Shown piece by piece: positions 1 through 64,000 of a DNA stretch of 64,000 bases (position 1 is its first letter; each line of letters opens with the position of its first letter). Both the position numbers and the translations under genes were made by a program. This stretch comes from Robiginitomaculum sp. (GTDB taxonomy: Bacteria > Pseudomonadota > Alphaproteobacteria > Caulobacterales > Maricaulaceae): NCBI GenBank assembly GCA_016765135.1, contig JAESQN010000016.1, positions 62,001 to 126,000 of the forward strand, given 5' to 3'. The notes beneath the pieces were generated by a model. It saw nothing but the letters and a program-made list of their open reading frames with translations, was not told where the DNA came from and did no database searches.

Positions 1-134
1 TTGAGCGGCTGGTAGAGTATTTATCCAATCACCAGCCCAAAATTAAAGGCCCAGTTATACCTGTCAGTATAACAACCCCATTTGTTGCCAAGCGGAAAAA
101 AGCTACAGTTACAGGTGAGTTCACTTGTATGTAA
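1..134 (+). CDS. C-terminal end of an unidentified protein (partial)
   Basis: An open frame enters from the left edge (frame 3) and stops with TAA at 132-134, giving 43 visible residues. The tail, with a helix-like start (ERLVEYLSNHQPK) and then PVSITTPFVAKRK, resembles the end of LacI/GalR-type regulators, where a helix is followed by a strand ending in a basic residue. That resemblance is weak and the family cannot be fixed from 43 residues. It converges on the adenosyltransferase gene with a 19-nt gap. Confidence 0.4.
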   Translation, partial: ERLVEYLSNHQPKIKGPVIPVSITTPFVAKRKKATVTGEFTCM

Positions 135-153
135 CCCCCTAACGCTCCCCGGC

Positions 154-717
154 TTATCTTTCTTTTCCCGGCACCCATTTAACATCCGTTTTGCCCTGTG
201 CGTTACACCATCTGGCGGCCACGAATAGGTAATCGGACAAGCGGTTGGCGTATTTCAAAGCTAAAGGATTTATCTCCTCTTCGCGGATCATGGCGACGAT
301 TTCGCGTTCGGCGCGTCTGGTTATGGCGCGGGCCAGGTGCAGGTATGCGGCTGGCTTTGAGCCTCCGGGCAGGACGAATGTTTTTAGGGGCGCGATGTCG
401 GCATTGAGGGCGTCCAGTTCGGTCTCCAGCCTGTTGATTTGCGTTTGTACTACGCGCAAAGCCTTGTCGTTGTCCCCTGCGGCAGGCGTAGACAAATCCG
501 CGCCCAGATCAAACATGTCGTTTTGAATGCGCGCCAAACTGCGGTCCAGCTCAATATTGTCCACATATAAACGCGCCACACCGATGGCTGAATTGGCTTC
601 GTCGACTTCGCCGTAAGCCTTTACCCGAAAGCAATCCTTATTGGTGCGTGAGCCGTCCGCCAGCCCGGTGGAACCATCATCGCCCGTACGGGTATAGATT
701 TTGTTGAGCTTGACCAC
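154..717 (-). CDS. pduO: Cob(I)alamin adenosyltransferase, PduO type
   Basis: Transfers the 5'-deoxyadenosyl group of ATP to cob(I)alamin or cob(I)inamide in the cytoplasm, making coenzyme B12. The 187-aa protein has the family's N-terminal ATP-binding segment (YTRTGDDGSTGLADG, residues 8-22), the conserved AYGEVDEANSAIG stretch near residue 35, and the C-terminal helix with R-A-I-T-R-R-A-E-R. It starts at GTG directly after the stop of the HIG1-like gene, so the two are probably co-transcribed. It fits with the cobalamin uptake genes and riboswitch at 33.7-38.4 kb: the cell appears to import corrinoid and adenosylate it. PduO, CobO and EutT are unrelated in sequence; this is clearly the PduO class. 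Confidence 0.93.
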   Translation of the reverse strand: MVKLNKIYTRTGDDGSTGLADGSRTNKDCFRVKAYGEVDEANSAIGVARLYVDNIELDRSLARIQNDMFDLGADLSTPAAGDNDKALRVVQTQINRLETELDALNADIAPLKTFVLPGGSKPAAYLHLARAITRRAEREIVAMIREEEINPLALKYANRLSDYLFVAARWCNAQGKTDVKWVPGKER

Positions 718-921
718 CTATTCGCCGCGTGATTTGGATTTTAAATAAATCATGGCAAACAACAAGATCACCGCCACAAACTGCGATGCCACCCTGATGC
801 GCATCAATTTGTTAGAGCGTAGCCGCGCTTCCTTATCGGTCTTGCGCATATTAAGCGCCCCTAAAATCAACGTCACAAACACGGTCAGCAATGCCAACGC
901 AATCAAAATATTGATAATCAT
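718..921 (-). CDS. Small two-helix membrane protein, HIG1-domain-like
   Basis: A 67-aa protein with two hydrophobic segments (about residues 3-22 and 47-61) separated by a basic loop (NMRKTDKEARLRSNKLMRIRV). This is the layout of HIG1 / 'twin transmembrane' proteins common in alphaproteobacteria, which in mitochondria associate with respiratory complexes. The MRIRVASQFVAV segment is typical of that family. An AAGGAC ribosome-binding site lies about 6 nt before the ATG. Its stop is immediately followed by the GTG of the adenosyltransferase gene. A respiratory role is inferred only from the family. Confidence 0.75.
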   Translation of the reverse strand: MIINILIALALLTVFVTLILGALNMRKTDKEARLRSNKLMRIRVASQFVAVILLFAMIYLKSKSRGE

Positions 922-1042
922 AGTCTTGTCCTTTTAAGCCCAAGGTTTGGCCTACCTATAGCGGGCCAAAGACGCGGGGTCTATAATAAGTGTGGAAAAA
1001 GCGTGTGGACGCGGAAGGTTTAGCCGGGCTTTATTCGGGCAA

Positions 1043-1702
1043 TTATAAGGCTTTGCCTACGGCGCTTTCTTTCAGGCGCTCGACTCGCTCTTTGATTTGC
1101 TTGTGTTCGGGGTAGATTTTGTGCGCTTGCTCATAAACTTGATAAGCATCATCACTGCGCTCAAGAGTTTCCAGGACATTCCCCAGTGTCCACAAGGCGT
1201 AAAAATGCCGGGGTTCCAGAATCAAGGCCTGGGTGGTATCGGAAACGGCGCGGCTCAGGTCTTGTTCTTCCGCCGCCAAACGGCCCGAACGTGACCACCC
1301 TTCGGCGTAATTTGGCTGTAACCGCAATACATGGTCATACATACGCCGGGCCAATTTGTTGTCGCCCCGGTTTTGCGCGGCGATACCCCGGTGCAAGAGA
1401 AAGTCCACGGACGCGCTGCCCGATTGTAAAAACACCGCCCAAACCTCTTCGGCGACCAGCTTGGCTTCTTCCTCGTCTACTTCATATCTTAATTTGAGAA
1501 ACAGGCTGTCCAACATTTGCACCCGGTCTTCTTCCGAGCGCACAGTCAGGTCTTTGCTGCCTTTGGGGGCTTGTTTTTCTGGCTCCACTTTAGGCGCAGG
1601 GGCTACTGGTGGTAAATCTGTTTGCATATCTGTCTCCTGGGCAGAGACAATGCTTGCGTTAAAAGCAAGTGCGAAAACAACGAGGAAAAACGTCCGTATC
1701 AT
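1043..1702 (-). CDS. Exported TPR-repeat protein
   Basis: 219 aa. A signal peptide (about residues 1-21, ending VSAQE) is followed by a Pro/Lys-rich linker and then tetratricopeptide repeats from about residue 95 to the end; motifs such as RGIAAQNRGDNKLARRMYD, GRLAAEEQDLSRAV and LGNVLETLERSDDA fit consecutive TPR helices. It should lie in the periplasm as a protein-protein interaction scaffold. Similar short exported TPR proteins are common in alphaproteobacteria without an assigned function. It stands alone, about 120 bp before the HIG1-like gene. Confidence 0.8.
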   Translation of the reverse strand: MIRTFFLVVFALAFNASIVSAQETDMQTDLPPVAPAPKVEPEKQAPKGSKDLTVRSEEDRVQMLDSLFLKLRYEVDEEEAKLVAEEVWAVFLQSGSASVDFLLHRGIAAQNRGDNKLARRMYDHVLRLQPNYAEGWSRSGRLAAEEQDLSRAVSDTTQALILEPRHFYALWTLGNVLETLERSDDAYQVYEQAHKIYPEHKQIKERVERLKESAVGKAL

Positions 1703-1753
1703 AGATACACACTTACGCGCCTTGGAGAATTTCGCAAGGGGGAGGGTGATATT

Positions 1754-1963
1754 ATGGATGGATTGTCAGATACGGGCTTAGCCTTGACGCGCCTTAAAGC
1801 GTGGGTCTGTTTTATTGATGACGTAAAGACGGCCTTTGCGACGGACAATTTTACAGTCGCGGTGGCGGTTTTTCAAGGATTTCAAAGAAGAACGGACTTT
1901 CATGATCTTGACCTGTTGGTTTGGGCATTATGTGCACATGAGCCCATTATGAGCTCGGAATGA
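1754..1963 (+). CDS. Possible small protein, 69 aa, unknown
   Basis: An ATG frame with a good ribosome-binding site (GGGAGGG about 8 nt upstream) runs for 69 codons between the TPR gene and the lytic transglycosylase gene. The product has no signal peptide and no recognisable motif; the middle ([24 protein letters not shown]) looks protein-like. Its last codons run into the 11-bp tandem repeat at 1938-2002, so the original C-terminus may have been altered. It could equally be a chance frame. Confidence 0.3.
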
Positions 1964-2002
1964 GCTCGGAATGAGCCCATTATGAGCCTGAATGAGCCCG
2001 GT
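1938..2002. repeat. 11-bp tandem repeat, about six units
   Basis: Units beginning ATGAGC follow each other at 11-bp spacing: ATGAGCCCATT, ATGAGCTCGGA twice, ATGAGCCCATT again, then a 10-nt ATGAGCCTGA and a final ATGAGCCCGGT. The array lies in the 422-bp gap between the TPR gene (minus) and the lytic transglycosylase gene (plus). Between the array and 2125 I see no further gene or clear promoter. Confidence 0.85.
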
Positions 2003-2124
2003 TGAATTCGACGCCGGAACCTAGTGTCGGAAATTATCAGAGTCAAGTAGGTTTTGCGGATGTTTTTACAGCTATTTAACGGTAAATTCTGGTCAAACCC
2101 CGCTGATATGGTTAGCTTGGGGGT

Positions 2125-3402
2125 ATGTTTAAATATATTGCCCTGATTGTCTTTGCTTTGAGTACACCTCTTAACGCCTGTGCGGCACCGCCCAAACCTG
2201 CCCCTACGCCGCGTTTAAAGACGCCGGGCGCCGAAAACAAACCCGCCCCCGCACCGACGGTGCAAGACCAGGCGCAAATTTTCGCCGCATGGAAACGCGG
2301 TTTTATGGCCCGTGCCATTGCCAAAGGCTATGACGCCGCCTTGGTTAAGGCCACTATAGGCCCAGCTAAAATCAACCCCAAGGCCATTCAAAGTAACGAG
2401 CAACAGCCAGAGTTCACCCGCGCCATATGGACATATGTTGACGGTGTGGTGTCCACCTCCCGCCTTGACGGGGGCCGTGCCAAGCTAGCCAAGCATGCAG
2501 ATTTGTTTGGGGATATTGAGGCCCGCTACGGCGTCGACCGCACTGTTTTGACCAGTATTTGGGGACTGGAATCCGCTTACGGTAAAATCCTGGGCCATGA
2601 CAACATGATCGACAGTCTGGCAACATTGGCGTCTCAAGGTCGGCGGCAAAAATTTGGCGAGCAGCAGCTCTTTGGGCTGTTGGACATGTTGGCGCGGGGC
2701 GATGTGCGCAGGGATCAACTTGTTGGCTCCTGGGCCGGGGCTATGGGTATGACCCAGTTTATCCCGACCACATTTCGCGATTATGCCGTTGACTATGACA
2801 ATAATGGTAATAAGGATTTATGGACGGATGTTGGTGATGCGCTGGCGTCCACCGCTTATTATCTGTCGCGTTTTGGCTGGCGGGGGGCCGAGCCGATTGT
2901 GACTGAGGTTTTGTTGCCCGAGGGTTTTAACTACGGTCTATCGGACGGCACCAAACGCAGCATATCAGGCTGGTCGGCCATGGGTGTGCGCCCGGTGGGC
3001 GGGAAAAATTGGTCGAAAGAGGCTCTGTTTTTGGAAGCCAAGCTCCTGATACCCGCAGGTGTCAACGGCCCGGTATTTTTAACCTTCAAAAATTTCGACG
3101 TTATCAAAAAATACAACAACTCCACATCCTATGCTCTGGGTATCACCGTGTTGGCCGAAGCTTTGCAGGGCAAAAAAACCATCACAAAGGACTGGCCGCG
3201 TCAAGATAAACCTCTGGCGCGCAGCCACAAAAAGGCTTTGCAAGAAGCCCTCACTAACCAAGGCTATAGTACGGGCGGCATAGACGGCATGATTGGCCCC
3301 AATTCAAGACGTGCCATCCGCGCCTGGCAAAGGGCCAACGGATTAGCGGCAGACGGCTATGTCAATCAAGCGTTGTTACGGAGGGTGCTGACGGGAAAGT
3401 AA
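2125..3402 (+). CDS. Lytic murein transglycosylase (MltB family) with peptidoglycan-binding domain
   Basis: Cleaves the MurNAc-GlcNAc bond of peptidoglycan with 1,6-anhydro ring formation in the periplasm. The 425-aa protein has a signal sequence with Cys near residue 19 (NACAAP), so it may be a lipoprotein, then a Pro/Ala-rich linker. The SLT_2 catalytic domain (about 50-340) carries IWGLESAYGK (the catalytic Glu) and AGAMGMTQFIPTTF. The C-terminus (about 360-425) is a PG_binding_1 domain (NQGYSTGGIDGMIGPNSRRAI). It is transcribed alone. The length and domain order are usual for alphaproteobacterial MltB-like enzymes. Confidence 0.93.
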   Translation: MFKYIALIVFALSTPLNACAAPPKPAPTPRLKTPGAENKPAPAPTVQDQAQIFAAWKRGFMARAIAKGYDAALVKATIGPAKINPKAIQSNEQQPEFTRAIWTYVDGVVSTSRLDGGRAKLAKHADLFGDIEARYGVDRTVLTSIWGLESAYGKILGHDNMIDSLATLASQGRRQKFGEQQLFGLLDMLARGDVRRDQLVGSWAGAMGMTQFIPTTFRDYAVDYDNNGNKDLWTDVGDALASTAYYLSRFGWRGAEPIVTEVLLPEGFNYGLSDGTKRSISGWSAMGVRPVGGKNWSKEALFLEAKLLIPAGVNGPVFLTFKNFDVIKKYNNSTSYALGITVLAEALQGKKTITKDWPRQDKPLARSHKKALQEALTNQGYSTGGIDGMIGPNSRRAIRAWQRANGLAADGYVNQALLRRVLTGK

Positions 3403-3519
3403 AGCAATAAACTGTAATGTTTCCCCCGCAAATACAACCACATATCTTTAACACTGTTCGCTTGACCCTCGGCCAGATAGCTTTGATATAGGGGCTCAAT
3501 ATAGAAATGCCGAATATTT

Positions 3520-4011
3520 ATGAACACACCAGATTTTGACAAAGCCAAATTTCGCAAAACCTTGGGCCAATTTGCTACGGGGGTGACGGTGATCACCACC
3601 TTGGGCGCTGATGAGCGCCGGGTCGGGGTGACGGTCAGTAGCTTTAACAGCCTGTCCATGAACCCGCCCATGATACTTTGGTCATTGGGGAAATCCGCCT
3701 ATAGCCTGCCAGCATTTCAACAAGCAGACTTTTTCAACGTGCATGTATTGGGTGCGGAGCAAGGTGCTTTGTCCAGATGTTTTTCCAACCCCGGCGCGGA
3801 TAAGTTCAACGGTATCAAAACCCAAAAGGGCTTGGGAGGCGCACCTGTTTTGCCGGAACATGCGGCCTTATTTGAATGTAAAACCGCCCATCTTTATGAG
3901 GGCGGTGATCACATTATTATTGTTGGCGAAGTGATAAAGTTTTCGTGCAATAATACGACACCCCTGGTGTTTCATCGTGGCCAATACAGGGGTATCGACA
4001 GCCTGGCTTAG
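3520..4011 (+). CDS. Flavin reductase-like, FMN-binding protein
   Basis: 163 aa of the flavin reductase-like family, the small component that supplies reduced flavin to two-component monooxygenases using NAD(P)H. The N-terminal LGQFATGVTVITT and the GVTVSSFNSLSMNPPMILWSLGKS segment (residues about 10-60) form the flavin-binding barrel, and the C-terminus has the HIIIVGEVI strand. The partner oxygenase is not evident; the FAD monooxygenase at 7.5 kb is a one-component type. Its stop overlaps the stop of convergent msrA by 4 nt. Confidence 0.85.
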   Translation: MNTPDFDKAKFRKTLGQFATGVTVITTLGADERRVGVTVSSFNSLSMNPPMILWSLGKSAYSLPAFQQADFFNVHVLGAEQGALSRCFSNPGADKFNGIKTQKGLGGAPVLPEHAALFECKTAHLYEGGDHIIIVGEVIKFSCNNTTPLVFHRGQYRGIDSLA

Positions 4012-4631
4012 CGCCCCTTTTTGCCCCATAATTTTTTGAGGCGTTTGTCGCGGCGGCACCCCGTACGGTAATAATTATAGCGTATGGGGTTTTTCTTGTA
4101 ATAGTCTTGATGATAGTTTTCGGCTTTGTAAAAACGTGCGGCTGGGAGAATGGGTGTGACCACCTTGTCTTTTAACCGCCCGGAGCTTTCCAAAGCGGTT
4201 TTTGAAGCGCGGGCTACTTCAATTTGCCCTGGCGTAGCAAAGATTGCCGTAGCATAGGATTGGCCGCGGTCACAAAACTGTCCCCCGGCGTCCGTAGGGT
4301 CAACCGTTGTCCAAAAATATTCCACTAGCTCGGAATAGCTGACTTTAGCCGGGTCATAGATGATTTTGGCAACTTCGTAATGTCCGGTGTTATTGCGCGT
4401 GACCTGTTTATAGGTCGGATCCTGGGTATGTCCGCCCGCATAACCGGAGACGGCTTCTATAACGCCGGGAAATTTCTCGAAGTCGGCTTCCACACACCAA
4501 AAGCAGCCCCCGGCAAATACGGCTTCAGCCTGTTTGGGGGCCATTTTATCGCTTGTTTGTGCGTTTGCAATTCCGCTGGCCGTAAAGACAATCGCCAGAA
4601 TTGAAAACGTAATTTTTGTAAATGTTTTCAT
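4008..4631 (-). CDS. msrA: Exported peptide-methionine (S)-S-oxide reductase MsrA
   Basis: Reduces methionine-S-sulfoxide in oxidised proteins. The 207-aa protein has an N-terminal signal peptide (residues 1-24, ending IANAQ), so it should act in the periplasm. The catalytic motif GGCFWCVEADFE follows at about residue 40, with the usual GYAGGHTQDPTYKQV and GHYEVAKIIYDP downstream. There is a C-terminal Cys (YRTGCRR) that may act in recycling. The MsrB at 25.8 kb is also exported. Confidence 0.95.
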   Translation of the reverse strand: MKTFTKITFSILAIVFTASGIANAQTSDKMAPKQAEAVFAGGCFWCVEADFEKFPGVIEAVSGYAGGHTQDPTYKQVTRNNTGHYEVAKIIYDPAKVSYSELVEYFWTTVDPTDAGGQFCDRGQSYATAIFATPGQIEVARASKTALESSGRLKDKVVTPILPAARFYKAENYHQDYYKKNPIRYNYYRTGCRRDKRLKKLWGKKGR

Positions 4632-4692
4632 GGGGGAAATTTAGAGCCTACTTTGCTCACATGCCAGACACATTGTCGCGAGTGTTGCGAGA

Positions 4693-5625
4693 TTAGCGCT
4701 CAGCCGTAAAGGCACTGAGATAGGCCTGCATTTTTTGTTGAATGCGCAGGCGCTTAACCGTATCGAGAATAATGCCGCAGGTCAGCGATAATGCAGCCCC
4801 AAGCGCCAGCACAGCCGCTAAAATCGCCGACGGAAACCGCTCGACCAATCCGGTCTCGAAAAACTCAAACACCACGGGCAAGCCAACAGCCAGGCTGATT
4901 AAGCCAATTGCGATAGCCCCGAACAGGAAAAACCGCATGGGCTGTTGGTCGCGGTATAATTTGCCCATGAGCCAGGCAATGCGCGCCCCGTCTCCGAATG
5001 TAGACAATTTACTCTCGCCGCCAACTCGCTCAAAAAACGGCACTTGCACTTCTGCGAACGGCAGGCGCAGTTCAAGACAATGAATGGTCATTTCCGCCTC
5101 GATTTCAAATTTGTCGGACATCATGGGAAAGGAGCGGACGAAGCGGCGCGAAAATATTCTGTAGCCAGAAAAAATATCAGTGAAATGCCGCCCGAATGCT
5201 GCGCCCATGGCCCAGGTAAATACCCGGTTGCCAAAAGCGTGACCGGGCCGGTATTTTTCATTGCCCGACGCTCGTGCTGCGACGATCATATCCAGCTTTT
5301 CGTCGTGTAGTTTTTGTGTCAAAGATGGTGCCGCAGACGCATCATAAGAGCCGTCCGCGTCGCACATAATATAGATGTCGGCATCAATTTCGCGAAACAT
5401 GCGGCGAACGGCATTGCCTTTACCCGGTAAAGCCTGATGCCAAAGTTCCGCTCCCGCCTTTTGCGCCACCTCGGATGTTTTGTCTGTAGAATTGTTGTCG
5501 CACACAATGATACGCGCACGGGGTAGGGATTTGCGAAATCCTTCAATCACATGGGCTAGCCCTTCTTCCTCATTATAAGCAGGTAGAAGAACCGCTATTT
5601 TTGGCGTTGATTGTTTGATCGGCAT
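4693..5625 (-). CDS. Family 2 glycosyltransferase with C-terminal membrane segments
   Basis: 310 aa, of the dolichol/undecaprenyl-phosphate glycosyltransferase type. The N-terminal GT-A domain (about 8-230) shows VLLPAYNEEEGL, CDNNSTDKTSE and the metal-binding CDADGSYDA. Two transmembrane helices follow (about 235-260 and 270-295), which would anchor it in the inner membrane. It probably charges a polyprenyl phosphate with a sugar for envelope polysaccharide, but donor and acceptor cannot be read from the sequence. It is transcribed alone. Confidence 0.88.
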   Translation of the reverse strand: MPIKQSTPKIAVLLPAYNEEEGLAHVIEGFRKSLPRARIIVCDNNSTDKTSEVAQKAGAELWHQALPGKGNAVRRMFREIDADIYIMCDADGSYDASAAPSLTQKLHDEKLDMIVAARASGNEKYRPGHAFGNRVFTWAMGAAFGRHFTDIFSGYRIFSRRFVRSFPMMSDKFEIEAEMTIHCLELRLPFAEVQVPFFERVGGESKLSTFGDGARIAWLMGKLYRDQQPMRFFLFGAIAIGLISLAVGLPVVFEFFETGLVERFPSAILAAVLALGAALSLTCGIILDTVKRLRIQQKMQAYLSAFTAER

Positions 5626-5672
5626 ACCGTCCCCTTTGGGGCAGTTTTACCGGAATAAAGTTTATAAGGGGT

Positions 5673-6719
5673 TTATTTGGAGCGGTAGATATAGTGCCCG
5701 GCCTCATTAAGAGAGCGTTCCACCTTGCCGCGTTCTATCAGGCAATTGAGATGTGCGATGCTTTCTCCAACGGCCATGGAGCGGTTGCCATCATTTATGG
5801 AGCGGCGAAACAAAACCGGGTAAACGTCTGTGGAGCGTTTGGGCTGTAAGCAATGTTTATGCAGTCTTTCAAGGGCTTGTTCGTGATGTTTGATCAATTT
5901 GGAGAGACGCAGGTGTGCGCCGCGAAACGGGATGCCGTGGGCTGGCAACACCAATGTGTCTTCTGGGATAGCCGTTTTAAGTTTATGGCAAGACGTAATC
6001 CAGTCCTCCAACGGATTGCCTTCGGGCTCAGTTGGCCAAACGCTGACATTGGAGCTGATATTGGGCAAAAGTTGATCGCCGCTGATCATGATATTTAGAT
6101 CGTCGCTGTACAAACACGCATGTTCTGGCGAGTGTCCCGAGCCAATAATGACGCGCCAGTTACGCCCGTCAATTTCAATGTTGTCCTCATCCCTGATGCG
6201 TTGATAACCGTTGGGCAGGGGGGAAATGGCTTTGCCAAACCCGCCAAATTTTGACTTGTAAAGCTCGATTTGCTCATCAGTAAACCCGGCCCGTTTGTAA
6301 AACAGGACGCCTTCTTCGGGGGCCGGATTGCCCGTATCCGCCGCCATTAACCGGCAGAGGAAATACTCACCCATAGTCATAAGCAAGGGGGCGTCAAACT
6401 TCCGGCACATCCAACCCGCCAGCCCGGCGTGGTCGGGATGTAAATGTGTGCATATGACACGGTTAACATGGGCACCGCCCATATTGTCTTTAAAAACCCG
6501 CCGCCATGTTTCCATGGCCTCGTGCCAGCCAAGCCCGGTGTCCACAACAACGAACTCATCACCGTCGCGTAAAAAATATAGATTGATATGATCCAGCCCA
6601 GCCATAGGCAAGGACATGCGCAACCAAAAGACACCATCCACAATTTCGGTGACCTCGCCAACATCAGGCGCGGTGTCGGTAAAAAAAGTAAGTCGGGACG
6701 GTGGGGGTTGTGAGGTCAT
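5673..6719 (-). CDS. Metallo-beta-lactamase-fold hydrolase
   Basis: 348 aa with the binuclear metal motif CTHLHPDHAG at about residue 90, a second His within SGHSPEHACLY, Asp in SGDQLLP, and His in LPAHGIPF. A C-terminal helical part (about 265-348) resembles the winged-helix-like tail of LACTB2-type proteins. Such proteins hydrolyse thioesters or other small esters; no substrate can be assigned. It lies head-to-tail downstream of a TetR gene and may be under its control. Confidence 0.87.
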   Translation of the reverse strand: MTSQPPPSRLTFFTDTAPDVGEVTEIVDGVFWLRMSLPMAGLDHINLYFLRDGDEFVVVDTGLGWHEAMETWRRVFKDNMGGAHVNRVICTHLHPDHAGLAGWMCRKFDAPLLMTMGEYFLCRLMAADTGNPAPEEGVLFYKRAGFTDEQIELYKSKFGGFGKAISPLPNGYQRIRDEDNIEIDGRNWRVIIGSGHSPEHACLYSDDLNIMISGDQLLPNISSNVSVWPTEPEGNPLEDWITSCHKLKTAIPEDTLVLPAHGIPFRGAHLRLSKLIKHHEQALERLHKHCLQPKRSTDVYPVLFRRSINDGNRSMAVGESIAHLNCLIERGKVERSLNEAGHYIYRSK

Positions 6720-6791
6720 ACCTGCAAACTACATAAATTGAACAGAGCCGCAATAGTTTTGGCGTGACGAACATGTATTCATTTTTGACGG

Positions 6792-7394
6792 TTAGGCGGC
6801 GACACCCTGGCTCATTTGCGCGACAAAAGCGTCGGCGATATCTTCACCGCTGAGCCGCCCGCCAGGTTCGTACCAGACATTGAGCCAGTTGAGCGCACCC
6901 ATCAGGAAAAATACCGTGACCCTGGCATCGGCTTGCTTGATTGAGCCGTCGCTCATGCCTTGTTTAACGATTCGTGTTACAGAACGTTCGATAGAACCTC
7001 GCCGCTTCAGCACGGTGATTTGAAACGCGCCTTTCAAGCTGTCCACATCTGCCAACAGACCCAGACCATCACGGGTTAACAAATGCGCGAATGCCCCGTA
7101 GAGCAATTGCAATTCATCCAAACCGGTTGTTCCCTTGCCGCGCACTGATTTAACTGCTGCGTCCATGGCGTCATAGACCATGATGTGGCATTCATATAAA
7201 ATCTCTTCTTTGGATTTAACATAGTAATACAAAGCGGCTTTGGACAGCCCCAAGGATTGCGCGATCAAGACCATAGAGGTGTTATGATAGCCGCGCCTAC
7301 GAAAAGCACCTGAGGCTGAACGTATTACGGCTCGCCTTTTAGCGGTGTATTGCGCTTCACGATTAAAAGCGTGCTCAGTACCTGGGTTAGTCAT
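6792..7394 (-). CDS. TetR-family transcriptional regulator
   Basis: About 200 aa. The N-terminal helix-turn-helix is at about residues 20-65 (GYHNTSMVLIAQSLGLSKAALYYYVKSKEEIL). The C-terminal half is a ligand-binding domain whose DG(x)3-QAD region resembles KstR2/FadR-type TetRs that control acyl-CoA metabolism, though the ligand is not certain. The open frame could begin at TTG 7403, but the ATG at 7394 is preferred. The likely targets are the adjacent MBL hydrolase (downstream) and the monooxygenase gene (upstream), all on the same strand. Confidence 0.85.
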   Translation of the reverse strand: MTNPGTEHAFNREAQYTAKRRAVIRSASGAFRRRGYHNTSMVLIAQSLGLSKAALYYYVKSKEEILYECHIMVYDAMDAAVKSVRGKGTTGLDELQLLYGAFAHLLTRDGLGLLADVDSLKGAFQITVLKRRGSIERSVTRIVKQGMSDGSIKQADARVTVFFLMGALNWLNVWYEPGGRLSGEDIADAFVAQMSQGVAA

Positions 7395-7520
7395 AGTCAC
7401 CAAATTTGTTGTTATCCTGCAAAGTAAATAATTCGACTATAAAGTCAATCTATTGCCTGCGTCATTTTTGGGCTGGATAAAGATGGGCAGATTGTTGGCT
7501 TAGCCTAGGCTCAGGACCTA

Positions 7521-8975
7521 TTAATTGCTTATCATAAATTCATCCCAGTCCACATTTCGCATCATGCGTTTATAGCTATAGGTCGGATCTGGCCAAAGGG
7601 TTGGAATGGAACCGTCTTCGGTTTTGTACCAGCTTTGGCACGAAGTCGCCCAGATTGATGTGCGAAGACGTGTTTGAATTTTTTGATTATAGGCTCGAAC
7701 GGCTTGGGGCTTAACAGTAAAATATTGCCCCGGTTTAACGCCTTGGACAAGTTGAAGCATATAAGGCATTTGCGCTTCAATCATCAAAATCATAGACGCA
7801 TGGCCCAAGCCGGTATTGGGGCCAAGCAAGAAAAAAGCATTGGGCATGTTTTCGATCACCAAGCCTTTATGAGCTTTGGGGTGGCGCCGCCAATCAGACA
7901 ATTTGGCGCCGGCAAGACCGGTTAAATCAAGCTGTGGTAAAAACTCCGTTGCCTTAAAGCCAGTGGCATAAACCAAAATATCAGCCTCGATCTCTTGCCC
8001 ATTGTTAAGCTTGATGCCCTTTGGCGTGATACGGTCAACTTCATCTGTAACCAGTTCCACATTATCTTGTAATAAAGTGTCGTAATAATTATCGGACAGC
8101 AATATTCGCTTACAGCCAATAGGGTAATCCGGCGTCAATTTGCGGCGCAGGCTCTCATCTTTTATTTTCCGCGCCCGGTATTTGTTTGCATTGTTTTTGA
8201 ACAGGCGGTTGATCCAGCCCTGCTTGTTAAACACACGGAAAAATACATATTCGAGATAGGCCTGCATGGCCAGACGAGTGAATTTCATGGTGAAGGGTAA
8301 GTGTGTAAATATGGATTTTTCAAATTGACTATAAGGTCTGTCCATGCGCGGGATAATCCAGTTGGCCGTGCGCTGTAACACCCAAACCCGCTTACAGGTT
8401 TTGGCGATTTTTGGGATAATTTGAACGGCACTGGCCGCACTGCCGATGACAGCTACGTGTTTGTTTGTTAAATTTAAATCCTTGTCCCAACGGGCGGAAT
8501 GAATTTGCTTGCCTTTAAAGCTGTTCATTCCTTTAATCTTGGGCCAATTTGGTGTTCCGAGTATGGCCACGCTCGTGATTAAAAACCGGGTCGTAATTGT
8601 CTCGCCCTTGTTTGTCTTTACAGACCAAAGCGCCAGGTTTTCGTCAAACCGTGCAGATACAATTTCCGTATGAGCCTTAATGTGTTTGTGGAGATCATAG
8701 GTCTCGACAATATCTTCAACATATTTTCGGATTTCATGTGAAGGAGAAAACCTGCGGCTCCAATTTGGGTTGGGCGCAAAAGAATAAGAATATAAATGTG
8801 ACGGTATATCGCATGCAGCGCCGGGGTAGATATTGTCATACCAGGTACCGCTTATACCGTCGGTTTTCTCAGCAATGATAAAATCGTCAATTCCGGCTTT
8901 GCGCAATTTAATAGCAGCAGCAATCCCGGAAAACCCCGCGCCGATAATTAAAGCTGTTAATGGTTGTGCGCCCAT
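7521..8975 (-). CDS. FAD/NADPH Baeyer-Villiger-type monooxygenase
   Basis: 484 aa flavoprotein monooxygenase that would insert oxygen into ketones or related substrates. It has an FAD-binding Rossmann motif near the N-terminus (IIGAGFSGIAAAIKL), a second nucleotide-binding motif (VIGSAASAVQIIP, about 175), and between them FKGKQIHSARWD, which fits the Baeyer-Villiger fingerprint FxGxxxHxxxW(P/D). Near the C-terminus is the usual ATG motif (LVYATGF). AAGGAG lies 7 nt before the ATG. The substrate is unknown; the TetR regulator and MBL hydrolase downstream suggest a small catabolic cluster. Confidence 0.9.
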   Translation of the reverse strand: MGAQPLTALIIGAGFSGIAAAIKLRKAGIDDFIIAEKTDGISGTWYDNIYPGAACDIPSHLYSYSFAPNPNWSRRFSPSHEIRKYVEDIVETYDLHKHIKAHTEIVSARFDENLALWSVKTNKGETITTRFLITSVAILGTPNWPKIKGMNSFKGKQIHSARWDKDLNLTNKHVAVIGSAASAVQIIPKIAKTCKRVWVLQRTANWIIPRMDRPYSQFEKSIFTHLPFTMKFTRLAMQAYLEYVFFRVFNKQGWINRLFKNNANKYRARKIKDESLRRKLTPDYPIGCKRILLSDNYYDTLLQDNVELVTDEVDRITPKGIKLNNGQEIEADILVYATGFKATEFLPQLDLTGLAGAKLSDWRRHPKAHKGLVIENMPNAFFLLGPNTGLGHASMILMIEAQMPYMLQLVQGVKPGQYFTVKPQAVRAYNQKIQTRLRTSIWATSCQSWYKTEDGSIPTLWPDPTYSYKRMMRNVDWDEFMISN

Positions 8976-9079
8976 TAAACGCTCCTTGATAAGTGTGTTG
9001 CGCCAATAAATTTTCGGGCTATATCTGTATCCAAGGTTTTCTCTAATCTAAATCCGAAGTTAAAGATAGGAATGAAATT

Positions 9080-9628
9080 ATGCGCAAATTACTCATTGGT
9101 TTAATAACTGTGGCGATTATGAGCGGGTGCGCCCACGCGCAGGCAAGACAAACCACCAAACAAGCCCACACCAAATCCCATCTGCCAGCCCATCTGCCAG
9201 CCCATCTGCCAGCCAATGCGGAACATAGTGTCTATCATGCTGATGCTGATGCTATGGGTGATATTGATAAGGCCATGGCCCGCGCCAAGCTACGAGGTAC
9301 CAAGCTTATAGTGGTTATGGGGGGTAATTGGTGCCATGATAGCCTTGGGTTTGCCGCCCGGTTGGATAAGCCGAAGTTTAAGGCCTTAATTGAGAAAAAC
9401 TACGAATTGGTCTATGTAAATTCAGGTGAAAAACCCCGGCAAAAAGATCAAAACCGCGCCGTTTCCAAACGTTTTGGGGTTGCCGCAATTGCGGGAAGCC
9501 CGACCGTGTTCATCGTGCGCACAGATGGTACGGTTCTCAACCCAGACAGTGCCGGATATTGGCGGTATGCTGACAGCATCCCTGAAGATATGAGCTATGC
9601 TTATTTGTCCTATTACGCAGATAAGTAA
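9080..9628 (+). CDS. Exported thioredoxin-fold protein
   Basis: 182 aa. The signal sequence (residues 1-19, MSGCAHAQ) may give a lipoprotein or be cleaved after AHA. A short HLPA repeat follows, then a thioredoxin-like domain from about residue 55. The active-site position reads GNWCHDSLGFA: only the first Cys of the usual CxxC is present (C-H-D-S), so it is unlikely to be a classical dithiol oxidoreductase. The cis-Pro region is GSPTVFIV. The gene ends 7 nt from the convergent lpxL gene. Confidence 0.8.
   Translation: MRKLLIGLITVAIMSGCAHAQARQTTKQAHTKSHLPAHLPAHLPANAEHSVYHADADAMGDIDKAMARAKLRGTKLIVVMGGNWCHDSLGFAARLDKPKFKALIEKNYELVYVNSGEKPRQKDQNRAVSKRFGVAAIAGSPTVFIVRTDGTVLNPDSAGYWRYADSIPEDMSYAYLSYYADK
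9179..9214 (+). repeat. Three perfect 12-bp repeats inside the thioredoxin-like gene
   Basis: The 12-mer CATCTGCCAGCC occurs three times in a row without mismatch and encodes (His-Leu-Pro-Ala)3 in the linker between signal peptide and thioredoxin domain. The number is in frame, so gain or loss of a unit would lengthen or shorten the linker without a frameshift. Confidence 0.95.
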
Positions 9629-9635
9629 GCTCACA

Positions 9636-10550
9636 CTATTTTTTCTTGTACAACTCTTTCGGCCAGCGGCGGTGAACCCAGAACCAGTCTGCCGGGTGTG
9701 CGCGGATTTGGTCTTCAATGAACTCGGTGATTTTTATGACTGTGGCCTTGATGTCGGCGGTGCGATTTCCGGTATTTGCAAGCGGTATTTCTTCGTGAAT
9801 GGTGACGCGGAAATTGGCACCATTTGTTCGGGTGATCGACATGGGAATGAGCGGCGCGCCTGTCTGCATGGCTAATCTGGTCGGGCCAGGGGCCGTCATG
9901 GCAGGTATGCCAAAAAACGGAATTTCAAGACCTGCGTTAAATTTTTGGTCGTTAAGAAGCGCGACACTGTCGCCTGCACGTAGAGCCTGGATCAGTTCTT
10001 TTGCGCCTTTAGGGCCGGACTTGGCCACCATCAACTCGATACCATATGCAGCGCGTTGGGCCCGGATACGTTTGTCAAAGTAAGGGTTGTTGGTTGGCCG
10101 GTAGGTGACACGCACGGGCAGTTTGGCCTGGGAAAACACCGCCGCCATCAATTCCCAGTTGGCAAAATGCCCGGAGATTAGCACTGCGCCTTTTTTTTCT
10201 CGCTTCAGTTTTTCTAAAATTTCCAACCCGGCAACCTCGACATTGGAGTTTTCCTCAAACACCTTAATGCGTCCAAGCAAGGGAAACTCGCCAAATGTCC
10301 GGCCCATACGGTTCCAGCTTTCTTTGAGCCATTTATCTATTTGTACTTCGGAAGCATCCGGGAAGGCCAGCTTCATATTGGTGTGGGCAATATGGTGTTT
10401 GGAGGTTTTAGGCCCAATAAACCCGACCAGTTTTCCGGCGAATTTCGAGACTTGCTCCAGGGAAAACGGCACCATCAACACCCGGACAATATCATAAGCC
10501 AAAACCTCCAACCGCCAGACAATATGTTGAAAAACTCGCGCCATCAGCAC
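9636..10550 (-). CDS. lpxL: Lipid A biosynthesis acyltransferase (LpxL/HtrB family)
   Basis: Adds a secondary acyl chain to Kdo2-lipid IVA at the inner membrane. The 304-aa protein has the catalytic HX4E motif in SGHFANWELM (about residue 127), the later ALLNDQKFNAG and the C-terminal QIRAHPADWFWVHRRWP typical of LpxL/LpxM. Its start overlaps the end of lpxK by 7 nt (or starts at the third codon, touching the stop). It is the last gene of a waaA–lpxK–lpxL run. LpxL cannot be separated from LpxM by eye. Confidence 0.9.
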   Translation of the reverse strand: MLMARVFQHIVWRLEVLAYDIVRVLMVPFSLEQVSKFAGKLVGFIGPKTSKHHIAHTNMKLAFPDASEVQIDKWLKESWNRMGRTFGEFPLLGRIKVFEENSNVEVAGLEILEKLKREKKGAVLISGHFANWELMAAVFSQAKLPVRVTYRPTNNPYFDKRIRAQRAAYGIELMVAKSGPKGAKELIQALRAGDSVALLNDQKFNAGLEIPFFGIPAMTAPGPTRLAMQTGAPLIPMSITRTNGANFRVTIHEEIPLANTGNRTADIKATVIKITEFIEDQIRAHPADWFWVHRRWPKELYKKK

Positions 10551-11542
10551 GTAATCGCCGCTATGATCGGGTGTAAAATACGGCGTAGTGTCAGCTCGTC
10601 CTCAAATTCTACGGACACAGGCCAGGGGGTGACATGCATTTGAAACCCTTTGGGAATGCGGACAAAGTCTTTTTCTGTTGTCACCAGGCTCGCGCCATAT
10701 TCTTTGGATAAATCCAGCAGGTTCTTTAAGTCGGTGTCTTTATAGGCGTAGTGATTGGCATATCTCAAACCCTCAACCACTTCACCGCCTGCTCGGCGCA
10801 GGGCATCAAAAAATTTGTTGGGTCTGCCAATGCCTGCAAAAGCAAACAATTTTCCCTTGGGCAAGGGGGCCGTAGCAACAAGGTGTGCGGATATGACCGG
10901 AATACCTTTCAGCAAGGCCAATAAACCTTCGCCTACCTCAAAATCTGGACTTGGCTTCATCAATATGACCGCATCGGTGCGTGACAGGGCTGCCGCAATG
11001 GTTTCGCGCAACGGCCCGGCGGGAAAAATCCGCCCATTGCCAAAACCGATCTCTGCGTCGACCACGAGTAAAGACAAGGTTTTTTTGAGGAGCGGGTTTT
11101 GGTGACCGTCGTCCATGACAATCACCTGTGCGCCGCGCGCGGCGGCGGCACGGGCACCATCATCGCGGCCCGCAGCAACCCACACCGGGCCTTTACGGGC
11201 CAAAAGTAATGGTTCATCACCAACATCTATATAGGCGTGCTTGGTTTGCACGACAATTGGGCCTTTTTCCCGCCCACCATAGCCCCGAGAAAGACCGTGG
11301 GCTCTGATACCCATGCGGTTCAGGCTCTCCAGCAAATATGCGGTGACTGGGGTTTTTCCGGTGCCGCCAACACTGGCATTACCCACACAGATCACTGGAA
11401 CACCTGGATCGTAAGGCACAGTGGTCGCAATCCGTCGGGCCGTCGCACGGCCGTAAAGCCACCCTAAAGGGCTGAGCGCCGTGCGGATAAATGGTGCGGC
11501 CTCGCGGCCATGTTTATGGTTCCAAAATTCTGGCGCACGCAT
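10544..11542 (-). CDS. lpxK: Tetraacyldisaccharide 4'-kinase LpxK
   Basis: Phosphorylates the 4' position of the lipid A disaccharide with ATP at the inner membrane. The chosen ATG gives MRAPEFWNHK, a usual LpxK N-terminus, 5 nt after the waaA stop; an upstream in-frame start at 11584 would overlap waaA by 37 nt and is less likely. The P-loop GNASVGGTGKTP lies at about residue 50 and VMDDGHQNP follows near 150. It is translationally linked with waaA upstream and lpxL downstream. Confidence 0.95.
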   Translation of the reverse strand: MRAPEFWNHKHGREAAPFIRTALSPLGWLYGRATARRIATTVPYDPGVPVICVGNASVGGTGKTPVTAYLLESLNRMGIRAHGLSRGYGGREKGPIVVQTKHAYIDVGDEPLLLARKGPVWVAAGRDDGARAAAARGAQVIVMDDGHQNPLLKKTLSLLVVDAEIGFGNGRIFPAGPLRETIAAALSRTDAVILMKPSPDFEVGEGLLALLKGIPVISAHLVATAPLPKGKLFAFAGIGRPNKFFDALRRAGGEVVEGLRYANHYAYKDTDLKNLLDLSKEYGASLVTTEKDFVRIPKGFQMHVTPWPVSVEFEDELTLRRILHPIIAAITC

Positions 11543-11547
11543 ACCGA

Positions 11548-12831
11548 TTATGCCTTTGGTAAAAGCGGAAGCAAGCGCTCCCAAACATAATCCAGCACAG
11601 CGTCGCGGCTGTTGGCAAATTTAAGTGCCGCTTCGGCCTTTGCTTTTCTGGCTTTGGCATCTGTTATATATTTGAGCACGGCGGGTGCCAGTTCGTCGGC
11701 GGATAAAACCCGTTTTACCCCGTCAAAGGCTAACATGGACATATAGGTATCTGCGAAACTGGAAATGTGTGGCCCGGTGATAACGGCGCAGTCCAGCCTT
11801 GCGGGCTCCAGAGGGTTGTGCCCCGATAAACCATCCAACAAGGAGCCGCCGATAAAGGCGGTTTTGGCTAAACTATAAACCAGACCCATTTTACCTATCT
11901 GGTCAACCAGATAGACATCGGTTTTTTCCGTAGGCATACGGTGTGAAGACCGGCGTAACACGGACAGACCTGCTTTGGTCAATATGTCTTTGACCTCTTT
12001 GGCCCGTTCAGGGTGGCGGGGGGCTAGGATGAGCAGTGCTTTGGGCTCCTTAGCCTTGACGGCAAGTGCCGCTGCGGCAATTAAATTTTCTTCGCCCTCG
12101 TGTGTAGAGGCCGCACACCAAACGGGGCGACGACCAATTGCGGCTTTAAGTTTTTTCAGCTCGGCCTCGTCAACGGGCAAGGCTGGTGCGGCATCTTTGA
12201 GATTGCCCGCAGCTTCCACCTCGCGCCCTGTCAGCCAGGTCAAGCCGTCGGCAGTGGTTTTGTCGGCAGCCAGAATTAAATCAAAAGCACCGAGCAAAAC
12301 CCGCCCTGATTTTTTGCCGCGCTTGTCCCAACGTTCGATAGAGGCCGCGCTCATGCGGGCGTTTATCAGGGCTAGGGGAATATCCAGAGCTTTGGTCTGC
12401 ATAATCATATTGGGCCACAATTCACTTTCAGCAAAAATAGCCAGGTCTGGTTGCCAATGGGCCAAAAAGTTACCCACGGCCTTTGGATGGTCGGCGGGGG
12501 CGTATTGATGTACGGCCCGTTTTGGGAGTTGTTGCGCCAACAAGTCTGCGGATGTTACCGTGCCAGTGGTGATGACAATATTACAGTGGGGGAGGTGCGC
12601 TAAAATTCGTAAAATCACCGGCATCAACATTTGCGATTCGCCGACACTGGCCGCATGTAACCAAACCAGCTTGCCCTCCGGGCGCGGCTGGCTGGCTATG
12701 CCTTTGCGTTCACCTAGCCTTGCGGGGTCTTCCTTGCCTTTACGCGCTCTGCGTTTAAGCCATAGGGGTAAGGCTGGCGCGGCTATGCGCGTCGCTGTGC
12801 TATAGGATTTTAGAAGCGGTGTTTTCTTCAC
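11548..12831 (-). CDS. waaA: 3-deoxy-D-manno-octulosonic acid transferase WaaA (KdtA)
   Basis: Transfers Kdo from CMP-Kdo to lipid IVA. 427 aa with the N-terminal domain signature WLHAASVGESQML (acceptor binding, catalytic Glu) near residue 60 and ITTGTVTSADLL. The C-terminal GT-B domain has ILAPRHPERAKEV and GGSLLDGLSGHNPLEPA. The ATG overlaps the stop of the upstream acyltransferase gene by 4 nt (ATGA). The CMP-Kdo donor is made by KdsB, encoded at 63 kb. Confidence 0.95.
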   Translation of the reverse strand: MKKTPLLKSYSTATRIAAPALPLWLKRRARKGKEDPARLGERKGIASQPRPEGKLVWLHAASVGESQMLMPVILRILAHLPHCNIVITTGTVTSADLLAQQLPKRAVHQYAPADHPKAVGNFLAHWQPDLAIFAESELWPNMIMQTKALDIPLALINARMSAASIERWDKRGKKSGRVLLGAFDLILAADKTTADGLTWLTGREVEAAGNLKDAAPALPVDEAELKKLKAAIGRRPVWCAASTHEGEENLIAAAALAVKAKEPKALLILAPRHPERAKEVKDILTKAGLSVLRRSSHRMPTEKTDVYLVDQIGKMGLVYSLAKTAFIGGSLLDGLSGHNPLEPARLDCAVITGPHISSFADTYMSMLAFDGVKRVLSADELAPAVLKYITDAKARKAKAEAALKFANSRDAVLDYVWERLLPLLPKA

Positions 12832-13568
12832 GTCTTGGCTTTCTGGCTGGCTTTCTTATCGGCGGGTAGAATAACTTCAACCCCCATATCTCTATCACAT
12901 TTTTGTGATGCTTGGTTTAGCATATTTTCAAGTTTTATCCGCGCTTTCTCAATATCGGCATCATCTGCCTTGTTATCAACCCATACTGGCCCGGCAAAGA
13001 TAATTTTGCCGCGTCCAAACGGCAAAGGTAGCATAAATCTGTCCCAAGAATTAAACAATTTACTGTTAGAGACCGATAGGGCATAAGCAATAATGGGCGC
13101 ACCCGATAGTTTTGCCAGCTTTAGCGGCCCAAGACCCATACGCATTCTGGGCCCGCGTGGCCCGTCCGGGGTCATGACGACGCAATCGCCGTTTTTGATA
13201 ACCTCGATCATTTCGCGCAAGGCCCCCGCACCGCGTTTGTCTTTATCTTTAAGTTTTGCCCGCCTGGAGCCGCGTATCGTTTTAACGCCGAGAAACTCTG
13301 CCGTATAAGCGACGAGATTGCCGTCCCTTGATTTGGAAATAAGCATATGGGGTTTTTGCACCATTTTTGACCAACCAGCCGGGGCCATCATAAACCTTGA
13401 ATGCCACACGCAGGCCACAAAACCATCACCGCTCTCTTGCAGCGGCCTGGCAAGCTCCAAGCCTTCAAATTGCCACCGGGTTGTACGTCGTACCAGACGC
13501 ATATAGGTTGACAGCAAGAGCGCTAGAAACAGCTGGACGAATTTAAGGCTCATGAACCGTTTGAACAA
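12828..13568 (-). CDS. Lysophospholipid acyltransferase family protein (DUF374)
   Basis: 246 aa with an N-terminal hydrophobic helix (about 8-25) and acyltransferase-like motifs: WHSRFMM at about 55 and TPDGPRGPRMRMGLG at about 130. DUF374 proteins sit beside waaA and lpxK in many alphaproteobacteria and are assumed to act on lipid A or a related lipid; the reaction is not settled. It shares an ATGA overlap with waaA and is the first gene of this four-gene LPS run. Confidence 0.88.
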   Translation of the reverse strand: MFKRFMSLKFVQLFLALLLSTYMRLVRRTTRWQFEGLELARPLQESGDGFVACVWHSRFMMAPAGWSKMVQKPHMLISKSRDGNLVAYTAEFLGVKTIRGSRRAKLKDKDKRGAGALREMIEVIKNGDCVVMTPDGPRGPRMRMGLGPLKLAKLSGAPIIAYALSVSNSKLFNSWDRFMLPLPFGRGKIIFAGPVWVDNKADDADIEKARIKLENMLNQASQKCDRDMGVEVILPADKKASQKAKT

Positions 13569-13641
13569 TTGGAAACTCCCTGCTATGGCGTGTTACGCAT
13601 ACTCCATATTGGCCATAAGGCCATAAGTTACAAGACTTTCT

Positions 13642-14301
13642 ATGACACTTGATTTAAATACGAAGCAAGGCCGCAAACAGGCTTACCGGGACTTGACCTG
13701 GGGTGATCACGGGTTTTTGCGCCTGTGGTTTAACAACCATCGCCTTATTGGAAGAGATATGTATAGGGCCAATCAGCCCTCGCCCAAGCGCATTGAAGAA
13801 TTGGCCAAAGACGGCATCAAAACCATACTGAATTTGCGCGGAGAAAGCGACAAAGGCTATTATGCCTTGGAAAAAGAAGCCTGCGAAAAGCACGGCATCA
13901 CCCTGGTGGATTTTCGTATGTATTCCCGAGATACGCCCAAAAAGAAAAGCATTCACGCTCTCAAGGATATATTCGAGAGCATAGAATATCCGGCCATGAT
14001 GCACTGTAAGTCCGGCGCTGACCGGACGGGCATTACCGGAGTTCTCTACAAACATTTCCACCTGGGCGAACCGATTGAACAAGCGGTCGAGCAACTCAAC
14101 ATCAAATATCTGCACATGAAGGCCGGCAAAACCGGCATGCTCGATTTTTTCTTTGACGAATATATTGCCTACGCCAAAACGGGTAAGTTAAGTTTCATAG
14201 ACTGGGTCGACCAGATTTACGACCCGGCAGATGTAAAAGCGAGGTTCATGTCCGGCTGGATCGGCAATATAATCAGCGAGAAAATATTGCGGCGGGAGTA
14301 A
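13642..14301 (+). CDS. Cysteine-based tyrosine/dual-specificity phosphatase-like protein
   Basis: 219 aa with the phosphatase loop MHCKSGADRTG (C-X5-R) near residue 118, preceded by TILNLRGESDKG, where substrate-loop residues usually lie. Likely a cytoplasmic phosphatase; the target could be protein, lipid or nucleotide. It faces opposite to the surrounding LPS genes and separates the waaA run from the msbA/cysQ run, so it may have been inserted there. It stops 5 nt from the convergent PH-domain gene. Confidence 0.82.
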   Translation: MTLDLNTKQGRKQAYRDLTWGDHGFLRLWFNNHRLIGRDMYRANQPSPKRIEELAKDGIKTILNLRGESDKGYYALEKEACEKHGITLVDFRMYSRDTPKKKSIHALKDIFESIEYPAMMHCKSGADRTGITGVLYKHFHLGEPIEQAVEQLNIKYLHMKAGKTGMLDFFFDEYIAYAKTGKLSFIDWVDQIYDPADVKARFMSGWIGNIISEKILRRE

Positions 14302-14306
14302 GGGGC

Positions 14307-14714
14307 TTAGTCAGAGTGTATAAATTCGTTTAGAGATTGGCGGAAACTCATTGGGCTTGAAATACCAGAAATTGGCGTTTGCGGATTTCCCGCGCCAGAA
14401 ATAATCAGTGAGCCATAGTTGAAAATACGGCCAATAATGCCTTGCTGCACTTGAACGCTCTCGACTTTAGCTAGATTTAATTCAATCGTTTTACGGCTAA
14501 TAAAGCCCGTTTTGGCAATCACGCGTTTGTTTGTGAAAGCCAGCTCAGTTGTCATATAGCGAAGTATGGCAATTACCCAAAATATTATACCTACAAAAAA
14601 CATAATCGTAATCAATCCTATAATGAATAGCGGTATCAAAGACCAAATGCTTACCTTTCCTTCGTAAATTACTTTCTCATCTCTCATTAGCGAGTTCTGA
14701 ATATAACTTCCCAT
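14307..14714 (-). CDS. Membrane protein with bacterial PH domain (bPH2/YdbT-like)
   Basis: 135 aa. Residues about 22-50 form a hydrophobic hairpin (SLIPLFIIGLITIMFFVGII and onward), followed by a bacterial pleckstrin-homology domain: TELAFTNKRVIAKTGFISRKTIEL, then KVESVQVQQGIIGRIFNYGSL. This is the standard bPH2 pattern. Function is unknown; such proteins are membrane-associated. It lies downstream of the ParDE genes, separated by a tract of 11 G. Confidence 0.85.
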   Translation of the reverse strand: MGSYIQNSLMRDEKVIYEGKVSIWSLIPLFIIGLITIMFFVGIIFWVIAILRYMTTELAFTNKRVIAKTGFISRKTIELNLAKVESVQVQQGIIGRIFNYGSLIISGAGNPQTPISGISSPMSFRQSLNEFIHSD

Positions 14715-14770
14715 TGCCCGTTTCCCCTTTTATCTTAAATACGTTGATGATGAAACGCATAGCAGTACTC

Positions 14771-14781
14771 GGGGGGGGGGG
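14771..14781. repeat. Homopolymer tract of 11 G
   Basis: An uninterrupted run of 11 G (C on the coding strand of the neighbours) lies between the parE stop at 14797 and the PH-domain start at 14714, about 57 bp upstream of that start. Such tracts change length by slippage and can alter promoter spacing; they are also prone to sequencing error. Confidence 0.9.
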
Positions 14782-14796
14782 CAAGAGATATTTTTG

Positions 14797-15075
14797 CTAC
14801 CAATCCTCGCGCTCATGCCGAACACGGACAATAATTATTTCAGCCTGTGTGATTTTATAAAGAATTACATAGGGCTTGAAAGGGCATATACGCACGGGAG
14901 GGGATAACTCCCAACGTTCTCGGAAAAGTCTTGGGTTTTGGGCCAGAATTTCAAATTGCTTCTTAAGCTGGTCGCGAAATTGGTTTGACCGCTCTATGCC
15001 GTAATTTTCATCGCCGTATTGAGCAATCTTTATCAAATCAGCCTGCGCCGCTTTTGATATCCGGTATCCGGTCAT
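14797..15075 (-). CDS. parE: ParE/RelE-family toxin
   Basis: 92 aa of the RelE/ParE fold: helical N-terminus (YRISKAAQADLIKIAQYGDENYG), then the antiparallel sheet ending PFKPYVILYKITQAEIIIVRVRHEREDW. The H-x-R near the C-terminus and R-I-C-P-F-K-P-Y-V-I-L-Y are family features. ParE toxins inhibit DNA gyrase, RelE toxins cleave mRNA; pairing with a ParD-type antitoxin favours ParE. The ATG overlaps the antitoxin stop (ATGA). Confidence 0.9.
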   Translation of the reverse strand: MTGYRISKAAQADLIKIAQYGDENYGIERSNQFRDQLKKQFEILAQNPRLFRERWELSPPVRICPFKPYVILYKITQAEIIIVRVRHEREDW

Positions 15076-15323
15076 AATTTTGCAGTAACTCTTGCTCTAG
15101 ATTGTTGCCATATCTCATCAACCGACAACTCGCTATATCCGCTTTCCAGCCCTTCGGTGACAAGCCTTTGCATATTGGCGATTTTTTGGGCGCGTTCCTG
15201 GTCTTTGCGCAGAAGGTCGCGGACAAATTCGCTGTCATTGGTATAATCGCCGCTAGCAATCCGCGACTTGATCCACGCGTTTTGCTGATCGGTAACTGTG
15301 ATGGTTTTCCGGGTAGTACCCAT
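15072..15323 (-). CDS. parD: ParD-type antitoxin (ribbon-helix-helix)
   Basis: 83 aa. The N-terminal ribbon-helix-helix (KTITVTDQQNAWIKSRIASGDYTNDSEFVRDLLR) binds DNA and the acidic C-terminal half (about 45-83) neutralises the toxin. The frame is open from a TTG at 15335, but GGAGG lies 5 nt before the ATG at 15323 and fixes the start there. It probably represses its own operon. It sits between the msbA-like gene and the PH-domain gene. Confidence 0.9.
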   Translation of the reverse strand: MGTTRKTITVTDQQNAWIKSRIASGDYTNDSEFVRDLLRKDQERAQKIANMQRLVTEGLESGYSELSVDEIWQQSRARVTAKL

Positions 15324-15370
15324 TAGAGCCTCCAATAATTTATCATACTATTGGTGCAGTATAGCATATT

Positions 15371-17158
15371 TCAGGAAAATTGCAACGCTCTTAGTTTTGC
15401 ATAAAGCCCGCCTTTTTTCATCAAGGCTTGATGATTGCCGTTCTCCACGATTTGGCCTTTGTCGAGGACAAAAATACGGTCGGCATTTTTGACCGTTGAC
15501 AGGCGGTGGGCGATTACGAATACGGTGCGCCCCTCTGTTAGTATGTTCAAAGCAGATTGTACTTTGGCTTCGTTTTCGGCGTCCAGCGCACTGGTGGCTT
15601 CGTCTAACAGCAGTATAGGTGCGCTTCGCAACATGGCACGGGCTAGAGCAATGCGCTGTTTTTGTCCGCCGGATAATTTGCCGCCCGCTTCGCCGACTTT
15701 GGTTTGGTATCCGCCCGACAGTTCCATAATAAAATCGTGGGCGGCGGCGGCTTTGGCGGCGCCCTCTATGTCTTCGGCATTGGCATCCATACGGCCAAAG
15801 CTGATATTGGCGGTGACTGTATCGTCGAACAAAGTTATATCTTGCGAGACGAGAGCCATGGCTTGTCGTAAGGATGTAAGCGTAACATTTTTAATGTCTT
15901 GCCCGTCGATTTTAATATTGCCTTCTGCCACATCATAAAGTCGCGCTATAAGGTTTATAATGGTAGATTTGCCGCCGCCGGACGGGCCGACCAGAGCAAT
16001 GGTTTCGCCGGGTTTTACTTTGAAGCTTAACCCGCGAATGGCCTCGGTGCCGTCATCATAGGCAAAGCTGACATTGTTAAACTCAAGTCCGCCTTTGACA
16101 TTTTCGAGCGTTTTGGCGTCCTGCGTCTCGGTAATAGTTGGCAGCTCATCAATCACTGCAAAAACCCGGTGCAAGGCTGCAAGGCCTTCTTGTACGACAT
16201 TGTTGAGGGTTCCCAAGGCTCGGGCCTTTGGTGCGGCAAGGCCGAGTGCCGCCAAAACGGCGACCAGCTTACCGCCTGTGGTCATGCCGCTGGCCATTTG
16301 GTACACCCCAAACGCCAAAACCCCGGCAACCGCGATACCGCCCAAAACCTCCATCACCGGGTCAACTCGTGCCTGGTTGGTCACAAGTTTCAAATACAGC
16401 CGGATACGTTCATTAAACGCACCACCAAGCCGTTTTTTCTCATAGTCTTCCAGATTATAAGTGCGCACCATGCGTGTTCCCGACAGGCTTTCATTTAGCA
16501 AAGACGTGATCCGCCCCATTTGTGCCTGAGCTTCGTGGGAGGTGCCGCGTATTTTTTTGGAAATTTTTATAATTGGCCATATAGCCAAAGGATAGACGAG
16601 CAATACCACCAGGGACAACTGCCAATTATGCCAGAACATCGCCCCGACCAACAAGATTAAGGTCAATACATCGCGCACCAGATTATTCATGGCGCGTAAC
16701 AAAGCACTGGCGACCACATTCACATCATTGGTGAAGCGTGATACATGGGTGCCAACACTGTTTTTAGTAAGCTGCTCATAGTCAGATTTTTGCAAGGCGG
16801 CAAACATGGACTTTTGCAAACCACCAACAACGTTCAGCGCCACTTTGTTAGATAAAATCGATTGGACAAACAAACAAATCCCCGAAAGTGCGGTCAGGCC
16901 AAGCACAACGGGCACAACCAGTTTTACAAAGTTCAGAGCTTTGTCGCCTGCGTTCGCGCCAATCCCGCCGCCCTCCATGCTTTCGATAATAAATTTAAAC
17001 AACCATGTGTAGGCGGCGGTGGTGCTGGCAACTATGGCCATAAAGAAAAAAGCTAGCAATAGCGTCCCGAGATGCTTGCGCACATAATCCCGCCACAGCC
17101 TCCCGATCAGGCGTTTGTCTTCGCCTTTGAGTTTCAGAATATTGGTTTTGGTGGACAC
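15371..17158 (-). CDS. msbA: ABC exporter, fused permease-ATPase (MsbA/lipid flippase type)
   Basis: 595 aa half-transporter that should work as a homodimer in the inner membrane. Six transmembrane segments lie in residues about 30-320; the ATPase domain (about 350-595) has Walker A GPSGGGKST, signature KLSGGQKQR and Walker B ILLLDEATSALD. Its position inside the LPS block supports lipid A-core export, but similar half-transporters carry other cargo. It starts 10 nt after the cysQ–DUF4170 gene, so the two are probably co-transcribed. Confidence 0.88.
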   Translation of the reverse strand: MSTKTNILKLKGEDKRLIGRLWRDYVRKHLGTLLLAFFFMAIVASTTAAYTWLFKFIIESMEGGGIGANAGDKALNFVKLVVPVVLGLTALSGICLFVQSILSNKVALNVVGGLQKSMFAALQKSDYEQLTKNSVGTHVSRFTNDVNVVASALLRAMNNLVRDVLTLILLVGAMFWHNWQLSLVVLLVYPLAIWPIIKISKKIRGTSHEAQAQMGRITSLLNESLSGTRMVRTYNLEDYEKKRLGGAFNERIRLYLKLVTNQARVDPVMEVLGGIAVAGVLAFGVYQMASGMTTGGKLVAVLAALGLAAPKARALGTLNNVVQEGLAALHRVFAVIDELPTITETQDAKTLENVKGGLEFNNVSFAYDDGTEAIRGLSFKVKPGETIALVGPSGGGKSTIINLIARLYDVAEGNIKIDGQDIKNVTLTSLRQAMALVSQDITLFDDTVTANISFGRMDANAEDIEGAAKAAAAHDFIMELSGGYQTKVGEAGGKLSGGQKQRIALARAMLRSAPILLLDEATSALDAENEAKVQSALNILTEGRTVFVIAHRLSTVKNADRIFVLDKGQIVENGNHQALMKKGGLYAKLRALQFS

Positions 17159-17168
17159 CGTTCAGCCC

Positions 17169-18263
17169 TTAGCCGATAACCCCGTCATTGTCCGGGTCGA
17201 TCAGGTGATGGGCGTGGAGGATGAAGAAACGCATATGGGCGTTATCAACCGTGCGTTGGGCTGCATTTTTCCAGGCATTGCGCGCCTTTTCATAATTGGG
17301 GTAGGCGCCGACATATTCAACCTTGGACAAATCCTTAAATTCGGTTTTCATGGGATCAATAAGCTCACCGCCAATGACAATGTGCAATAATTGCTCTGGG
17401 GATTTATTTTTATGGTCTGACATTTTTGTCTCCAACTGGTTGGGTTTGGACGGTGTGCCCGCCACTTTCACCTGCCTTAATAACAAAGCATGCAGGCGCG
17501 GGCTAGCACAAATAACGCCGTTTTCTTTAACACCGTCCTTGGCATAGTGAAAGGCTTTCCCGTCCAGATCCGTGACAATCGCTCCAGCTTCGCGAGCAAT
17601 GATATCAGCGGCGGCCAGATCCCAATCGGATTTTGGTGTAAAAACCACGGTTGCATCACGCAGACCTGCCGCAACCATAACTATCCTGTAGGCGACGGAA
17701 TTGCGGATGCTGACCCGCATGTCCGGCCAACCTAGGCGCTTAAATTTGCGCGGATAACCGATCATGGAGCAATCGGCAATGGTGGCGTGCCCGCTTGGTT
17801 TGATGGCCACGCCATTGAGCCGTGCACCGCCGCCCAGCCATGCCTCAAACATTTCGTCCAATATCGGATTATAGACGACACCTGCCACAGCGACGCCCTT
17901 TTCAATCACAGCCACACATATGGTGAAATGGGGTTTGGCGTCTATAAAGGCGCGGGTGCCGTCTATGGGGTCAACGACAAAGCTGCGTTTTGCCCCGAGA
18001 CGCGACGCATCATCTTGAGTTTCTTCCGAGAGCCAGCCATATTGGGGGCGGGCAGCTTGCAGTGTTTTTTCCAGATAATTATTGACCGCAATATCGGCTT
18101 CTGTCACCGGATGGTTTTCGGATTTGTCCCAGACTTTGGCGTCGCCGCGCTCATAATAATCCCGCGCAATACCGCCCGCCACCAGTGCGGTTTCGATTAA
18201 CAGCAACAAGTCATCTTTGTTAGGCACATCTTGATTAGGCACCGGCAACAACCATATTTTCAA
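17169..18263 (-). CDS. cysQ: CysQ-like inositol monophosphatase family protein fused to DUF4170
   Basis: Residues about 15-265 form an inositol-monophosphatase fold with the metal motifs SEETQDD, DPIDGTRAF and WDLAAAD; CysQ members dephosphorylate 3'-phosphoadenosine 5'-phosphate. Residues about 281-364 match DUF4170, a small domain normally encoded as a separate downstream gene in alphaproteobacteria. Here there is no stop between them. The DUF4170 part keeps its own ATG at 17423 with TTGGAG about 7 nt upstream, so a free DUF4170 protein (17169-17423) may also be made. The start overlaps pmbA by 29 nt; later GTG/TTG starts are possible. Confidence 0.88.
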   Translation of the reverse strand: MKIWLLPVPNQDVPNKDDLLLLIETALVAGGIARDYYERGDAKVWDKSENHPVTEADIAVNNYLEKTLQAARPQYGWLSEETQDDASRLGAKRSFVVDPIDGTRAFIDAKPHFTICVAVIEKGVAVAGVVYNPILDEMFEAWLGGGARLNGVAIKPSGHATIADCSMIGYPRKFKRLGWPDMRVSIRNSVAYRIVMVAAGLRDATVVFTPKSDWDLAAADIIAREAGAIVTDLDGKAFHYAKDGVKENGVICASPRLHALLLRQVKVAGTPSKPNQLETKMSDHKNKSPEQLLHIVIGGELIDPMKTEFKDLSKVEYVGAYPNYEKARNAWKNAAQRTVDNAHMRFFILHAHHLIDPDNDGVIG

Positions 18264-19620
18264 TAAGCATGGTTGGGCTGCTCACCCCTTCATCGAGCTC
18301 CAAATCATTGGCGACAATCATTGTCTTGAACATGTCCAGCAAATTGCCGGCAATGGTCACTTCGCTGACGGGCGCACCGCGTTGCCCACCCTCAATGGTA
18401 AACCCGGCAATCCCGACGCTATAATCGCCGGTATTGGGATTGAGAGACGGGCCGAACATTTCGGTGATCAACAGTCCCTTGCCAATATCTTGCATCAGAG
18501 CTTCGGGGCTTTTCTTACCCGCCGTAATCCATGCATTGGTGCTTGAAACGCCCGGCGGTGATGACATGCCCCGGTGGGCGTGACCCGTTGTAACCAGGCC
18601 CAACTGGTTTGCCGTCGCCGTGTTTAATATCCAGGATTTAAGCACGCCGTTTTCTACCAAATCAAGTGCAGGGCCAGCCACGCCTTCCCCGTCCCACGGA
18701 TGGGAACCGACGCCGCGCTTTAAATATGGGTCGTCCGTAATGGTGATGTCCTTATGAAACACCTGCTCGCCCATGTGGTCTTTGAGAAATGATACGCCGC
18801 GTGCAATGGCCGGGCCGGAAATGGCGCTGATAAATGATGCTAGCAAACTACCCGCAACACGTCTTTCAAACAAAACGGGCAGGTTAGTGGAAGCCATTTT
18901 TGTGGCTCCCAATCGTGCGACCGCACGTTCGCCAGCACTTATGCCTATGGTTTCGGGGGACGGTAAATCTGCCAGCCAGCGCGTGGTCTTGTAGTCATAA
19001 TCCCGCTCCATGCCTGCGCTGTTGTTGGCAAAGGCCGCTACGGACAGGCCGTGGCTGGAGGATTGCCACCCATTGTCAAACCCGTCAGACGTGGCCAGCC
19101 AAGAGGCACCCTTGGTCATATAGGCGTTCGCGCCTTCGGCCTGGTTTACGCCTTTTACGCCAAGGGCGGTAGCCTCAAGAATTTTGGCGCGACCAAGCAA
19201 CATATCCGCATCCAAATCCACCGGGTCAAATATTTCCAGTTCAGGAGCTTTGGTCGCCAATTTGTCTTTATTAGCAAGTCCGCAATAGGGGTCTTCAGGT
19301 GCCAATTTGGCCATGGCCACGGCCCGTTCGGCCAGCTTGTCCAAGGATGTTTGTGAAAGATCGGAGCTGGAAACACAGGCTTGTCTTTGTCCGACAAATA
19401 CCCGCAAGCCAATATCGCGGCCCTCGGAATTATCAATATCCTCAAGTACCCCGCCGCGCACACCAATGGAGAGCGAGCGGCCATGTGCGCCAACGGCTTC
19501 GGCCTTATGCGCACCATAATGCTTGGCCAAGCGTAGCAGGTTTTCCACTGTTGGTTTTAAATCATCAGGACGTAGGTCGGATTTGGGTGATTGTATCATG
19601 GGGCCGCTTTTAACAAACAT
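18235..19620 (-). CDS. pmbA: TldE/PmbA-family metalloprotease subunit
   Basis: 461 aa. TldD/TldE (PmbA) is a peptidase pair that matures modified peptides and degrades unfolded antitoxins such as CcdA. This member has the E-subunit layout: N-terminal domain with AEAVGAHGRSLSIGVR, a middle helical part, and the C-terminal domain with RGVGSHPWDGEGVAG and NPNTGDYSVGIAGF. The H-E-x-x-x-H of the D subunit is absent, as expected for E. It heads the cysQ–msbA run, an order common in alphaproteobacteria. Confidence 0.92.
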   Translation of the reverse strand: MFVKSGPMIQSPKSDLRPDDLKPTVENLLRLAKHYGAHKAEAVGAHGRSLSIGVRGGVLEDIDNSEGRDIGLRVFVGQRQACVSSSDLSQTSLDKLAERAVAMAKLAPEDPYCGLANKDKLATKAPELEIFDPVDLDADMLLGRAKILEATALGVKGVNQAEGANAYMTKGASWLATSDGFDNGWQSSSHGLSVAAFANNSAGMERDYDYKTTRWLADLPSPETIGISAGERAVARLGATKMASTNLPVLFERRVAGSLLASFISAISGPAIARGVSFLKDHMGEQVFHKDITITDDPYLKRGVGSHPWDGEGVAGPALDLVENGVLKSWILNTATANQLGLVTTGHAHRGMSSPPGVSSTNAWITAGKKSPEALMQDIGKGLLITEMFGPSLNPNTGDYSVGIAGFTIEGGQRGAPVSEVTIAGNLLDMFKTMIVANDLELDEGVSSPTMLIENMVVAGA

Positions 19621-19637
19621 TGGAGCACGGGCAAGGT

Positions 19638-20030
19638 CTATGTGAACACCTTATACAATAAATACAGCGCCATGACCAATAATGATCCCCACGACAATAC
19701 CATGCCTGCAACCCGGCCAAAGCTAATGCCAGAAGTGCCGCCAAGCCCTACGGCATGAAACACCCGACCCAGAGTAAACGCCCCGCCGACCCCGTGTAGC
19801 CAATAGGGATTTGCGCTTAAAGATGCCATTAACAAAAGACCTACAATAGCCAAGGGTGCGTATTCCGTGAAATTCCCTTGAACGCGAACCGCTCTTTGCA
19901 AAGCTTCATTGCCACCGTCACCTATACCGATACTGTGTTTTTTGCGCGCCCCGCCAACCCGGTAGCTTAATATAACCAGCAAAATAATATTGATAGCCCC
20001 GTACAGAGCAACAATTTCAAACAGCGTCAT
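19638..20030 (-). CDS. MAPEG-family membrane protein
   Basis: 130 aa with three to four hydrophobic segments (about 5-25, 60-80, 85-100, 108-128). The pattern R-x-V-R-V-Q-G-N-F-T-E-Y-A-P near residues 44-60 and the following F-x-x-G-R-x-F-H-A-x-G (about 90) are the MAPEG signature (glutathione-dependent or eicosanoid-type membrane proteins). The bacterial function is unknown. It ends 18 bp upstream of the pmbA start on the same strand. Confidence 0.88.
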   Translation of the reverse strand: MTLFEIVALYGAINIILLVILSYRVGGARKKHSIGIGDGGNEALQRAVRVQGNFTEYAPLAIVGLLLMASLSANPYWLHGVGGAFTLGRVFHAVGLGGTSGISFGRVAGMVLSWGSLLVMALYLLYKVFT

Positions 20031-20119
20031 GACCTTCCCCTTATTATCGTTCGCGTAATATCATAATGCTTTGGGGCGTAAAGGTCGAGGTTTATTATAT
20101 TGTTGTCGCCCAAAACAAA

Positions 20120-20149
20120 CAAGGCCTGAAGCTTGCGCCTCAGGCCTTG
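20120..20149 (-). terminator. Rho-independent terminator
   Basis: A perfect 10-bp stem (20120-20129 with 20140-20149, arms CAAGGCCTGA / TCAGGCCTTG) closes a 10-nt loop. Read on the minus strand it is followed by TTTGTTTT; on the plus strand the flank is not T-rich. It therefore ends transcripts coming from the small peptide gene at 20178-20279 and shields the MAPEG gene. Confidence 0.8.
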
Positions 20150-20177
20150 TCGACTGCCCCAACAGGCTATCCCGGAT

Positions 20178-20279
20178 TTACATAAAAATAAGTGAGGGGA
20201 TCAGCAAGAACATCAACGGTATTATCAGTTTCCACAAAGATACAATATCAGTGCCAAAGGTTTCCAGTTTGAACTTCAT
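20178..20279 (-). CDS. Possible 33-aa hydrophobic membrane peptide
   Basis: A short ATG frame encodes 33 residues: a charged N-terminus (MKFKLETFGTD) followed by one hydrophobic helix (about 13-33) rich in Leu, Ile and Pro, ending at TAA. A weak GGGGCAAAAAG precedes the ATG, and a strong terminator starts about 30 bp after the stop. It could be a small membrane regulator or a type I toxin-like peptide; no family is recognised. The frame is short enough to be chance, but the terminator behind it argues for a transcript. Confidence 0.4.
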   Translation of the reverse strand: MKFKLETFGTDIVSLWKLIIPLMFLLIPSLIFM

Positions 20280-20430
20280 CTTTTTGCCCCGTTAAACGTA
20301 ATGTTAAACGTAATTTCTCAATCTTCATACGCGACCAGAAGCCCGAGCCGAAGAGTAAAGATTGAATTGGGGGTATTCGCAAATCCCCCTCGCTTCTATT
20401 TGGTAATATACGAGGGGTTAGTGCGGTATG

Positions 20431-20450
20431 ACCGTGATGTTTATCACGGT
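20431..20450. terminator. Hairpin just downstream of the TetR gene
   Basis: An 8-bp perfect inverted repeat (ACCGTGAT / ATCACGGT) around a 4-nt loop lies 9 bp after the stop of the TetR gene at 20460. No T-run follows on the minus strand, so it may be a weak terminator or an RNA 3' end-stabilising hairpin. The rest of 20280-20430 contains only a doubled GTTAAACGTAAT (near 20293) and nothing gene-like. Confidence 0.45.
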
Positions 20451-20459
20451 ATTGACGAA

Positions 20460-21146
20460 TTATTGTTTTGCAAACTCAAATTCGATGGCATTCCAAATGC
20501 GTGCGTTGATAGTTTTTTGCAATGCGCGTAAAGCTTTCTCATTGCCTGCGCTCATGCCGTTGAGAACATTTAACCCGTGGGCCATGCTGCGGATATACAA
20601 GGTAAGCTCCTGAATTTTGGCATCGCTCGCTTGGGGGTGTAGCAATTGTAATAACCGTGACACGACCTGCCAATACTTATTATAGCTATTTGATATGCCA
20701 ATGCCTGTGTTTTTATGGCTTATGACATAACCATAGGTTTGCATGTAAAACGGATAGCGGGTTAAAGAGTCCCGAATAATCGAATTAAGAACATCCGCCA
20801 AAGCCTTTTTCGGGTCATTTTCAGACTGGTGTAGAATTTGCATCAGGCGAGTAGCAAATACCCCTAAAACTTCATTATACATGTCTTCAAGCAGGTCTGC
20901 TTTGGTTTTGTAATAATAGGTAATATTGCCTTTGGTCATGTCGGTTTTTTCACCGATTTTTGCAAATGACATACCCTTGTGGCCATGCTCGAAAAAAACC
21001 AGATAACAGGCTTCCAGTATTTTCGCTTTTGTATTTGCCCCTTTCGTGGTTTTAGCAAGACGACTTGGTTGGCCCCCTTGAAGCCCGTTCAAATAGAGGA
21101 TGATGTCCTGTAGGCCCTGATTGTTCGGTGATTTCAGTGTCGACAT
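20460..21146 (-). CDS. TetR-family transcriptional regulator
   Basis: 228 aa. An unusual N-terminal extension of about 35 residues precedes the helix-turn-helix (about 38-85: KAKILEACYLVFFEHG, SFAKIGEKTDMTKGNITYYYKTKADLL). The C-terminal half is a helical ligand/dimerisation domain. It is divergent from the orphan gene at 21299, with 152 bp between the starts, including a 17-bp palindrome that could be its operator. The ligand is unknown. Confidence 0.87.
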   Translation of the reverse strand: MSTLKSPNNQGLQDIILYLNGLQGGQPSRLAKTTKGANTKAKILEACYLVFFEHGHKGMSFAKIGEKTDMTKGNITYYYKTKADLLEDMYNEVLGVFATRLMQILHQSENDPKKALADVLNSIIRDSLTRYPFYMQTYGYVISHKNTGIGISNSYNKYWQVVSRLLQLLHPQASDAKIQELTLYIRSMAHGLNVLNGMSAGNEKALRALQKTINARIWNAIEFEFAKQ

Positions 21147-21238
21147 GTGGTTACCAATTTTTAATGCTTAGGCACGTATAGGACGGTTGACCTAAAACAC
21201 CAGGGCCTGTAAGCCCCAATTTTTATTGGACGTTCGTA

Positions 21239-21255
21239 CTAATATGTTGTATTAG
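21239..21255. promoter_or_regulatory. 17-bp palindrome, possible TetR operator
   Basis: CTAATA and TATTAG flank a 5-nt centre in the divergent region between the TetR gene (start 21146) and the orphan gene (start 21299). The position, about 45 bp upstream of the orphan's start, would suit an operator, but no footprint-like spacing of -35/-10 boxes is clear. Confidence 0.3.
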
Positions 21256-21298
21256 CACATTGACGGAAAATTGCAAAATACTTATTAGGAGATATGAA

Positions 21299-21691
21299 GT
21301 GACGAGGACTTCACCACAAATGCCATCAGTGGGCGGAACGGTATCCGCATTATACTGGCGTTGGATAGAGTTAAGCAACGCATTGGCAGCAGATGGCACT
21401 GCATCAGTGAAAAACAAACACCAAATGTGTGAGCTGGAGGCCAAAATAAACCGTCAAATTGACGAACAGATCCGGATCGTAGCCTATTTGTGCGAAATAC
21501 CAGCAAAAACGGCCAATGAAGTCCTGATGAAACTGTCCATCTGGCGGCGCAGTCATGGTGACAACAAACCAGAAGAAGATTTTGCCAGCCGTAGTGAATA
21601 CATAGCCTATTGCGCCTACCGGGATTTATTGTCCCTAACAGACAATTGGGGCCTGGCAACGGATAGCGACAGAGCAGCTTTGGCCGGGTAG
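21299..21691 (+). CDS. Hypothetical protein, 130 aa
   Basis: No family is recognised. The frame is open from TTG 21260, but AGGAG lies 7 nt before the GTG at 21299, which is the better start. The protein is mostly helical and soluble, with W-R-W-I-E-L near the N-terminus, a charged middle (KHQMCELEAKINRQIDEQI) and a C-terminal part rich in Tyr/Ala. No signal peptide or transmembrane segment is seen. It is divergent from a TetR regulator that may control it. Confidence 0.6.
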   Translation: MTRTSPQMPSVGGTVSALYWRWIELSNALAADGTASVKNKHQMCELEAKINRQIDEQIRIVAYLCEIPAKTANEVLMKLSIWRRSHGDNKPEEDFASRSEYIAYCAYRDLLSLTDNWGLATDSDRAALAG

Positions 21692-21719
21692 TCAGCGCAC
21701 TGGTCATTTTCCTTTTGAT

Positions 21720-21792
21720 GTCATCCCGGGCTTGACCCGGGACCTCGTGGTTTGCGGCAAGTACGAGGCCCCGGGACGAAGCCCGGGGTGAC
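21720..21792. repeat. 73-bp dispersed palindromic element
   Basis: The two arms (starting GTCATCCCGGGCTT and ending AAGCCCGGGGTGAC) are near-complementary over about 29 bp and also carry CCTCGT / ACGAGG nearer the centre, so the element folds into a long hairpin. Sequences of the type GTCATCCCGGGCTTGACCCGGGA are widespread intergenic repeats in alphaproteobacterial genomes. It follows the stop of the orphan gene by 28 bp. Nothing else is seen up to the next gene at 21894. Confidence 0.85.
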
Positions 21793-21893
21793 TTAATTAC
21801 CAAATATTCTTGAATATTCATCTCGTATTCTTGGTATTCCTAGTTAATCATGTCCTAGGATGCCCTGAACATATCATATGAATAACAGATGGA

Positions 21894-22613
21894 ATGACTA
21901 AAATGAAATTTGGTGATTATATACGTGAATTGAGACAGTCTCTTCGCTGGACACAGCCAGAAGCCGCTAGCCAGATCGGGATCGAGCAATCCTACCTTTC
22001 AAAATTGGAATCAGGTAAGTCATACCCTTCAGAGGATGTTTTTTCTGGCCTTATATCGGCCTATTCAATCGACCTCTCAAAAATGAATGTCGAGTTATTT
22101 CCAGGCGAGCTTGATAAACTGCGAGAAATCGGTGAAGTCCGTGCAGTTATACTACGCGAGGAGCAAGACAAAAAGAGACTGATCAGGGCATGGCTTATTG
22201 TCGGCATTTGCGCTTTGATGATGGGCGGCGCATTGCTGGGGCTCACACAACTGGCACGGGATACGACAGTCGCGCAATTCCAATATCGCTCTGAGGGGGT
22301 CATATTGGCTGGAGAGAGCTTTGACGTTTTCGAGATTATCGGGGATAGTCAGCTTGGTTTTAGCTCAGATGCCGAAATTTTTTTAAAGCGACAGCAAGAG
22401 ATGATTGCAAGGATCGACGAGCAGTATCAATCACTCCCTGACAATCGCGGGGTTACATTCTTTGAACCTGTGCCAAATGGTACGAGGGTTTGGCGATTTT
22501 TTGGCATCAATTCAGAGACCGTAAAATCGCCACTTCGTTGGCTGATTGCGCCAGCTTTCATGTTCATCTTGGGTGGACTTGGTTGTTTCTTCGTAAGTTA
22601 TCGCTGGCGATAA
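21894..22613 (+). CDS. XRE-type regulator with two transmembrane segments
   Basis: 239 aa. The N-terminal Cro/C1-type helix-turn-helix spans about 6-60 (MKFGDYIRELRQSLRWTQPE, QIGIEQSYLSKLESGKSYPS). A transmembrane helix follows at about 98-118, then about 90 residues that should lie in the periplasm, and a second helix at about 217-234. This topology is that of a one-component transmembrane regulator. An inner ATG at 21903 is an alternative start. It lies 44 bp upstream of a serine-hydrolase lipoprotein gene, which it may control or whose activity it may sense. Base composition seems slightly AT-richer than in the flanking genes. Confidence 0.8.
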   Translation: MTKMKFGDYIRELRQSLRWTQPEAASQIGIEQSYLSKLESGKSYPSEDVFSGLISAYSIDLSKMNVELFPGELDKLREIGEVRAVILREEQDKKRLIRAWLIVGICALMMGGALLGLTQLARDTTVAQFQYRSEGVILAGESFDVFEIIGDSQLGFSSDAEIFLKRQQEMIARIDEQYQSLPDNRGVTFFEPVPNGTRVWRFFGINSETVKSPLRWLIAPAFMFILGGLGCFFVSYRWR

Positions 22614-22657
22614 CGGCGACCTACCCCATAATTCAAATTCAAATTGGAGGATAATCA

Positions 22658-23716
22658 ATGAGTAAATGGTCAAGAATAAGCTTAATCTTTTTAGCACTTG
22701 TATTTGTCGTTGGATGCACCTCGCTCGCGCAAAATAAGACTTCTGTCCACCGGCTTCCTAGTAATTCAGAAATAAATATCGAGATTGATCGCCTAATGCT
22801 CCGTGAGGATGTCAAAGGTATGGCAATCGCAGTGATTGAGGGCGAAACTATCTTACATGTGGATGCCTACGGAATGCGCAATGTTGAACAAGCCCTACCG
22901 CTCAAGACCGACACCATCATGTATGGCGCTTCGCTAACCAAAGCAGCGTTTGCTTACATGGTGTTGCAACTGGTTGACGAGGGGAAAATTGATCTTGACG
23001 CAACAATTGATACATACCTTCCCAAACCACTTCCCGAATATGAGCGGTGGCGCTCGCTTGATGATAATGAAGAATGGAAACAGCTCACAGCTCGGAGCAT
23101 CTTGACTCATACAACAGGGTTAAACAACCTTCGGTACCTTGAGGAAAATCAAAACCTTACATTCCACTTCACACCTGGAGAAAGCTACGCGTATTCCGGT
23201 GAAGGTATCAAAATTTTACAGACAGTTTTGGAAGAGGGTTTAGGGCTTGATGTCAAGGCTGAGATGAAAAAACGGCTTTTCGACCCATTTGGGATGCCAA
23301 ATACCAGCATGCAATGGCGAGAGGACTTTGCGCAAAACATGGCAGACGGCTATGATATGGACGGAAGATTTGAACCTCACGATGAACGGAGCAATGTCAG
23401 TGCTTCGGGCTCAATGGACACAACTATAGCCGATCAAGCACAAATGTGGCGCGGGATGCTCAATGGAGATGGACTCTCAAAAAAGGGGCGGCAGGAATGG
23501 GTTCGTGCGCAAGCTCCGATACGATCTGCTCAAAAATTTCCAACCATTTTATTCCATGAAACAGCGGACGTAAGAGGTGAAGCGATTGATCTCTCTGCTG
23601 CACTAGGAGTTGAAAGCTGGCGTGGCTTAAACGGTCGAAACTTCGCCAAAGGTGGTCATAATAATTGGACGGGTAATATCGTAATGGGAATTATAATATC
23701 GGCATTTGATCCGTAG
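22658..23716 (+). CDS. Serine hydrolase lipoprotein (class C beta-lactamase/PBP-like)
   Basis: 352 aa. Signal with lipobox (VFVVGCTS, Cys near residue 20), so probably anchored to a membrane facing the periplasm. The beta-lactamase-like fold has the nucleophile motif SLTK (in YGASLTKAAF, about residue 91) and YSGEG (about 180) at the Tyr-x-Asn position, as in class C-like esterases and D-amino-acid peptidases; G-G-H-N-N near the C-terminus replaces the third KTG box. GGAGG lies before the ATG. It may be an esterase or peptidase; antibiotic hydrolysis is not implied. It pairs with the XRE membrane regulator. Confidence 0.85.
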   Translation: MSKWSRISLIFLALVFVVGCTSLAQNKTSVHRLPSNSEINIEIDRLMLREDVKGMAIAVIEGETILHVDAYGMRNVEQALPLKTDTIMYGASLTKAAFAYMVLQLVDEGKIDLDATIDTYLPKPLPEYERWRSLDDNEEWKQLTARSILTHTTGLNNLRYLEENQNLTFHFTPGESYAYSGEGIKILQTVLEEGLGLDVKAEMKKRLFDPFGMPNTSMQWREDFAQNMADGYDMDGRFEPHDERSNVSASGSMDTTIADQAQMWRGMLNGDGLSKKGRQEWVRAQAPIRSAQKFPTILFHETADVRGEAIDLSAALGVESWRGLNGRNFAKGGHNNWTGNIVMGIIISAFDP

Positions 23717-23801
23717 GAGACGAAACAGAAAGATTTAAAACCGCCCCAAGTAAGATGCTCGGGATGTCCGTTTTTCCTCCTTTAGGGAACTTAGTCCAAA
23801 A

Positions 23802-25304
23802 TCACCCACCCCCAAACATCCGCTCCCACTTCTCCGTCACCGCCTTTACCACCTCGTCGTCCATCTTGATTACCTCGCCCCATTCGCGTTTTGTCTCCGC
23901 GCCTATTTTATTCGTTGCGTCTAGGCCTATTTTGGAGCCTAGGCTTGGCTCTTCGCTGGCGAAGTCTAGGTAATCTATGGGGGTGTTTTCTATTATCGTT
24001 ATGTCGCGAGCCGGGTCCATGCGGGTTGATATGGCCCACATTACGTCTTTCCAATCACGGGCATTTATGTCCTCGTCCACGACGATAATCCATTTGGTGT
24101 ACATGAATTGGCGCAGGAATGACCATGCGCCCATCATCACCCGTTTGGCGTGGCCCGGATAGGCTTTCTTCATGCTGATGACCGCGATGCGGTAGGAGCA
24201 GCCTTCGGGTGGTAGCCAGAAGTCTATGATTTCCGGGAATTGTTGTTGGAGGAGCGGGATGAAAACCTCGTTCAGCGCTTCGCCTAGAACGCTCGGCTCG
24301 TCCGGCGGCCGGCCCGTATAAGTGCTGAGATAAATCGGTTTTTTGCGCGTAGTAATGGCGGACAGCTTGAACACCGGGAATTGCTCGACCGAGTTATAAT
24401 AACCGGTGTGATCGCCGTAAGGCCCTTCCGCTGCATATTCGTCCAGCATGACATGGCCTTCGAGGATGATCTCCGCGTGGGCCGGGACTTTCAGGGGCAC
24501 GGTCTTACAATCCACCAGTTCAAGTTTTTCGCCGCGCAACAGCCCGGCAAATTGATACTCGCTCAAGGTTTCCGGTACGGGCGTCACGGCGGCTAAAATA
24601 GTGCCGGGGTCTGCGCCGATGACGACGGCTACGGGCAATGGTTCGGGCTTCTTGTCTTTCCAGCGTTGGTGGTGTTGCGCCCCGCCTCTATGTTTGAGCC
24701 AGCGCATAATTGCTTGTCGCGGGCCTTGTTTTTGCATCCGGTAAATCCCGAGATTATAATCATCCAAAGCAGACTTACCCGGCCCTTTGGTCACCACAAG
24801 CCCCCAGGTGATCAGCGGTGCAGGCTCGCCCGGCCAACAGGTTTGAATGGGGAGCAGATCAAGGGACGCATCATCGCCTTTCAGAACCACTTCTTGACAC
24901 GGTGCTTTTTTAACCGTTTTGGGCTTCATGGTCATGGCGGTCTTGAGGATTGGTAATTTACTCCAGGCATCTTTCATGCCGCGCGGCGGCTCGGGCTGGC
25001 GCAAAGCCGCCATCAATTCCCCAACTTCGCGCAGTTCCCCAGCTGTGGTTCTTTCGGTAGCGCCCATGGTCACTCCCATGGCCACCCGCTTGACCTTGGA
25101 AAACAGATTGATCAACACGGGCATATCGGATTTGGAGCCGTCTTCCTTAACAACATTTTCAAACAAAACCGCAGGCCCGGTCTCGACCAACCTGCGCCCA
25201 ATTTCGGTCATCTCAAGCTCGGTAGACACAGGCTCGGTGACGCGTACCAGTTCTCCATCAGCCTCCAATTTATCTATGAATTCCCGTAAGGATTTGTAGG
25301 CCAT
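23802..25304 (-). CDS. ubiD: UbiD-family prenylated-FMN decarboxylase
   Basis: 500 aa from the ATG at 25304. UbiD decarboxylates 3-polyprenyl-4-hydroxybenzoate in ubiquinone synthesis, using prenylated FMN from UbiX. Family signs include [14 protein letters not shown] at the start, NLGIYRMQ (about 160), the [11 protein letters not shown] active-site stretch (about 285) and [13 protein letters not shown] near 400. The frame stays open to 25646 but that extension runs over marR and is not coding here. The ribosome-binding site GGGAGATATT comes from a dispersed repeat (25305-25347). ubiA lies 1.1 kb upstream. Confidence 0.92.
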
Positions 25305-25347
25305 AATATCTCCCGGTCGGTCGCTTTCGCGCCCTCCTCGCCTCTTG
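25305..25347 (-). repeat. Copy of the roughly 45-bp dispersed repeat, abutting ubiD
   Basis: Read on the minus strand it begins CAAGAGGCGAGGAGGGC and ends GACCGACCGGGAGATATT, directly against the ubiD ATG. It matches the tandem copies at 60307-60395 and the copy at 62019-62051. Because it ends with GGGAGA 5 nt before the start codon, it provides the ubiD Shine-Dalgarno. It occupies nearly all of the gap between marR and ubiD. Confidence 0.75.
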
Positions 25348-25350
25348 TTA

Positions 25351-25782
25351 TTATAATTCCAGTTCGCTAGCAACGTTGAGAAACTTATATATGGTTTCCA
25401 TCTCGGGGTCTGTAAAATTTTTCGACAATTTTTCGTCCAGTGTGCGCAGACGCTCCATGACGTGTTCGCGTTTGACGAGGCCTTGGGGCGTAAGATGCAC
25501 GGTTTTACCGCGACCGTCGCTTTGTAATTTACGGCGTTCGACCAGCCCGGATTTCTCCATACGGTCAACCAGGCCCGTTGCGGCGGCATTGCCGGCCCCA
25601 ACCCCGCTAGCCAGCTCGGAAAGCTGGCACCCATTATGATAACCAAGATAGACCAGTGCCGTAGCTTGCGCGGGTTTTATGCTGATGTCCGCCAGCACAG
25701 CCCCGGCCCGGCGCGACAAGCGGCCATAGGCGTGGTCAAACACGACAAACAATCGGCGGTGGGTCGGGCGGGCAATGGCCAT
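25351..25782 (-). CDS. MarR-family transcriptional regulator
   Basis: 143 aa winged-helix regulator: [49 protein letters not shown] (about 50-100, only parts quoted by family pattern) gives the recognition helix and the wing with D-G-R. N- and C-terminal helices would form the dimer. Ligands of MarR proteins are often phenolic; given ubiA and ubiD on either side, an aromatic precursor is an attractive but unproven ligand. Confidence 0.87.
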
Positions 25783-25837
25783 GATGTGGTTTCTCCTTGG
25801 GTAGAGAAACTACACACATGAACTAGTTTGTCACGTC

Positions 25838-26338
25838 CTAAGACGGAACAAAGTCCAGTGCGATACCGTTATTACAATAACGTAGCCCGGTTGGCTTTGG
25901 GCCGTCTTTGAAGACGTGGCCTTGGTGGGCACCGCATCTGGCGCAGTGATATTCAGTACGAGGAATGACCATTTTAAAGTCGCGTTTGGTTTTTACGGCG
26001 CCGGGGATAGGCTTCCAAAAACTGGGCCAGCCCGTGCCGCTTTCATATTTGGTCCCAGATTCGAATAATGGCAGACCACAAGCGGCGCAGTTAAATGTCC
26101 CGGCGCGTTTTTCGTCGTTGAGTGGTGAGGAGAACGGACGCTCCGTGCCTTCTCTACGCATGACGTAAAATTCGTCCGTAGTTAACCGGGCCTTCCACTC
26201 GGATTTTTTGATAGATTTCCAGTCGATATTTGTGTTCATGATTTTATCTTGGTTGTCGGCATAGCTGATAGTTTTAGCAAATACACCCGTGGTTACAAGG
26301 GCCGCTGCTGCGAAAGTGAAATTCCTACGATTGATCAT
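25838..26338 (-). CDS. msrB: Tat-exported peptide-methionine (R)-S-oxide reductase MsrB
   Basis: Reduces methionine-R-sulfoxide. 166 aa from the ATG at 26338, which has GGAGG 5 nt upstream; an upstream ATG is possible. The N-terminus MINRRNFTFAAAALVTTGVFA is a twin-arginine signal, so it should be folded before export. The domain has zinc pairs C-A-A-C (about 90) and C-A-R-C (about 138), GTGWPSFW, and the catalytic Cys in RYCNNGIAL near the end. It complements the exported MsrA at 4.0 kb. Confidence 0.94.
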   Translation of the reverse strand: MINRRNFTFAAAALVTTGVFAKTISYADNQDKIMNTNIDWKSIKKSEWKARLTTDEFYVMRREGTERPFSSPLNDEKRAGTFNCAACGLPLFESGTKYESGTGWPSFWKPIPGAVKTKRDFKMVIPRTEYHCARCGAHQGHVFKDGPKPTGLRYCNNGIALDFVPS

Positions 26339-26398
26339 ATTGACCTCCATGATTAGGAGCCATTTAAACACTATAAATGCGGGGCGTCACTTCACAGT

Positions 26399-27376
26399 TT
26401 ATAACATGTTTGCGAGCCTTGGCAGGCTTAATGTGAGAATAAGCAATAGTGCCGCCATACGGTTAGATTTAAAAATACGAAGACTTAGCTCACCATTGTT
26501 CGGGTCGAGTTTAAAAACCTGCCAAAGCAAATGTACGGCAAAAGGGATGAGCACAATAATATAGCCTGCCAGTGAGGTATCAACATGAAAAAACACCGAT
26601 GCCAAATCATTCTTGCTCAGCAAAATAGCATATATAAGTGCGAACCCTATCAGGAAAATACAAATTAAATATACGGCTCCTACACCCAGTTTCACCTTTC
26701 CTCCAAACAACCGTGCTGTGGATTTCACACCGATCAGCGCATCGTCTTCAGTGTCCTGACAGGCGTAAATTGTGTCATAACCGATAGTCCAGAACACGAG
26801 ACCTGCGTAAAGCAAGAATATGGACAAATCCACCATACCCGTCTTGGCCACATAAGCCACCAGCACGGCCCAGTTAAACGTCAGTCCGAGCCAGGCTTGT
26901 GGCCAATAGGTGATGCGTTTCATAAACGGGTAAACGGCGACCAGGGCCAAGGACGAAACGGCAATGATCTGGGCCTGACGCGGGAAAAATGCCAGCACGA
27001 CTAGCCCGGCCAGACATTGCAATACCAACCATATCCAGGCTTGTTTTAATGTTACCGTCCCGGCTGGCAAAGGCCGCAGGGTCGTGCGTTCTACCTGCTT
27101 ATCCAAATCCCGATCTATAATGTCGTTATAGGTGCAACCTGCGCCCCTCATGGCCACGGCACCAATACCAATGAGCACTGCCCATTTCAGATCGCCCCAT
27201 GCGAATCCGTACCCCAGCGCCGCAAAGGCTAACCCAATCCAGCCCGGCAGGGCAAGCAACCAAAACCCGATAGGCCGGTCATAGCGCGACAAGCGCAAAT
27301 ATGGACGCAGGCGCTCAGGCATACGCTCGACCCAGCCGCCCGTCACACTATCTTTTATGGTTTTGTCAGCCACCAT
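26399..27376 (-). CDS. ubiA: 4-hydroxybenzoate polyprenyltransferase UbiA
   Basis: Prenylates 4-hydroxybenzoate in the inner membrane, the first committed step of ubiquinone assembly. 325 aa with eight to nine hydrophobic segments. The two Asp-rich motifs are present: NDIIDRDLDKQVERT (about 103) and, later, YDTIYACQDTEDD (about 215). LRLSRYDRPIGFWLL opens the family domain. It reads into msrB, marR and ubiD on the same strand, so a quinone-related operon is likely, although the intergenic gaps (50-60 bp) leave room for other promoters. Confidence 0.95.
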   Translation of the reverse strand: MVADKTIKDSVTGGWVERMPERLRPYLRLSRYDRPIGFWLLALPGWIGLAFAALGYGFAWGDLKWAVLIGIGAVAMRGAGCTYNDIIDRDLDKQVERTTLRPLPAGTVTLKQAWIWLVLQCLAGLVVLAFFPRQAQIIAVSSLALVAVYPFMKRITYWPQAWLGLTFNWAVLVAYVAKTGMVDLSIFLLYAGLVFWTIGYDTIYACQDTEDDALIGVKSTARLFGGKVKLGVGAVYLICIFLIGFALIYAILLSKNDLASVFFHVDTSLAGYIIVLIPFAVHLLWQVFKLDPNNGELSLRIFKSNRMAALLLILTLSLPRLANML

Positions 27377-27399
27377 ACCAACATCCTCGCTTTATGCTC

Positions 27400-27438
27400 G
27401 TAGGGTGGATTAGGCTTCTTGGCCGTAATCCACCCTAC
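27400..27438. repeat. 39-bp inverted repeat in a divergent promoter region
   Basis: GTAGGGTGGATTA (27400-27412) and its exact complement TAATCCACCCTAC (27426-27438) flank a 13-nt loop. The element lies between the starts of ubiA (27376) and rsmE (27493). GTAGGGTGG(G/A)TTA-type inverted repeats are known as dispersed intergenic elements in many proteobacteria, so it may be a REP-like insertion, but here it must be transcribed or lie in a promoter. Confidence 0.8.
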
Positions 27439-27492
27439 ATGATTTGTTTATTAGGGGGTGATTAGCACAAAATCATTGGCTATAAAGTGTTT

Positions 27493-28221
27493 ATGAGAGC
27501 GTTTTACAAATTGCCGCGCCTGTATGTGACAGGCGAAATTGTGCAGGGTGATGATATCGTTTTGCCCAAAGACCAAGGCCATTTTTTGTCGCGGGTTTTG
27601 CGGCGCACGGTCGGTGATCAGGTGCGCCTGTTTAATGGCAATGACGGGGAGTATTTGGCCAGTATCACGCACATATCAAAGCGCGAAACCGTTTTGTCGG
27701 CCGGCGAACAAATTCGCACTCTTGAGCCGCCGCCTGATATCTGGCTGTTATTTGCGCCGATCAAACATAAACGCAATGTGTTCATTGTCGAAAAAGCTAC
27801 CGAGCTGGGTGCCGCCCTGATCCAGCCCGTGATTACGGCCCGCACGACATCACGCATCAATATAGATAAAATGCAGGCCCATGTCATAGAGGCTGCGGAG
27901 CAGACTGAGCGGCTGGATTTACCGCAAATTCGCGACGCCCAGAAACTAGAGCACATATTGGCGGGTTGGGATAAAAGCCGTACCTTGGTGTTTGCAGACG
28001 AGGGCGGCGACGCTAAACCTGCCGCCACAGCCTTGGCCAAAATCAAAGCCCCTGCCGCAATCCTTATTGGCCCTGAGGGTGGGTTCACGGCGGATGAGCG
28101 GGCTATGTTACGGGCAAAGCCCTATTGCGTCCCCATTAGCCTTGGCCCTAGAATTCTGCGTGCTGACACTGCTGCTGCCGCAACCCTGGCGCTTTGGCAA
28201 GCGGTCAGCGGTGATTGGTAA
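27493..28221 (+). CDS. rsmE: 16S rRNA (uracil-1498-N3)-methyltransferase RsmE
   Basis: Methylates U1498 of 16S rRNA using S-adenosylmethionine. About 242 aa; MRAFYKLPRLYV is the usual N-terminus, so the ATG at 27493 is preferred to the GTG at 27487. The N-terminal PUA-like domain (1-70) is followed by the SPOUT fold with KATELGAALIQPV (about 100), the knot motif LIGPEGGFTADE (about 190) and LGPRILRADTAAAATLA. The gene ends 5 nt from convergent purK. Confidence 0.94.
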   Translation: MRAFYKLPRLYVTGEIVQGDDIVLPKDQGHFLSRVLRRTVGDQVRLFNGNDGEYLASITHISKRETVLSAGEQIRTLEPPPDIWLLFAPIKHKRNVFIVEKATELGAALIQPVITARTTSRINIDKMQAHVIEAAEQTERLDLPQIRDAQKLEHILAGWDKSRTLVFADEGGDAKPAATALAKIKAPAAILIGPEGGFTADERAMLRAKPYCVPISLGPRILRADTAAAATLALWQAVSGDW

Positions 28222-28226
28222 ATCCG

Positions 28227-29303
28227 TTACGCCTGACCCAATATCTCGTTTACATGACCCATTTTCCGGCCAGGCTTTATCTCGCGTTTGTCATAATTGT
28301 GGGCGAAAGTGTTTGGTTTTTTAGCCAACGCATCCGCTTGCAATATTTCGTCCCCGATCAGGTTTGTCATTTTTACGGCGTATTTTGGTTGTGTGGCCCC
28401 AAAAGGCATTCCGGTTATGGCGCGGATATGTTGTTCGAATTGATCCGTGCAGCCCGCATCCATGGTCCAGTGACCGGAATTATGGACACGCGGGGCAATT
28501 TCATTGACGATAAGTTTGCCGCCCGCAAGTTCAAAAAATTCAACCCCCATAGTCCCGACATAATTCAAAGCTTGTAAAATCCGCCGCGTGATGGCCTGAG
28601 CTTCACCCTTAACATTTTGCGGATCCCCGGTTGGCGCAATACTGGTGTGGAGGCGGTGGTCTTTGTGGACATTTTCCGTCAGCGGATAACAAGCGATTTC
28701 GCCGTCTTGGCCCCGCGCAGCTATGATCGAAAACTCGCGAACAAACGGTGCAAAGCTTTCGGCGATCAAATCCGTACCGCCAAGGCGCGCAAACCCGGCT
28801 TTGACATCACGTTCGGAGGTGACTTTGACCTGGCCTTTGCCGTCATAGCCAAACCGGCGGGTTTTCAGTACGGCAGGCGCGCCAAATTCGCGCACAAATT
28901 CGGACAGTGCCGCCATGGATTCGATAGGCGCGAAATCCACTACGGGTGCGCCTGCCTGGTCTTGCAAAAATGTTTTCTCAATCAATCTGTCATGGGAGGT
29001 TTGCAAGGCCAGAGCATCCGGAAATACGGAGGTAATGTGCGCCGCAAGCTTGATGGTCGCCAAGGGAATATTTTCAAATTCATACGTGAGAACATCACAA
29101 TTAGCTGCAAACGTTTCCACCGCTTGTTTGTTTTCATAGGGGGAGGTGGTTTCGGTATCGGCTATACGCCCGGCGGGTGTATCATTGAAAGGGTCAAACA
29201 CATGGGTTTTATAGCCCAACCCGTGCGCCGCCTGCACCAACATACGGCCCAACTGCCCGCCGCCAAAAATGCCAACTGTCGCGCCTTTTGGAAGTTTAGT
29301 CAC
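28227..29303 (-). CDS. purK: 5-(carboxyamino)imidazole ribonucleotide synthase PurK
   Basis: ATP-grasp enzyme that carboxylates AIR with bicarbonate in purine synthesis. About 358 aa; [12 protein letters not shown] opens the N-terminal domain, the ATP-grasp core includes [12 protein letters not shown] (about 150) and the metal-binding [27 protein letters not shown] (about 255-280, two conserved acidic residues). The GTG at 29303 overlaps the purE stop (GTGACTAA); a TTG at 29318 is also open. Confidence 0.94.
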
Positions 29304-29793
29304 GCGGATCAAGTCCAATATTTTCGGTTTGCGCCGCCCGCCACGCGTCCAGTTTTTTTGCCAAGCTCTTGTCTGAAAGCGCTAGAATAGACGCTGCCAA
29401 CAGGCCGGCGTTTTTTGCGCCAGCACTGCCAATGGCCAAAGTCCCCACGGGCACACCGCCGGGCATTTGCGCAATGGACAAAAGACTATCAAGACCGCTC
29501 AAGGCTTTGCTCTGAACGGGAACGCCCAATACAGGCAAGCTCGTCATAGACGCCACCATGCCCGGTAAATGCGCCGCGCCGCCCGCGCCTGCGACAACGA
29601 CTTTATAGCCGGCGCCTTTGGCGGAACGAGCAAAATCAAACATCCTCTCGGGTGTGCGGTGGGCTGAAATAACTTTGGCAGCGTAACCAACTCCCAACTC
29701 ATCAAGAATGTCCGCACAGGCTTGCATGGTCGGCCAGTCGGATTTTGACCCCATGATAATCGCGACGGGTTTGGATGTGTGTGCATCAGTCAT
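29296..29793 (-). CDS. purE: N5-carboxyaminoimidazole ribonucleotide mutase PurE
   Basis: Converts N5-CAIR to CAIR. About 165 aa from the ATG at 29793; the frame is open from a TTG at 29817. Class I PurE motifs: [12 protein letters not shown] (about 12), SAHRTPERM (about 50) and [15 protein letters not shown] (about 75), which bind the substrate phosphate and ribose. Forms an operon with purK. Confidence 0.95.
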
Positions 29794-29991
29794 AGAACGC
29801 TCATGTAAAGAGCGCAAAACTAATCAGATTTTCTCATTGGTCAATTGAAATATGAATCCTGTGTGCAAAATGCTTATTCAGTTTTCATTAACTTCAAATA
29901 TTTGCATTTTTTTGACCCTGATATTTGGTACATATTTCACATTGTCTTGATACAACCAACACATCAATCAACCGGGACAATTGAGGTTTTC

Positions 29992-30612
29992 ATGCGGTTA
30001 CAGCAATCATTGGTCGGATTTAATTATGAGGATCACGGCAATTGTCTGCCTGAACAAGACGTGTTCACGGCGGCCGACAGGCAAGGATTGCTGGACGAGA
30101 TCAAGGCGCTTAAAGCCCAAATCTCCAATCTTGAACATGCGGCCGATACCGACCCGCTTGTACCTGTCAAAAACCGCCGGGCATTTATTCGCGAGATTGA
30201 GCGAGCGCAAACCGTAGCATCACGTTATGATATACAGTCGTGCATAATATTTTTTGATCTCAACAAATTTAAAGAAATAAACGATTTTTATGGCCACGGT
30301 ATTGGCGATGAATTGCTGATCAAAATAGGCAAATGTCTGCGGGCTTCGGTTCGAGATAGTGATATTGTCGCAAGGCTCGGGGGCGATGAATTTGGTGTCA
30401 TATTATTCAAAACTGACGAAATGATCGCCCAAACCAAGGCGGTTATCCTTGCCCGCCAAATTACCAAACAACGGGTTATATTGCCCACCGGAGAGATATT
30501 CCTGACGGCGGCATGGGGAACCTCGCCTTGCTTTCCGGACAATTCGGTCAAGCAAATTTTAGACCGTGCTGACCGGGCTATGTATCAAAACAAATATCGC
30601 AACACCCAATAG
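29992..30612 (+). CDS. Diguanylate cyclase (GGDEF), soluble
   Basis: 206 aa from the ATG at 29992, which has GAGG 6 nt upstream; the open frame extends to 29845 without a better start. A short N-terminal region with a coiled-coil-like helix (RQGLLDEIKALKAQISNLEHA, shortened here) leads into the GGDEF domain (about 65-200). The active site is intact (GGDEF) and an RxxD inhibitory site (RDSD) lies five residues before it, so it should make c-di-GMP with product inhibition. No sensor domain or membrane segment. The next gene is a close paralogue. Confidence 0.9.
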   Translation: MRLQQSLVGFNYEDHGNCLPEQDVFTAADRQGLLDEIKALKAQISNLEHAADTDPLVPVKNRRAFIREIERAQTVASRYDIQSCIIFFDLNKFKEINDFYGHGIGDELLIKIGKCLRASVRDSDIVARLGGDEFGVILFKTDEMIAQTKAVILARQITKQRVILPTGEIFLTAAWGTSPCFPDNSVKQILDRADRAMYQNKYRNTQ

Positions 30613-30703
30613 AACCCACATAAACATTAGGGCATGTTTATCTGGATGTTGGCAGTTTTTTAACACCCTTTTGTTAAACCACTAAAAACGCGTTCGAGGA
30701 ATT

Positions 30704-31321
30704 ATGACCAGCTTGCAAATCAAACCACTTGATGACAGTGAACGCAATACAAGTAGTATTGTCAAATTGGTGGAAAGCGCAGTTGATAAATCGCAAAACT
30801 ACCGAGATGAAATCAGCGTTTTGAAAACTAGGATTTTAGAGCTGGAACAAACCGCTGATACTGACCCGTTAGTGCCTGTATATAATCGCCGCGCCCTTAT
30901 GCGCGAAATAGGGCGGGCACAGACATTGATGTCCCGTTATGATATTTTGTGCAGCATTATATTCTTTGACCTGAACGGATTTAAAAAAATAAATGATCAA
31001 TATGGCCATAGTGCCGGTGATGATTTGTTGATTAAAGTGGGTGCGATACTCAGCGCGTCCGTTCGTGATTGTGATATGGTGGCCCGCATTGGCGGGGATG
31101 AATTTGGCGTTCTGCTGTTTAAATCCGAAGAAATGGTTGCCCGTGCCAAGGCTGCATCATTGGCGTGCCGTATTGCCAGTCAATATGTAGGTGTGTTGGG
31201 CGAGAAAATTTCTATCAGCGCGGCTTGGGGGGTCAGTGCTTGTCACCCCGAAGACACGGCCAGACAAATCCTGCACCGTGCCGACCGCGCCATGTATGAC
31301 AGCAAGCCGGACAGAGAGTAG
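30704..31321 (+). CDS. Diguanylate cyclase (GGDEF), tandem paralogue
   Basis: 205 aa, alignable with the preceding gene over nearly its full length: both have A-D-T-D-P-L-V-P-V, then N-R-R-A, S-R-Y-D-I, FFDLN, and RD(S/C)D followed by VAR and GGDEF. The active site GGDEF and the RxxD site (RDCD) are intact. The N-terminal 60 residues differ more and again look helical. GAGGAATT precedes the ATG. A gap of 91 bp separates the two, so they may have separate promoters. Confidence 0.9.
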   Translation: MTSLQIKPLDDSERNTSSIVKLVESAVDKSQNYRDEISVLKTRILELEQTADTDPLVPVYNRRALMREIGRAQTLMSRYDILCSIIFFDLNGFKKINDQYGHSAGDDLLIKVGAILSASVRDCDMVARIGGDEFGVLLFKSEEMVARAKAASLACRIASQYVGVLGEKISISAAWGVSACHPEDTARQILHRADRAMYDSKPDRE

Positions 31322-31349
31322 CGGTCAAACCTATTACTGTAAAAACCCC

Positions 31350-31381
31350 TTGACTTTAGACCACGGTCTATAGCTTATAAT
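31350..31381 (+). promoter_or_regulatory. MerR-type promoter with 20-bp spacer
   Basis: TTGACT (31350-31355) and TATAAT (31376-31381) are separated by 20 bp, too long for ordinary sigma-70 promoters but the hallmark of promoters remodelled by MerR-family activators. The spacer contains a dyad TAGACC-AC-GGTCTA, extended imperfectly by CTT/TAG, where a MerR-type dimer would sit. The operon that follows encodes mer-like transport proteins. The cognate regulator is not in this window. Confidence 0.75.
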
Positions 31382-31420
31382 GTGTTATTAAGGTCTGTTT
31401 TTTCAATATAGAAATGCAAT

Positions 31421-32284
31421 ATGGCAAAGAGAAATTTTCAGAACTTTATAAGTGGCGCGGGGTTAATATTCGCTGTCGTTATGGGCAATGAAGCGTTCGC
31501 GGCCCCCATAACTTTTAACAGCGCTTTGCCCGTGAGCGACGAAGAAATAATTGTTCGCCAACAAATAATTTATACTGGCGCCAGCGATGATATACTTGGT
31601 GTATCTCGGGATGTGGATATCTGGAGATCCGTCACGGCAATGGGCTACGGCATCACTGAAAAGCTGGCCGTGTTTACCATTGTTCCCATTATTAGTCGGG
31701 ATGTGACAATTGACAATGTGTCCACCAGCGCTTCCGGTTTAGCGGACATACAAACATTTGCCCGCTACCAGATGTACCAAAAGGATGGCCCAGGCCGGAC
31801 AACCCGCATTGCAAGCTTTGCCGGTATCAATATCCCGACCGGCCAAACCGGGGAAACCAGCGACGGCAGCACGGATTTCTTCGGTGGACTTATACTCACC
31901 CGCGCTTCGACCAATTGGAATTTTGACGGTCAAATTCAATATACCGTCAATGGACAAAAGAACGGTTTTGCGCGAGGCAATGAAGCCGTAATTGATGCCT
32001 CACTGCAATACCGCATCAATAACCATAACGGAAATGTGAACACAAATGGATATTTGTTCACTGTTTTGGAAGCCAGCCTAGTCTATACTGACGCTAACGA
32101 AATTACGAATATTGCTGATGCGAACAGTGGCGGCACCACCGCTTTTATAACGCCGGGTTTGCAATACGCAACCAAACGCTGGATAGCTGAAACGGCCATT
32201 AAAATTCCAGTTGTCAAGAATTTAAACGGTACAGCCTTACAACCCGGTGTCACAGTTATTGCCAGCATGCGGTTCAACTTTTAA
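31421..32284 (+). CDS. Outer-membrane beta-barrel-like protein (phenol-degradation MetA/transporter family)
   Basis: 287 aa. Signal peptide (1-28, ending AFAAP). The rest has alternating hydrophobic residues and ends in F (ASMRFNF), typical of outer-membrane barrels; the layout resembles the 'MetA-pathway of phenol degradation' / transporter family. It is the first gene behind the MerR-type promoter and 28 bp before a MerP-like gene, so it may provide an outer-membrane path for a metal or its complex. Substrate is not known. The ribosome-binding site is weak. Confidence 0.7.
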   Translation: MAKRNFQNFISGAGLIFAVVMGNEAFAAPITFNSALPVSDEEIIVRQQIIYTGASDDILGVSRDVDIWRSVTAMGYGITEKLAVFTIVPIISRDVTIDNVSTSASGLADIQTFARYQMYQKDGPGRTTRIASFAGINIPTGQTGETSDGSTDFFGGLILTRASTNWNFDGQIQYTVNGQKNGFARGNEAVIDASLQYRINNHNGNVNTNGYLFTVLEASLVYTDANEITNIADANSGGTTAFITPGLQYATKRWIAETAIKIPVVKNLNGTALQPGVTVIASMRFNF

Positions 32285-32312
32285 AAGCATGAGACTTCAA
32301 AAGGAGACAACC

Positions 32313-32654
32313 ATGAGAAAAATATTATTGATAAGTGCAGGCATACTGCTGCTCGCAGGCAACGCATTTGCAAAAGACGGACAAGGTCAGGTGCAATATG
32401 ATTTGCGGGTTGACGGTATGACATGCCCGTTCTGCGCGGCGACGTCTGAAAAAGCCCTGAAAAAAGTCGAAGGTGTGACCAAAGTGTCGACCAATCTCGG
32501 CGCTGCAACCATTAGCGTATGTGTGGACGAAACCACTGACATGGCCGACGAAAAGCTGGGAAAACTGTTTAAGAAAAAAGGCTTCACCTATGTCAGCAAG
32601 ACCAAGCAAGAGACATGCTCGATAAGTGACAAAAAGAAAAAACAGATCATTTGA
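32313..32654 (+). CDS. Periplasmic heavy-metal-binding protein (MerP-like)
   Basis: 113 aa from the ATG at 32313 (AAGGAGA upstream). Signal peptide 1-20, then a heavy-metal-associated domain with GMTCPFC (about 40), the two Cys that bind soft metals in MerP and metallochaperones. The charged C-terminus (SDKKKKQII) and an extra Cys (ETCSIS) differ from classical MerP. It precedes a MerT-like permease with no gap, so it probably hands metal to it. Confidence 0.85.
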   Translation: MRKILLISAGILLLAGNAFAKDGQGQVQYDLRVDGMTCPFCAATSEKALKKVEGVTKVSTNLGAATISVCVDETTDMADEKLGKLFKKKGFTYVSKTKQETCSISDKKKKQII

Positions 32655-33080
32655 GTGAGCATTTTACGCAAACAGACGCCGGGAAATGTTGGCGGAGAAA
32701 AGCAGTGGGGCTGGCTAACGCTGTTTGCATCTTCAACCACTTTGATTTGCTGTGCCTTGCCCATTTTGCTCGTAACTGTCGGTCTTGGGGCCGTATCGGC
32801 GGCCATGTTCGCCAATGTGCCGTTTTTGGGAACCCTGGCTGAAAACAAGTTTTGGTTATTTATTGGTTCTGGCCTGATATTATCCGTCAGCGCCTGGTCG
32901 GTCTATAGGCCCGGTCGCACGTGCCCTACGGATCCAAAATTGGCTGCCCAATGTACCACGGCGGATAAATGGAATAAACGTGTGTTGATATTCTCAGCCA
33001 GCATGTGGGCCATAGGCTTTATTGCCGCTTATTTGTCTGTACCCATGCTCAACCTCTATGATAAAATTTTTCCTGGTTAA
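32655..33080 (+). CDS. MerT-like metal transport protein
   Basis: 141 aa inner-membrane protein with three to four hydrophobic segments. The first has adjacent Cys (TLICCALPILL), as in the MerT pair that accepts metal from MerP, and the loop after the second has two more (RTCPTDPKLAAQC), matching MerT's cytoplasmic pair. It starts at GTG directly after the merP-like stop. No mercuric reductase (merA) lies nearby, so the ion may not be mercury, or detoxification may be encoded elsewhere. Confidence 0.82.
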   Translation: MSILRKQTPGNVGGEKQWGWLTLFASSTTLICCALPILLVTVGLGAVSAAMFANVPFLGTLAENKFWLFIGSGLILSVSAWSVYRPGRTCPTDPKLAAQCTTADKWNKRVLIFSASMWAIGFIAAYLSVPMLNLYDKIFPG

Positions 33081-33135
33081 GCATTACATTTGCCGACACA
33101 TGTGCTAACATCTCTAAAAGAACGGGAAGATAACT

Positions 33136-33738
33136 ATGCGGATATTTTTGATTTTTGGCTTGTTTTTTGCGGTGTTCCTTGGTGCATGCAGTCAGCAAGA
33201 TTCTGTGCCAGAAGCAACAGGCCCCTGGCATTTATTGCCTGGCCAGTCACATGTGGGTTTTATCAGCGTCAAAAAAGGCACAATGATTGAAGCCCATAGC
33301 TTTGGCACATTAAGCGGCGCGGTCAGTGTGGACGGCGTTACATCTGTTACCGTTGCTTTGGACAGTGTAGAGACCAATATTGACATTCGCAATGAACGTA
33401 TGCGCACTTATTTGTTCGAAACGAAGAAATACCCCTTGGCTAAAATCAGTACCAAAATTGATATGGCGCAATTTGCTGCCATGAAAATTGGTGAGCGTGT
33501 AACTATGAGCCAAAATGTCACTGTCAATATGCACGGCGAAACGGCGGGTTTTGATGTTGCTCTCATTGTTACGCGGCTTGGCGTTAATAAAATCTCTGTG
33601 GATAATCAGGAGCCTGTGGTGCTGGATATTGAAGATTTTTCCATGCAGACCGGGGTAGAAAAACTGCGTGAACTAGCTAGCTTACCGTCGATCACGCCCG
33701 AAGTCCCGGTCAGTTTTTCTCTGGTATTTGAACGCTAA
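33136..33738 (+). CDS. YceI-family lipoprotein
   Basis: 200 aa. Lipoprotein signal with lipobox LGACSQ (Cys near 17). The YceI domain (about 30-200) starts WHLLPGQSHVGFISVKKGT and ends with the usual F-S-L-V-F; it forms a lipocalin-like barrel that binds long isoprenoids or amphiphiles in the periplasm. It is separated by 55 bp from the mer-like genes and may belong to their operon. Its 3' end overlaps the convergent btuD gene by 29 nt. Confidence 0.88.
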   Translation: MRIFLIFGLFFAVFLGACSQQDSVPEATGPWHLLPGQSHVGFISVKKGTMIEAHSFGTLSGAVSVDGVTSVTVALDSVETNIDIRNERMRTYLFETKKYPLAKISTKIDMAQFAAMKIGERVTMSQNVTVNMHGETAGFDVALIVTRLGVNKISVDNQEPVVLDIEDFSMQTGVEKLRELASLPSITPEVPVSFSLVFER

Positions 33739-34465
33739 AACCGTTTTTGGTTTGAATACGAAACACATCCGCGAGCAGGGATGCGCTTAGGGCTTTTTGT
33801 GGTGCGGCATCGGCAACCAGCTTGCCCTTTTGCATCACCCAAACCCGGTCGCAAAACTGTCTGGCAAGGTTTAGATCGTGTAAGCTTGCAATCACGGTTT
33901 TACCGCTTTTCGCTTCATTGGCCAAAGATTGCAAAATAGAAATTTGGTAATAGGGATCGAGGGATGCGGTGGGTTCGTCCGCCAATAAAAGCGGCGCCCC
34001 CACGGCTAAAGCCCGCGCCAATAAGACCCGCGCCTGCTCACCGCCGCTCAGTGTGTCAAAGCGCCTGTCTTGTAAATCTACGCAATAGGCAGATGACATG
34101 GCACCATCAATGGCCTGTGTGTCCGCATGTGAAAACCTCCCCAAACGCCCTCGGTAAGGCGCACGCCCCAAAGCCACCAGTTCGCGCACGGATAAAGCCC
34201 ATGCAGCACTACGGTCTTGGGCCAGCCAGGCAATGCTTTTGGCTTGGGTTTTTGGCGGTAAAGACGGTACGGCCTTATTCGAAAGCATAACATGCCCACT
34301 GGTTGGTGTGATCAATCCGGCAATAGCTTTAAGTAGGCATGATTTCCCCGACCCGTTCGGGCCAAGCAAACCGATCAATTCTCCAGGCTTTGCTGCGCCG
34401 TTGATGTTTTGCAAGACAGGCATGTCGCCATATCCGGCGCATAGGTTTTTAATTTGCAAGCTCAT
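33710..34465 (-). CDS. btuD: Vitamin B12 ABC importer ATPase
   Basis: 251 aa. Walker A GPNGSGKSCLLKA (about 36), signature LSGGEQARVLLARA (about 135), Walker B LLADEPTASLDP and the His loop ASLHDLNLARQ. The ATG at 34465 overlaps the permease stop (ATGA); an upstream in-frame start at 34492 is less likely. FecE/BtuD/HmuV ATPases look alike, but the riboswitch at the head of the cluster points to cobalamin. Confidence 0.9.
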   Translation of the reverse strand: MSLQIKNLCAGYGDMPVLQNINGAAKPGELIGLLGPNGSGKSCLLKAIAGLITPTSGHVMLSNKAVPSLPPKTQAKSIAWLAQDRSAAWALSVRELVALGRAPYRGRLGRFSHADTQAIDGAMSSAYCVDLQDRRFDTLSGGEQARVLLARALAVGAPLLLADEPTASLDPYYQISILQSLANEAKSGKTVIASLHDLNLARQFCDRVWVMQKGKLVADAAPQKALSASLLADVFRIQTKNGFSVQIPEKN

Positions 34466-35424
34466 GACCGTCCCGCCCGAAACGCTAACCATATGAAAAA
34501 CGGTGCGCCGATGAGCGCCGATAAAATACCCAGATACATCACCGTGCCGTTAACTGACAACACGCGTGTCAAGCTGTCTGCAAGCGCTAAAAACCCGGCC
34601 CCACCCAAGGCCGACAAGGGAATAAGCCGCGCCGGGTCAGGGCCGAATATGGCCCGTAATATATGGGGGATAAACAGGCCGATAAACCCGATAGCTCCCG
34701 CCACGGCTACACCTGCGCCGACACACAAAGCTACGCCCAGCACCAGAAACACCCGCAACCGACCCAAGGGCACCCCAAGGCTCTTGGCCGTGTCTTCTCC
34801 AAGACTAAGCGCCCGTAAATCCGGGCCAATCCAAAACAACAACAGCAAGCCTGTCAATGTCAAGCTGCCGCTTATAACCGCCCCATCGTAGCTGGCGTTT
34901 TTCAGGCTCCCCATGAGCCAGTAGACGATTTCTGACAGCGCCCACGGGTTGGGCGCGAAATTCATCAATAGCCCGGTTAAGGCCGTAGCCAATGAGCCAA
35001 TCCCGACCCCGGCCAAGATTAAAACGGTCGCGCTTTGCCTGCGCCCGGCCATAGCCAAGAGTAGCGCCGCCCCGATCCCGGCTCCCGCCAAAGCGGCGGG
35101 TGTTATCCATAGCCTGTGGCCAAAATATAATGCCAGCACCGCGCCCAGCGCCGCCGTAGCCGAAAACCCCAAAATGCCGGGGTCGGCCAATGGGTTGCGG
35201 GTATAGCCTTGCAAGGCGGCCCCGCTCGCGCCCAACCCGGCCCCGATCACAAGCGCCAAGAGGGTGCGCGGGGCGCGCAAATCCTGCATGATGGTGATGT
35301 GAATATCATCGCCGCGTCCAAATAAAGCCGGGGTAAGATCGGCCAAGGGAATGGGCAATGCTCCAATGCTAAGAGAGAGTATGGCGGCAAAGACACCAAA
35401 TAATATCAGCAAGCCGAGCCGCAT
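34462..35424 (-). CDS. btuC: Vitamin B12 ABC importer permease (FecCD family)
   Basis: 320 aa with about ten transmembrane helices. Family motifs include LRAPRTLLALVIGAGLGASG, N-P-L-A-D-P-G-I-L-G and FIGLFIPHILR, the last being the coupling region that contacts the ATPase. It should act as a dimer with two BtuD subunits and take cobalamin from BtuF. Its start overlaps the btuF stop by 1 nt (TAATG). Confidence 0.92.
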   Translation of the reverse strand: MRLGLLILFGVFAAILSLSIGALPIPLADLTPALFGRGDDIHITIMQDLRAPRTLLALVIGAGLGASGAALQGYTRNPLADPGILGFSATAALGAVLALYFGHRLWITPAALAGAGIGAALLLAMAGRRQSATVLILAGVGIGSLATALTGLLMNFAPNPWALSEIVYWLMGSLKNASYDGAVISGSLTLTGLLLLFWIGPDLRALSLGEDTAKSLGVPLGRLRVFLVLGVALCVGAGVAVAGAIGFIGLFIPHILRAIFGPDPARLIPLSALGGAGFLALADSLTRVLSVNGTVMYLGILSALIGAPFFIWLAFRAGRS

Positions 35425-36200
35425 TATTCAAGCCCCTTAATGGCTTTGGCGATAATGTCCGAAGCCTCATACAGGCCCGGCCCGGCGCAGGGCCATAATT
35501 TGCCCGGCACATTGATGTGCGGGGTGGCTTTTATTTTGTCTTGTAAGAGCTTGTTGTTCAGCCCGGTGCTATTGACGGAGGCATAACCGTCTTTGAAAAA
35601 CGATGTGACAATCAAATCCGGTTCGAGCCTGATCAATGTTTCAACATCCGGTGTATGCCATCCAGATGTAGTGACAATGTTTTTGCCGCCCGCCCGCCAG
35701 ATTGCCGCATTTACATATGTCCCCGGCCCCGCCGTACCGCCGGACGCGGAGAGATAAAGAATTTTGGGTCTGCTTACATTGATATCAATGAGAATAAACG
35801 GGTTGAAATGTTTTTTCCCCAATGCCTTTGAAAGCTTGGCCCGGTTGCGATTGAGCGCGGGGAAACTCTCTCCCCAGTCCAGTGTGATATGCCTGACACC
35901 TGCTTTATCCAGCAAGGGTTTCGCCGCCGCGCCCTCGCCGGGGCCAAACAACACCAGTGTCGGGCCTAACGCCAACAAACGCTCACCATCGTCCCAGGCT
36001 TTGGGTTTGGTTTTGAGGTTTTTGGGAGCGGTCGACAAAGTATCGCCCGCTTGCCAAGACAAGGCCGCGATATCCTTATGGGCGACCATAGACAACACAT
36101 AAGCATCGCCGCACAGGGACGTGGAGACAATGCGCGGACGATCCGGGTCGTCCGCGCCCGCCAACAAAAGTCCGCTAAAAATTAGCGTTAATACCCGCAT
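35424..36200 (-). CDS. btuF: Periplasmic cobalamin-binding protein
   Basis: 258 aa from the ATG at 36200, which gives a signal peptide MRVLTLIFSGLLLAGAD; the longer frame to 36287 overlaps btuB further and lacks one. The class III binding-protein fold is seen in PRIVSTSLCGDAYVLSMV (N-lobe), LEPDLIVTSFF and the helical linker. It overlaps the btuB 3' end by 26 nt. Binding of B12 is inferred from the cluster; siderophore- or haem-binding relatives look similar. Confidence 0.85.
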   Translation of the reverse strand: MRVLTLIFSGLLLAGADDPDRPRIVSTSLCGDAYVLSMVAHKDIAALSWQAGDTLSTAPKNLKTKPKAWDDGERLLALGPTLVLFGPGEGAAAKPLLDKAGVRHITLDWGESFPALNRNRAKLSKALGKKHFNPFILIDINVSRPKILYLSASGGTAGPGTYVNAAIWRAGGKNIVTTSGWHTPDVETLIRLEPDLIVTSFFKDGYASVNSTGLNNKLLQDKIKATPHINVPGKLWPCAGPGLYEASDIIAKAIKGLE

Positions 36201-38133
36201 AGACCCCCCGTCCTTGTGATGCAAAACCAACGACTTCCTCGTAGTCCTCGTCGAGCAAGTTTTCTGCCCGCACGGACAATGTGACAATATCGCTGACGCT
36301 ATAGCGTATATTCAAACCCACCAAAGTGAAAGCCTCTAACTCGACACGAGAGAATGTGGCAAAGTCCGTATCTATCTGGCTACCATTATGGTCGGCTGAC
36401 AAGGTCACGCTAAGTGGTTCAACGGGTGTCCATGTGGCCGTGGCGCTTGCCAAAAACTTTGGGCGGCGCAATTCTCTTATGCCGTTTTCTTCGGCGTCCA
36501 AGAATGTCGCCGAAGCCCGTATGTCGAGATTATCGCCAATGGAACCGCGCCCTTCCAACTCCACACCTTCGCGGGTGCTTTGGGTTGTGCGGTTAAACAC
36601 GGTCGCGGGGAAAACGCCAAAGTCCGTGAAAATTTCGTTCTCTAAATCAGAACGGAAATAATCAACACTGAAATTCCATCCCCCAAACTCTTGATCATAA
36701 CCAATATTATATCCGGTCGAGGTTTCGGGCCGAATGTCGGGGTTGCCGACGAAAAACGCCGGAAAGAAACCGAACAATTCAGTCATGGACGGGTTTTTAA
36801 CGCCTGTGCCGACAGAAGCCCGCACTCGCCCGCCAATGCTCTCGAAAGCATAACCTGCCCCGACCCGCCAAGTCTGGCTATCATCAAACCGGTCATTAAA
36901 ATCCGCCCGTGCCGATACTGATAATGTAATTGCATTTTTGTTATAGCGGTAATCCGCCGCCAACGCATGGTTTTGGGTGCTTTCGTTTTGGTTTTGGCCC
37001 GCGCCGTCCCCGCCGAAATTGGAAAATTCTTCCCGCTCGGTTTCTGCCAGTATCGTCAATGAATGCACATCCCAGGATTTTTCCGCCGCCCAGTTAAGCT
37101 GGGTGCGCTTGCCCGTAGTGTCATTGCGAAAGCTGGTTCCCGTAGTATTTTGCCTTGTATCGGTCAGGCCAAGATTGATCAAATTATCAAACCCGGCCAG
37201 CTCAAACCGTGCGGAAACACGTCCGGTTTTACTATCGGTGGTCAGCTCGGAATTTGTATCATTGAGCCGCCCGTCAAAGTCCGTGTCGCTATCAAATTCG
37301 GACACCGCATGACTAGCGGAATATTTGGCGGACAGGGTCACTCGGCCCACGTCGACATTATTCAAGCCAACATTAAGCGCACGACTATTGGCTCCATCAT
37401 CCTCACCGCCATCTTCCCCGTCAAGTCCGGACACATCATATCCGTCCGTGCGAAACACATTGCCATTGATAGACAGCGCGGCCCCTTTGATGGGAACTAC
37501 AGCCGAGACCTGACCCTCAAGCGTATTAAAACTACCCGCTTCAACCGAAACGCGGTAGCTTTCGCTTGTCTCTCCAGCGCGGGTGATAATATTGACAACG
37601 CCGCCAATGGCATCGCTACCCCAAAGTGCCGATTGCTCACCGCGCAAAACCTCTATACGCACCACATCTTCACTGCGCAAAGAACCAAAATCAAATTCTC
37701 CCGTATTCGGGTTGGAAACTTCCACCCCGTCCACCAAGACAAGCACATGATTACCTTCTGACCCTCGCAAGCGTAATTGGGTCAATGCGCCCGCAGGGCC
37801 GGAACGGTTGATTGATGCGCCGGGGATTGTACGCAAGAGATCGGCTACATTAGCATTGCCTCGCGCTTGTATTTCAGATGCCTTAAGCGTAGAAACAGGA
37901 CTTGTAAGGTCTTGCTTTTTGAGATGTTCCAGGCGAGATGCGGTGACAATTATTTCAGACCAGGATTCCCCCTTTTTATTGCAAATGCCTTGGGGAGAAA
38001 ACTCACCATTTGAATTATGTAAAATGATTTCTTGGCAAGGTTCCGGTCTTTCAAAAACCTGCCCATAAGCAGGGCTAGCAAACAGTGCCGCCAATAAAGT
38101 GGCTTGGGCGACAGATAGGTATAAGCGTTTCAT
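36175..38133 (-). CDS. btuB: TonB-dependent vitamin B12 receptor
   Basis: 652 aa from the ATG at 38133 (GGAG upstream), with a signal peptide ending YGQ. After about 35 extra residues with two Cys comes the TonB box EIIVTASR, then the plug (about 60-180: ADLLRTIPGASIN, RGSEGNHVLVLVDGVEV, RGEQSALWGSDAIGGVVNI) and a 22-strand barrel ending in a C-terminal Phe (YAGINANF). The DGVEVSNP and S-A-L-W-G-S-D-A-I-G pattern is BtuB-like. A cobalamin riboswitch in its leader fixes the substrate and should turn it off when B12 is plentiful. Confidence 0.93.
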   Translation of the reverse strand: MKRLYLSVAQATLLAALFASPAYGQVFERPEPCQEIILHNSNGEFSPQGICNKKGESWSEIIVTASRLEHLKKQDLTSPVSTLKASEIQARGNANVADLLRTIPGASINRSGPAGALTQLRLRGSEGNHVLVLVDGVEVSNPNTGEFDFGSLRSEDVVRIEVLRGEQSALWGSDAIGGVVNIITRAGETSESYRVSVEAGSFNTLEGQVSAVVPIKGAALSINGNVFRTDGYDVSGLDGEDGGEDDGANSRALNVGLNNVDVGRVTLSAKYSASHAVSEFDSDTDFDGRLNDTNSELTTDSKTGRVSARFELAGFDNLINLGLTDTRQNTTGTSFRNDTTGKRTQLNWAAEKSWDVHSLTILAETEREEFSNFGGDGAGQNQNESTQNHALAADYRYNKNAITLSVSARADFNDRFDDSQTWRVGAGYAFESIGGRVRASVGTGVKNPSMTELFGFFPAFFVGNPDIRPETSTGYNIGYDQEFGGWNFSVDYFRSDLENEIFTDFGVFPATVFNRTTQSTREGVELEGRGSIGDNLDIRASATFLDAEENGIRELRRPKFLASATATWTPVEPLSVTLSADHNGSQIDTDFATFSRVELEAFTLVGLNIRYSVSDIVTLSVRAENLLDEDYEEVVGFASQGRGVYAGINANF

Positions 38134-38249
38134 AACGACTCCAAAAATTGCGCTCGCTACATGCAAGTGCGTTTCAAATGTCGTCATGGGGCCCTCGGCG
38201 AGGGTATATTCCTGCTCTCCACTATTCCCGGTGGGTCGGCGCTGGCGAC

Positions 38250-38413
38250 GGCGTTGGCAGGTTTTCTGACTTACGGCTCAAATGATGCTCACACCTTCCC
38301 GCACTTGCGTGCAGTGGTTCCCCACTTAAGTGCAGTGGTTTATGTGAGTTTCTCGCCGCTTACAGCTGCGGGTACAGTAGTCGGATTTACACCGATTTCC
38401 CTTAACCAACGCC
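38250..38413 (-). promoter_or_regulatory. Cobalamin (adenosylcobalamin-type) riboswitch
   Basis: Read on the minus strand, the leader upstream of btuB carries the B12 box (AGTCAGAAAACCTGCC, complement at 38256-38271) and the GGTGTAAATCCG-type and GGGAAGG segments of the conserved core. The ends pair: CCAACGCC (38406-38413) with GGCGTTGG (38250-38257), closing P1. The 116 bp between the aptamer and the btuB ATG would hold the expression platform; a small CCCTCGCCGAGGG hairpin is visible there. Cobalamin binding is expected to repress btuB and, by read-through, btuFCD. Confidence 0.93.
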
Positions 38414-38473
38414 GCAAGCCATATCCTTAAATTTAAATATGGGCAAGACTTATTTGTTGTTAGCTTTGATGTT

Positions 38474-40279
38474 CTAGTTGATGTTTAACACATCTAAAAA
38501 TGTGGTACCAAAACGTTGTAATTTTGCTTTGCCCACACCGTGCACACTGGCCATATCGTCGACACTTTTTGGGCGTTTCCGGGCCATGTCGCGCAGGGTT
38601 TTATCGTGAAAAATCATAAAGGCCGGGACATTTTGTTTTTGAGCCAAAGAGCTTCGGGCTTCTTTTAAGCGTGCGAACAGCTCCAACTCGGCTTCAGACA
38701 GGCCTTGCTCCGCCAACTTGGGGTTAGCAGCGCGTTTGACCTTCACCGGTTTTGCGGGGCTTACATTTTTTGTAAATTGAGGCCTATAGGAAAATTCGGC
38801 GATGCCGCGCAGCAATTTTTTGCCCTGTTCGGTCATGGACAAGCCGCCATATTCGGCTATGTCGAGGCGCACAAAGCCTGCCGCGACCATTTGGCGAATG
38901 ATAGAGTGCCAGCTCGGCTTTTTATGTTGTTTGCCCACACCCCAGGTCGGTAATTTATCATGGCCAAAATCCCGGATGCGTTTGGTATTGGCGCCGACCA
39001 ATATATCACAAATATAGGCAGGCCCGAACCTTTGCCCAGTGCGCAAAATCGCCGAGAGCACCATTTGACCTTCCCGGAGCCCGTCTTTTAGTTCTATAGG
39101 GTCAAGACACACATCACAATTATTACAAGGTTTGGAATCTTCACCAAAATACGCCAGCAAAGAACGGCGACGACAGGTCGGGGCCTCACAATAGGCGATT
39201 AATCTGTCCAGGCGCTTGTGGGCCCGGCGCGTCAAGGCTTTGTCCGCGCCGTCCTCCTCTATGAACTGTCTGCGCATCCGAATGTCACCCATTCCAAACA
39301 GCATTTCACAATCCGCAGGGTCGCCATCACGCCCGGCCCGGCCAAACTCCTGATAATAATTTTCCATGGATGATGGCAGGTCGGTGTGAAATACAAACCG
39401 GACATCGGGTTTATCAATGCCCATGCCAAATGCTATGGTTGCGCACATAATAACGCCGGGGTCTTTGACAAATTGTTTCTGGTTTTTATCGCGAGTATAT
39501 TTATCCAGACCCGCATGATAAACTAAAGCATTATGGCCAAGCCCGTTCAAAACCTGGGCGGCGACTTCGCATTTTTTGCGTGATAAACAATACACAATGC
39601 CGCTATCACCTTTTCGCGTTTTTACAAATGCCGCCAACTGGTTCTGCCAGCCTTGCTTGGGCGAAACCGCCAGGGAAATATTGGGACGATCAAACCCGGA
39701 GACATAAACTTTGACATCATTCCCGAACAGTTTGGCGGCAATATCCTTGCGTGTTACTTCGTCTGCGCTGGCCGTTAATGCAACAATAGGCGCGTGGGGA
39801 AAATGGGTTTTAAGCTCGCAAAGCATTTCGTACTCGGGCCTAAACGATGGCCCCCACTGGGAAATACAATGGGCTTCATCAACCGCAATCATTTTGACGT
39901 TGAGAGACCGCATTACATCGAGGGTCGAGCCGTTCATCAAGCGCTCCGGTGACATATAGAGCAACTTGGTTTCCCCCGCACGCAAACTACGCCAAATCCG
40001 TTCATTATCTTCGGGCGAAACGGTGGAGTTCAAGGCTTCTGCGGGCGCCCCCAATAATTTAAGTGCGCTGACCTGATCGCTCATAAGTGCAATCAAGGGC
40101 GAGACAACAATCGTAAGACCATCACCCATGAGCGCTGGGATCTGAAAAATCAAAGACTTGCCCGCTCCGGTAGGCATGACACAAAACACATTTTCGCCCG
40201 CAAGCAAATCAGAGATAGGCTGCTCCTGCCCAGGCCGAAACTCGTCATAGCCAAATATATTTTTAAGGGTTTGGTGCAT
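38474..40279 (-). CDS. recQ: ATP-dependent DNA helicase RecQ
   Basis: 601 aa 3'-5' helicase for recombination and replication-fork repair. Helicase core 1-340 with Walker A MPTGAGKSLIFQIP (about 35), DEAH box VDEAHCISQWG and motif VI GRAGRDG. A zinc-binding part (C-x-n-C, about 365-385: RRRSLLAYFGEDSKPCNNCDVC, partly quoted) is followed by a winged helix and a C-terminal HRDC domain (about 520-598). Divergent from the deo operon. Confidence 0.95.
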   Translation of the reverse strand: MHQTLKNIFGYDEFRPGQEQPISDLLAGENVFCVMPTGAGKSLIFQIPALMGDGLTIVVSPLIALMSDQVSALKLLGAPAEALNSTVSPEDNERIWRSLRAGETKLLYMSPERLMNGSTLDVMRSLNVKMIAVDEAHCISQWGPSFRPEYEMLCELKTHFPHAPIVALTASADEVTRKDIAAKLFGNDVKVYVSGFDRPNISLAVSPKQGWQNQLAAFVKTRKGDSGIVYCLSRKKCEVAAQVLNGLGHNALVYHAGLDKYTRDKNQKQFVKDPGVIMCATIAFGMGIDKPDVRFVFHTDLPSSMENYYQEFGRAGRDGDPADCEMLFGMGDIRMRRQFIEEDGADKALTRRAHKRLDRLIAYCEAPTCRRRSLLAYFGEDSKPCNNCDVCLDPIELKDGLREGQMVLSAILRTGQRFGPAYICDILVGANTKRIRDFGHDKLPTWGVGKQHKKPSWHSIIRQMVAAGFVRLDIAEYGGLSMTEQGKKLLRGIAEFSYRPQFTKNVSPAKPVKVKRAANPKLAEQGLSEAELELFARLKEARSSLAQKQNVPAFMIFHDKTLRDMARKRPKSVDDMASVHGVGKAKLQRFGTTFLDVLNIN

Positions 40280-40387
40280 AGGGCTTTAAAGAACATGTGC
40301 GGAACAAAAGCAAGTGGGAATTTGCTAGACCAGGCCTTTCCATTGGCCTAGAAAGGAGGTTCGCAATTTTGTGGATTGGAGTTTGAT

Positions 40388-40801
40388 ATGGTAGATACCC
40401 CTAATAAAGACCTTTTGAAGGTGGCGCAAGCTGTGCGGGAAAACGCTTATGCACCTTATTCCAAATTCCATGTCGGTGCGGCTATATTGGCAGCGGACGG
40501 GCAGATTTATGCTGGCTGTAATGTGGAAAACGCTGCCTACCCTGAAGGTCAGTGTGCTGAGGCCAGCGCCATTTCGGCCATGGTCTCGGGTGGTTCGCTG
40601 GAGATCAGGCAAATATGTATTGTCAAAAAAGGTGGTGGGTTAGTGGCACCGTGTGGGGGGTGCCGACAGAAAATAAATGAATTTGCAGGTGCTGATGTCC
40701 CGATTTTTGTTCAAGGTGCAGACGGCGCTTTACAGTCTTATACTTTGGGGGAGTTGCTCCCCGCAGCATTTGGAAGAAATAATTTGGAGGTGGGTACATG
40801 A
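40388..40801 (+). CDS. cdd: Cytidine deaminase
   Basis: 137 aa, small tetrameric type. Converts (deoxy)cytidine to (deoxy)uridine. Zinc ligands and catalytic Glu: C-A-E in EGQCAEASAI (about 55) and P-C-G-G-C in VAPCGGCRQ (about 90); N-V-E-N-A binds the ribose. The ATG at 40388 has GGAG 6 nt upstream. First gene of a six-gene nucleoside-salvage operon; it overlaps the next gene by ATGA. Confidence 0.95.
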   Translation: MVDTPNKDLLKVAQAVRENAYAPYSKFHVGAAILAADGQIYAGCNVENAAYPEGQCAEASAISAMVSGGSLEIRQICIVKKGGGLVAPCGGCRQKINEFAGADVPIFVQGADGALQSYTLGELLPAAFGRNNLEVGT

Positions 40802-41598
40802 GCGCTGTAACTTTAGCCATAAACATAAATAAGCGCACGGACGACAAGCCCGTGGATATGGGGTTGATATTGGGTTCGGGTCTTTCGGGTCTGATGGATT
40901 TAATCGACGACGCGACCGCCGTGCCTTACGACGAATTACCGGGCTTTCCCCATGCGGGCGTGTCGGGGCATAGTCCCAATCTGGTGATTGGCACGATGGA
41001 AGGCGTCAATGTGGCGGTGTTTGGCGGGCGTTCACATTATTATGAACACGGCAAGGCGGATGCCATGCGTGTGCCGCTCGAAACTTTGAAGGCTTTGGGC
41101 GCAAAGGCCGTATGTGTGACTAATTCGGCTGGCTCCTTGCGTGAGGATTTACCGCCAGGTTCACAAATGTTGATCACCGACCATTTGAATTTATCCGGCA
41201 CCAGCCCTCTGATTGGCGAACCGGGGGATGCGCGCTTTGTCGATATGGTTGATTGTTATGATCCGGAGTTGGTAGCTGCCGCCAGACGCGGGGCGGCGGA
41301 AATCGGGGTAGACCTCAAAGACGGTGTTTATGCTTGGCTGTCTGGGCCAGCGTTCGAAACCCCCGCCGAAATCCGTATGCTCAAAACTCTGGGCGCGGAT
41401 ACGGTCGGCATGTCAACCGTGCCGGAAGTTATTTTGGCGCGGTTCCTCGGGTTGAAAACCGTCGGGTTTTCCAATGTTACCAATATGGCGGCGGGCATGT
41501 CGGCCACCGCCATCACCCACGCCCAAACCAAGGAGTGGGCCGCGAAATCTGCCGCGCAATTCCAAGCCCTCATCAAAGCGTTTTTAAGGCAGCTATGA
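40798..41598 (+). CDS. Purine-nucleoside phosphorylase (trimeric PNP class)
   Basis: 266 aa. Phosphorolyses purine (deoxy)nucleosides to base and (deoxy)ribose-1-phosphate. Family motifs: ILGSGLSGLMDLID (phosphate site, about 22), GRSHYYEHG, VTNSAGSL (about 105), GPAFETPAEIRML (about 180) and VGMSTVPEV (substrate pocket, about 200). This is the NP-I trimeric family (PunA/XapA), not hexameric DeoD. It has 4-nt overlaps with both neighbours. Confidence 0.93.
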   Translation: MSAVTLAININKRTDDKPVDMGLILGSGLSGLMDLIDDATAVPYDELPGFPHAGVSGHSPNLVIGTMEGVNVAVFGGRSHYYEHGKADAMRVPLETLKALGAKAVCVTNSAGSLREDLPPGSQMLITDHLNLSGTSPLIGEPGDARFVDMVDCYDPELVAAARRGAAEIGVDLKDGVYAWLSGPAFETPAEIRMLKTLGADTVGMSTVPEVILARFLGLKTVGFSNVTNMAAGMSATAITHAQTKEWAAKSAAQFQALIKAFLRQL

Positions 41599-42548
41599 GT
41601 ATAGTTAGAAACCCCGGAATCCCCCTTGATCTTAAACATGTAAAGGGCATTCAAATTAACCGCTCAGCCCTGGAGCGCCGCGCCGCCACTATGGGTACAC
41701 GCCGTAGTGTCAAGAAAGATTACCAAACGGCCTGGCTTCTCAAGGCCATCACATTGATTGATCTGACCACATTGGCCGGGGACGATACGGATGGTCGGGT
41801 CAAGCGCCTGTGTGCCAAAGCCCGAAACCCGGTACGCCGAGAGGTTTTGGAAGCCTTGGGCGCGGCGGATTTGGATATCAAACCCGGTGCGGTGTGCGTG
41901 TATAATAATTTTGTGGGGACTGCCGTGCAGGCATTAGCGGGTTCCGGCATCCCGGTAGCGGCCGTATCCACCGGGTTTCCGGCGGGCCATACCCCGCTCG
42001 GGACACGGCTGGCCGAAATCCGGGCGTCGGTCAAAGCTGGGGCTACGGAAATAGATATCGTCATTGAGCGTCATATGGCCTTGAATGAGGACTGGCGGGC
42101 GCTCTATAATATGGTGGCCAAATGCCGCGAGGTTTGCGGGGATGCTCATATTAAAGTTATATTAGGCACCGGCGAGCTTGGCACTTTGACCAATGTCGCC
42201 AAAGCGTCCATGGTCTCGATGATGGCCGGGGCAGACTTTATCAAGACCTCGACCGGAAAAGAGAGCGTCAATGCCACCTTGCCCGTCTCACTGGTCATGG
42301 TGCGGATGATCCGCGAATATTTGGAAATGACTGGATACAAAATCGGCTATAAACCTGCCGGAGGTATTGGTGATGCCAAAACGGCGCTTGTCTATATGAT
42401 TTTGATGAAAGAAGAATTGGGCAACGGTTGGCTGGAACCCGATTTGTTTCGTATCGGTGCGTCGTCGCTTTTGTCCGACATTGAACGCCAGCTTGAACAC
42501 CGTGCGACGGGCCGTTATGCGGCGCGGCACCACCAGCCTTTAGTTTAA
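41595..42548 (+). CDS. deoC: Deoxyribose-phosphate aldolase
   Basis: 317 aa from the ATG at 41595, overlapping the pnp stop (ATGA). A long open frame reaches back to 41334 but that part overlaps pnp and is not protein-like. Cleaves 2-deoxyribose-5-phosphate to acetaldehyde and glyceraldehyde-3-phosphate. ITLIDLTTLAGDD opens the TIM barrel, and FIKTSTGKES carries the Schiff-base lysine (about 218); a C-terminal GYKPAGGIGDA includes a second essential Lys. An N-terminal extension of about 45 residues is usual for the longer proteobacterial form. Confidence 0.94.
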   Translation: MSIVRNPGIPLDLKHVKGIQINRSALERRAATMGTRRSVKKDYQTAWLLKAITLIDLTTLAGDDTDGRVKRLCAKARNPVRREVLEALGAADLDIKPGAVCVYNNFVGTAVQALAGSGIPVAAVSTGFPAGHTPLGTRLAEIRASVKAGATEIDIVIERHMALNEDWRALYNMVAKCREVCGDAHIKVILGTGELGTLTNVAKASMVSMMAGADFIKTSTGKESVNATLPVSLVMVRMIREYLEMTGYKIGYKPAGGIGDAKTALVYMILMKEELGNGWLEPDLFRIGASSLLSDIERQLEHRATGRYAARHHQPLV

Positions 42549-42571
42549 AGTAGAGAGTGTAGGATAGGCAT

Positions 42572-44932
42572 ATGTCTGTGAAAGAAATTTATAAATCGAT
42601 GAATTACGGCCCGGCTCCCGAGAGCGATGTCGAAGCCCGAGCTTGGCTGTCCGCCCACAAGAAAAAATTTGATCTGTTCATTGGCGGCAAATGGGTGAAG
42701 GCTGGCGGCAAAGCCTTTGCCAGCACCAACCCGGCGGACGGCAAAAATTTGGCGAGCATTTCTATGGCCTCCAAAACCGATGTGGCCAAGGCCGTAAAAG
42801 CTGCCGAAGCCGCAGGGCCGGGCTGGCGGGCTTTATCCGGTCATGCGCGGGCCAAATATCTGTATGCGCTGGCGCGACTCGTGCAAAAACATGCGCGAGT
42901 GCTGGCGGTGCTGGAAACACTGGATAACGGTAAACCGATCCGCGAAACCCGCGATATTGATATTCCGTTGGTGGCGCGGCATTTCTATCACCACGCCGGA
43001 TGGGCAAGTCTGCTGGATAGCGAACTTCCGGATTATGAACCCCACGGCGTGATCGGGCAAATCATTCCGTGGAATTTCCCGCTTTTGATGATGTCGTGGA
43101 AAATCGCTCCGGCTTTGGCGGCGGGTAATACGGTGGTTATGAAACCCGCTGAGCAAACCCCGCTCACGGCGCTTTATTTTGCCGAGCTGTGTATGCAGGC
43201 CGGACTGCCTGCGGGTGTTGTCAATATCATAACTGGGGACGGCTCCACCGGGGCCGCAATTGTCGCCCATAAAGGTATCAGTAAAATCGCATTTACGGGA
43301 TCAACCGGGGTTGGGAAGCTTATTAGAAAATCCACCGCCGGGACGGGCAAGGAGATTACGCTGGAGCTGGGCGGAAAATCACCATTTATCGTGTTTTCGG
43401 ACGCCGATTTGGACAGTGCGATCGAGGGCGTGGTCAATGCCATATGGTTTAACCAGGGCGAGGTCTGTTGCGCCGGGTCGCGCTTGTTGGTCAGTGAAGC
43501 TATTGCCGACAAATTTTACAAAAAATTGAAACGCCGCATGGACAAATTGCGGGTTGGCGATCCTTTGGATAAAACCGTGGATATGGGGGCATTGGTTAAC
43601 CAGACCCAATTGAATAACATTGAAACCATGCTCGCTAACGGCCTCAAGGAGGGCGGCGAAATATATCAAGCCAATATCCCATTGCCCGAAAAGGGCTGCT
43701 TTATGCGGCCAACATTGATCACCAATATGGACACGGCTTGCACCTTGATGCGCGAGGAAATTTTTGGCCCGGTCATGGTGTCCATGACGTTCCGTACGCC
43801 GGACGAAGCCGTGCAATTGGCCAATAATACGCGTTACGGGCTGGCGGCCAGTATCTGGTCTGAAAATATAAATACGGCGCTTGATATCGCGTCGCGGGTC
43901 AAGGCCGGCGTGGTTTGGGTTAACTCGACCAATCAACTGGACGCGGCGGTCGGTTTTGGCGGGATGCGCGAAAGCGGCTATGGCCGCGAGGGCGGGCGCG
44001 AAGGCATGTTGGCTTATCTGAAGCCAAAGGGTGGCGAAGACAAACCTCTTGTCGCGCTCAAACCTGCAAAACTAAAATCCGGTACGCCGCAAACCAGCAT
44101 AGACCGCACGGCAAAGAACTATGTGGGCGGCAAGCAAGCGAGGCCGGACGGTAACTCCGTCATGCCCGTGGTTTCGCCTTCCGGACAATTGGTCGGTGAG
44201 GTCGGGCGCGGCAACCGCAAGGATATCCGCAATGCCGTAGAGGCCGCAACGAAAGCCACCAAATGGTCATCGTCCACGGCCCATTTGCGCGCCCAAATAA
44301 TTTATTATATCGGTGAGAACTTGGACGCCCGCAAAGACGAATTTGCCGCCCGCCTTAAAGCCATGACTGGATGCACAATTGCTAAAGCAAGGCGCGAAGT
44401 TGAGCAATCCATAGAGCGTTTGTTTTTCTATGCGGGCTTTGCCGATAAATTTGACGGGGCTGTACACGCCCCACCCGTGCGCGACATTGCCATCGCCATG
44501 AACGAACCCCTCGGCATTGTCGGGATCGTCGCGCCCCAAGACGCGCCCTTGCTGGGCTTTGTGTCCTTGCTGGCACCGGTGATTGCTACGGGCAACCGCG
44601 CCGTTATCATTCCGTCGGATATATATCCGCTGGCGGCCACTGATTTTTATCAAGTCCTGGAAACTTCGGATGTGCCAGCAGGTGTGGTCAATATCATCAC
44701 CGGCGAACATGATGTACTAACCCCGACTTTGGCCGAACACGAAGAAGTGGCAGGCCTGTGGTATTTCGGCAAAGCTGGCGGTGTTGCAGGCGTGGAAGCC
44801 GCGTCCATATCTAATCTGAAGCAGGTGTGGTCGCACAAGGAGAAGCAGATAGGCTGGGCAAATACTTACGGACGACGTTTCATGGAAAAAGCCACACAGG
44901 TTAAAAATATCTGGGTGCCTTATGGAGCATAG
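42572..44932 (+). CDS. Two-domain aldehyde dehydrogenase of the deo operon
   Basis: 786 aa. Residues about 30-480 form a complete NAD(P)-dependent aldehyde dehydrogenase: PWNFPLLM, the Rossmann GSTGVGKLI, catalytic Glu in LELGGKSP and Cys in [11 protein letters not shown]. Residues about 510-786 form a second, truncated ALDH-like domain ([24 protein letters not shown]) without a catalytic Cys. Next to deoC, it probably oxidises the acetaldehyde that deoC releases. Such double-length ALDHs with deo genes occur in other proteobacteria; the second domain may be structural. It overlaps deoA by 11 nt. Confidence 0.9.
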
Positions 44933-46247
44933 CACCTTTCTACCACAAGAATTTTTGCGCCAAATCCGTGACGGTGAGAAACCGTCTGCGGCGGACATTC
45001 GCATCTTTGTTGATGGCATTGGCACAGGCGCGACCAGCAAGGCGCAAATTGGTGCCTTTGCAATGGCGGTTTATAAAACCGGGCTTGGCAAGGACGAGAT
45101 CGTTGCCCTGACCAAGGCCATGCGCGACAGCGGCGATGTCATGACTTGGGACTTGCCCGGCCCGGTTCTGGACAAACATTCAACCGGCGGGGTTGGTGAT
45201 AATGTGTCGCTCTTGCTCGGCCCCGTAGTGGCAGCATGCGGCGGATATGTACCGATGATTTCTGGCCAGGGCCTTGGCCACACGGGAGGAACGCTGGACA
45301 AATTTACCGCTATTCCCGGTTATGATGTCAATGCGGACAATGTTTTGTTCAGGCGCACTGTGAAAGAAATCGGCTGCGCGATTATCGGGCAAACGGGCGC
45401 ATTGGCCCCTGCCGATAAAGTGCTTTATGCGACCCGCTCCGCCACCGCGACCGTGGACAGTGTGCCGCTCATCACCGCGTCTATTCTGGCCAAAAAACTT
45501 GCCGAAGGGCTGGACGGTTTGGTGCTGGATATCAAATGTGGCAATGGCGCCATGATGACCGATTTGGGCCAGGCTGAAACTCTGGCCAATTCCCTGATTA
45601 GTGTAGCCAACGGCGCAGGTGTAAAAACTTCTGGACTGATTACCGACATGAACCAGCCATTGGCCAGCGCGGCGGGTAATGCCCTTGAAGTCCGCAATGT
45701 GATTGACCATTTTGCAGGCAAGCGCGATGCGCGGCTCCACGAGGTCACTTGTGCATTATCGGCAGAGATGTTGGTATCTGGTGGTTTGGCAAATGATATT
45801 GACGTGGCCCGTGCAAAGGTAGATGAAGTGTTCGCCAACGGTAAAGCGGCTGAGGTTTTTGCACACATGGTCTCGGCGCTCGGCGGGCCAAATGATTTAC
45901 TGCAAAACCCGGATAAATATTTCCCTGCCGCCCCGATCATCAAGGATATAAAAGCAACCAAACCCGGCATTGTTTCCACCATAGACAGCCGCGCAATTGG
46001 CATGGCAGTTATCGTCATGGGCGGGGGACGCAAGCGGCCTGACGACGAAATTGACACGCGGGTCGGGTTCGATTGCATTGCGCCCATCGGCACCAAAATT
46101 GAAAAAAATGATGTATTGGCCCGTATTCACGGGGCTACGCAAGACCAAGCGGGCGAGGCCGGCCAGATGTTCATGGGTGCCTATACGTTGTCAGATGCTG
46201 CGCCCGAAAACCCGCTAATTATCAAACGCATGGATGAAAATATATGA
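44922..46247 (+). CDS. deoA: Thymidine phosphorylase
   Basis: 441 aa. Phosphorolyses thymidine/deoxyuridine to base and deoxyribose-1-phosphate. The signature region HSTGGVGDNVSLLLGPV (about 86) binds phosphate; GQGLGHTGGTLDK, then D-G-L-V-L-D-I-K-C-G-N-G and the C-terminal alpha/beta domain follow. Its start lies within the 3' end of the ALDH gene and its stop overlaps deoB by ATGA. Confidence 0.95.
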   Translation: MEHSTFLPQEFLRQIRDGEKPSAADIRIFVDGIGTGATSKAQIGAFAMAVYKTGLGKDEIVALTKAMRDSGDVMTWDLPGPVLDKHSTGGVGDNVSLLLGPVVAACGGYVPMISGQGLGHTGGTLDKFTAIPGYDVNADNVLFRRTVKEIGCAIIGQTGALAPADKVLYATRSATATVDSVPLITASILAKKLAEGLDGLVLDIKCGNGAMMTDLGQAETLANSLISVANGAGVKTSGLITDMNQPLASAAGNALEVRNVIDHFAGKRDARLHEVTCALSAEMLVSGGLANDIDVARAKVDEVFANGKAAEVFAHMVSALGGPNDLLQNPDKYFPAAPIIKDIKATKPGIVSTIDSRAIGMAVIVMGGGRKRPDDEIDTRVGFDCIAPIGTKIEKNDVLARIHGATQDQAGEAGQMFMGAYTLSDAAPENPLIIKRMDENI

Positions 46248-47437
46248 AAAGAGCTTTTATATTAGTAATGGACAGTGTCGGTATTGGCGGTGCGCCGGAC
46301 GCGGCGGCGTTCGGTGATGTTGGCTCCAATACATTCGGGCATATAGCCCAGTGGTGCGTCGATGGTCGGGCCGATATTGAGGGTGTACGTAGCGGCCCGC
46401 TGCACATTCCGTTTTTGGAAATGCTTGGTCTTGGCCTAGCGGCCGAAATGGCGTGCGGGGAACTTCCGGCCGGGCTTAACCCAAGCCCGGATATTATCGG
46501 CCAATACGGCCCGGCTTCTGAATTGTCGTCCGGCAAGGACACCATATCGGGTCATTGGGAAATGGCGGGCCTGCCCGTAACATTTGACTGGGGTTATTTT
46601 ACGGACAAAACCAACAGCTTTCCGCAAAGTTTGTTGGATGATTTAATCAAGCAAGGCGACCTGCCGGGTGTGCTGGGCAATTGTCATGCATCCGGCACAA
46701 CTATCCTTGCGCAGTTGGGTGCGGAGCATATTAAAACCGGGAAACCCATAGTGTACACCAGCACGGATTCCGTCATTCAAATCGCCGCACATGAGAAGCA
46801 TTTTGGGCTGGAGCGATTGCTGGATTTGTGTGTGTTGGCGCGCAAACTGGTTGACCCGCTTAATATCGGGCGGGTAATAGCCAGACCTTTTGACGGCGAC
46901 AGCCCGGCCAATTTCGCCCGCACCCATAACCGTCATGATTATGCCGTGCCGCCCATAGCTCCGACCCTGCTTGACCGGGTTCAAGGCGCTGGCGGTGCTG
47001 TTAATGCCGTGGGTAAAGTCAGTGACATTTTCGCAGGGCGGGGGGTGAGCCACAAATACCCGGCTTCTGGCCATGAAGCTTTGATGGCGGCCACCAAGAA
47101 GGCGGCTGGGATCGCCAAAGATGGTGATCTGATCTTCACAAATTTCGTTGATTTCGACATGCACTTTGGCCACAGACGCAATGTGCCGGGCTATGCCAAT
47201 GCGCTGGAAGAATTTGACCCCATGTTGGCCGAATTTGCCTTTGGCTTGCTTCCGGGCGATCTGGTTATCATCACCGCCGACCACGGTAATGATCCGACCT
47301 GGCCCGGCTCCGACCACACCAGAGAGCAAGTCCCGTTTCTGGCGTTTGGCCCCAATATTGTTCCTGGCTCCAGCGGTAAGCACAGGAGTTTTACGGTCAT
47401 AGCCGACACAATTTCCGAGCATTTGGGGTTGGGTTAA
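46244..47437 (+). CDS. deoB: Phosphopentomutase
   Basis: 397 aa. Interconverts (deoxy)ribose-1-phosphate and -5-phosphate, supplying deoC. Alkaline phosphatase-superfamily metal residues are visible: VMDSVGIGGAPDAAAF at the start, VDFDMHFGHRRNVPGY (about 300) and TADHGNDPTWPGSDHTRE (about 340). Thr in GKDTISGHWEMAG is the phosphorylated residue. Last gene of the salvage operon. Confidence 0.95.
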   Translation: MKRAFILVMDSVGIGGAPDAAAFGDVGSNTFGHIAQWCVDGRADIEGVRSGPLHIPFLEMLGLGLAAEMACGELPAGLNPSPDIIGQYGPASELSSGKDTISGHWEMAGLPVTFDWGYFTDKTNSFPQSLLDDLIKQGDLPGVLGNCHASGTTILAQLGAEHIKTGKPIVYTSTDSVIQIAAHEKHFGLERLLDLCVLARKLVDPLNIGRVIARPFDGDSPANFARTHNRHDYAVPPIAPTLLDRVQGAGGAVNAVGKVSDIFAGRGVSHKYPASGHEALMAATKKAAGIAKDGDLIFTNFVDFDMHFGHRRNVPGYANALEEFDPMLAEFAFGLLPGDLVIITADHGNDPTWPGSDHTREQVPFLAFGPNIVPGSSGKHRSFTVIADTISEHLGLG

Positions 47438-47447
47438 GCTCTTACGC

Positions 47448-47478
47448 CCGCTCATACCCAACTTGATTGGGTATCCAG
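47448..47478. repeat. Dispersed repeat, copy 1 (31-bp core, inverse to copy at 62058)
   Basis: The 31-bp core from CCGCTCATACCC to GTATCCAG is the reverse complement of 62058-62088 with one mismatch. It contains an internal inverted repeat (ATACCCAA / TTGGGTAT). To its right, about 47490-47515 repeats a motif also seen left of the second copy (ATGTGCG, then CGCTCTTTAT). A further hairpin (ATTCCCGGCC / GGCCGGGAAT, about 47521-47557) follows. The 175-bp gap between deoB and the GST gene holds only these repeats, which may terminate transcription. Confidence 0.8.
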
Positions 47479-47612
47479 TCAAACGAAATGTGCGAGTTTT
47501 GCTCGCTCTTTATTCGCTGGATTCCCGGCCATCTTTACTGGGATGAGGGCCGGGAATGAGCGGGGTGTGGGGATGAGTATTAGGCCGTTATGAGGCTATT
47601 TGTTTTCAATCA

Positions 47613-48233
47613 CTACATCTTGGAAACTGTGTGCCAAGCATCGCGGTCGGTCAGGGTTTCCCAATAGTCCTGGATACGGTCGGTGATTTGGTCGTGGGCT
47701 TTGGCGAGGCGGGCCAGAAGCAAGCAGTATCCAATGGAAATATCTGCGGCAGAAAATCCTGATTTCAGCACATAGTCATGATCTCCAAGTTGGGTTTCCA
47801 ACATGCCAAGGACTTTGGCCAATTCTTTTTGAGCCCATTTATCAGTGGCGGCGCTTCGGTGTTCTTCAGGGAAGAAAAACCGTTGATACATCATGGTGGC
47901 GATCACAGGAGCCAAAGTGCTTTCGCCGTAATGTAACCATTGTAGATAGGGGCCGTACTCAGCATCATCGACCGTCGGGGCCAATTTACCGGGCGCATAT
48001 TTGTCCATAATATATTGCATGATGGCGACACTTTCAAACATCACCATATCGCCGTCTTTAATGGCCGGAACTTTGTTAAGGGGATGGATTTTGGTATAAT
48101 CCGCACCGCCAAAATTGCCCGGTAGATATTCGAGACTATCAATCTCATAGGGCAGACCAAGTTCTTCCAACAGCCACAATACCCGCATAGAGCGCGAGCG
48201 CGGTAGGTGATAGACGGTGATTGGGTTTGGCAT
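47613..48233 (-). CDS. Glutathione S-transferase family protein
   Basis: 206 aa from the ATG at 48233 (AAAGGAAAG upstream); the frame is open far upstream but that part runs over fetB's start region. The N-terminal thioredoxin-like domain (ITVYHLPRSRSMRVLWLLEEL; KVPAIKDGDMVMFESVAI with the glutathione-binding cis-Pro and E-S) is followed by a helical domain (about 90-200). Ser in PRSRS is the likely catalytic residue. Substrate unknown. Confidence 0.9.
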   Translation of the reverse strand: MPNPITVYHLPRSRSMRVLWLLEELGLPYEIDSLEYLPGNFGGADYTKIHPLNKVPAIKDGDMVMFESVAIMQYIMDKYAPGKLAPTVDDAEYGPYLQWLHYGESTLAPVIATMMYQRFFFPEEHRSAATDKWAQKELAKVLGMLETQLGDHDYVLKSGFSAADISIGYCLLLARLAKAHDQITDRIQDYWETLTDRDAWHTVSKM

Positions 48234-48293
48234 AATTTGCTTTCCTTTATTTTCATTTTGACCAGGGTCTGTCACTGATTTAGAGTTTAGCGC

Positions 48294-49022
48294 ATGTCTG
48301 GCACGATAACAACCATTCCGCTCCAATTCCTGGCCCTTTCCTTGTTGCCAGTGTGTGTGGTTTTGTGGATACAATTTCGCTGGGGGCTGGCGTGGAAAGA
48401 AGGTGTTTACGGCGTATCGCGCATGTTGGCGCAATTGCTGGTCATCGGGTATTTTCTTTTGTATATTTTCGGCGCCAATAATATATGGATATTGCTGGCG
48501 GTGTTGGGGGTTATGGTCTTGGCCGCCAGTTGGATTGCTTTGCGCACGGTCAAGCAAAAACGCCGGGCGTTATTTGGCGCAGTTCTGGTTGCGGTTTTGC
48601 TTGGTGGGGTATCGGTACTGATATTGATTACCCAAGGGGTTTTGCGTTTGTCGCCCTGGTACCGCGCAGATATTATGGTGCCTTTGGCAGGTATGGTTTT
48701 TGCCGGATCCATGAACGCTATCTCTTTGGCGGCGGAGCGTTATTATGAAGAACGTGGGCGCAATGTCCCAATTGAGCAGGCCCGCGCCAGTGCCTTTCGT
48801 ACCGCCATGATCCCGATCACCAATGCGCTCTTTGCTGTCGGCCTGGTATCTCTGCCCGGCATGATGACCGGGCAGATCCTTTCAGGCGTAGATCCGTTAA
48901 TCGCCGTGCGCTACCAAATCATGGTGATGACCATGCTATACGGAAGTGCTGGATTGTCCGCCGCCGTGTTTTTGGTGTTGGTATCGCGGGAGGGTTCTAA
49001 CTCAACCTATAAGCGACCATAG
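48294..49022 (+). CDS. FetB-type ABC permease (UPF0014)
   Basis: 242 aa with six to seven transmembrane segments. The family (E. coli FetB/YbbM) is the membrane part of a proposed iron exporter; features include the N-terminal W-I-Q-F-R-W-G-L with a following basic stretch, V-P-L-A-G-M-V-F-A-G-S-M-N-A-I-S-L-A and the R-Q/I-x-V-M-x-M-x-x-G C-terminal region. The partner ATPase FetA is not adjacent. Its 3' end overlaps the M56-TonB gene by 26 nt. Confidence 0.85.
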   Translation: MSGTITTIPLQFLALSLLPVCVVLWIQFRWGLAWKEGVYGVSRMLAQLLVIGYFLLYIFGANNIWILLAVLGVMVLAASWIALRTVKQKRRALFGAVLVAVLLGGVSVLILITQGVLRLSPWYRADIMVPLAGMVFAGSMNAISLAAERYYEERGRNVPIEQARASAFRTAMIPITNALFAVGLVSLPGMMTGQILSGVDPLIAVRYQIMVMTMLYGSAGLSAAVFLVLVSREGSNSTYKRP

Positions 49023-50235
49023 CTTGCACATCTTTTCGTCTTCGAGGCTTGCCGTTCTCAAAGATTGGCGCGTATTTCCATTTGGCAACAGAGTTTTTTG
49101 TGGTTTTGTCGAAACACGGATTGTCGGATTTTGTCACCCGGACATTTTCCACAACACCGCGTTTGTCCACGTCAAATTTGACATAGACACTGGCGGCATA
49201 TTTGCCGGGATTGGCTTCGCAATCTGCCGGAAATATAGGCGGGTAACGGACTATGGGTTGCGCGTCTTTGTCAGGCGATACACTTTCGCCTGCTGTCGCA
49301 ATCAGTCCGTATGACCCCAGCAAAACTGCTACGCCTGTTAAAATCCCCAACTGGATTTTCAGGCGTTTCGTCTTGAAAGGCCCCGTAGTTTGGTTCATAA
49401 TATTATTCACTCTCATTTTTGCACTCCTTAAATGTTCGAGATTGAGGGTTGCGGAGGGACATGGCAGTGTCCCTCCCTTGCCCGTTTGTGGGCTATATTT
49501 ACGCAAAACCTCAAGCAATAATCTGCCGTAGATTTCCCGTAAATTCTTGTCCGCATCTTGCAATACGGTATTGTCTGCGCGCATCTCCGCCGCGTCCAAC
49601 CAACGCCGCACCATGTTGTGGACGGGCGGGTAGGGCCACATCAGTGTCTTGAGAGTATATAGCACAAACATAATTTGCGGGTCGCGGTATTTGATATGGG
49701 CCGCTTCATGGGCGTAAATCATTTTTCTTTGATTTTCCGAGATTTGCTCGCGTAAATGCGACGGCATCAAAATGACGGGGCGTAATATACCTGTTGAGCA
49801 TGGCGGGTAAGCCTGTCCGGTTTCGATAATTTCATATCCTACATCAACCCGTCTCGCTCCGGTTTGTCGTGCGCGGTGTAAGAACACCATCTGTCGGGCC
49901 AACCTAAACAGAAATAGCGTGGCCCCCAATAAATATACCCAGCTTGCCAAAGCACCAAGTATGGAGATACCTGTTTGCACGCCAGCATTAGTTATAAGAT
50001 CGCCCATTCCGGTTTGCGCGACAAATGTTTCTGCCAAAATATTTCGCGGGGACAAAATTCCGGATTGGATTATAATGATTGTAACCGCAGGTGCGGCAAT
50101 CCCGGCAAACAGTGCGGCCAGCCAGTATTCAGGCCAGCCCTCCAGGTTTTTAGCCCGCGCCGCAAGAAAAGCCGACAACCCCCATATAGCAAATAGCCAC
50201 ACACTGCCCGCCGCTAAAAACAACAACCAATTCAT
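48997..50235 (-). CDS. M56 (BlaR1-type) metallopeptidase with C-terminal TonB domain
   Basis: 412 aa. Four transmembrane segments: about 3-25, 40-60, 90-115 and 300-315. Between the third and fourth is a zinc metallopeptidase domain with HEAAH (MIYAHEAAHIKYRDP, about 185), as in BlaR1/MecR1. After the last helix, in place of the penicillin-binding sensor of BlaR1, lies a TonB C-terminal-like domain (about 330-412: PIFPADCEANPGKYAASVYVKF, partly quoted). It overlaps the BlaI gene by ATGA, so it probably cleaves that repressor on an envelope signal; the signal is unknown. Confidence 0.87.
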   Translation of the reverse strand: MNWLLFLAAGSVWLFAIWGLSAFLAARAKNLEGWPEYWLAALFAGIAAPAVTIIIIQSGILSPRNILAETFVAQTGMGDLITNAGVQTGISILGALASWVYLLGATLFLFRLARQMVFLHRARQTGARRVDVGYEIIETGQAYPPCSTGILRPVILMPSHLREQISENQRKMIYAHEAAHIKYRDPQIMFVLYTLKTLMWPYPPVHNMVRRWLDAAEMRADNTVLQDADKNLREIYGRLLLEVLRKYSPQTGKGGTLPCPSATLNLEHLRSAKMRVNNIMNQTTGPFKTKRLKIQLGILTGVAVLLGSYGLIATAGESVSPDKDAQPIVRYPPIFPADCEANPGKYAASVYVKFDVDKRGVVENVRVTKSDNPCFDKTTKNSVAKWKYAPIFENGKPRRRKDVQAMVAYRLS

Positions 50236-50603
50236 CGCTTGTCCTGTGTGCCGAGCAAACCTTCCAGCTCGTCCAGCTCTTCGTCCGACAGTAGCGTGCT
50301 ACCTGTGAAGGTTGAAGCGGGCAGAGGGCCATCGACCTCCAGCACGCGGCCAAAAAACTCGCGGGCCATTTGGGCGAGTGTTGTGGTTTTGGAAACATTT
50401 GCGCTAACCCGTGCTGGGCCGTCTTCTTTTGATATAGTGACAAACCCCTTGTCGCCCATACGCTCCAAGGTCTTGCGGGTCGAGGAAAAAGACCACGCCA
50501 AATCGTCCGCGCACACCTCGTGCAATTTGCGGATAGGTAATGCGCCGTGTGACCACAAAGTTTTCAACAAAATCAGTTCAGGCGGGTTGGGTATATGTTT
50601 CAT
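50232..50603 (-). CDS. BlaI/MecI-family repressor
   Basis: 123 aa. Winged-helix N-terminus (about 1-75: ILLKTLWSHGALPIRKLHEV, then SSTRKTLERMGDKGFVTISKE) and a C-terminal dimerisation part (about 80-123). In the bla/mec systems the repressor is cut by the partner M56 protease, which is encoded immediately downstream with a 4-nt overlap. A near-palindrome sits between the -35 and -10 boxes just upstream, so it should repress its own operon. Confidence 0.9.
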   Translation of the reverse strand: MKHIPNPPELILLKTLWSHGALPIRKLHEVCADDLAWSFSSTRKTLERMGDKGFVTISKEDGPARVSANVSKTTTLAQMAREFFGRVLEVDGPLPASTFTGSTLLSDEELDELEGLLGTQDKR

Positions 50604-50637
50604 GCCTTTTTATGCGACATATGTCACACATTGTCAA
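50604..50637 (-). promoter_or_regulatory. Promoter with BlaI-type operator, apparently leaderless
   Basis: On the minus strand TTGACA (50632-50637) and CATAAA (50609-50614) are separated by exactly 17 bp. The near-palindrome TGCGACATATGTCACA (50613-50628, one mismatch) fills the spacer; it resembles bla-type operators built around TACA/TGTA half-sites. The -10 box ends only 6 bp before the ATG at 50603, so transcription should start at or next to the start codon, giving a leaderless mRNA. Confidence 0.72.
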
Positions 50638-50653
50638 TAAAAATAAAGAACAG

Positions 50654-51190
50654 CTACTCTTCTTTTATAACAGAGCGTTCTTTCAGGTTAATATTTATAC
50701 CTTGAACTTTGCAACACGGAGTCTTTTTGTTGCGTATGAGTGTGATTTTGAATATGTTAATATAGGTTTCAAAAACCCTCTCATATTCGGCGTAATAGGT
50801 TGTGGTAGACCCAGTCTTGCTTGACCACGCCTTGCTGATACTGGCGTCCAATAAAATTGTTTCTTCAGGAGCTCCTGTAACAACATATTTTGTCATCAGT
50901 TTTTCGAGGTCAGGACGAATATTCTCAACAGCAAGCAATTCGTTACTTCCGTTATTGACGATATATTCAATGTCATGCTCGGCGAGAGCATCTAGTAATT
51001 TCACCATTTCGAGCTTGGCCTCTTGCGGTAAAAAAACACCAGGTAATACAGAATATGCTTTCTTGAATGCTATCTCTTGTTGCTCTGTTAACTTCACCTC
51101 AGGTGGTTTTTCCTTTGGCCCGCATGATGACAAACCAACGAAAACGGCTAGGGTCAAGGACATACGTATTGTTGTTGCAATTGTTTCCAA
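50654..51190 (-). CDS. Unknown lipoprotein, 178 aa
   Basis: No family is recognised. AAGGA lies 7 nt before a TTG at 51190, preferred over the longer frame starting at 51316; an ATG at 51163 is also possible. The N-terminus MSLTLAVFVGLSSCGPKE gives a lipobox LSSC. The remainder is soluble, rich in Lys/Glu, with a helical part (LTEQQEIAFKKAYSVLPG) and strands near the C-terminus, which ends in a basic tail. It lies divergent from nothing and follows the dapE-linked genes by strand. Confidence 0.6.
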   Translation of the reverse strand: METIATTIRMSLTLAVFVGLSSCGPKEKPPEVKLTEQQEIAFKKAYSVLPGVFLPQEAKLEMVKLLDALAEHDIEYIVNNGSNELLAVENIRPDLEKLMTKYVVTGAPEETILLDASISKAWSSKTGSTTTYYAEYERVFETYINIFKITLIRNKKTPCCKVQGININLKERSVIKEE

Positions 51191-51318
51191 ATCAAAATCC
51201 TTACAAAACCGTCGTCGGCTACGAAACGGCGGTGCACATCTCGGATAAACGCAAATGGCCGCCAAAACAACATATCCAAAATTGCGGATTGGGCTTTCAT
51301 CTAGCCGATGCCCCACGC

Positions 51319-51861
51319 CTAGCCAATGCTCTGCGTCACGCCCAAAGAGAGGATCATCATTGTCGCAGTGCTAATAAGAATGCCCGTAAACACCGCGCCG
51401 ATCCAATCGAAACCGGCAATGCGCGAAGCCAGCCTGATATCAATGGCCAATGTGCCCAAATACAGGCTAAACCCCATAAAATACACCAATGCAAAAGGTA
51501 TGAGCCCGATAAGGTACAGGCCCGCCGTTGCGGCTACGCCGATCAAGGCGAAAAGGATTGTCCAGTTGCGGATAATCACCCAGGGGCGAAAGGCGGCCAT
51601 TTTGTCAAAGAGCATACACAAGATATAAGCAATGAGCGGGAAGGCCAACCCAATGAGCGTCAATGTAAGCGCGACCGTTTGGTAGGGCGGTGTGGCGGTG
51701 TTGTCATTATAGCGGACAACCGCCAATGCCACGACCAAGCCGAGGGGAATATATGCGGCAACGGCCAAAAACGAACGCGGCAAAGCGGGCGCGGAGACGT
51801 CTATATCGTCTTGCCAATCCCGCCCCGTAAGGGCATTTATCACACCGGTGAAAATTTTCAT
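51319..51861 (-). CDS. Unknown integral membrane protein downstream of dapE
   Basis: 180 aa with four to five hydrophobic segments (about 33-50, 60-85, 95-115, 120-140, 155-178). The N-terminal soluble stretch reads MKIFTGVINALTGRDWQDDIDV. The start overlaps the dapE stop by ATGA, which implies translational coupling. Family is not recognised with certainty; Yip1-like proteins have a similar layout. No catalytic motif is visible. Confidence 0.7.
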   Translation of the reverse strand: MKIFTGVINALTGRDWQDDIDVSAPALPRSFLAVAAYIPLGLVVALAVVRYNDNTATPPYQTVALTLTLIGLAFPLIAYILCMLFDKMAAFRPWVIIRNWTILFALIGVAATAGLYLIGLIPFALVYFMGFSLYLGTLAIDIRLASRIAGFDWIGAVFTGILISTATMMILSLGVTQSIG

Positions 51862-53000
51862 AGATTATCAAAGTAGCGTACTAAAAACGCTTTGTAAATT
51901 TGTAACAGATTTTTTATATCCTCCACGTTGGCGCACTCATTGACCTGGTGGATGGTTTTGCCGATCAGGCCAAATTCGACCACCGGCGCATAATGGGTGA
52001 TGAAACGGGCGTCGGACGTGCCGCCGCTGGTCGATAGCGCGGGTGTGCGTCCGGTGATGTCGGTAATGGCCGCAGATAATTTATCGCTAAACCCGCAAGG
52101 CTTGGTTAAAAACGGGTGGCCGGATACAGTAAGGTCAGCCTCTATTTTCCCATCAAAACCCTGTCTTACAGTTTCTATTTCGTCGTTAATCCAAGCCAGC
52201 AAATCATCGCCACTATGCTGGGTGTTAAAGCGGATGTTAAACTTGGCCGTGGCGGTCTCGGCTATGACATTATGGGCCGGATTTCCGACATCTATAGAGG
52301 TGATTTCAAGATTGGAGGGTTGGAAACTATCATTACCATCGTCCAGTTTTTTAGACGCCAGCGCCGTCAACAATTTGAGCATGGATGACACTGGGTTGCC
52401 CGCAAGGTCGGGATAAGCGACATGGCCCTGGGTGCCGATGACCTTTATAACGCCGTTCAAAGACCCGCGCCGTCCGATCTTGATCATTTCGCCCAAGGTG
52501 TTCGGGTTGGTGGGCTCCCCGACCAGACAATGATCTATGACCTCGCCGCGTTCGGTGATGGCTTCCAAAACTTTTTTGGTGCCGTTAAGCGCCGGACCTT
52601 CTTCGTCGCCGGTGATCAGAAAACTGATGGAGCCTTTGGGTGTCCAACCGCCCGCGAGCAAATCCGATACCGCCGCCACAAAAGCCGCAATGCCGCCCTT
52701 CATATCCGCCGTCCCGCGCCCCCATATATACCCGTCCTCGACCTCCCCGCCGAACGGATTATGCCGCCACTGCGTAGCGTCACCAACAGGTACTACATCA
52801 ACATGCCCGGCATAACAAAAATTAGGTGCGTCCGTGCCAAGCCTTGCGTAGAGATTGTCCACGTCCGCAAATGGATAACGGGTACAAACAAACCCCATAC
52901 CCTCCAAAGCATCCTGTAAAATCCCCAAAGCCCCCGCGTCCACAGGCGTCACTGACGGGCAACGGATCAGGTCGCGGGTTAAATTTATGACATCAAGCAT
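51858..53000 (-). CDS. dapE: Succinyl-diaminopimelate desuccinylase
   Basis: 380 aa M20-type zinc enzyme that releases LL-diaminopimelate for lysine and peptidoglycan. Metal/catalytic motifs: CYAGHVDVVPVGD (His, Asp; about 65), RGTADMKGG (about 95), FLITGDEEGPALNG (Glu pair, about 128) and near the end G-T-S-D-A-R-F and I-H-Q-V-N-E. Length matches the family. It overlaps ubiG by 8 nt at its start and the unknown membrane protein at its end. Confidence 0.95.
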   Translation of the reverse strand: MLDVINLTRDLIRCPSVTPVDAGALGILQDALEGMGFVCTRYPFADVDNLYARLGTDAPNFCYAGHVDVVPVGDATQWRHNPFGGEVEDGYIWGRGTADMKGGIAAFVAAVSDLLAGGWTPKGSISFLITGDEEGPALNGTKKVLEAITERGEVIDHCLVGEPTNPNTLGEMIKIGRRGSLNGVIKVIGTQGHVAYPDLAGNPVSSMLKLLTALASKKLDDGNDSFQPSNLEITSIDVGNPAHNVIAETATAKFNIRFNTQHSGDDLLAWINDEIETVRQGFDGKIEADLTVSGHPFLTKPCGFSDKLSAAITDITGRTPALSTSGGTSDARFITHYAPVVEFGLIGKTIHQVNECANVEDIKNLLQIYKAFLVRYFDNL

Positions 53001-53763
53001 TAATAGACCTCACCAAATAATTAACCCCGGTATCGTCCGTAATCTTCCAACTTCCCGCCAGTGGATTGTATGTCATGCCTACCGCGTCGTCCGGACTTAG
53101 CCCGGCGTCTTTTAGCATCCTTAGCATTTCTATGGGCTTGATGAATTTGGCGTATTGGTGGGTGCCTTTGGGGAGCCAGTTCATGATGTATTCGGCGCCC
53201 ATAATCGCCAGCGCAAAAGCTTTGGCGGTGCGGTTGATTGTTGAGCAAAACATCAGTCCGCCGCCTCGTACCAGTCCGGCACAGGTCTTGATAAATTCAG
53301 CAGGGTTAGTGACATGCTCAAGCACCTCCATATTCAAAACTACATCATAAGGCTCTTGGCCGCTATCTGCTAAATCTTCAACGCTGGAATATTTATACTC
53401 AATCTCAAGGCCGGATTGTTCCGCGTGGATTTGTGCGGCCTTGATGTTTTTTTCGAGCGCGTCTACGCCCGTCACTTGAGCGCCTAATCTGGTCATAGGT
53501 TCGCAAAGCAGCCCGCCGCCACACCCTACGTCCAGGATACGCAAACCTTTCAGGGGCAAGTCCGTATCCGGGTCGCGCAGGAAATGCGCGCAAATCTCGT
53601 CCTTGATAAAGCCCACCCGGCATCCGTTCATGATGTGCAGGGGTTTAAACTTGCCGTTCGGGTTCCACCAATCTTCGGCCATAGCGGCAAAATGAGCCAT
53701 TTCCGCCGGATCAACGCTTGATGCCCTTTTGTGGGATGCAGTATTGTGAGCAACATGTGTCAT
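52993..53763 (-). CDS. ubiG: Ubiquinone biosynthesis O-methyltransferase UbiG
   Basis: 256 aa from the ATG at 53763 (GGAAAG about 7 nt upstream); ATGs at 53778 and 53817 are in frame but less suited. Uses S-adenosylmethionine for both O-methylations in ubiquinone synthesis. E-M-A-H-F-A-A-M-A-E-D-W-W-N-P near the N-terminus is the UbiG signature; LRILDVGCGGGLLCEP is the SAM-binding motif and V-L-N-M-E-V-L-E-H-V follows. Divergent from lysC. Confidence 0.95.
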   Translation of the reverse strand: MTHVAHNTASHKRASSVDPAEMAHFAAMAEDWWNPNGKFKPLHIMNGCRVGFIKDEICAHFLRDPDTDLPLKGLRILDVGCGGGLLCEPMTRLGAQVTGVDALEKNIKAAQIHAEQSGLEIEYKYSSVEDLADSGQEPYDVVLNMEVLEHVTNPAEFIKTCAGLVRGGGLMFCSTINRTAKAFALAIMGAEYIMNWLPKGTHQYAKFIKPIEMLRMLKDAGLSPDDAVGMTYNPLAGSWKITDDTGVNYLVRSINA

Positions 53764-53826
53764 AATCGGTCTTTCCATTTCAGTAAATCCCTTATAAACA
53801 ACACACGGAATAAACAAAGAGGCTTT

Positions 53827-55074
53827 ATGGCGCGTATTGTCATGAAATTTGGCGGCACTTCAGTGGCGGACCTTGATAGGATCCGCCATGTGAGCGCGCT
53901 TGTTGCCCGAGAGGCAGAGGATGGCCACGAGGTCGCCGTAGTGGTATCGGCTATGTCGGGCGAGACCAACCGATTGGTTGGTTTTGTAGACGCGCTCGCG
54001 GCAGACACAAAAAACGGCGGCGCCATAGACGATGAGTACGACACCATAGTCTCGTCCGGCGAACAGGTGACCAGCGGTCTCCTCGCCATTGCCCTTAGAC
54101 GCCGAGGCATCAAAGCCCGCTCTTGGCAGGGCTGGCAAATCCCTTTGCAAACAGACGGTGCCCATGCTTCTGCTCGCATCAAGGGTATAGAGACTTTGGC
54201 CTTTAACCAATCCCTCAAAGACGGTATCGTCGGCGTCGTTGCCGGGTTTCAGGGTATCAGTCCTGAGGGCCGCGTATCGACACTCGGACGCGGTGGCTCT
54301 GATACGTCTGCCGTGGCTTTGGCAGTAGCATTAGGGGCCGACCGCTGTGATATTTACACGGATGTGGACGGCGTCTATACGGCGGACCCGCGCATTGTCC
54401 CGAAGGCGAGGCGGCTTGACCGTATCGCATTTGAAGAAATGCTGGAGCTGGCCTCCCAGGGGGCGAAAGTACTACAAACCAGGTCGGTCGAGCTGGCTAT
54501 GAATAATAAATTGCCCATCAGGGTATTGACCAGTTTTCGCGGGATTGACGAGCTTAATCCGGGAACTTTGGTTTGTGAGGAGAAAAAAACCATGGAAGAA
54601 CGTGTTGTTAGCGGTGTAGCCTATGCCCGCGATGAAGCGCAAATCTCGCTGCTTAGATTGCGCGATGAACCGGGTGTGGTCGCACGGGTTTGCGGTGTTA
54701 TGGCGGACGCAAATGTCAGTGTAGATATGATTGTCCAGGGTACATCGCGCCGCGAAGACAGTGCCAATTTGGTGTTTACCATTGGCAAGCGCGATCTTGA
54801 AAAAGCTTTGAGCGCACTTGATGAAAATAAAGACAGGATTGGCTATGACAGTGTTTTGGTTAACGACAAAGTCTCCAAAGTTTCGGTTGTTGGCATTGGC
54901 ATGCGTTCTCATACTGGTGTAGCCCACACCATGTTTTCGGCCTTGGCCGAGCGTAATATCAATATCGAGGTGATTGCTACATCTGAGATTAAAATCAGTG
55001 TTTTAATTGATGCGGACATGACCGAACTGGCCGTGCGGGCTTTACACAGTGCCTTTGAGCTGGAAAATCCGTAA
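53827..55074 (+). CDS. lysC: Aspartate kinase
   Basis: 415 aa from the ATG at 53827 (AGAGG upstream); the frame is open from 53731. First step of the aspartate family (Lys, Met, Thr, diaminopimelate). MKFGGTSVADLDRIR at the start and GRGGSDTSAVALA (about 160) are the kinase motifs; two ACT domains (about 270-330 and 345-410) should give feedback inhibition. Its stop is followed directly by ptsP, an order frequent in alphaproteobacteria. Confidence 0.96.
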   Translation: MARIVMKFGGTSVADLDRIRHVSALVAREAEDGHEVAVVVSAMSGETNRLVGFVDALAADTKNGGAIDDEYDTIVSSGEQVTSGLLAIALRRRGIKARSWQGWQIPLQTDGAHASARIKGIETLAFNQSLKDGIVGVVAGFQGISPEGRVSTLGRGGSDTSAVALAVALGADRCDIYTDVDGVYTADPRIVPKARRLDRIAFEEMLELASQGAKVLQTRSVELAMNNKLPIRVLTSFRGIDELNPGTLVCEEKKTMEERVVSGVAYARDEAQISLLRLRDEPGVVARVCGVMADANVSVDMIVQGTSRREDSANLVFTIGKRDLEKALSALDENKDRIGYDSVLVNDKVSKVSVVGIGMRSHTGVAHTMFSALAERNINIEVIATSEIKISVLIDADMTELAVRALHSAFELENP

Positions 55075-57384
55075 ATGAAGATACCGCCCATTGGCATAAA
55101 ACCTGACCCTGGGGCCAATTTGCTCAAGCGCATTCGCGGGCTGATGGCCTCAGAAGAAGGCGTGCAGGCGCGGCTGGATAAATTTGTCAAAATCATATCT
55201 TCATCCATGAAAGCCAATGTAGCGTCTATTTATTTGCGGGCCGGGGATGATTTGGAATTGTGTGCTACCAAAGGTTTGAAACAAACTGCTGTTCACGCCA
55301 CAAGGCTTAGTATTAACGAAGGTCTGGTTGGCAATGTGGCCAGGCGTGCCAGAGTGCTTAATATCGCTGAAGCGGTGGACCACCCCGATTTTGTTTTTAA
55401 AGAAGAAACTGGCGAGCAGCGCTTTCATTCGTTTTTGGGTGTGCCGTTATTGCGCGGTGGTCGTAATCTCGGTGTGTTGGTGGTGCAAGGTAAGCGGGCA
55501 AGGGTGTATAGCGAAACTGAGGTAGAAAACCTGCTCACCGCTGCAACTTTGTTGGCAGAAATTGCTGTTGCAGACGAACGGGCGGGCGGCAATAAAGCCC
55601 GCCTCAAAGGTATTCGCTTAACACCAACGGGTGCGGAAACCATCACGGGGAAAGCGTTCGCAGACGGGCTGGTGCAAGGCCGGGCGGTGCTACACTTACC
55701 GCCCGTGGCATCTGGCGCTATGATTGCTGCCAAACCTGCCGAAGAACAGATCAGACTTGAAAAAGCCATTCGGCAAATGCGCCGCTCCGTCGATGCTATG
55801 GTGGACGGCGTTAACGGCGACGCGGCAAATACGGGTGTAGCAATGGGTGCCGCATCTAAGGAAATTTTTGAAAGCTACCGCTTGTTTGCTTATGACCGCA
55901 AATGGCTCGCTAGTTTGCGAGAAGCGGTCAATGCGGGCCTGACCGCCGAAGCCGCCGTGGAAAGAGTACGCAATGAACACCGCGCCCGGATGCAAAAAGC
56001 CCGTGATCCTTATCTACGGGCTCGCTTGCATGATTTGGAAGACCTGGCTAACCGGATGTTGCGTACATTGGGCGGTGAAAATGTAGCGCCAGGGCAACGG
56101 CAGCTTCCGGATAACGCCGTGGTGTTTGCTCGCAACCTTGGCCCCGCAGAGGTGCTGGATTATGACCGGGATAAATTGCGCGGCATTGTCTTGGAAGAGG
56201 GGGCAGCCACGGCCCATGCCACCATTATTTGCCGCACGCTGGGCATTCCGTTGGTCGGCCTCGCCGAACGCGTGCTTGACAGGGTTGAAGCCGATGACCA
56301 GGTTTTGGTGGACGGCGAAATGGGTGAGGTTCGCATACGTCCAACACCGAACGACATAGATGATTTTTTGGTGCGGGTCGGCATTAAAGCAGAACTTAGC
56401 ACGGCCTTTAAACAGCAACGAAACCTCAAAGCCGTCACTAAGGATGGACAGAAAATATCATTGCTTCTCAATGCGGGCCTGTTAGTAGACCTGCCGGGCC
56501 TGGACAGTATGGGCGCGGACGGTATCGGGCTGTTTAGAACAGAATTTCAATTTATGGTCTCCGAGCGTATGCCGCGCCTTGGCGAACAGGTGGAATTGTA
56601 TAAACGCGCTTTGGCGGCATCCGGTGACCGCCCGGTAACTTTCCGTACCCTTGATTTGGGCGGCGATAAAATCCTGCCCTACGCCGATCCGCAACCCGAA
56701 GAAAACCCGGCCATTGGCTGGCGGGCCATTCGCATTGGGTTGGATCGTCCCGCCATGTTGCGCTATCAGTTAAGGGCATTATTGCTGGCGGGTGCGGGTC
56801 AGCATTTGCGCATCATGTTTCCTATGGTTGCCACCACATCCGAGTTTCAGGCAGCGCGGGGCTTATTGGATAAAGAGATTGCCCGCACCAAGAAAATGGG
56901 CGGGGTCGCGCCAAAAAAACTTGAAGTTGGTGTCATGTTGGAAACGCCAGCTTTGGCTTGGCAGATAGATGCTATTTGCCAACATGCGGATTTTGTGTCG
57001 GTTGGGGCCAATGATTTGATGCAGTTTTTCTTTGCCGCCGACCGGGATAATCCGCGTGTTGCCGGGCTTTATGATGGCCTGCATCCGGCGGCTTTGTCGC
57101 TTTTGGCACATATTGCGGACCGGTGTAAAGCGGCAAATACCCAACTGACAGTCTGCGGGGAAATGGCAGGCAAACCTCTGGAGGCTATTTGCCTGACGGC
57201 ATTGGGGTATAGAAATTTGTCCATGCCTGTCACAGGTATCGGCCCGGTCAAAAGCGCAATTCTCGCTTTGGACGCAGGAAAATTATCCGCTTTGATAAAG
57301 CCGAAAATCACATCAGGCACGGCGGCAGATAGCTTGCGCGAAGATATTATAAAATTTTGTGAGCAAGAAAGGATACCCGTATAA
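55075..57384 (+). CDS. ptsP: PTS enzyme I-Ntr (PtsP) with GAF domain
   Basis: 769 aa. Phosphoenolpyruvate-protein phosphotransferase of the regulatory nitrogen PTS. GAF domain (about 20-165), then the HPr-interacting helical part, the phosphohistidine domain with GGAATAHATIICRTLGIP (active His about 382) and the PEP-binding barrel (GIGLFRTEFQFM about 490; FVSVGANDLMQF about 645). GAF may sense glutamine as known for PtsP. It starts right after the lysC stop with no gap. Confidence 0.94.
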   Translation: MKIPPIGIKPDPGANLLKRIRGLMASEEGVQARLDKFVKIISSSMKANVASIYLRAGDDLELCATKGLKQTAVHATRLSINEGLVGNVARRARVLNIAEAVDHPDFVFKEETGEQRFHSFLGVPLLRGGRNLGVLVVQGKRARVYSETEVENLLTAATLLAEIAVADERAGGNKARLKGIRLTPTGAETITGKAFADGLVQGRAVLHLPPVASGAMIAAKPAEEQIRLEKAIRQMRRSVDAMVDGVNGDAANTGVAMGAASKEIFESYRLFAYDRKWLASLREAVNAGLTAEAAVERVRNEHRARMQKARDPYLRARLHDLEDLANRMLRTLGGENVAPGQRQLPDNAVVFARNLGPAEVLDYDRDKLRGIVLEEGAATAHATIICRTLGIPLVGLAERVLDRVEADDQVLVDGEMGEVRIRPTPNDIDDFLVRVGIKAELSTAFKQQRNLKAVTKDGQKISLLLNAGLLVDLPGLDSMGADGIGLFRTEFQFMVSERMPRLGEQVELYKRALAASGDRPVTFRTLDLGGDKILPYADPQPEENPAIGWRAIRIGLDRPAMLRYQLRALLLAGAGQHLRIMFPMVATTSEFQAARGLLDKEIARTKKMGGVAPKKLEVGVMLETPALAWQIDAICQHADFVSVGANDLMQFFFAADRDNPRVAGLYDGLHPAALSLLAHIADRCKAANTQLTVCGEMAGKPLEAICLTALGYRNLSMPVTGIGPVKSAILALDAGKLSALIKPKITSGTAADSLREDIIKFCEQERIPV

Positions 57385-57386
57385 TC

Positions 57387-58172
57387 GTGGCCAGGCTGGA
57401 ACATAAAACCTGCATCATTACGGGCGCGGCTCGCGGGATTGGCGAGGCTATAGCCCGCGCTTTTGCGGCTGAAGGTGCGCAGGTTGTCGTGACCGACATA
57501 GACGTCACGACAGGTAAAATATTAGCGAACGCAATCGGTGCAAAGTTTATTGAGCTAGACATTGCCAAAGAAGACCATTGGGACAACCTGGCCGAAGCTT
57601 ATCCAAATATTGATGTGCTGGTGAACAATGCTGGCATTACGGGTTTTGAAGGCGGTGTCGTCCCCCACGACCCTGAAAACGCCAGCCTAGCCGATTGGCG
57701 GGCCGTGCATAGGGTGAATACGGACGGGACTTTTCTGGGCTGTCGCTACGGCATCAAGGCTATGCGGGGAGCGGGCGCAGGTTCCATTATCAATATGTCG
57801 TCGCGCTCCGGCATGGTCGGCATACCGGCCGCCAGCGCCTATGCTGCCTCCAAAGCCGCTATCCGTAACCACACAAAAACCGTGGCACTTTATTGCGCCC
57901 AGCAAGGTCTAAACATCCGCTGTAACTCCGTCCACCCTGCCGCCATCATGACCCCCATGTGGGACCCCATGCTACCGCCGGGCGAAAAGGCTCGCGAGCA
58001 AGCTATGCAAGCCTTGGTCAAGGACACGCCACTTGGTCGTTTCGGTGAACCATCAGAAGTCGCGGCTATTTGCGTGCTACTGGCATCAGATGAAGCGAGC
58101 TATATAACAGGCGCAGAGTTTACAATAGACGGCGGTATATTGGCGGGCTCTGCCGCCGCGCCGGGAAGTTAA
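57387..58172 (+). CDS. Short-chain dehydrogenase/reductase
   Basis: 261 aa classical SDR. TGAARGIGEAIA (NAD(P) binding, about 12), D-I-D after strand 2, NNAGITG (about 80), Ser in NMSSRSG and the catalytic YAASK (about 152). An Asp-type position after strand 2 (VVTDIDV) favours NAD over NADP. The GTG start lies 2 nt after the ptsP stop. Substrate unknown. Its stop overlaps convergent ybaB by 4 nt. Confidence 0.9.
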   Translation: MARLEHKTCIITGAARGIGEAIARAFAAEGAQVVVTDIDVTTGKILANAIGAKFIELDIAKEDHWDNLAEAYPNIDVLVNNAGITGFEGGVVPHDPENASLADWRAVHRVNTDGTFLGCRYGIKAMRGAGAGSIINMSSRSGMVGIPAASAYAASKAAIRNHTKTVALYCAQQGLNIRCNSVHPAAIMTPMWDPMLPPGEKAREQAMQALVKDTPLGRFGEPSEVAAICVLLASDEASYITGAEFTIDGGILAGSAAAPGS

Positions 58173-58492
58173 AACGGTAATTTCATACCTTCCGGTAACT
58201 GTATATCACCCATGGCTGATTGCATGGTCTCGGCTTGTTTTTGGTCGATTTTTATTTTGGCGTCGTGGTAGGCGGCGATGATCAGATCTTCGAGGATTTC
58301 GGCTTCGTCCGGGACGATCATGGCCGGGTCTATATTTATGGATTGCATATGGCCTTCACCGGAGAGGGTGATGCGCACCATGCCGCCGCCGCTGACGCCT
58401 TCGGCGCGCAAATCCGCGACCTTGGCTTTGGCGGCTTCCATTTTTTCTTGCATTTCTTTGGCCTGTTTCATCAAGCCCATAATGTCTTTCAT
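58169..58492 (-). CDS. ybaB: YbaB/EbfC nucleoid-associated protein
   Basis: 107 aa. DNA-binding nucleoid protein forming a tweezer-like dimer: MKQAKEMQEKMEAAKAKVADL (N-terminal helix, partly quoted), G-M-V-R-I-T-L-S-G-E-G and D-L-I-I-A-A-Y-H-D-A. It overlaps dnaX by ATGA, the usual dnaX–ybaB pairing; recR is not next to it here. Confidence 0.94.
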   Translation of the reverse strand: MKDIMGLMKQAKEMQEKMEAAKAKVADLRAEGVSGGGMVRITLSGEGHMQSINIDPAMIVPDEAEILEDLIIAAYHDAKIKIDQKQAETMQSAMGDIQLPEGMKLPF

Positions 58493-60225
58493 GACGTTTC
58501 CTTATTTGGTGCAAAGTCTGCTTCTATGACATTTGATATAGTCTCGCGGTCGCGAAATTCAATCTCTACACCTGGAAATAATTCACGGGCAGCCTTGGCA
58601 ACGGGATGGTTTTCTTCGGTTTGCTTTTGCTTTGCTTCGGTAGCGCGGCGGCGTTCCAACAGGCTTGGTTCGCCCTGGGTTTTAGCGTCTACCTCAACCC
58701 GCCACGGACGCGCCGTGGTTTCTGTGAGCCAAGCCCGGAGTTGGTATTCTAAATCTTTGGGCGCATTGGGGGCCAGCGAGAAAATCAATGTACCCGGTTC
58801 GAACCTGATGGGGCGGATATATTTTTCAATATCAAAGCGCAAGCCGGAACGGTTTTTTGGCACGGCGGTAACCAGCTCTTGTAATGTATTTAGCTCCAAA
58901 TTAGGCGCGTTCACGGACTTTACCTCGGGTGCCGGGGCTTGAAGTTTTGGGGCCGTGTTGGTTTGTATACTGGCCTGTATGTTGGCCTGGGCGGGTGGCG
59001 GTGTGTCCACAGAACTTCCGCCGCCAGGCGGGGTTTTAGGTGCATCCGGCACGTCTTTCAGGCCTGCCAATAATTGCGTTGCCAATTCGGGTGGTGGTAA
59101 GTCCGCCGCAACGGCCAGACGCAACAAAGCCATTTCGGCGGCTGCTAATGGGTCAGGTGCAGCGCGGACATCCCCGTGAGCGGAGAGCAATATCTGCCAG
59201 GCCCGGGTGATTTGTCCCATGCTTAATCCGCCCGCCAGATCGTGCAGGCGTGTCACCTGATCGGGTGCCATATCAAATGCGCACTCTTCCCCCAAAGCTT
59301 TGGCGCGAGAAACTTCGTGGCAAATATCGAGCAAATCGCGCATAATCACGCTTGGGTCGGCCCCGTCAGTATATTGGGAACGCACTTCATTCAGCGCGCC
59401 TTTGGCATCACCGCCTATGGCCAATGCAAATAAACTGAGCACCCGTGTGCGGTCTGCCAAACCAAGCATGGTGCGAATATCTTCGGCGCTTACCTGCGCG
59501 TCCCCCTCGGCCTGGACAATCGCCTGATCGAGCAAAGACAGACCATCACGCACTGAACCTTCGGCGGCGCGGGCGATTAGCATCAGCCCGTCCTGCGCGA
59601 TATTGGCATTTTCTTTGGCGCAAATATTGGCCAAATGTTTGGTCAGCTCGTCCGCTTCAACCCGGCGTAAATCAAAGCGCTGGCAGCGGGACAAAACCGT
59701 GATCGGGATTTTACGAATTTCCGTGGTGGCGAAAATGAACTTGGCGTGATCCGGTGGCTCTTCCAGAGTTTTCAGCAAAGCATTGAACGCCTGCGCCGAC
59801 AACATATGCACCTCGTCGATAATATAAACCTTATAGCGAGCTTCGACGGGGCCGTAGCGCACACTGTCCAAAATTTCGCGAATATCACCAACCCCGGTGC
59901 GAGACGCGGCGTCCATCTCCATGACATCCAAATGTGACGAGCGGTTAATGGCATCACAGTGAATACCGGGTGGATCGAGCTTCACACTTGGCCCGTCGTG
60001 GCTATCGCTTTGATAATTCAACGCTCGCGCCAAAAGCCGCGCCGTGGTAGTTTTGCCAATTCCGCGCACGCCCGTAAGCATAAAGGCGTGGGCGACACGT
60101 CCGGTTGCGAAAGCATTGGTCAGGGTTTTGACCAAAGGTTCCTGCCCGATCATGTCCTCGAAAGTCATGGGCCGGTATTTACGGGCCAAGACCTGATAAT
60201 TTTTGGATGTGGGTTTCTCGCTCAT
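58489..60225 (-). CDS. dnaX: DNA polymerase III subunits gamma/tau
   Basis: 578 aa from the ATG at 60225; the frame stays open to 60468 through repeat-derived sequence and is not protein-like there. Clamp-loader ATPase: VLARKYRPMTFEDMIGQ, Walker A GVRGIGKTTTAR (about 52), IIDEVHMLS (Walker B) and TEIRKIPITVLSRCQRFDLR. The zinc module before MDAASRTGVGDIREI keeps only one Cys (GIHCDAI) instead of four, as in some other alphaproteobacteria. Pro/Ala/Gln-rich tau-like linker and C-terminal domain follow (about 365-578). I saw no clear slippery site. Confidence 0.94.
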   Translation of the reverse strand: MSEKPTSKNYQVLARKYRPMTFEDMIGQEPLVKTLTNAFATGRVAHAFMLTGVRGIGKTTTARLLARALNYQSDSHDGPSVKLDPPGIHCDAINRSSHLDVMEMDAASRTGVGDIREILDSVRYGPVEARYKVYIIDEVHMLSAQAFNALLKTLEEPPDHAKFIFATTEIRKIPITVLSRCQRFDLRRVEADELTKHLANICAKENANIAQDGLMLIARAAEGSVRDGLSLLDQAIVQAEGDAQVSAEDIRTMLGLADRTRVLSLFALAIGGDAKGALNEVRSQYTDGADPSVIMRDLLDICHEVSRAKALGEECAFDMAPDQVTRLHDLAGGLSMGQITRAWQILLSAHGDVRAAPDPLAAAEMALLRLAVAADLPPPELATQLLAGLKDVPDAPKTPPGGGSSVDTPPPAQANIQASIQTNTAPKLQAPAPEVKSVNAPNLELNTLQELVTAVPKNRSGLRFDIEKYIRPIRFEPGTLIFSLAPNAPKDLEYQLRAWLTETTARPWRVEVDAKTQGEPSLLERRRATEAKQKQTEENHPVAKAARELFPGVEIEFRDRETISNVIEADFAPNKETS

Positions 60226-60594
60226 GGGGTCTTTATAGAGGAAAAGCTGTGCAGTGCCAGAAGATGTTTTGCTATCCCATGAAACAATTGGTTTTATCAG
60301 GGAATACAAGAGGCGTGGGAGGAGCGCAGCGACGGACGGGGAAATATCATCAAGAGGCGAAGAGGGAGCTTTTGCGACCGACCGGGAAATATCATGTGGA
60401 AGGCTGGACACTGACCCAAACAAAACTCGCATGCGGCTGCTTCGTTCCCGATCTGACCGGGTTAACAAGACGTCCGTCCAATGCCAACCTTCCGGGATGC
60501 TATATGGGCTTTATTATAAGAGAGTTCAAGTGTGATTTTCATCTGGTCATTACGGTTAAACCCCGCTAGAAAACGCACCTAGAAAAGGACTTTT
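60226..60594. other. Intergenic region between dnaX and nudC
   Basis: 369 bp between divergent starts. It holds the tandem dispersed repeat (60307-60395). Several short frames cross it on the plus strand but they are not supported: they run through the repeat, lack ribosome-binding sites and have repetitive translations. AAAAGGACTTTT just before 60595 is the ribosome-binding site of nudC. Promoters for both genes must lie here but no strong box pair is evident. Confidence 0.6.
60307..60395 (+). repeat. Two tandem copies of the roughly 45-bp dispersed repeat
   Basis: Copy A (60307-60350) and copy B (60351-60395) both start CAAGAGGCG and end GGGAAATATCAT; they share GCGAC or GACGGAC/GACCGACC in the middle. 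Copy B is very close to the copy before ubiD (25305-25347), and a third site (62019-62051, opposite strand) matches the same consensus: CAAGAGGCGA(G/A)GAG, then AGCGACC and GGGAAATAT. Confidence 0.8.
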
Positions 60595-61503
60595 ATGACC
60601 TCCACCACACCAATGGCCTTTACAGGCGCACCGCTCGATTTGGCTGAAAACCAGCGCGACGCGGCCAGTTTAACCGTTTTCTCCAAAGCCGATAACGCCC
60701 GCGCATTTGTCATGTTTCATGGACGTTTTTTGGTCAAGAACGGTGATTTGGTCATGGTGCATCCGTTGCAGATCAAAGGTTCGCATTTATACGATCCAGG
60801 GCCGTTGTTTTTGGGGTTGGACGGTAAAACCCCCATGTTTGCGTTTTCCTTTGCCAAAGAAGAGGAAGCCCTCAAATTGGTCAAAGGGGCGGAGCTGGAT
60901 CATTTGCGCAATCTGTCTTTTCTGATGGACGGGCGGCAACTCGCTCTGGCGGGGCGGGCAAAATCCTTATTTGATTGGCACCGCTCGCACCGGTTTTGCT
61001 CAAATTGCGGCAAGGAAAGCAAACCACAAGCGGGCGGCGTGACGCGACAATGCCCCACATGCGAAACCGATCATTTCCCCCGGGTAAACCCGGTGGTGAT
61101 CATGCTGGTGCTGGACGGCGATAATTGCCTTATGGGACGAGGCCCTGAGTGGCCGGACGGGGCTTTTTCAGCCTTGGCCGGATTTGTCTCGCCGGGCGAA
61201 AGCTTGTCCGAAGCCTGTATCCGCGAGGTTAAGGAAGAAGTGAATATCGACGTGGAGAACCCTGAGTTTAAATTCTCCCAACCCTGGCCCTATCCGGGCC
61301 AATTGATGATGGGCATGGTGTGTCAGGCAAAAAACACCAAAATCACTTTGGACACCAAAGAATTGGCCGATGCGAAATGGTTCAGCAAAGACGAAGTGCG
61401 CAGCGTGTTCGAAGGCACAAATGCGCAAAAAGGCACACCCTTCATCTGTCCACCACCCTTCACCATAGCCCACCAGTTGATAAAGGCGTGGCTGGCGGAA
61501 TAG
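60595..61503 (+). CDS. nudC: NAD(+) diphosphatase NudC
   Basis: 302 aa. Hydrolyses NAD(H) to NMN(H) and AMP, and removes NAD caps from RNA. An N-terminal domain (1-120) leads to a four-Cys zinc ribbon (FCSNCGKES and RQCPTCETDHFPR, about 138-165), then the Nudix box GFVSPGESLSEACIREVKEEV (about 198-220, with the R-E-x-x-E-E core) and the downstream S-Q-P-W-P-Y-P-G-Q-L-M-M-G signature specific to NudC. Ends 5 nt before a convergent gene. Confidence 0.95.
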   Translation: MTSTTPMAFTGAPLDLAENQRDAASLTVFSKADNARAFVMFHGRFLVKNGDLVMVHPLQIKGSHLYDPGPLFLGLDGKTPMFAFSFAKEEEALKLVKGAELDHLRNLSFLMDGRQLALAGRAKSLFDWHRSHRFCSNCGKESKPQAGGVTRQCPTCETDHFPRVNPVVIMLVLDGDNCLMGRGPEWPDGAFSALAGFVSPGESLSEACIREVKEEVNIDVENPEFKFSQPWPYPGQLMMGMVCQAKNTKITLDTKELADAKWFSKDEVRSVFEGTNAQKGTPFICPPPFTIAHQLIKAWLAE

Positions 61504-61508
61504 GCGCT

Positions 61509-61973
61509 CTATTTTTCTAAGATACCTGGCCAGTTTTCATCGCCGTGGGCGATAAAACTGTCCGTATCCTTCAGCCATCTGTGTTTGATTTTTTTGTTGA
61601 AGTTTAAATACAAGACCTCGTCTTTGATCGTCCAGTGTTTTGGTTTGCCTTTGGCGAGCTTGCCTTTTGCCACCGCCCAGGCGCAATAGCCGCCGTAAGC
61701 CGGGGCGTATCTTTCCGGGCTTTCTAGGAATGCATCCAGATTTCTTTGATTGATGAACTGCCATTGCGCGCCCTTCCAGAGGGTGGTCAGCTTTGGTCTC
61801 CCCTCAACCGGATTACCCCGGTGAAAGCTCACCGCATCATACCCGCTCACGGCCATATTGTTGCGCCAGCTTGTATATATTTCGTCAGATTTTGCATGGG
61901 CTAGCTGGCTGGTACTGGCGGCGGTAAATACCAGAACCAAAGTAACGAAAATAAGTTTAATCCGTTTATACAT
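61509..61973 (-). CDS. Exported YHS-domain protein
   Basis: 154 aa from the ATG at 61973; the longer frame to 62069 is translated from the dispersed repeat and is rejected. Signal peptide 1-26 (TSQLAHAKS). The YHS-type domain follows: A-V-S-G-Y-D-A-V-S-F-H, then ALWKGAQWQFINQRNLDAFLESPERYAPAYGGYCAWAVAKGK in pattern (about 60-115). Such proteins are found with metal-handling or redox genes in marine alphaproteobacteria; no reaction is established. Confidence 0.86.
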   Translation of the reverse strand: MYKRIKLIFVTLVLVFTAASTSQLAHAKSDEIYTSWRNNMAVSGYDAVSFHRGNPVEGRPKLTTLWKGAQWQFINQRNLDAFLESPERYAPAYGGYCAWAVAKGKLAKGKPKHWTIKDEVLYLNFNKKIKHRWLKDTDSFIAHGDENWPGILEK

Positions 61974-62018
61974 AATAGAACTTTCAAAACCAATATGTGC
62001 GTGCTTCGCCCGCTCTTT

Positions 62019-62051
62019 ATATTTCCCGGTCGCTTCGCTCCTCGCCTCTTG
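62019..62051 (-). repeat. Dispersed 45-bp repeat, shorter copy
   Basis: On the minus strand it reads CAAGAGGCGAGGAGCGAAG then CGACCGGGAAATAT, a 33-nt version of the repeat at 25305 and 60307. It lies just upstream of the YHS gene start (61973) and beside the second dispersed repeat (62058-62088), so two repeat types are adjacent here. Confidence 0.75.
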
Positions 62052-62057
62052 TATTCG

Positions 62058-62088
62058 CTGGATACCCAATCAAGTTAGGTATGAGCGG
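62058..62088. repeat. Dispersed repeat, copy 2 (31-bp core)
   Basis: Reverse complement of 47448-47478 with a single mismatch (GTTAGG for GTTGGG). Flanking sequence to the left (TATGTGCG... CGCTCTTTAT, about 61994-62020) is also shared with the first copy. The gap 62089-62165 up to pheA shows nothing else. Confidence 0.8.
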
Positions 62089-62165
62089 AGGTTGGAGGTT
62101 GATGGTGAATATGACTAACCTTGAAGATATTAACCTAAACCACGCCAGCAGCAAAGTCACCTAAT

Positions 62166-63023
62166 CTAAACTTCCCGTGACCCACTTTTCGCTTCCCTAG
62201 AAATATCTGCACGGTATGTGCCTAGCATATAGACATAATCCGTGAAAAATGCCAGCTCTTCCAATGCGTGTATCATGCCGGGGTCGTCCGGGTGGCCCTC
62301 GACATCTGCGTAAAACTGTGTGGCCGTGAACGAACCATCGATCATATAGCTTTCTAGCTTGGTCATATTGATGCCGTTAGTGGCAAACCCGCCCATGGCC
62401 TTATAGAGCGCCGCCGGGATATTGCGCACTTTGAACACAAAACCGGTCACGACTTTTTCGCCGTTGCGTTTTGGGACTTTTGGAAATTTGGCCAGGGTTA
62501 AAAACCTTGTTGTGTTGTGGCTGGCGTCCTCAATATTGGATTCCAAAACCTCCAGCCCGTATATTTCCGCAGCCAGGCTGGACGCAATGGCGGCTATGGA
62601 TGTATCGGCGCTTTCGGACACGCGTTTGGCGGCACCTGCCGTATCCAAATCGCTACGGGCAGTAATGCCCCAGTTTTTGAGACGTTCGCGTACTTGCGAT
62701 AAAGCCATGGGATGGGAGTAAGCAGTTTTGATTTGGTTGCGTTTGGTGCCGGGCAGGGCCAGCAAATTATGATGCACGGGCAGGTAATGCTCGGCAATTA
62801 TATGCAGTCCACCCCCAGGCAAAAGATGATAGATATCCGATACACGCCCCGCCAATGAATTTTCTACCGGAATCATGGCGAAATCGGCATTGCCCCCGCG
62901 TACAACATCAAAGGCATGAGCAAAGCTGCGGCACGACTGCGGTTCGTGGTCGGGATAATAGGCCCGGCACGCCAGATGGGAAAACGCCCCTTCTTCGCCT
63001 TGGTAAACTATAATTTTGCTCAT
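62166..63023 (-). CDS. pheA: Prephenate dehydratase
   Basis: 285 aa from the ATG at 63023 (the frame is open further up but overlaps kdsB). Converts prephenate to phenylpyruvate. YQGEEGAFSHLACRAYYP opens the catalytic domain; NTTRFLTL (about 175) is the TRF motif. A C-terminal ACT domain (about 195-270) should bind phenylalanine; the usual E-S-R-P is E-S-Y-M, as in other alphaproteobacterial PheA. No chorismate mutase domain. ATGA overlap with kdsB. Confidence 0.95.
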   Translation of the reverse strand: MSKIIVYQGEEGAFSHLACRAYYPDHEPQSCRSFAHAFDVVRGGNADFAMIPVENSLAGRVSDIYHLLPGGGLHIIAEHYLPVHHNLLALPGTKRNQIKTAYSHPMALSQVRERLKNWGITARSDLDTAGAAKRVSESADTSIAAIASSLAAEIYGLEVLESNIEDASHNTTRFLTLAKFPKVPKRNGEKVVTGFVFKVRNIPAALYKAMGGFATNGINMTKLESYMIDGSFTATQFYADVEGHPDDPGMIHALEELAFFTDYVYMLGTYRADISREAKSGSREV

Positions 63024-63784
63024 AGTGTTGTTCCTAATATTTCTGCGCGGGCGCGCTTGAGGTCTTCGGGTGTATCGACGCCTTGAAGCGCAGTATCGAT
63101 CACTGCGGCGTCTATGCGCATACCAGCTTCCAATGCCCGCAATTGCTCCAACCGCTCGCGCTTTTCCAGTGGTGATGGCGGTAAGGCGCAAAACCTGTCC
63201 AGAGCCGCTCGGCGATAAGCGTAAAGACCAATATGGTGCCAAACAGGCCCAGTGCCTGACGGCGCGGCGGCGCGGGTGAAATACAAAGCGCGGCCCTTGT
63301 CTTGGTTCTGCATGGCTAAAACGGCTTTGACCACATTGGGGTCAGCAATTTCGCGCTCATTATCCGTGGCGACGACCAGGGTGGCTATGTCACACGCTGG
63401 TTCCTCGACCAACACATTGACCGTCGCGCTGATGGTTAGTGGGTCAAGGGTTGGGAGGTCGCCTTGCACATTAACGACGCAATTATATTCTCCTTTAGGA
63501 TCAACGATCTGAACGGCTGCCCGCACTCTGTCCGTACCCGACGGCAAATTAGGGTCGGTCAATATGGCCCTGCCACCGAAACCTTGTACTGTGTCAACAA
63601 TTTCGCTTTCCGCGCAGGCAACCATCACAGGGCCGACATTTGCCGTTACGGCCCGCTGCATCACATGGACAATCATTGGTACGCCGCCGATGTCTGCGAG
63701 CGGTTTACCGGGCAGGCGGCTGGATGCCATGCGCGCCGGTATGACCACGATCGGGTTTAAGTGCGGTGTTTTGTCACTGTTCAT
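63020..63784 (-). CDS. kdsB: CMP-Kdo synthetase (KdsB)
   Basis: 254 aa. Activates Kdo with CTP for WaaA. VVIPARMASSRLPGKPLADI (residues about 13-32) is the nucleotide-binding signature, followed by MIVHVMQRA, NVQGDLPTLDP (about 100) and K-R-E-R-L-E-Q-L-R-A-L-E-A-G near the end. Its stop overlaps the pheA ATG. Divergent from the cytochrome gene, an order common in alphaproteobacteria. Confidence 0.95.
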   Translation of the reverse strand: MNSDKTPHLNPIVVIPARMASSRLPGKPLADIGGVPMIVHVMQRAVTANVGPVMVACAESEIVDTVQGFGGRAILTDPNLPSGTDRVRAAVQIVDPKGEYNCVVNVQGDLPTLDPLTISATVNVLVEEPACDIATLVVATDNEREIADPNVVKAVLAMQNQDKGRALYFTRAAAPSGTGPVWHHIGLYAYRRAALDRFCALPPSPLEKRERLEQLRALEAGMRIDAAVIDTALQGVDTPEDLKRARAEILGTTL

Positions 63785-63922
63785 ACCCCCCTTTAGCCAG
63801 TAGTGTGTGTGGGTCGCAACAACTATAAGTCCGACAACCAGAAAAACATTTAGAAAAACATTTGCAAACCTGTGTAAAATTTATAATACAGGATAAAATT
63901 ATTTGGACATAAGGACGGTTTC

Positions 63923-64000
63923 ATGAGTGGTTTGTTTTTAAATAAAGTAGCTGGCGCATTTTTGGCGTCTGCGCTCGGGCTTATTGTCATCGGTAAAATT
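63923..64000 (+). CDS. Membrane-anchored cytochrome c, N-terminal fragment
   Basis: Only 26 residues are in the window: one uncleaved hydrophobic anchor (NKVAGAFLASALGLIVIGKI). AAGGAC lies about 7 nt before the ATG. The anchor N-K-x-A-G-A-x-L-A and its place divergent from kdsB–pheA match the CycM/cytochrome c552-like membrane cytochromes of alphaproteobacteria. The haem motif would lie beyond the window, so the assignment rests on the anchor and context. Confidence 0.65.
   Translation, partial: MSGLFLNKVAGAFLASALGLIVIGKI

Follow-up and report, generated by a model that had tools for sequence, protein, structure and literature searches.

What does an operon resembling mercury transport carry, and what controls it, when neither a regulator gene nor a mercuric reductase gene stands beside it? 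This question is raised by four genes behind a MerR-type promoter in the window, a 64-kb stretch of the genome of Robiginitomaculum sp. (2.87 Mb, 99.6% complete), whose features are collected in Table 1. We consider it fairly probable that an unlinked, metal-sensing MerR protein has this operon as its second target and that the operon forms a metal relay through the envelope, with detoxification as its likeliest function.

Table 1. Promoter, genes and candidate regulator of the operon (window positions; the merR gene lies on another contig)
Feature	Position	Strand	Remarks
MerR-type promoter/operator	31350-31381	+	TTGACT, 20-bp spacer, TATAAT; spacer dyad CTTTAGACC-AC-GGTCTATAG
Outer-membrane barrel gene	31421-32284	+	Predicted 12-stranded, FapF/COG4313-like; PF13557 family in most homologues
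Exported single-domain HMA protein	32313-32654	+	PF00403; GMTCPFC, MerP/CopZ-like
MerT-like inner-membrane protein	32655-33080	+	GTG start; C32C33 in TM1, C90/C100 in TM2-TM3 region
YceI-domain exported protein	33136-33738	+	PF04264, E = 8.9e-12
Candidate merR	G000:C52:58920-59333		Metal-sensor Cys pattern C80, C115, C125

The initial annotation had read the products as a barrel-like exported protein, a periplasmic GMTCxxC protein, a MerT-like permease with two Cys pairs and a YceI lipoprotein, and the first three descriptions are confirmed. The AlphaFold2 model of the barrel protein (mean pLDDT 85.7) contains about 12 strands and ends with a C-terminal NF. Foldseek matches it to FapF (5o65, 5o67 and 5o68; E down to 4e-10, TM about 0.65-0.7) and to the COG4313 channel 4rl8 (E = 3e-7). 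This predicted likeness concerns the fold only: sequence identity is 11-14%, and the barrel gene is linked to metal genes whereas FapF is linked to functional-amyloid genes. The window barrel alone has no Pfam match, and 27 of the 39 aligned family members match PF13557. The HMA protein scores above the PF00403 cut-off (36.7 against 24.8 bits, E = 5.6e-9) and has an apparent signal peptide; its Cys38 and Cys41 are invariant across 38 sequences, and its PDB profile matches are copper HMAs and MerP. For the MerT-like protein the PF02411 score is under the gathering cut-off (19.2 against 32.9 bits, E = 1.3e-3), with PF02411 matches in 30 of the 46 family members (E up to 0.01). Its model shows three long helices, and the 20 invariant columns among the 46 sequences include C32, C33, C90 and C100, so that both Cys pairs typical of MerT (a CC pair in TM1 and a pair in the TM2-TM3 loop) are present throughout. 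Concerning the fourth product, the YceI domain is there, but the term lipoprotein is uncertain because the sister protein has LGIYS in place of the LGAC lipobox.

The surroundings of the operon contain two further gene groups. Directly upstream lie two tandem GGDEF (diguanylate cyclase) genes (29932-31321, forward strand), an arrangement conserved in the sister genome. Convergent with yceI, an ABC ATPase, a BtuC-like permease, a binding protein and a TonB receptor are encoded on the reverse strand (33710-38187); by eye this set resembles a cobalamin uptake cluster.

To compare relatives, 80 related loci were gathered via the MerT-like protein, and the tally of gene order was restricted to the 54 loci with at least 2.2 kb of flank on either side of the merT-like gene. 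The four-gene order turned out to be conserved for three of its members. In 44 of these 54 loci barrel and HMA genes adjoin the MerT-like gene in the same orientation (barrel match strong, at least 150 bits, in 29 of the 54 and weaker in others), and the trio is found across two classes, the alpha- and gammaproteobacteria. The order is barrel-HMA-MerT here and in other alphaproteobacteria; some gammaproteobacteria show MerT-HMA-barrel or two barrels. Pairwise distances among the three proteins correlate (r = 0.72-0.73) and the correlation between MerT and MerR is lower (0.45), with some contribution from shared species history. Among the related loci YceI accompanies the trio only in this genome and its sister, which rules it out as a conserved part of the module; judging from these neighbourhoods it is a lineage-specific addition, probably co-transcribed with the trio. 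Thioredoxin-like (37 of 80 loci) and CcdA-like (21 of 80) genes, so named for their similarity to seeds that were picked out by eye, occur mostly in gammaproteobacteria, and their products could keep periplasmic thiols reduced. Plasmid records gave two Vibrio matches, one within a copper island. On the Vibrio plasmid NZ_CP119336.1 an annotated heavy metal-associated domain gene overlaps the MerT-like match (L163:9159-9689), a possible MerT-HMA fusion that adjoins a GDCCVxC (seleno)protein gene in the copper island.

MerR-type control, as proposed initially, is supported. The promoter (TTGACTTTAGACCACGGTCTATAGCTTATAAT) has a perfect TATAAT as its -10 box and a central dyad of 8-9 bp with one mismatch, which is the arrangement (19-20 bp spacer with central dyad) that marks MerR-type promoters. 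It is the sole occurrence of TTGAC-N20/21-TATAAT in the window, where shuffles expect 0.05, and the dyad TAGACC-NN-GGTCTA, with one mismatch allowed, is likewise present in a single copy (0.06 expected). The sister genome retains the site ahead of the corresponding genes. With TCCGTAC-type mer operators as the comparison standard (PMC1526738), the window operator matches neither TCCGTAC-N4-GTACGGA nor the 9-4-9 Firmicute form. Scored by a single rule, MerR-type promoters precede 52 of the 80 trio operons, where shuffling of the upstream sequences gives about 13. The operators are of several kinds: CTGGAGT-N2-ACTCCAG in gammaproteobacterial trios, CTGTAGT-N2-CTACAGG in several alphaproteobacterial ones, the CueR-type CCTTCC...GGAAGG at L038, L042 and L043, and the window kind within the genus Robiginitomaculum. 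One counter-example is G010, where the trio is present and no recognisable MerR-type promoter was found upstream. The pattern as a whole suggests that control of the trio by MerR-family proteins is conserved while operator and regulator vary.

Which regulator would act here? No merR gene lies within the window, and the three MerR_1 genes of the genome are all on other contigs, in agreement with the earlier view that the regulator is unlinked. One of the three, on contig C52, is of the metal type. The other two, on C21 (beside an IHF-like gene) and C26, were rejected as regulators since the metal-sensor Cys pattern is absent by eye. A similar operator lies before the C52 gene, whose own promoter (TTGACTCTGGACTATAGTCCATAGCTTAAAAA) is identical to the operon promoter at 24 of 32 bases. 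An initial operator search of the genome with 3 mismatches returned 15 mostly chance sites from which the C52 site could not be distinguished. The operator consensus TTGACYYTRGACYAYRGTCYATAG has two sites in the genome, before the trio and before the C52 merR. With up to 2 mismatches it has 6 sites in 41 genomes, all preceding merR orthologues or the trio, although the consensus was derived after three of the six had been seen; the independent sites are those in G002, in G012 and upstream of the merR in the sister genome (G007). A reversed-pattern control gave 0 sites in the same 41 genomes. The sister genome has both operator sites and both operons. In the congener G012 the trio operon itself begins with the orthologous merR (54% identical): the merR stop overlaps the barrel start, and the operator upstream is of the same kind. 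This fused operon is the strongest evidence that the C52 MerR may control the window operon.

The candidate regulator passes no NCBIfam equivalog cut-off. Its best score is with a ZntR model (131 against 143), and with the CueR model TIGR02044 it reaches 113 of 147 bits. A CueR above TIGR02044 together with an ACCTTCC-type operator, the mark of a CueR regulon, is lacking here and is found in G018. Elsewhere there is a trio-linked MerR clade (LNLCRGSEDGCPIIE; L051:7947-8348 and similar) without the divalent-sensor Cys, of which a tested member passed no NCBIfam cut-off. In the sister genome, moreover, purE is separated from the first GGDEF gene by a divergent merR and a second merT-like gene (L028:2379-3192), with a CTGTAGT-N2-CTACAGG operator; this pair is missing from the window at 29818-29930.

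From this we derive the following model. A cytosolic rise of a soft metal, with Cu(I)/Ag(I) the likeliest and Hg(II) possible, would cause the unlinked MerR to untwist the 20-bp-spacer promoters of its first target (its own gene with that of a copper-type P1B-1 ATPase) and its second target, the window operon, so that both are switched on. The secreted HMA protein would then bind the metal via Cys38/Cys41, the MerT-like protein would move it across the inner membrane via the TM1 and loop Cys pairs, and the FapF-type barrel would serve as the outer-membrane passage. The likeliest role would be periplasmic metal handling and clearance from the cell rather than nutrient uptake. Detoxification is preferred because there is no reductase and an efflux ATPase belongs to the same regulon; the import reading suggested initially finds no support here. 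Nutrient import appears unlikely because MerR-type activators answer to metal excess and the regulon is common with that ATPase; in a cell lacking MerA, import of the MerTP kind would do harm. Counting against the model are the divalent-type Cys80 of the regulator, the trios adjacent to mer genes, the operator identity of 24/32 and the trio of G010 without a MerR-type promoter. MerT proteins are, moreover, known as importers.

The metal of the operon appears to be a soft one, with copper or silver favoured first, mercury second and zinc, cadmium or lead third. Only 25 bp behind the C52 merR, and in line with it, begins a P-type ATPase gene whose product is of the copper P1B-1 type (score 592, where the TIGR01511 copper model requires 397). 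The same contig encodes a multicopper oxidase of the copA type and carries a gene resembling copB. At L043 one CueR-type operator kind stands both before the trio and before the merR-P1B ATPase genes, with a CueR-like regulator. The trio of G018 adjoins the gene of a CueR that exceeds the TIGR02044 cut-off, and no P-type ATPase was found in the 12 kb around it. On the other side, Cys80 of the C52 regulator is the divalent-metal sensor Cys, where CueR has Ser77 (selectivity rule and residue roles: PMC9909328).

It might be argued that the MerT-like and HMA proteins carry Hg(II) inward, from mercury or organomercury admitted through the outer membrane by the barrel. We consider this unlikely. 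The MerT architecture with its invariant Cys pairs would suit such uptake, Cys80 occupies the alignment position of the third Cys in divalent sensors, e.g. MerR Cys82 (roles: PMC9909328), and many gammaproteobacterial trios have canonical mer genes next to them or arranged back-to-back (about a dozen adjoin such genes). At L062:503/553, L065:5719/5770 and L086:3911/3930, all gammaproteobacterial, the trio promoter is back-to-back with a canonical mer promoter, either TCCGTAC-type or degenerate, and the two promoters have separate operators. Matches resembling merA occur in 17 related loci under a loose similarity cut that counts partial matches; the redox-active MerA motif is present in nine loci, seven of which also have the C-terminal Cys pair. 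In the host genome the best MerA match stays below the cut-off (343 against 454 bits), and the C-terminal Cys pair is absent in all six matches inspected. A hidden MerA was thereby rejected, and the initial reading of an operon without reductase extends to the genome as a whole. Taking up mercury with no reductase present would make the cell more sensitive, and the other target of the regulator is a copper-type ATPase. The operator, too, differs from the TCCGTAC type of MerR (PMC1526738).

Quite unlikely, in our judgement, is a zinc, cadmium or lead module under a ZntR-like regulator. The ZntR models do give the regulator its best scores, the operator resembles that of ZntR (ACTCTGGAGTCGACTCCAGAGT within a 20-bp spacer; PMC1526738), and a CDF gene adjoins merR. 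However, that CDF gene is placed ahead of the merR promoter and not behind it, the gene in line with merR encodes a copper-type ATPase, and among the regulators of related trios many resemble CueR or lack the divalent-sensor Cys. It is very improbable that the four genes are a chance assembly without joint function: the trio is patchy within the genus, its conservation does not extend to YceI and some merT homologues have no barrel or HMA neighbours, but against this stand the association in 44/54 loci of two classes, the repeated MerR-type promoters and the correlated divergence.

The preferred reading of a MerR-controlled relay for copper or silver can be compared with known systems. With MerT-MerP (PF02411, TIGR02052) the operon shares a three-helix inner-membrane protein with TM1 CC and loop Cys pairs, a secreted HMA protein and a MerR-type promoter upstream. 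Nonetheless, the sequence similarity is weak, with a PF02411 score under the cut-off and 35.8 of 92.6 bits for the MerP model; merA is missing, and the operon has another operator and an outer-membrane barrel. The label mer-like is justified for the MerT/MerP architecture only, given that no mercuric reductase was found in the genome and that in several gammaproteobacteria the trio does not replace canonical merTP but occurs together with it. That an outer-membrane component is foreign to the classical mer operon was rightly noted: the genes tabulated in a 2012 survey of mer operons include none (PMC3466566). Like CueR/HmrR regulons, the system appears to combine a MerR-family activator with a copper P1B-1 ATPase, and some trio homologues have a true CueR with CueR-type operators; here, by contrast, the spacer is 20 bp, the operator ZntR-like and the regulator Cys of the divalent type. 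The CueR literature searched contained no operon combining MerT, HMA and barrel genes. CusCFBA, the copper/silver efflux system, is likewise a metal-induced operon with a periplasmic metal chaperone and an outer-membrane passage, whereas the window operon has neither an RND pump nor a membrane-fusion protein and encodes another kind of outer-membrane protein. A description of the trio was not found in the open-access literature, which misses most subscription journals.

Summarizing, the operon is probably a real, undescribed relative of mercury transport in a marine bacterium, serving copper or another soft metal. We read it as a MerTP variant, a MerR-controlled envelope module of three proteins with its own putative outer-membrane channel. 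More tentatively, the trio may represent a widespread, undescribed soft-metal conduit that needs neither an ATPase nor an RND pump to span the whole Gram-negative envelope and has stayed intact through repeated swaps of regulator and operator (CueR-like, ZntR-like, CTGTAG-type and CTGGAG-type).

MerT and MerP form the uptake arm of mercury reduction. Here their architecture is joined to a predicted outer-membrane channel, goes with copper-type regulators in several genomes and is reductase-free in many proteobacteria. The locus also offers a testable case of an unlinked MerR that would control two loci in one genome and is fused into the operon in another. If the trio carries copper or silver, it would constitute an extra envelope route beside Cue, Cus, Cop and Pco, and mercury-transport annotations based on similarity would be misnamed.
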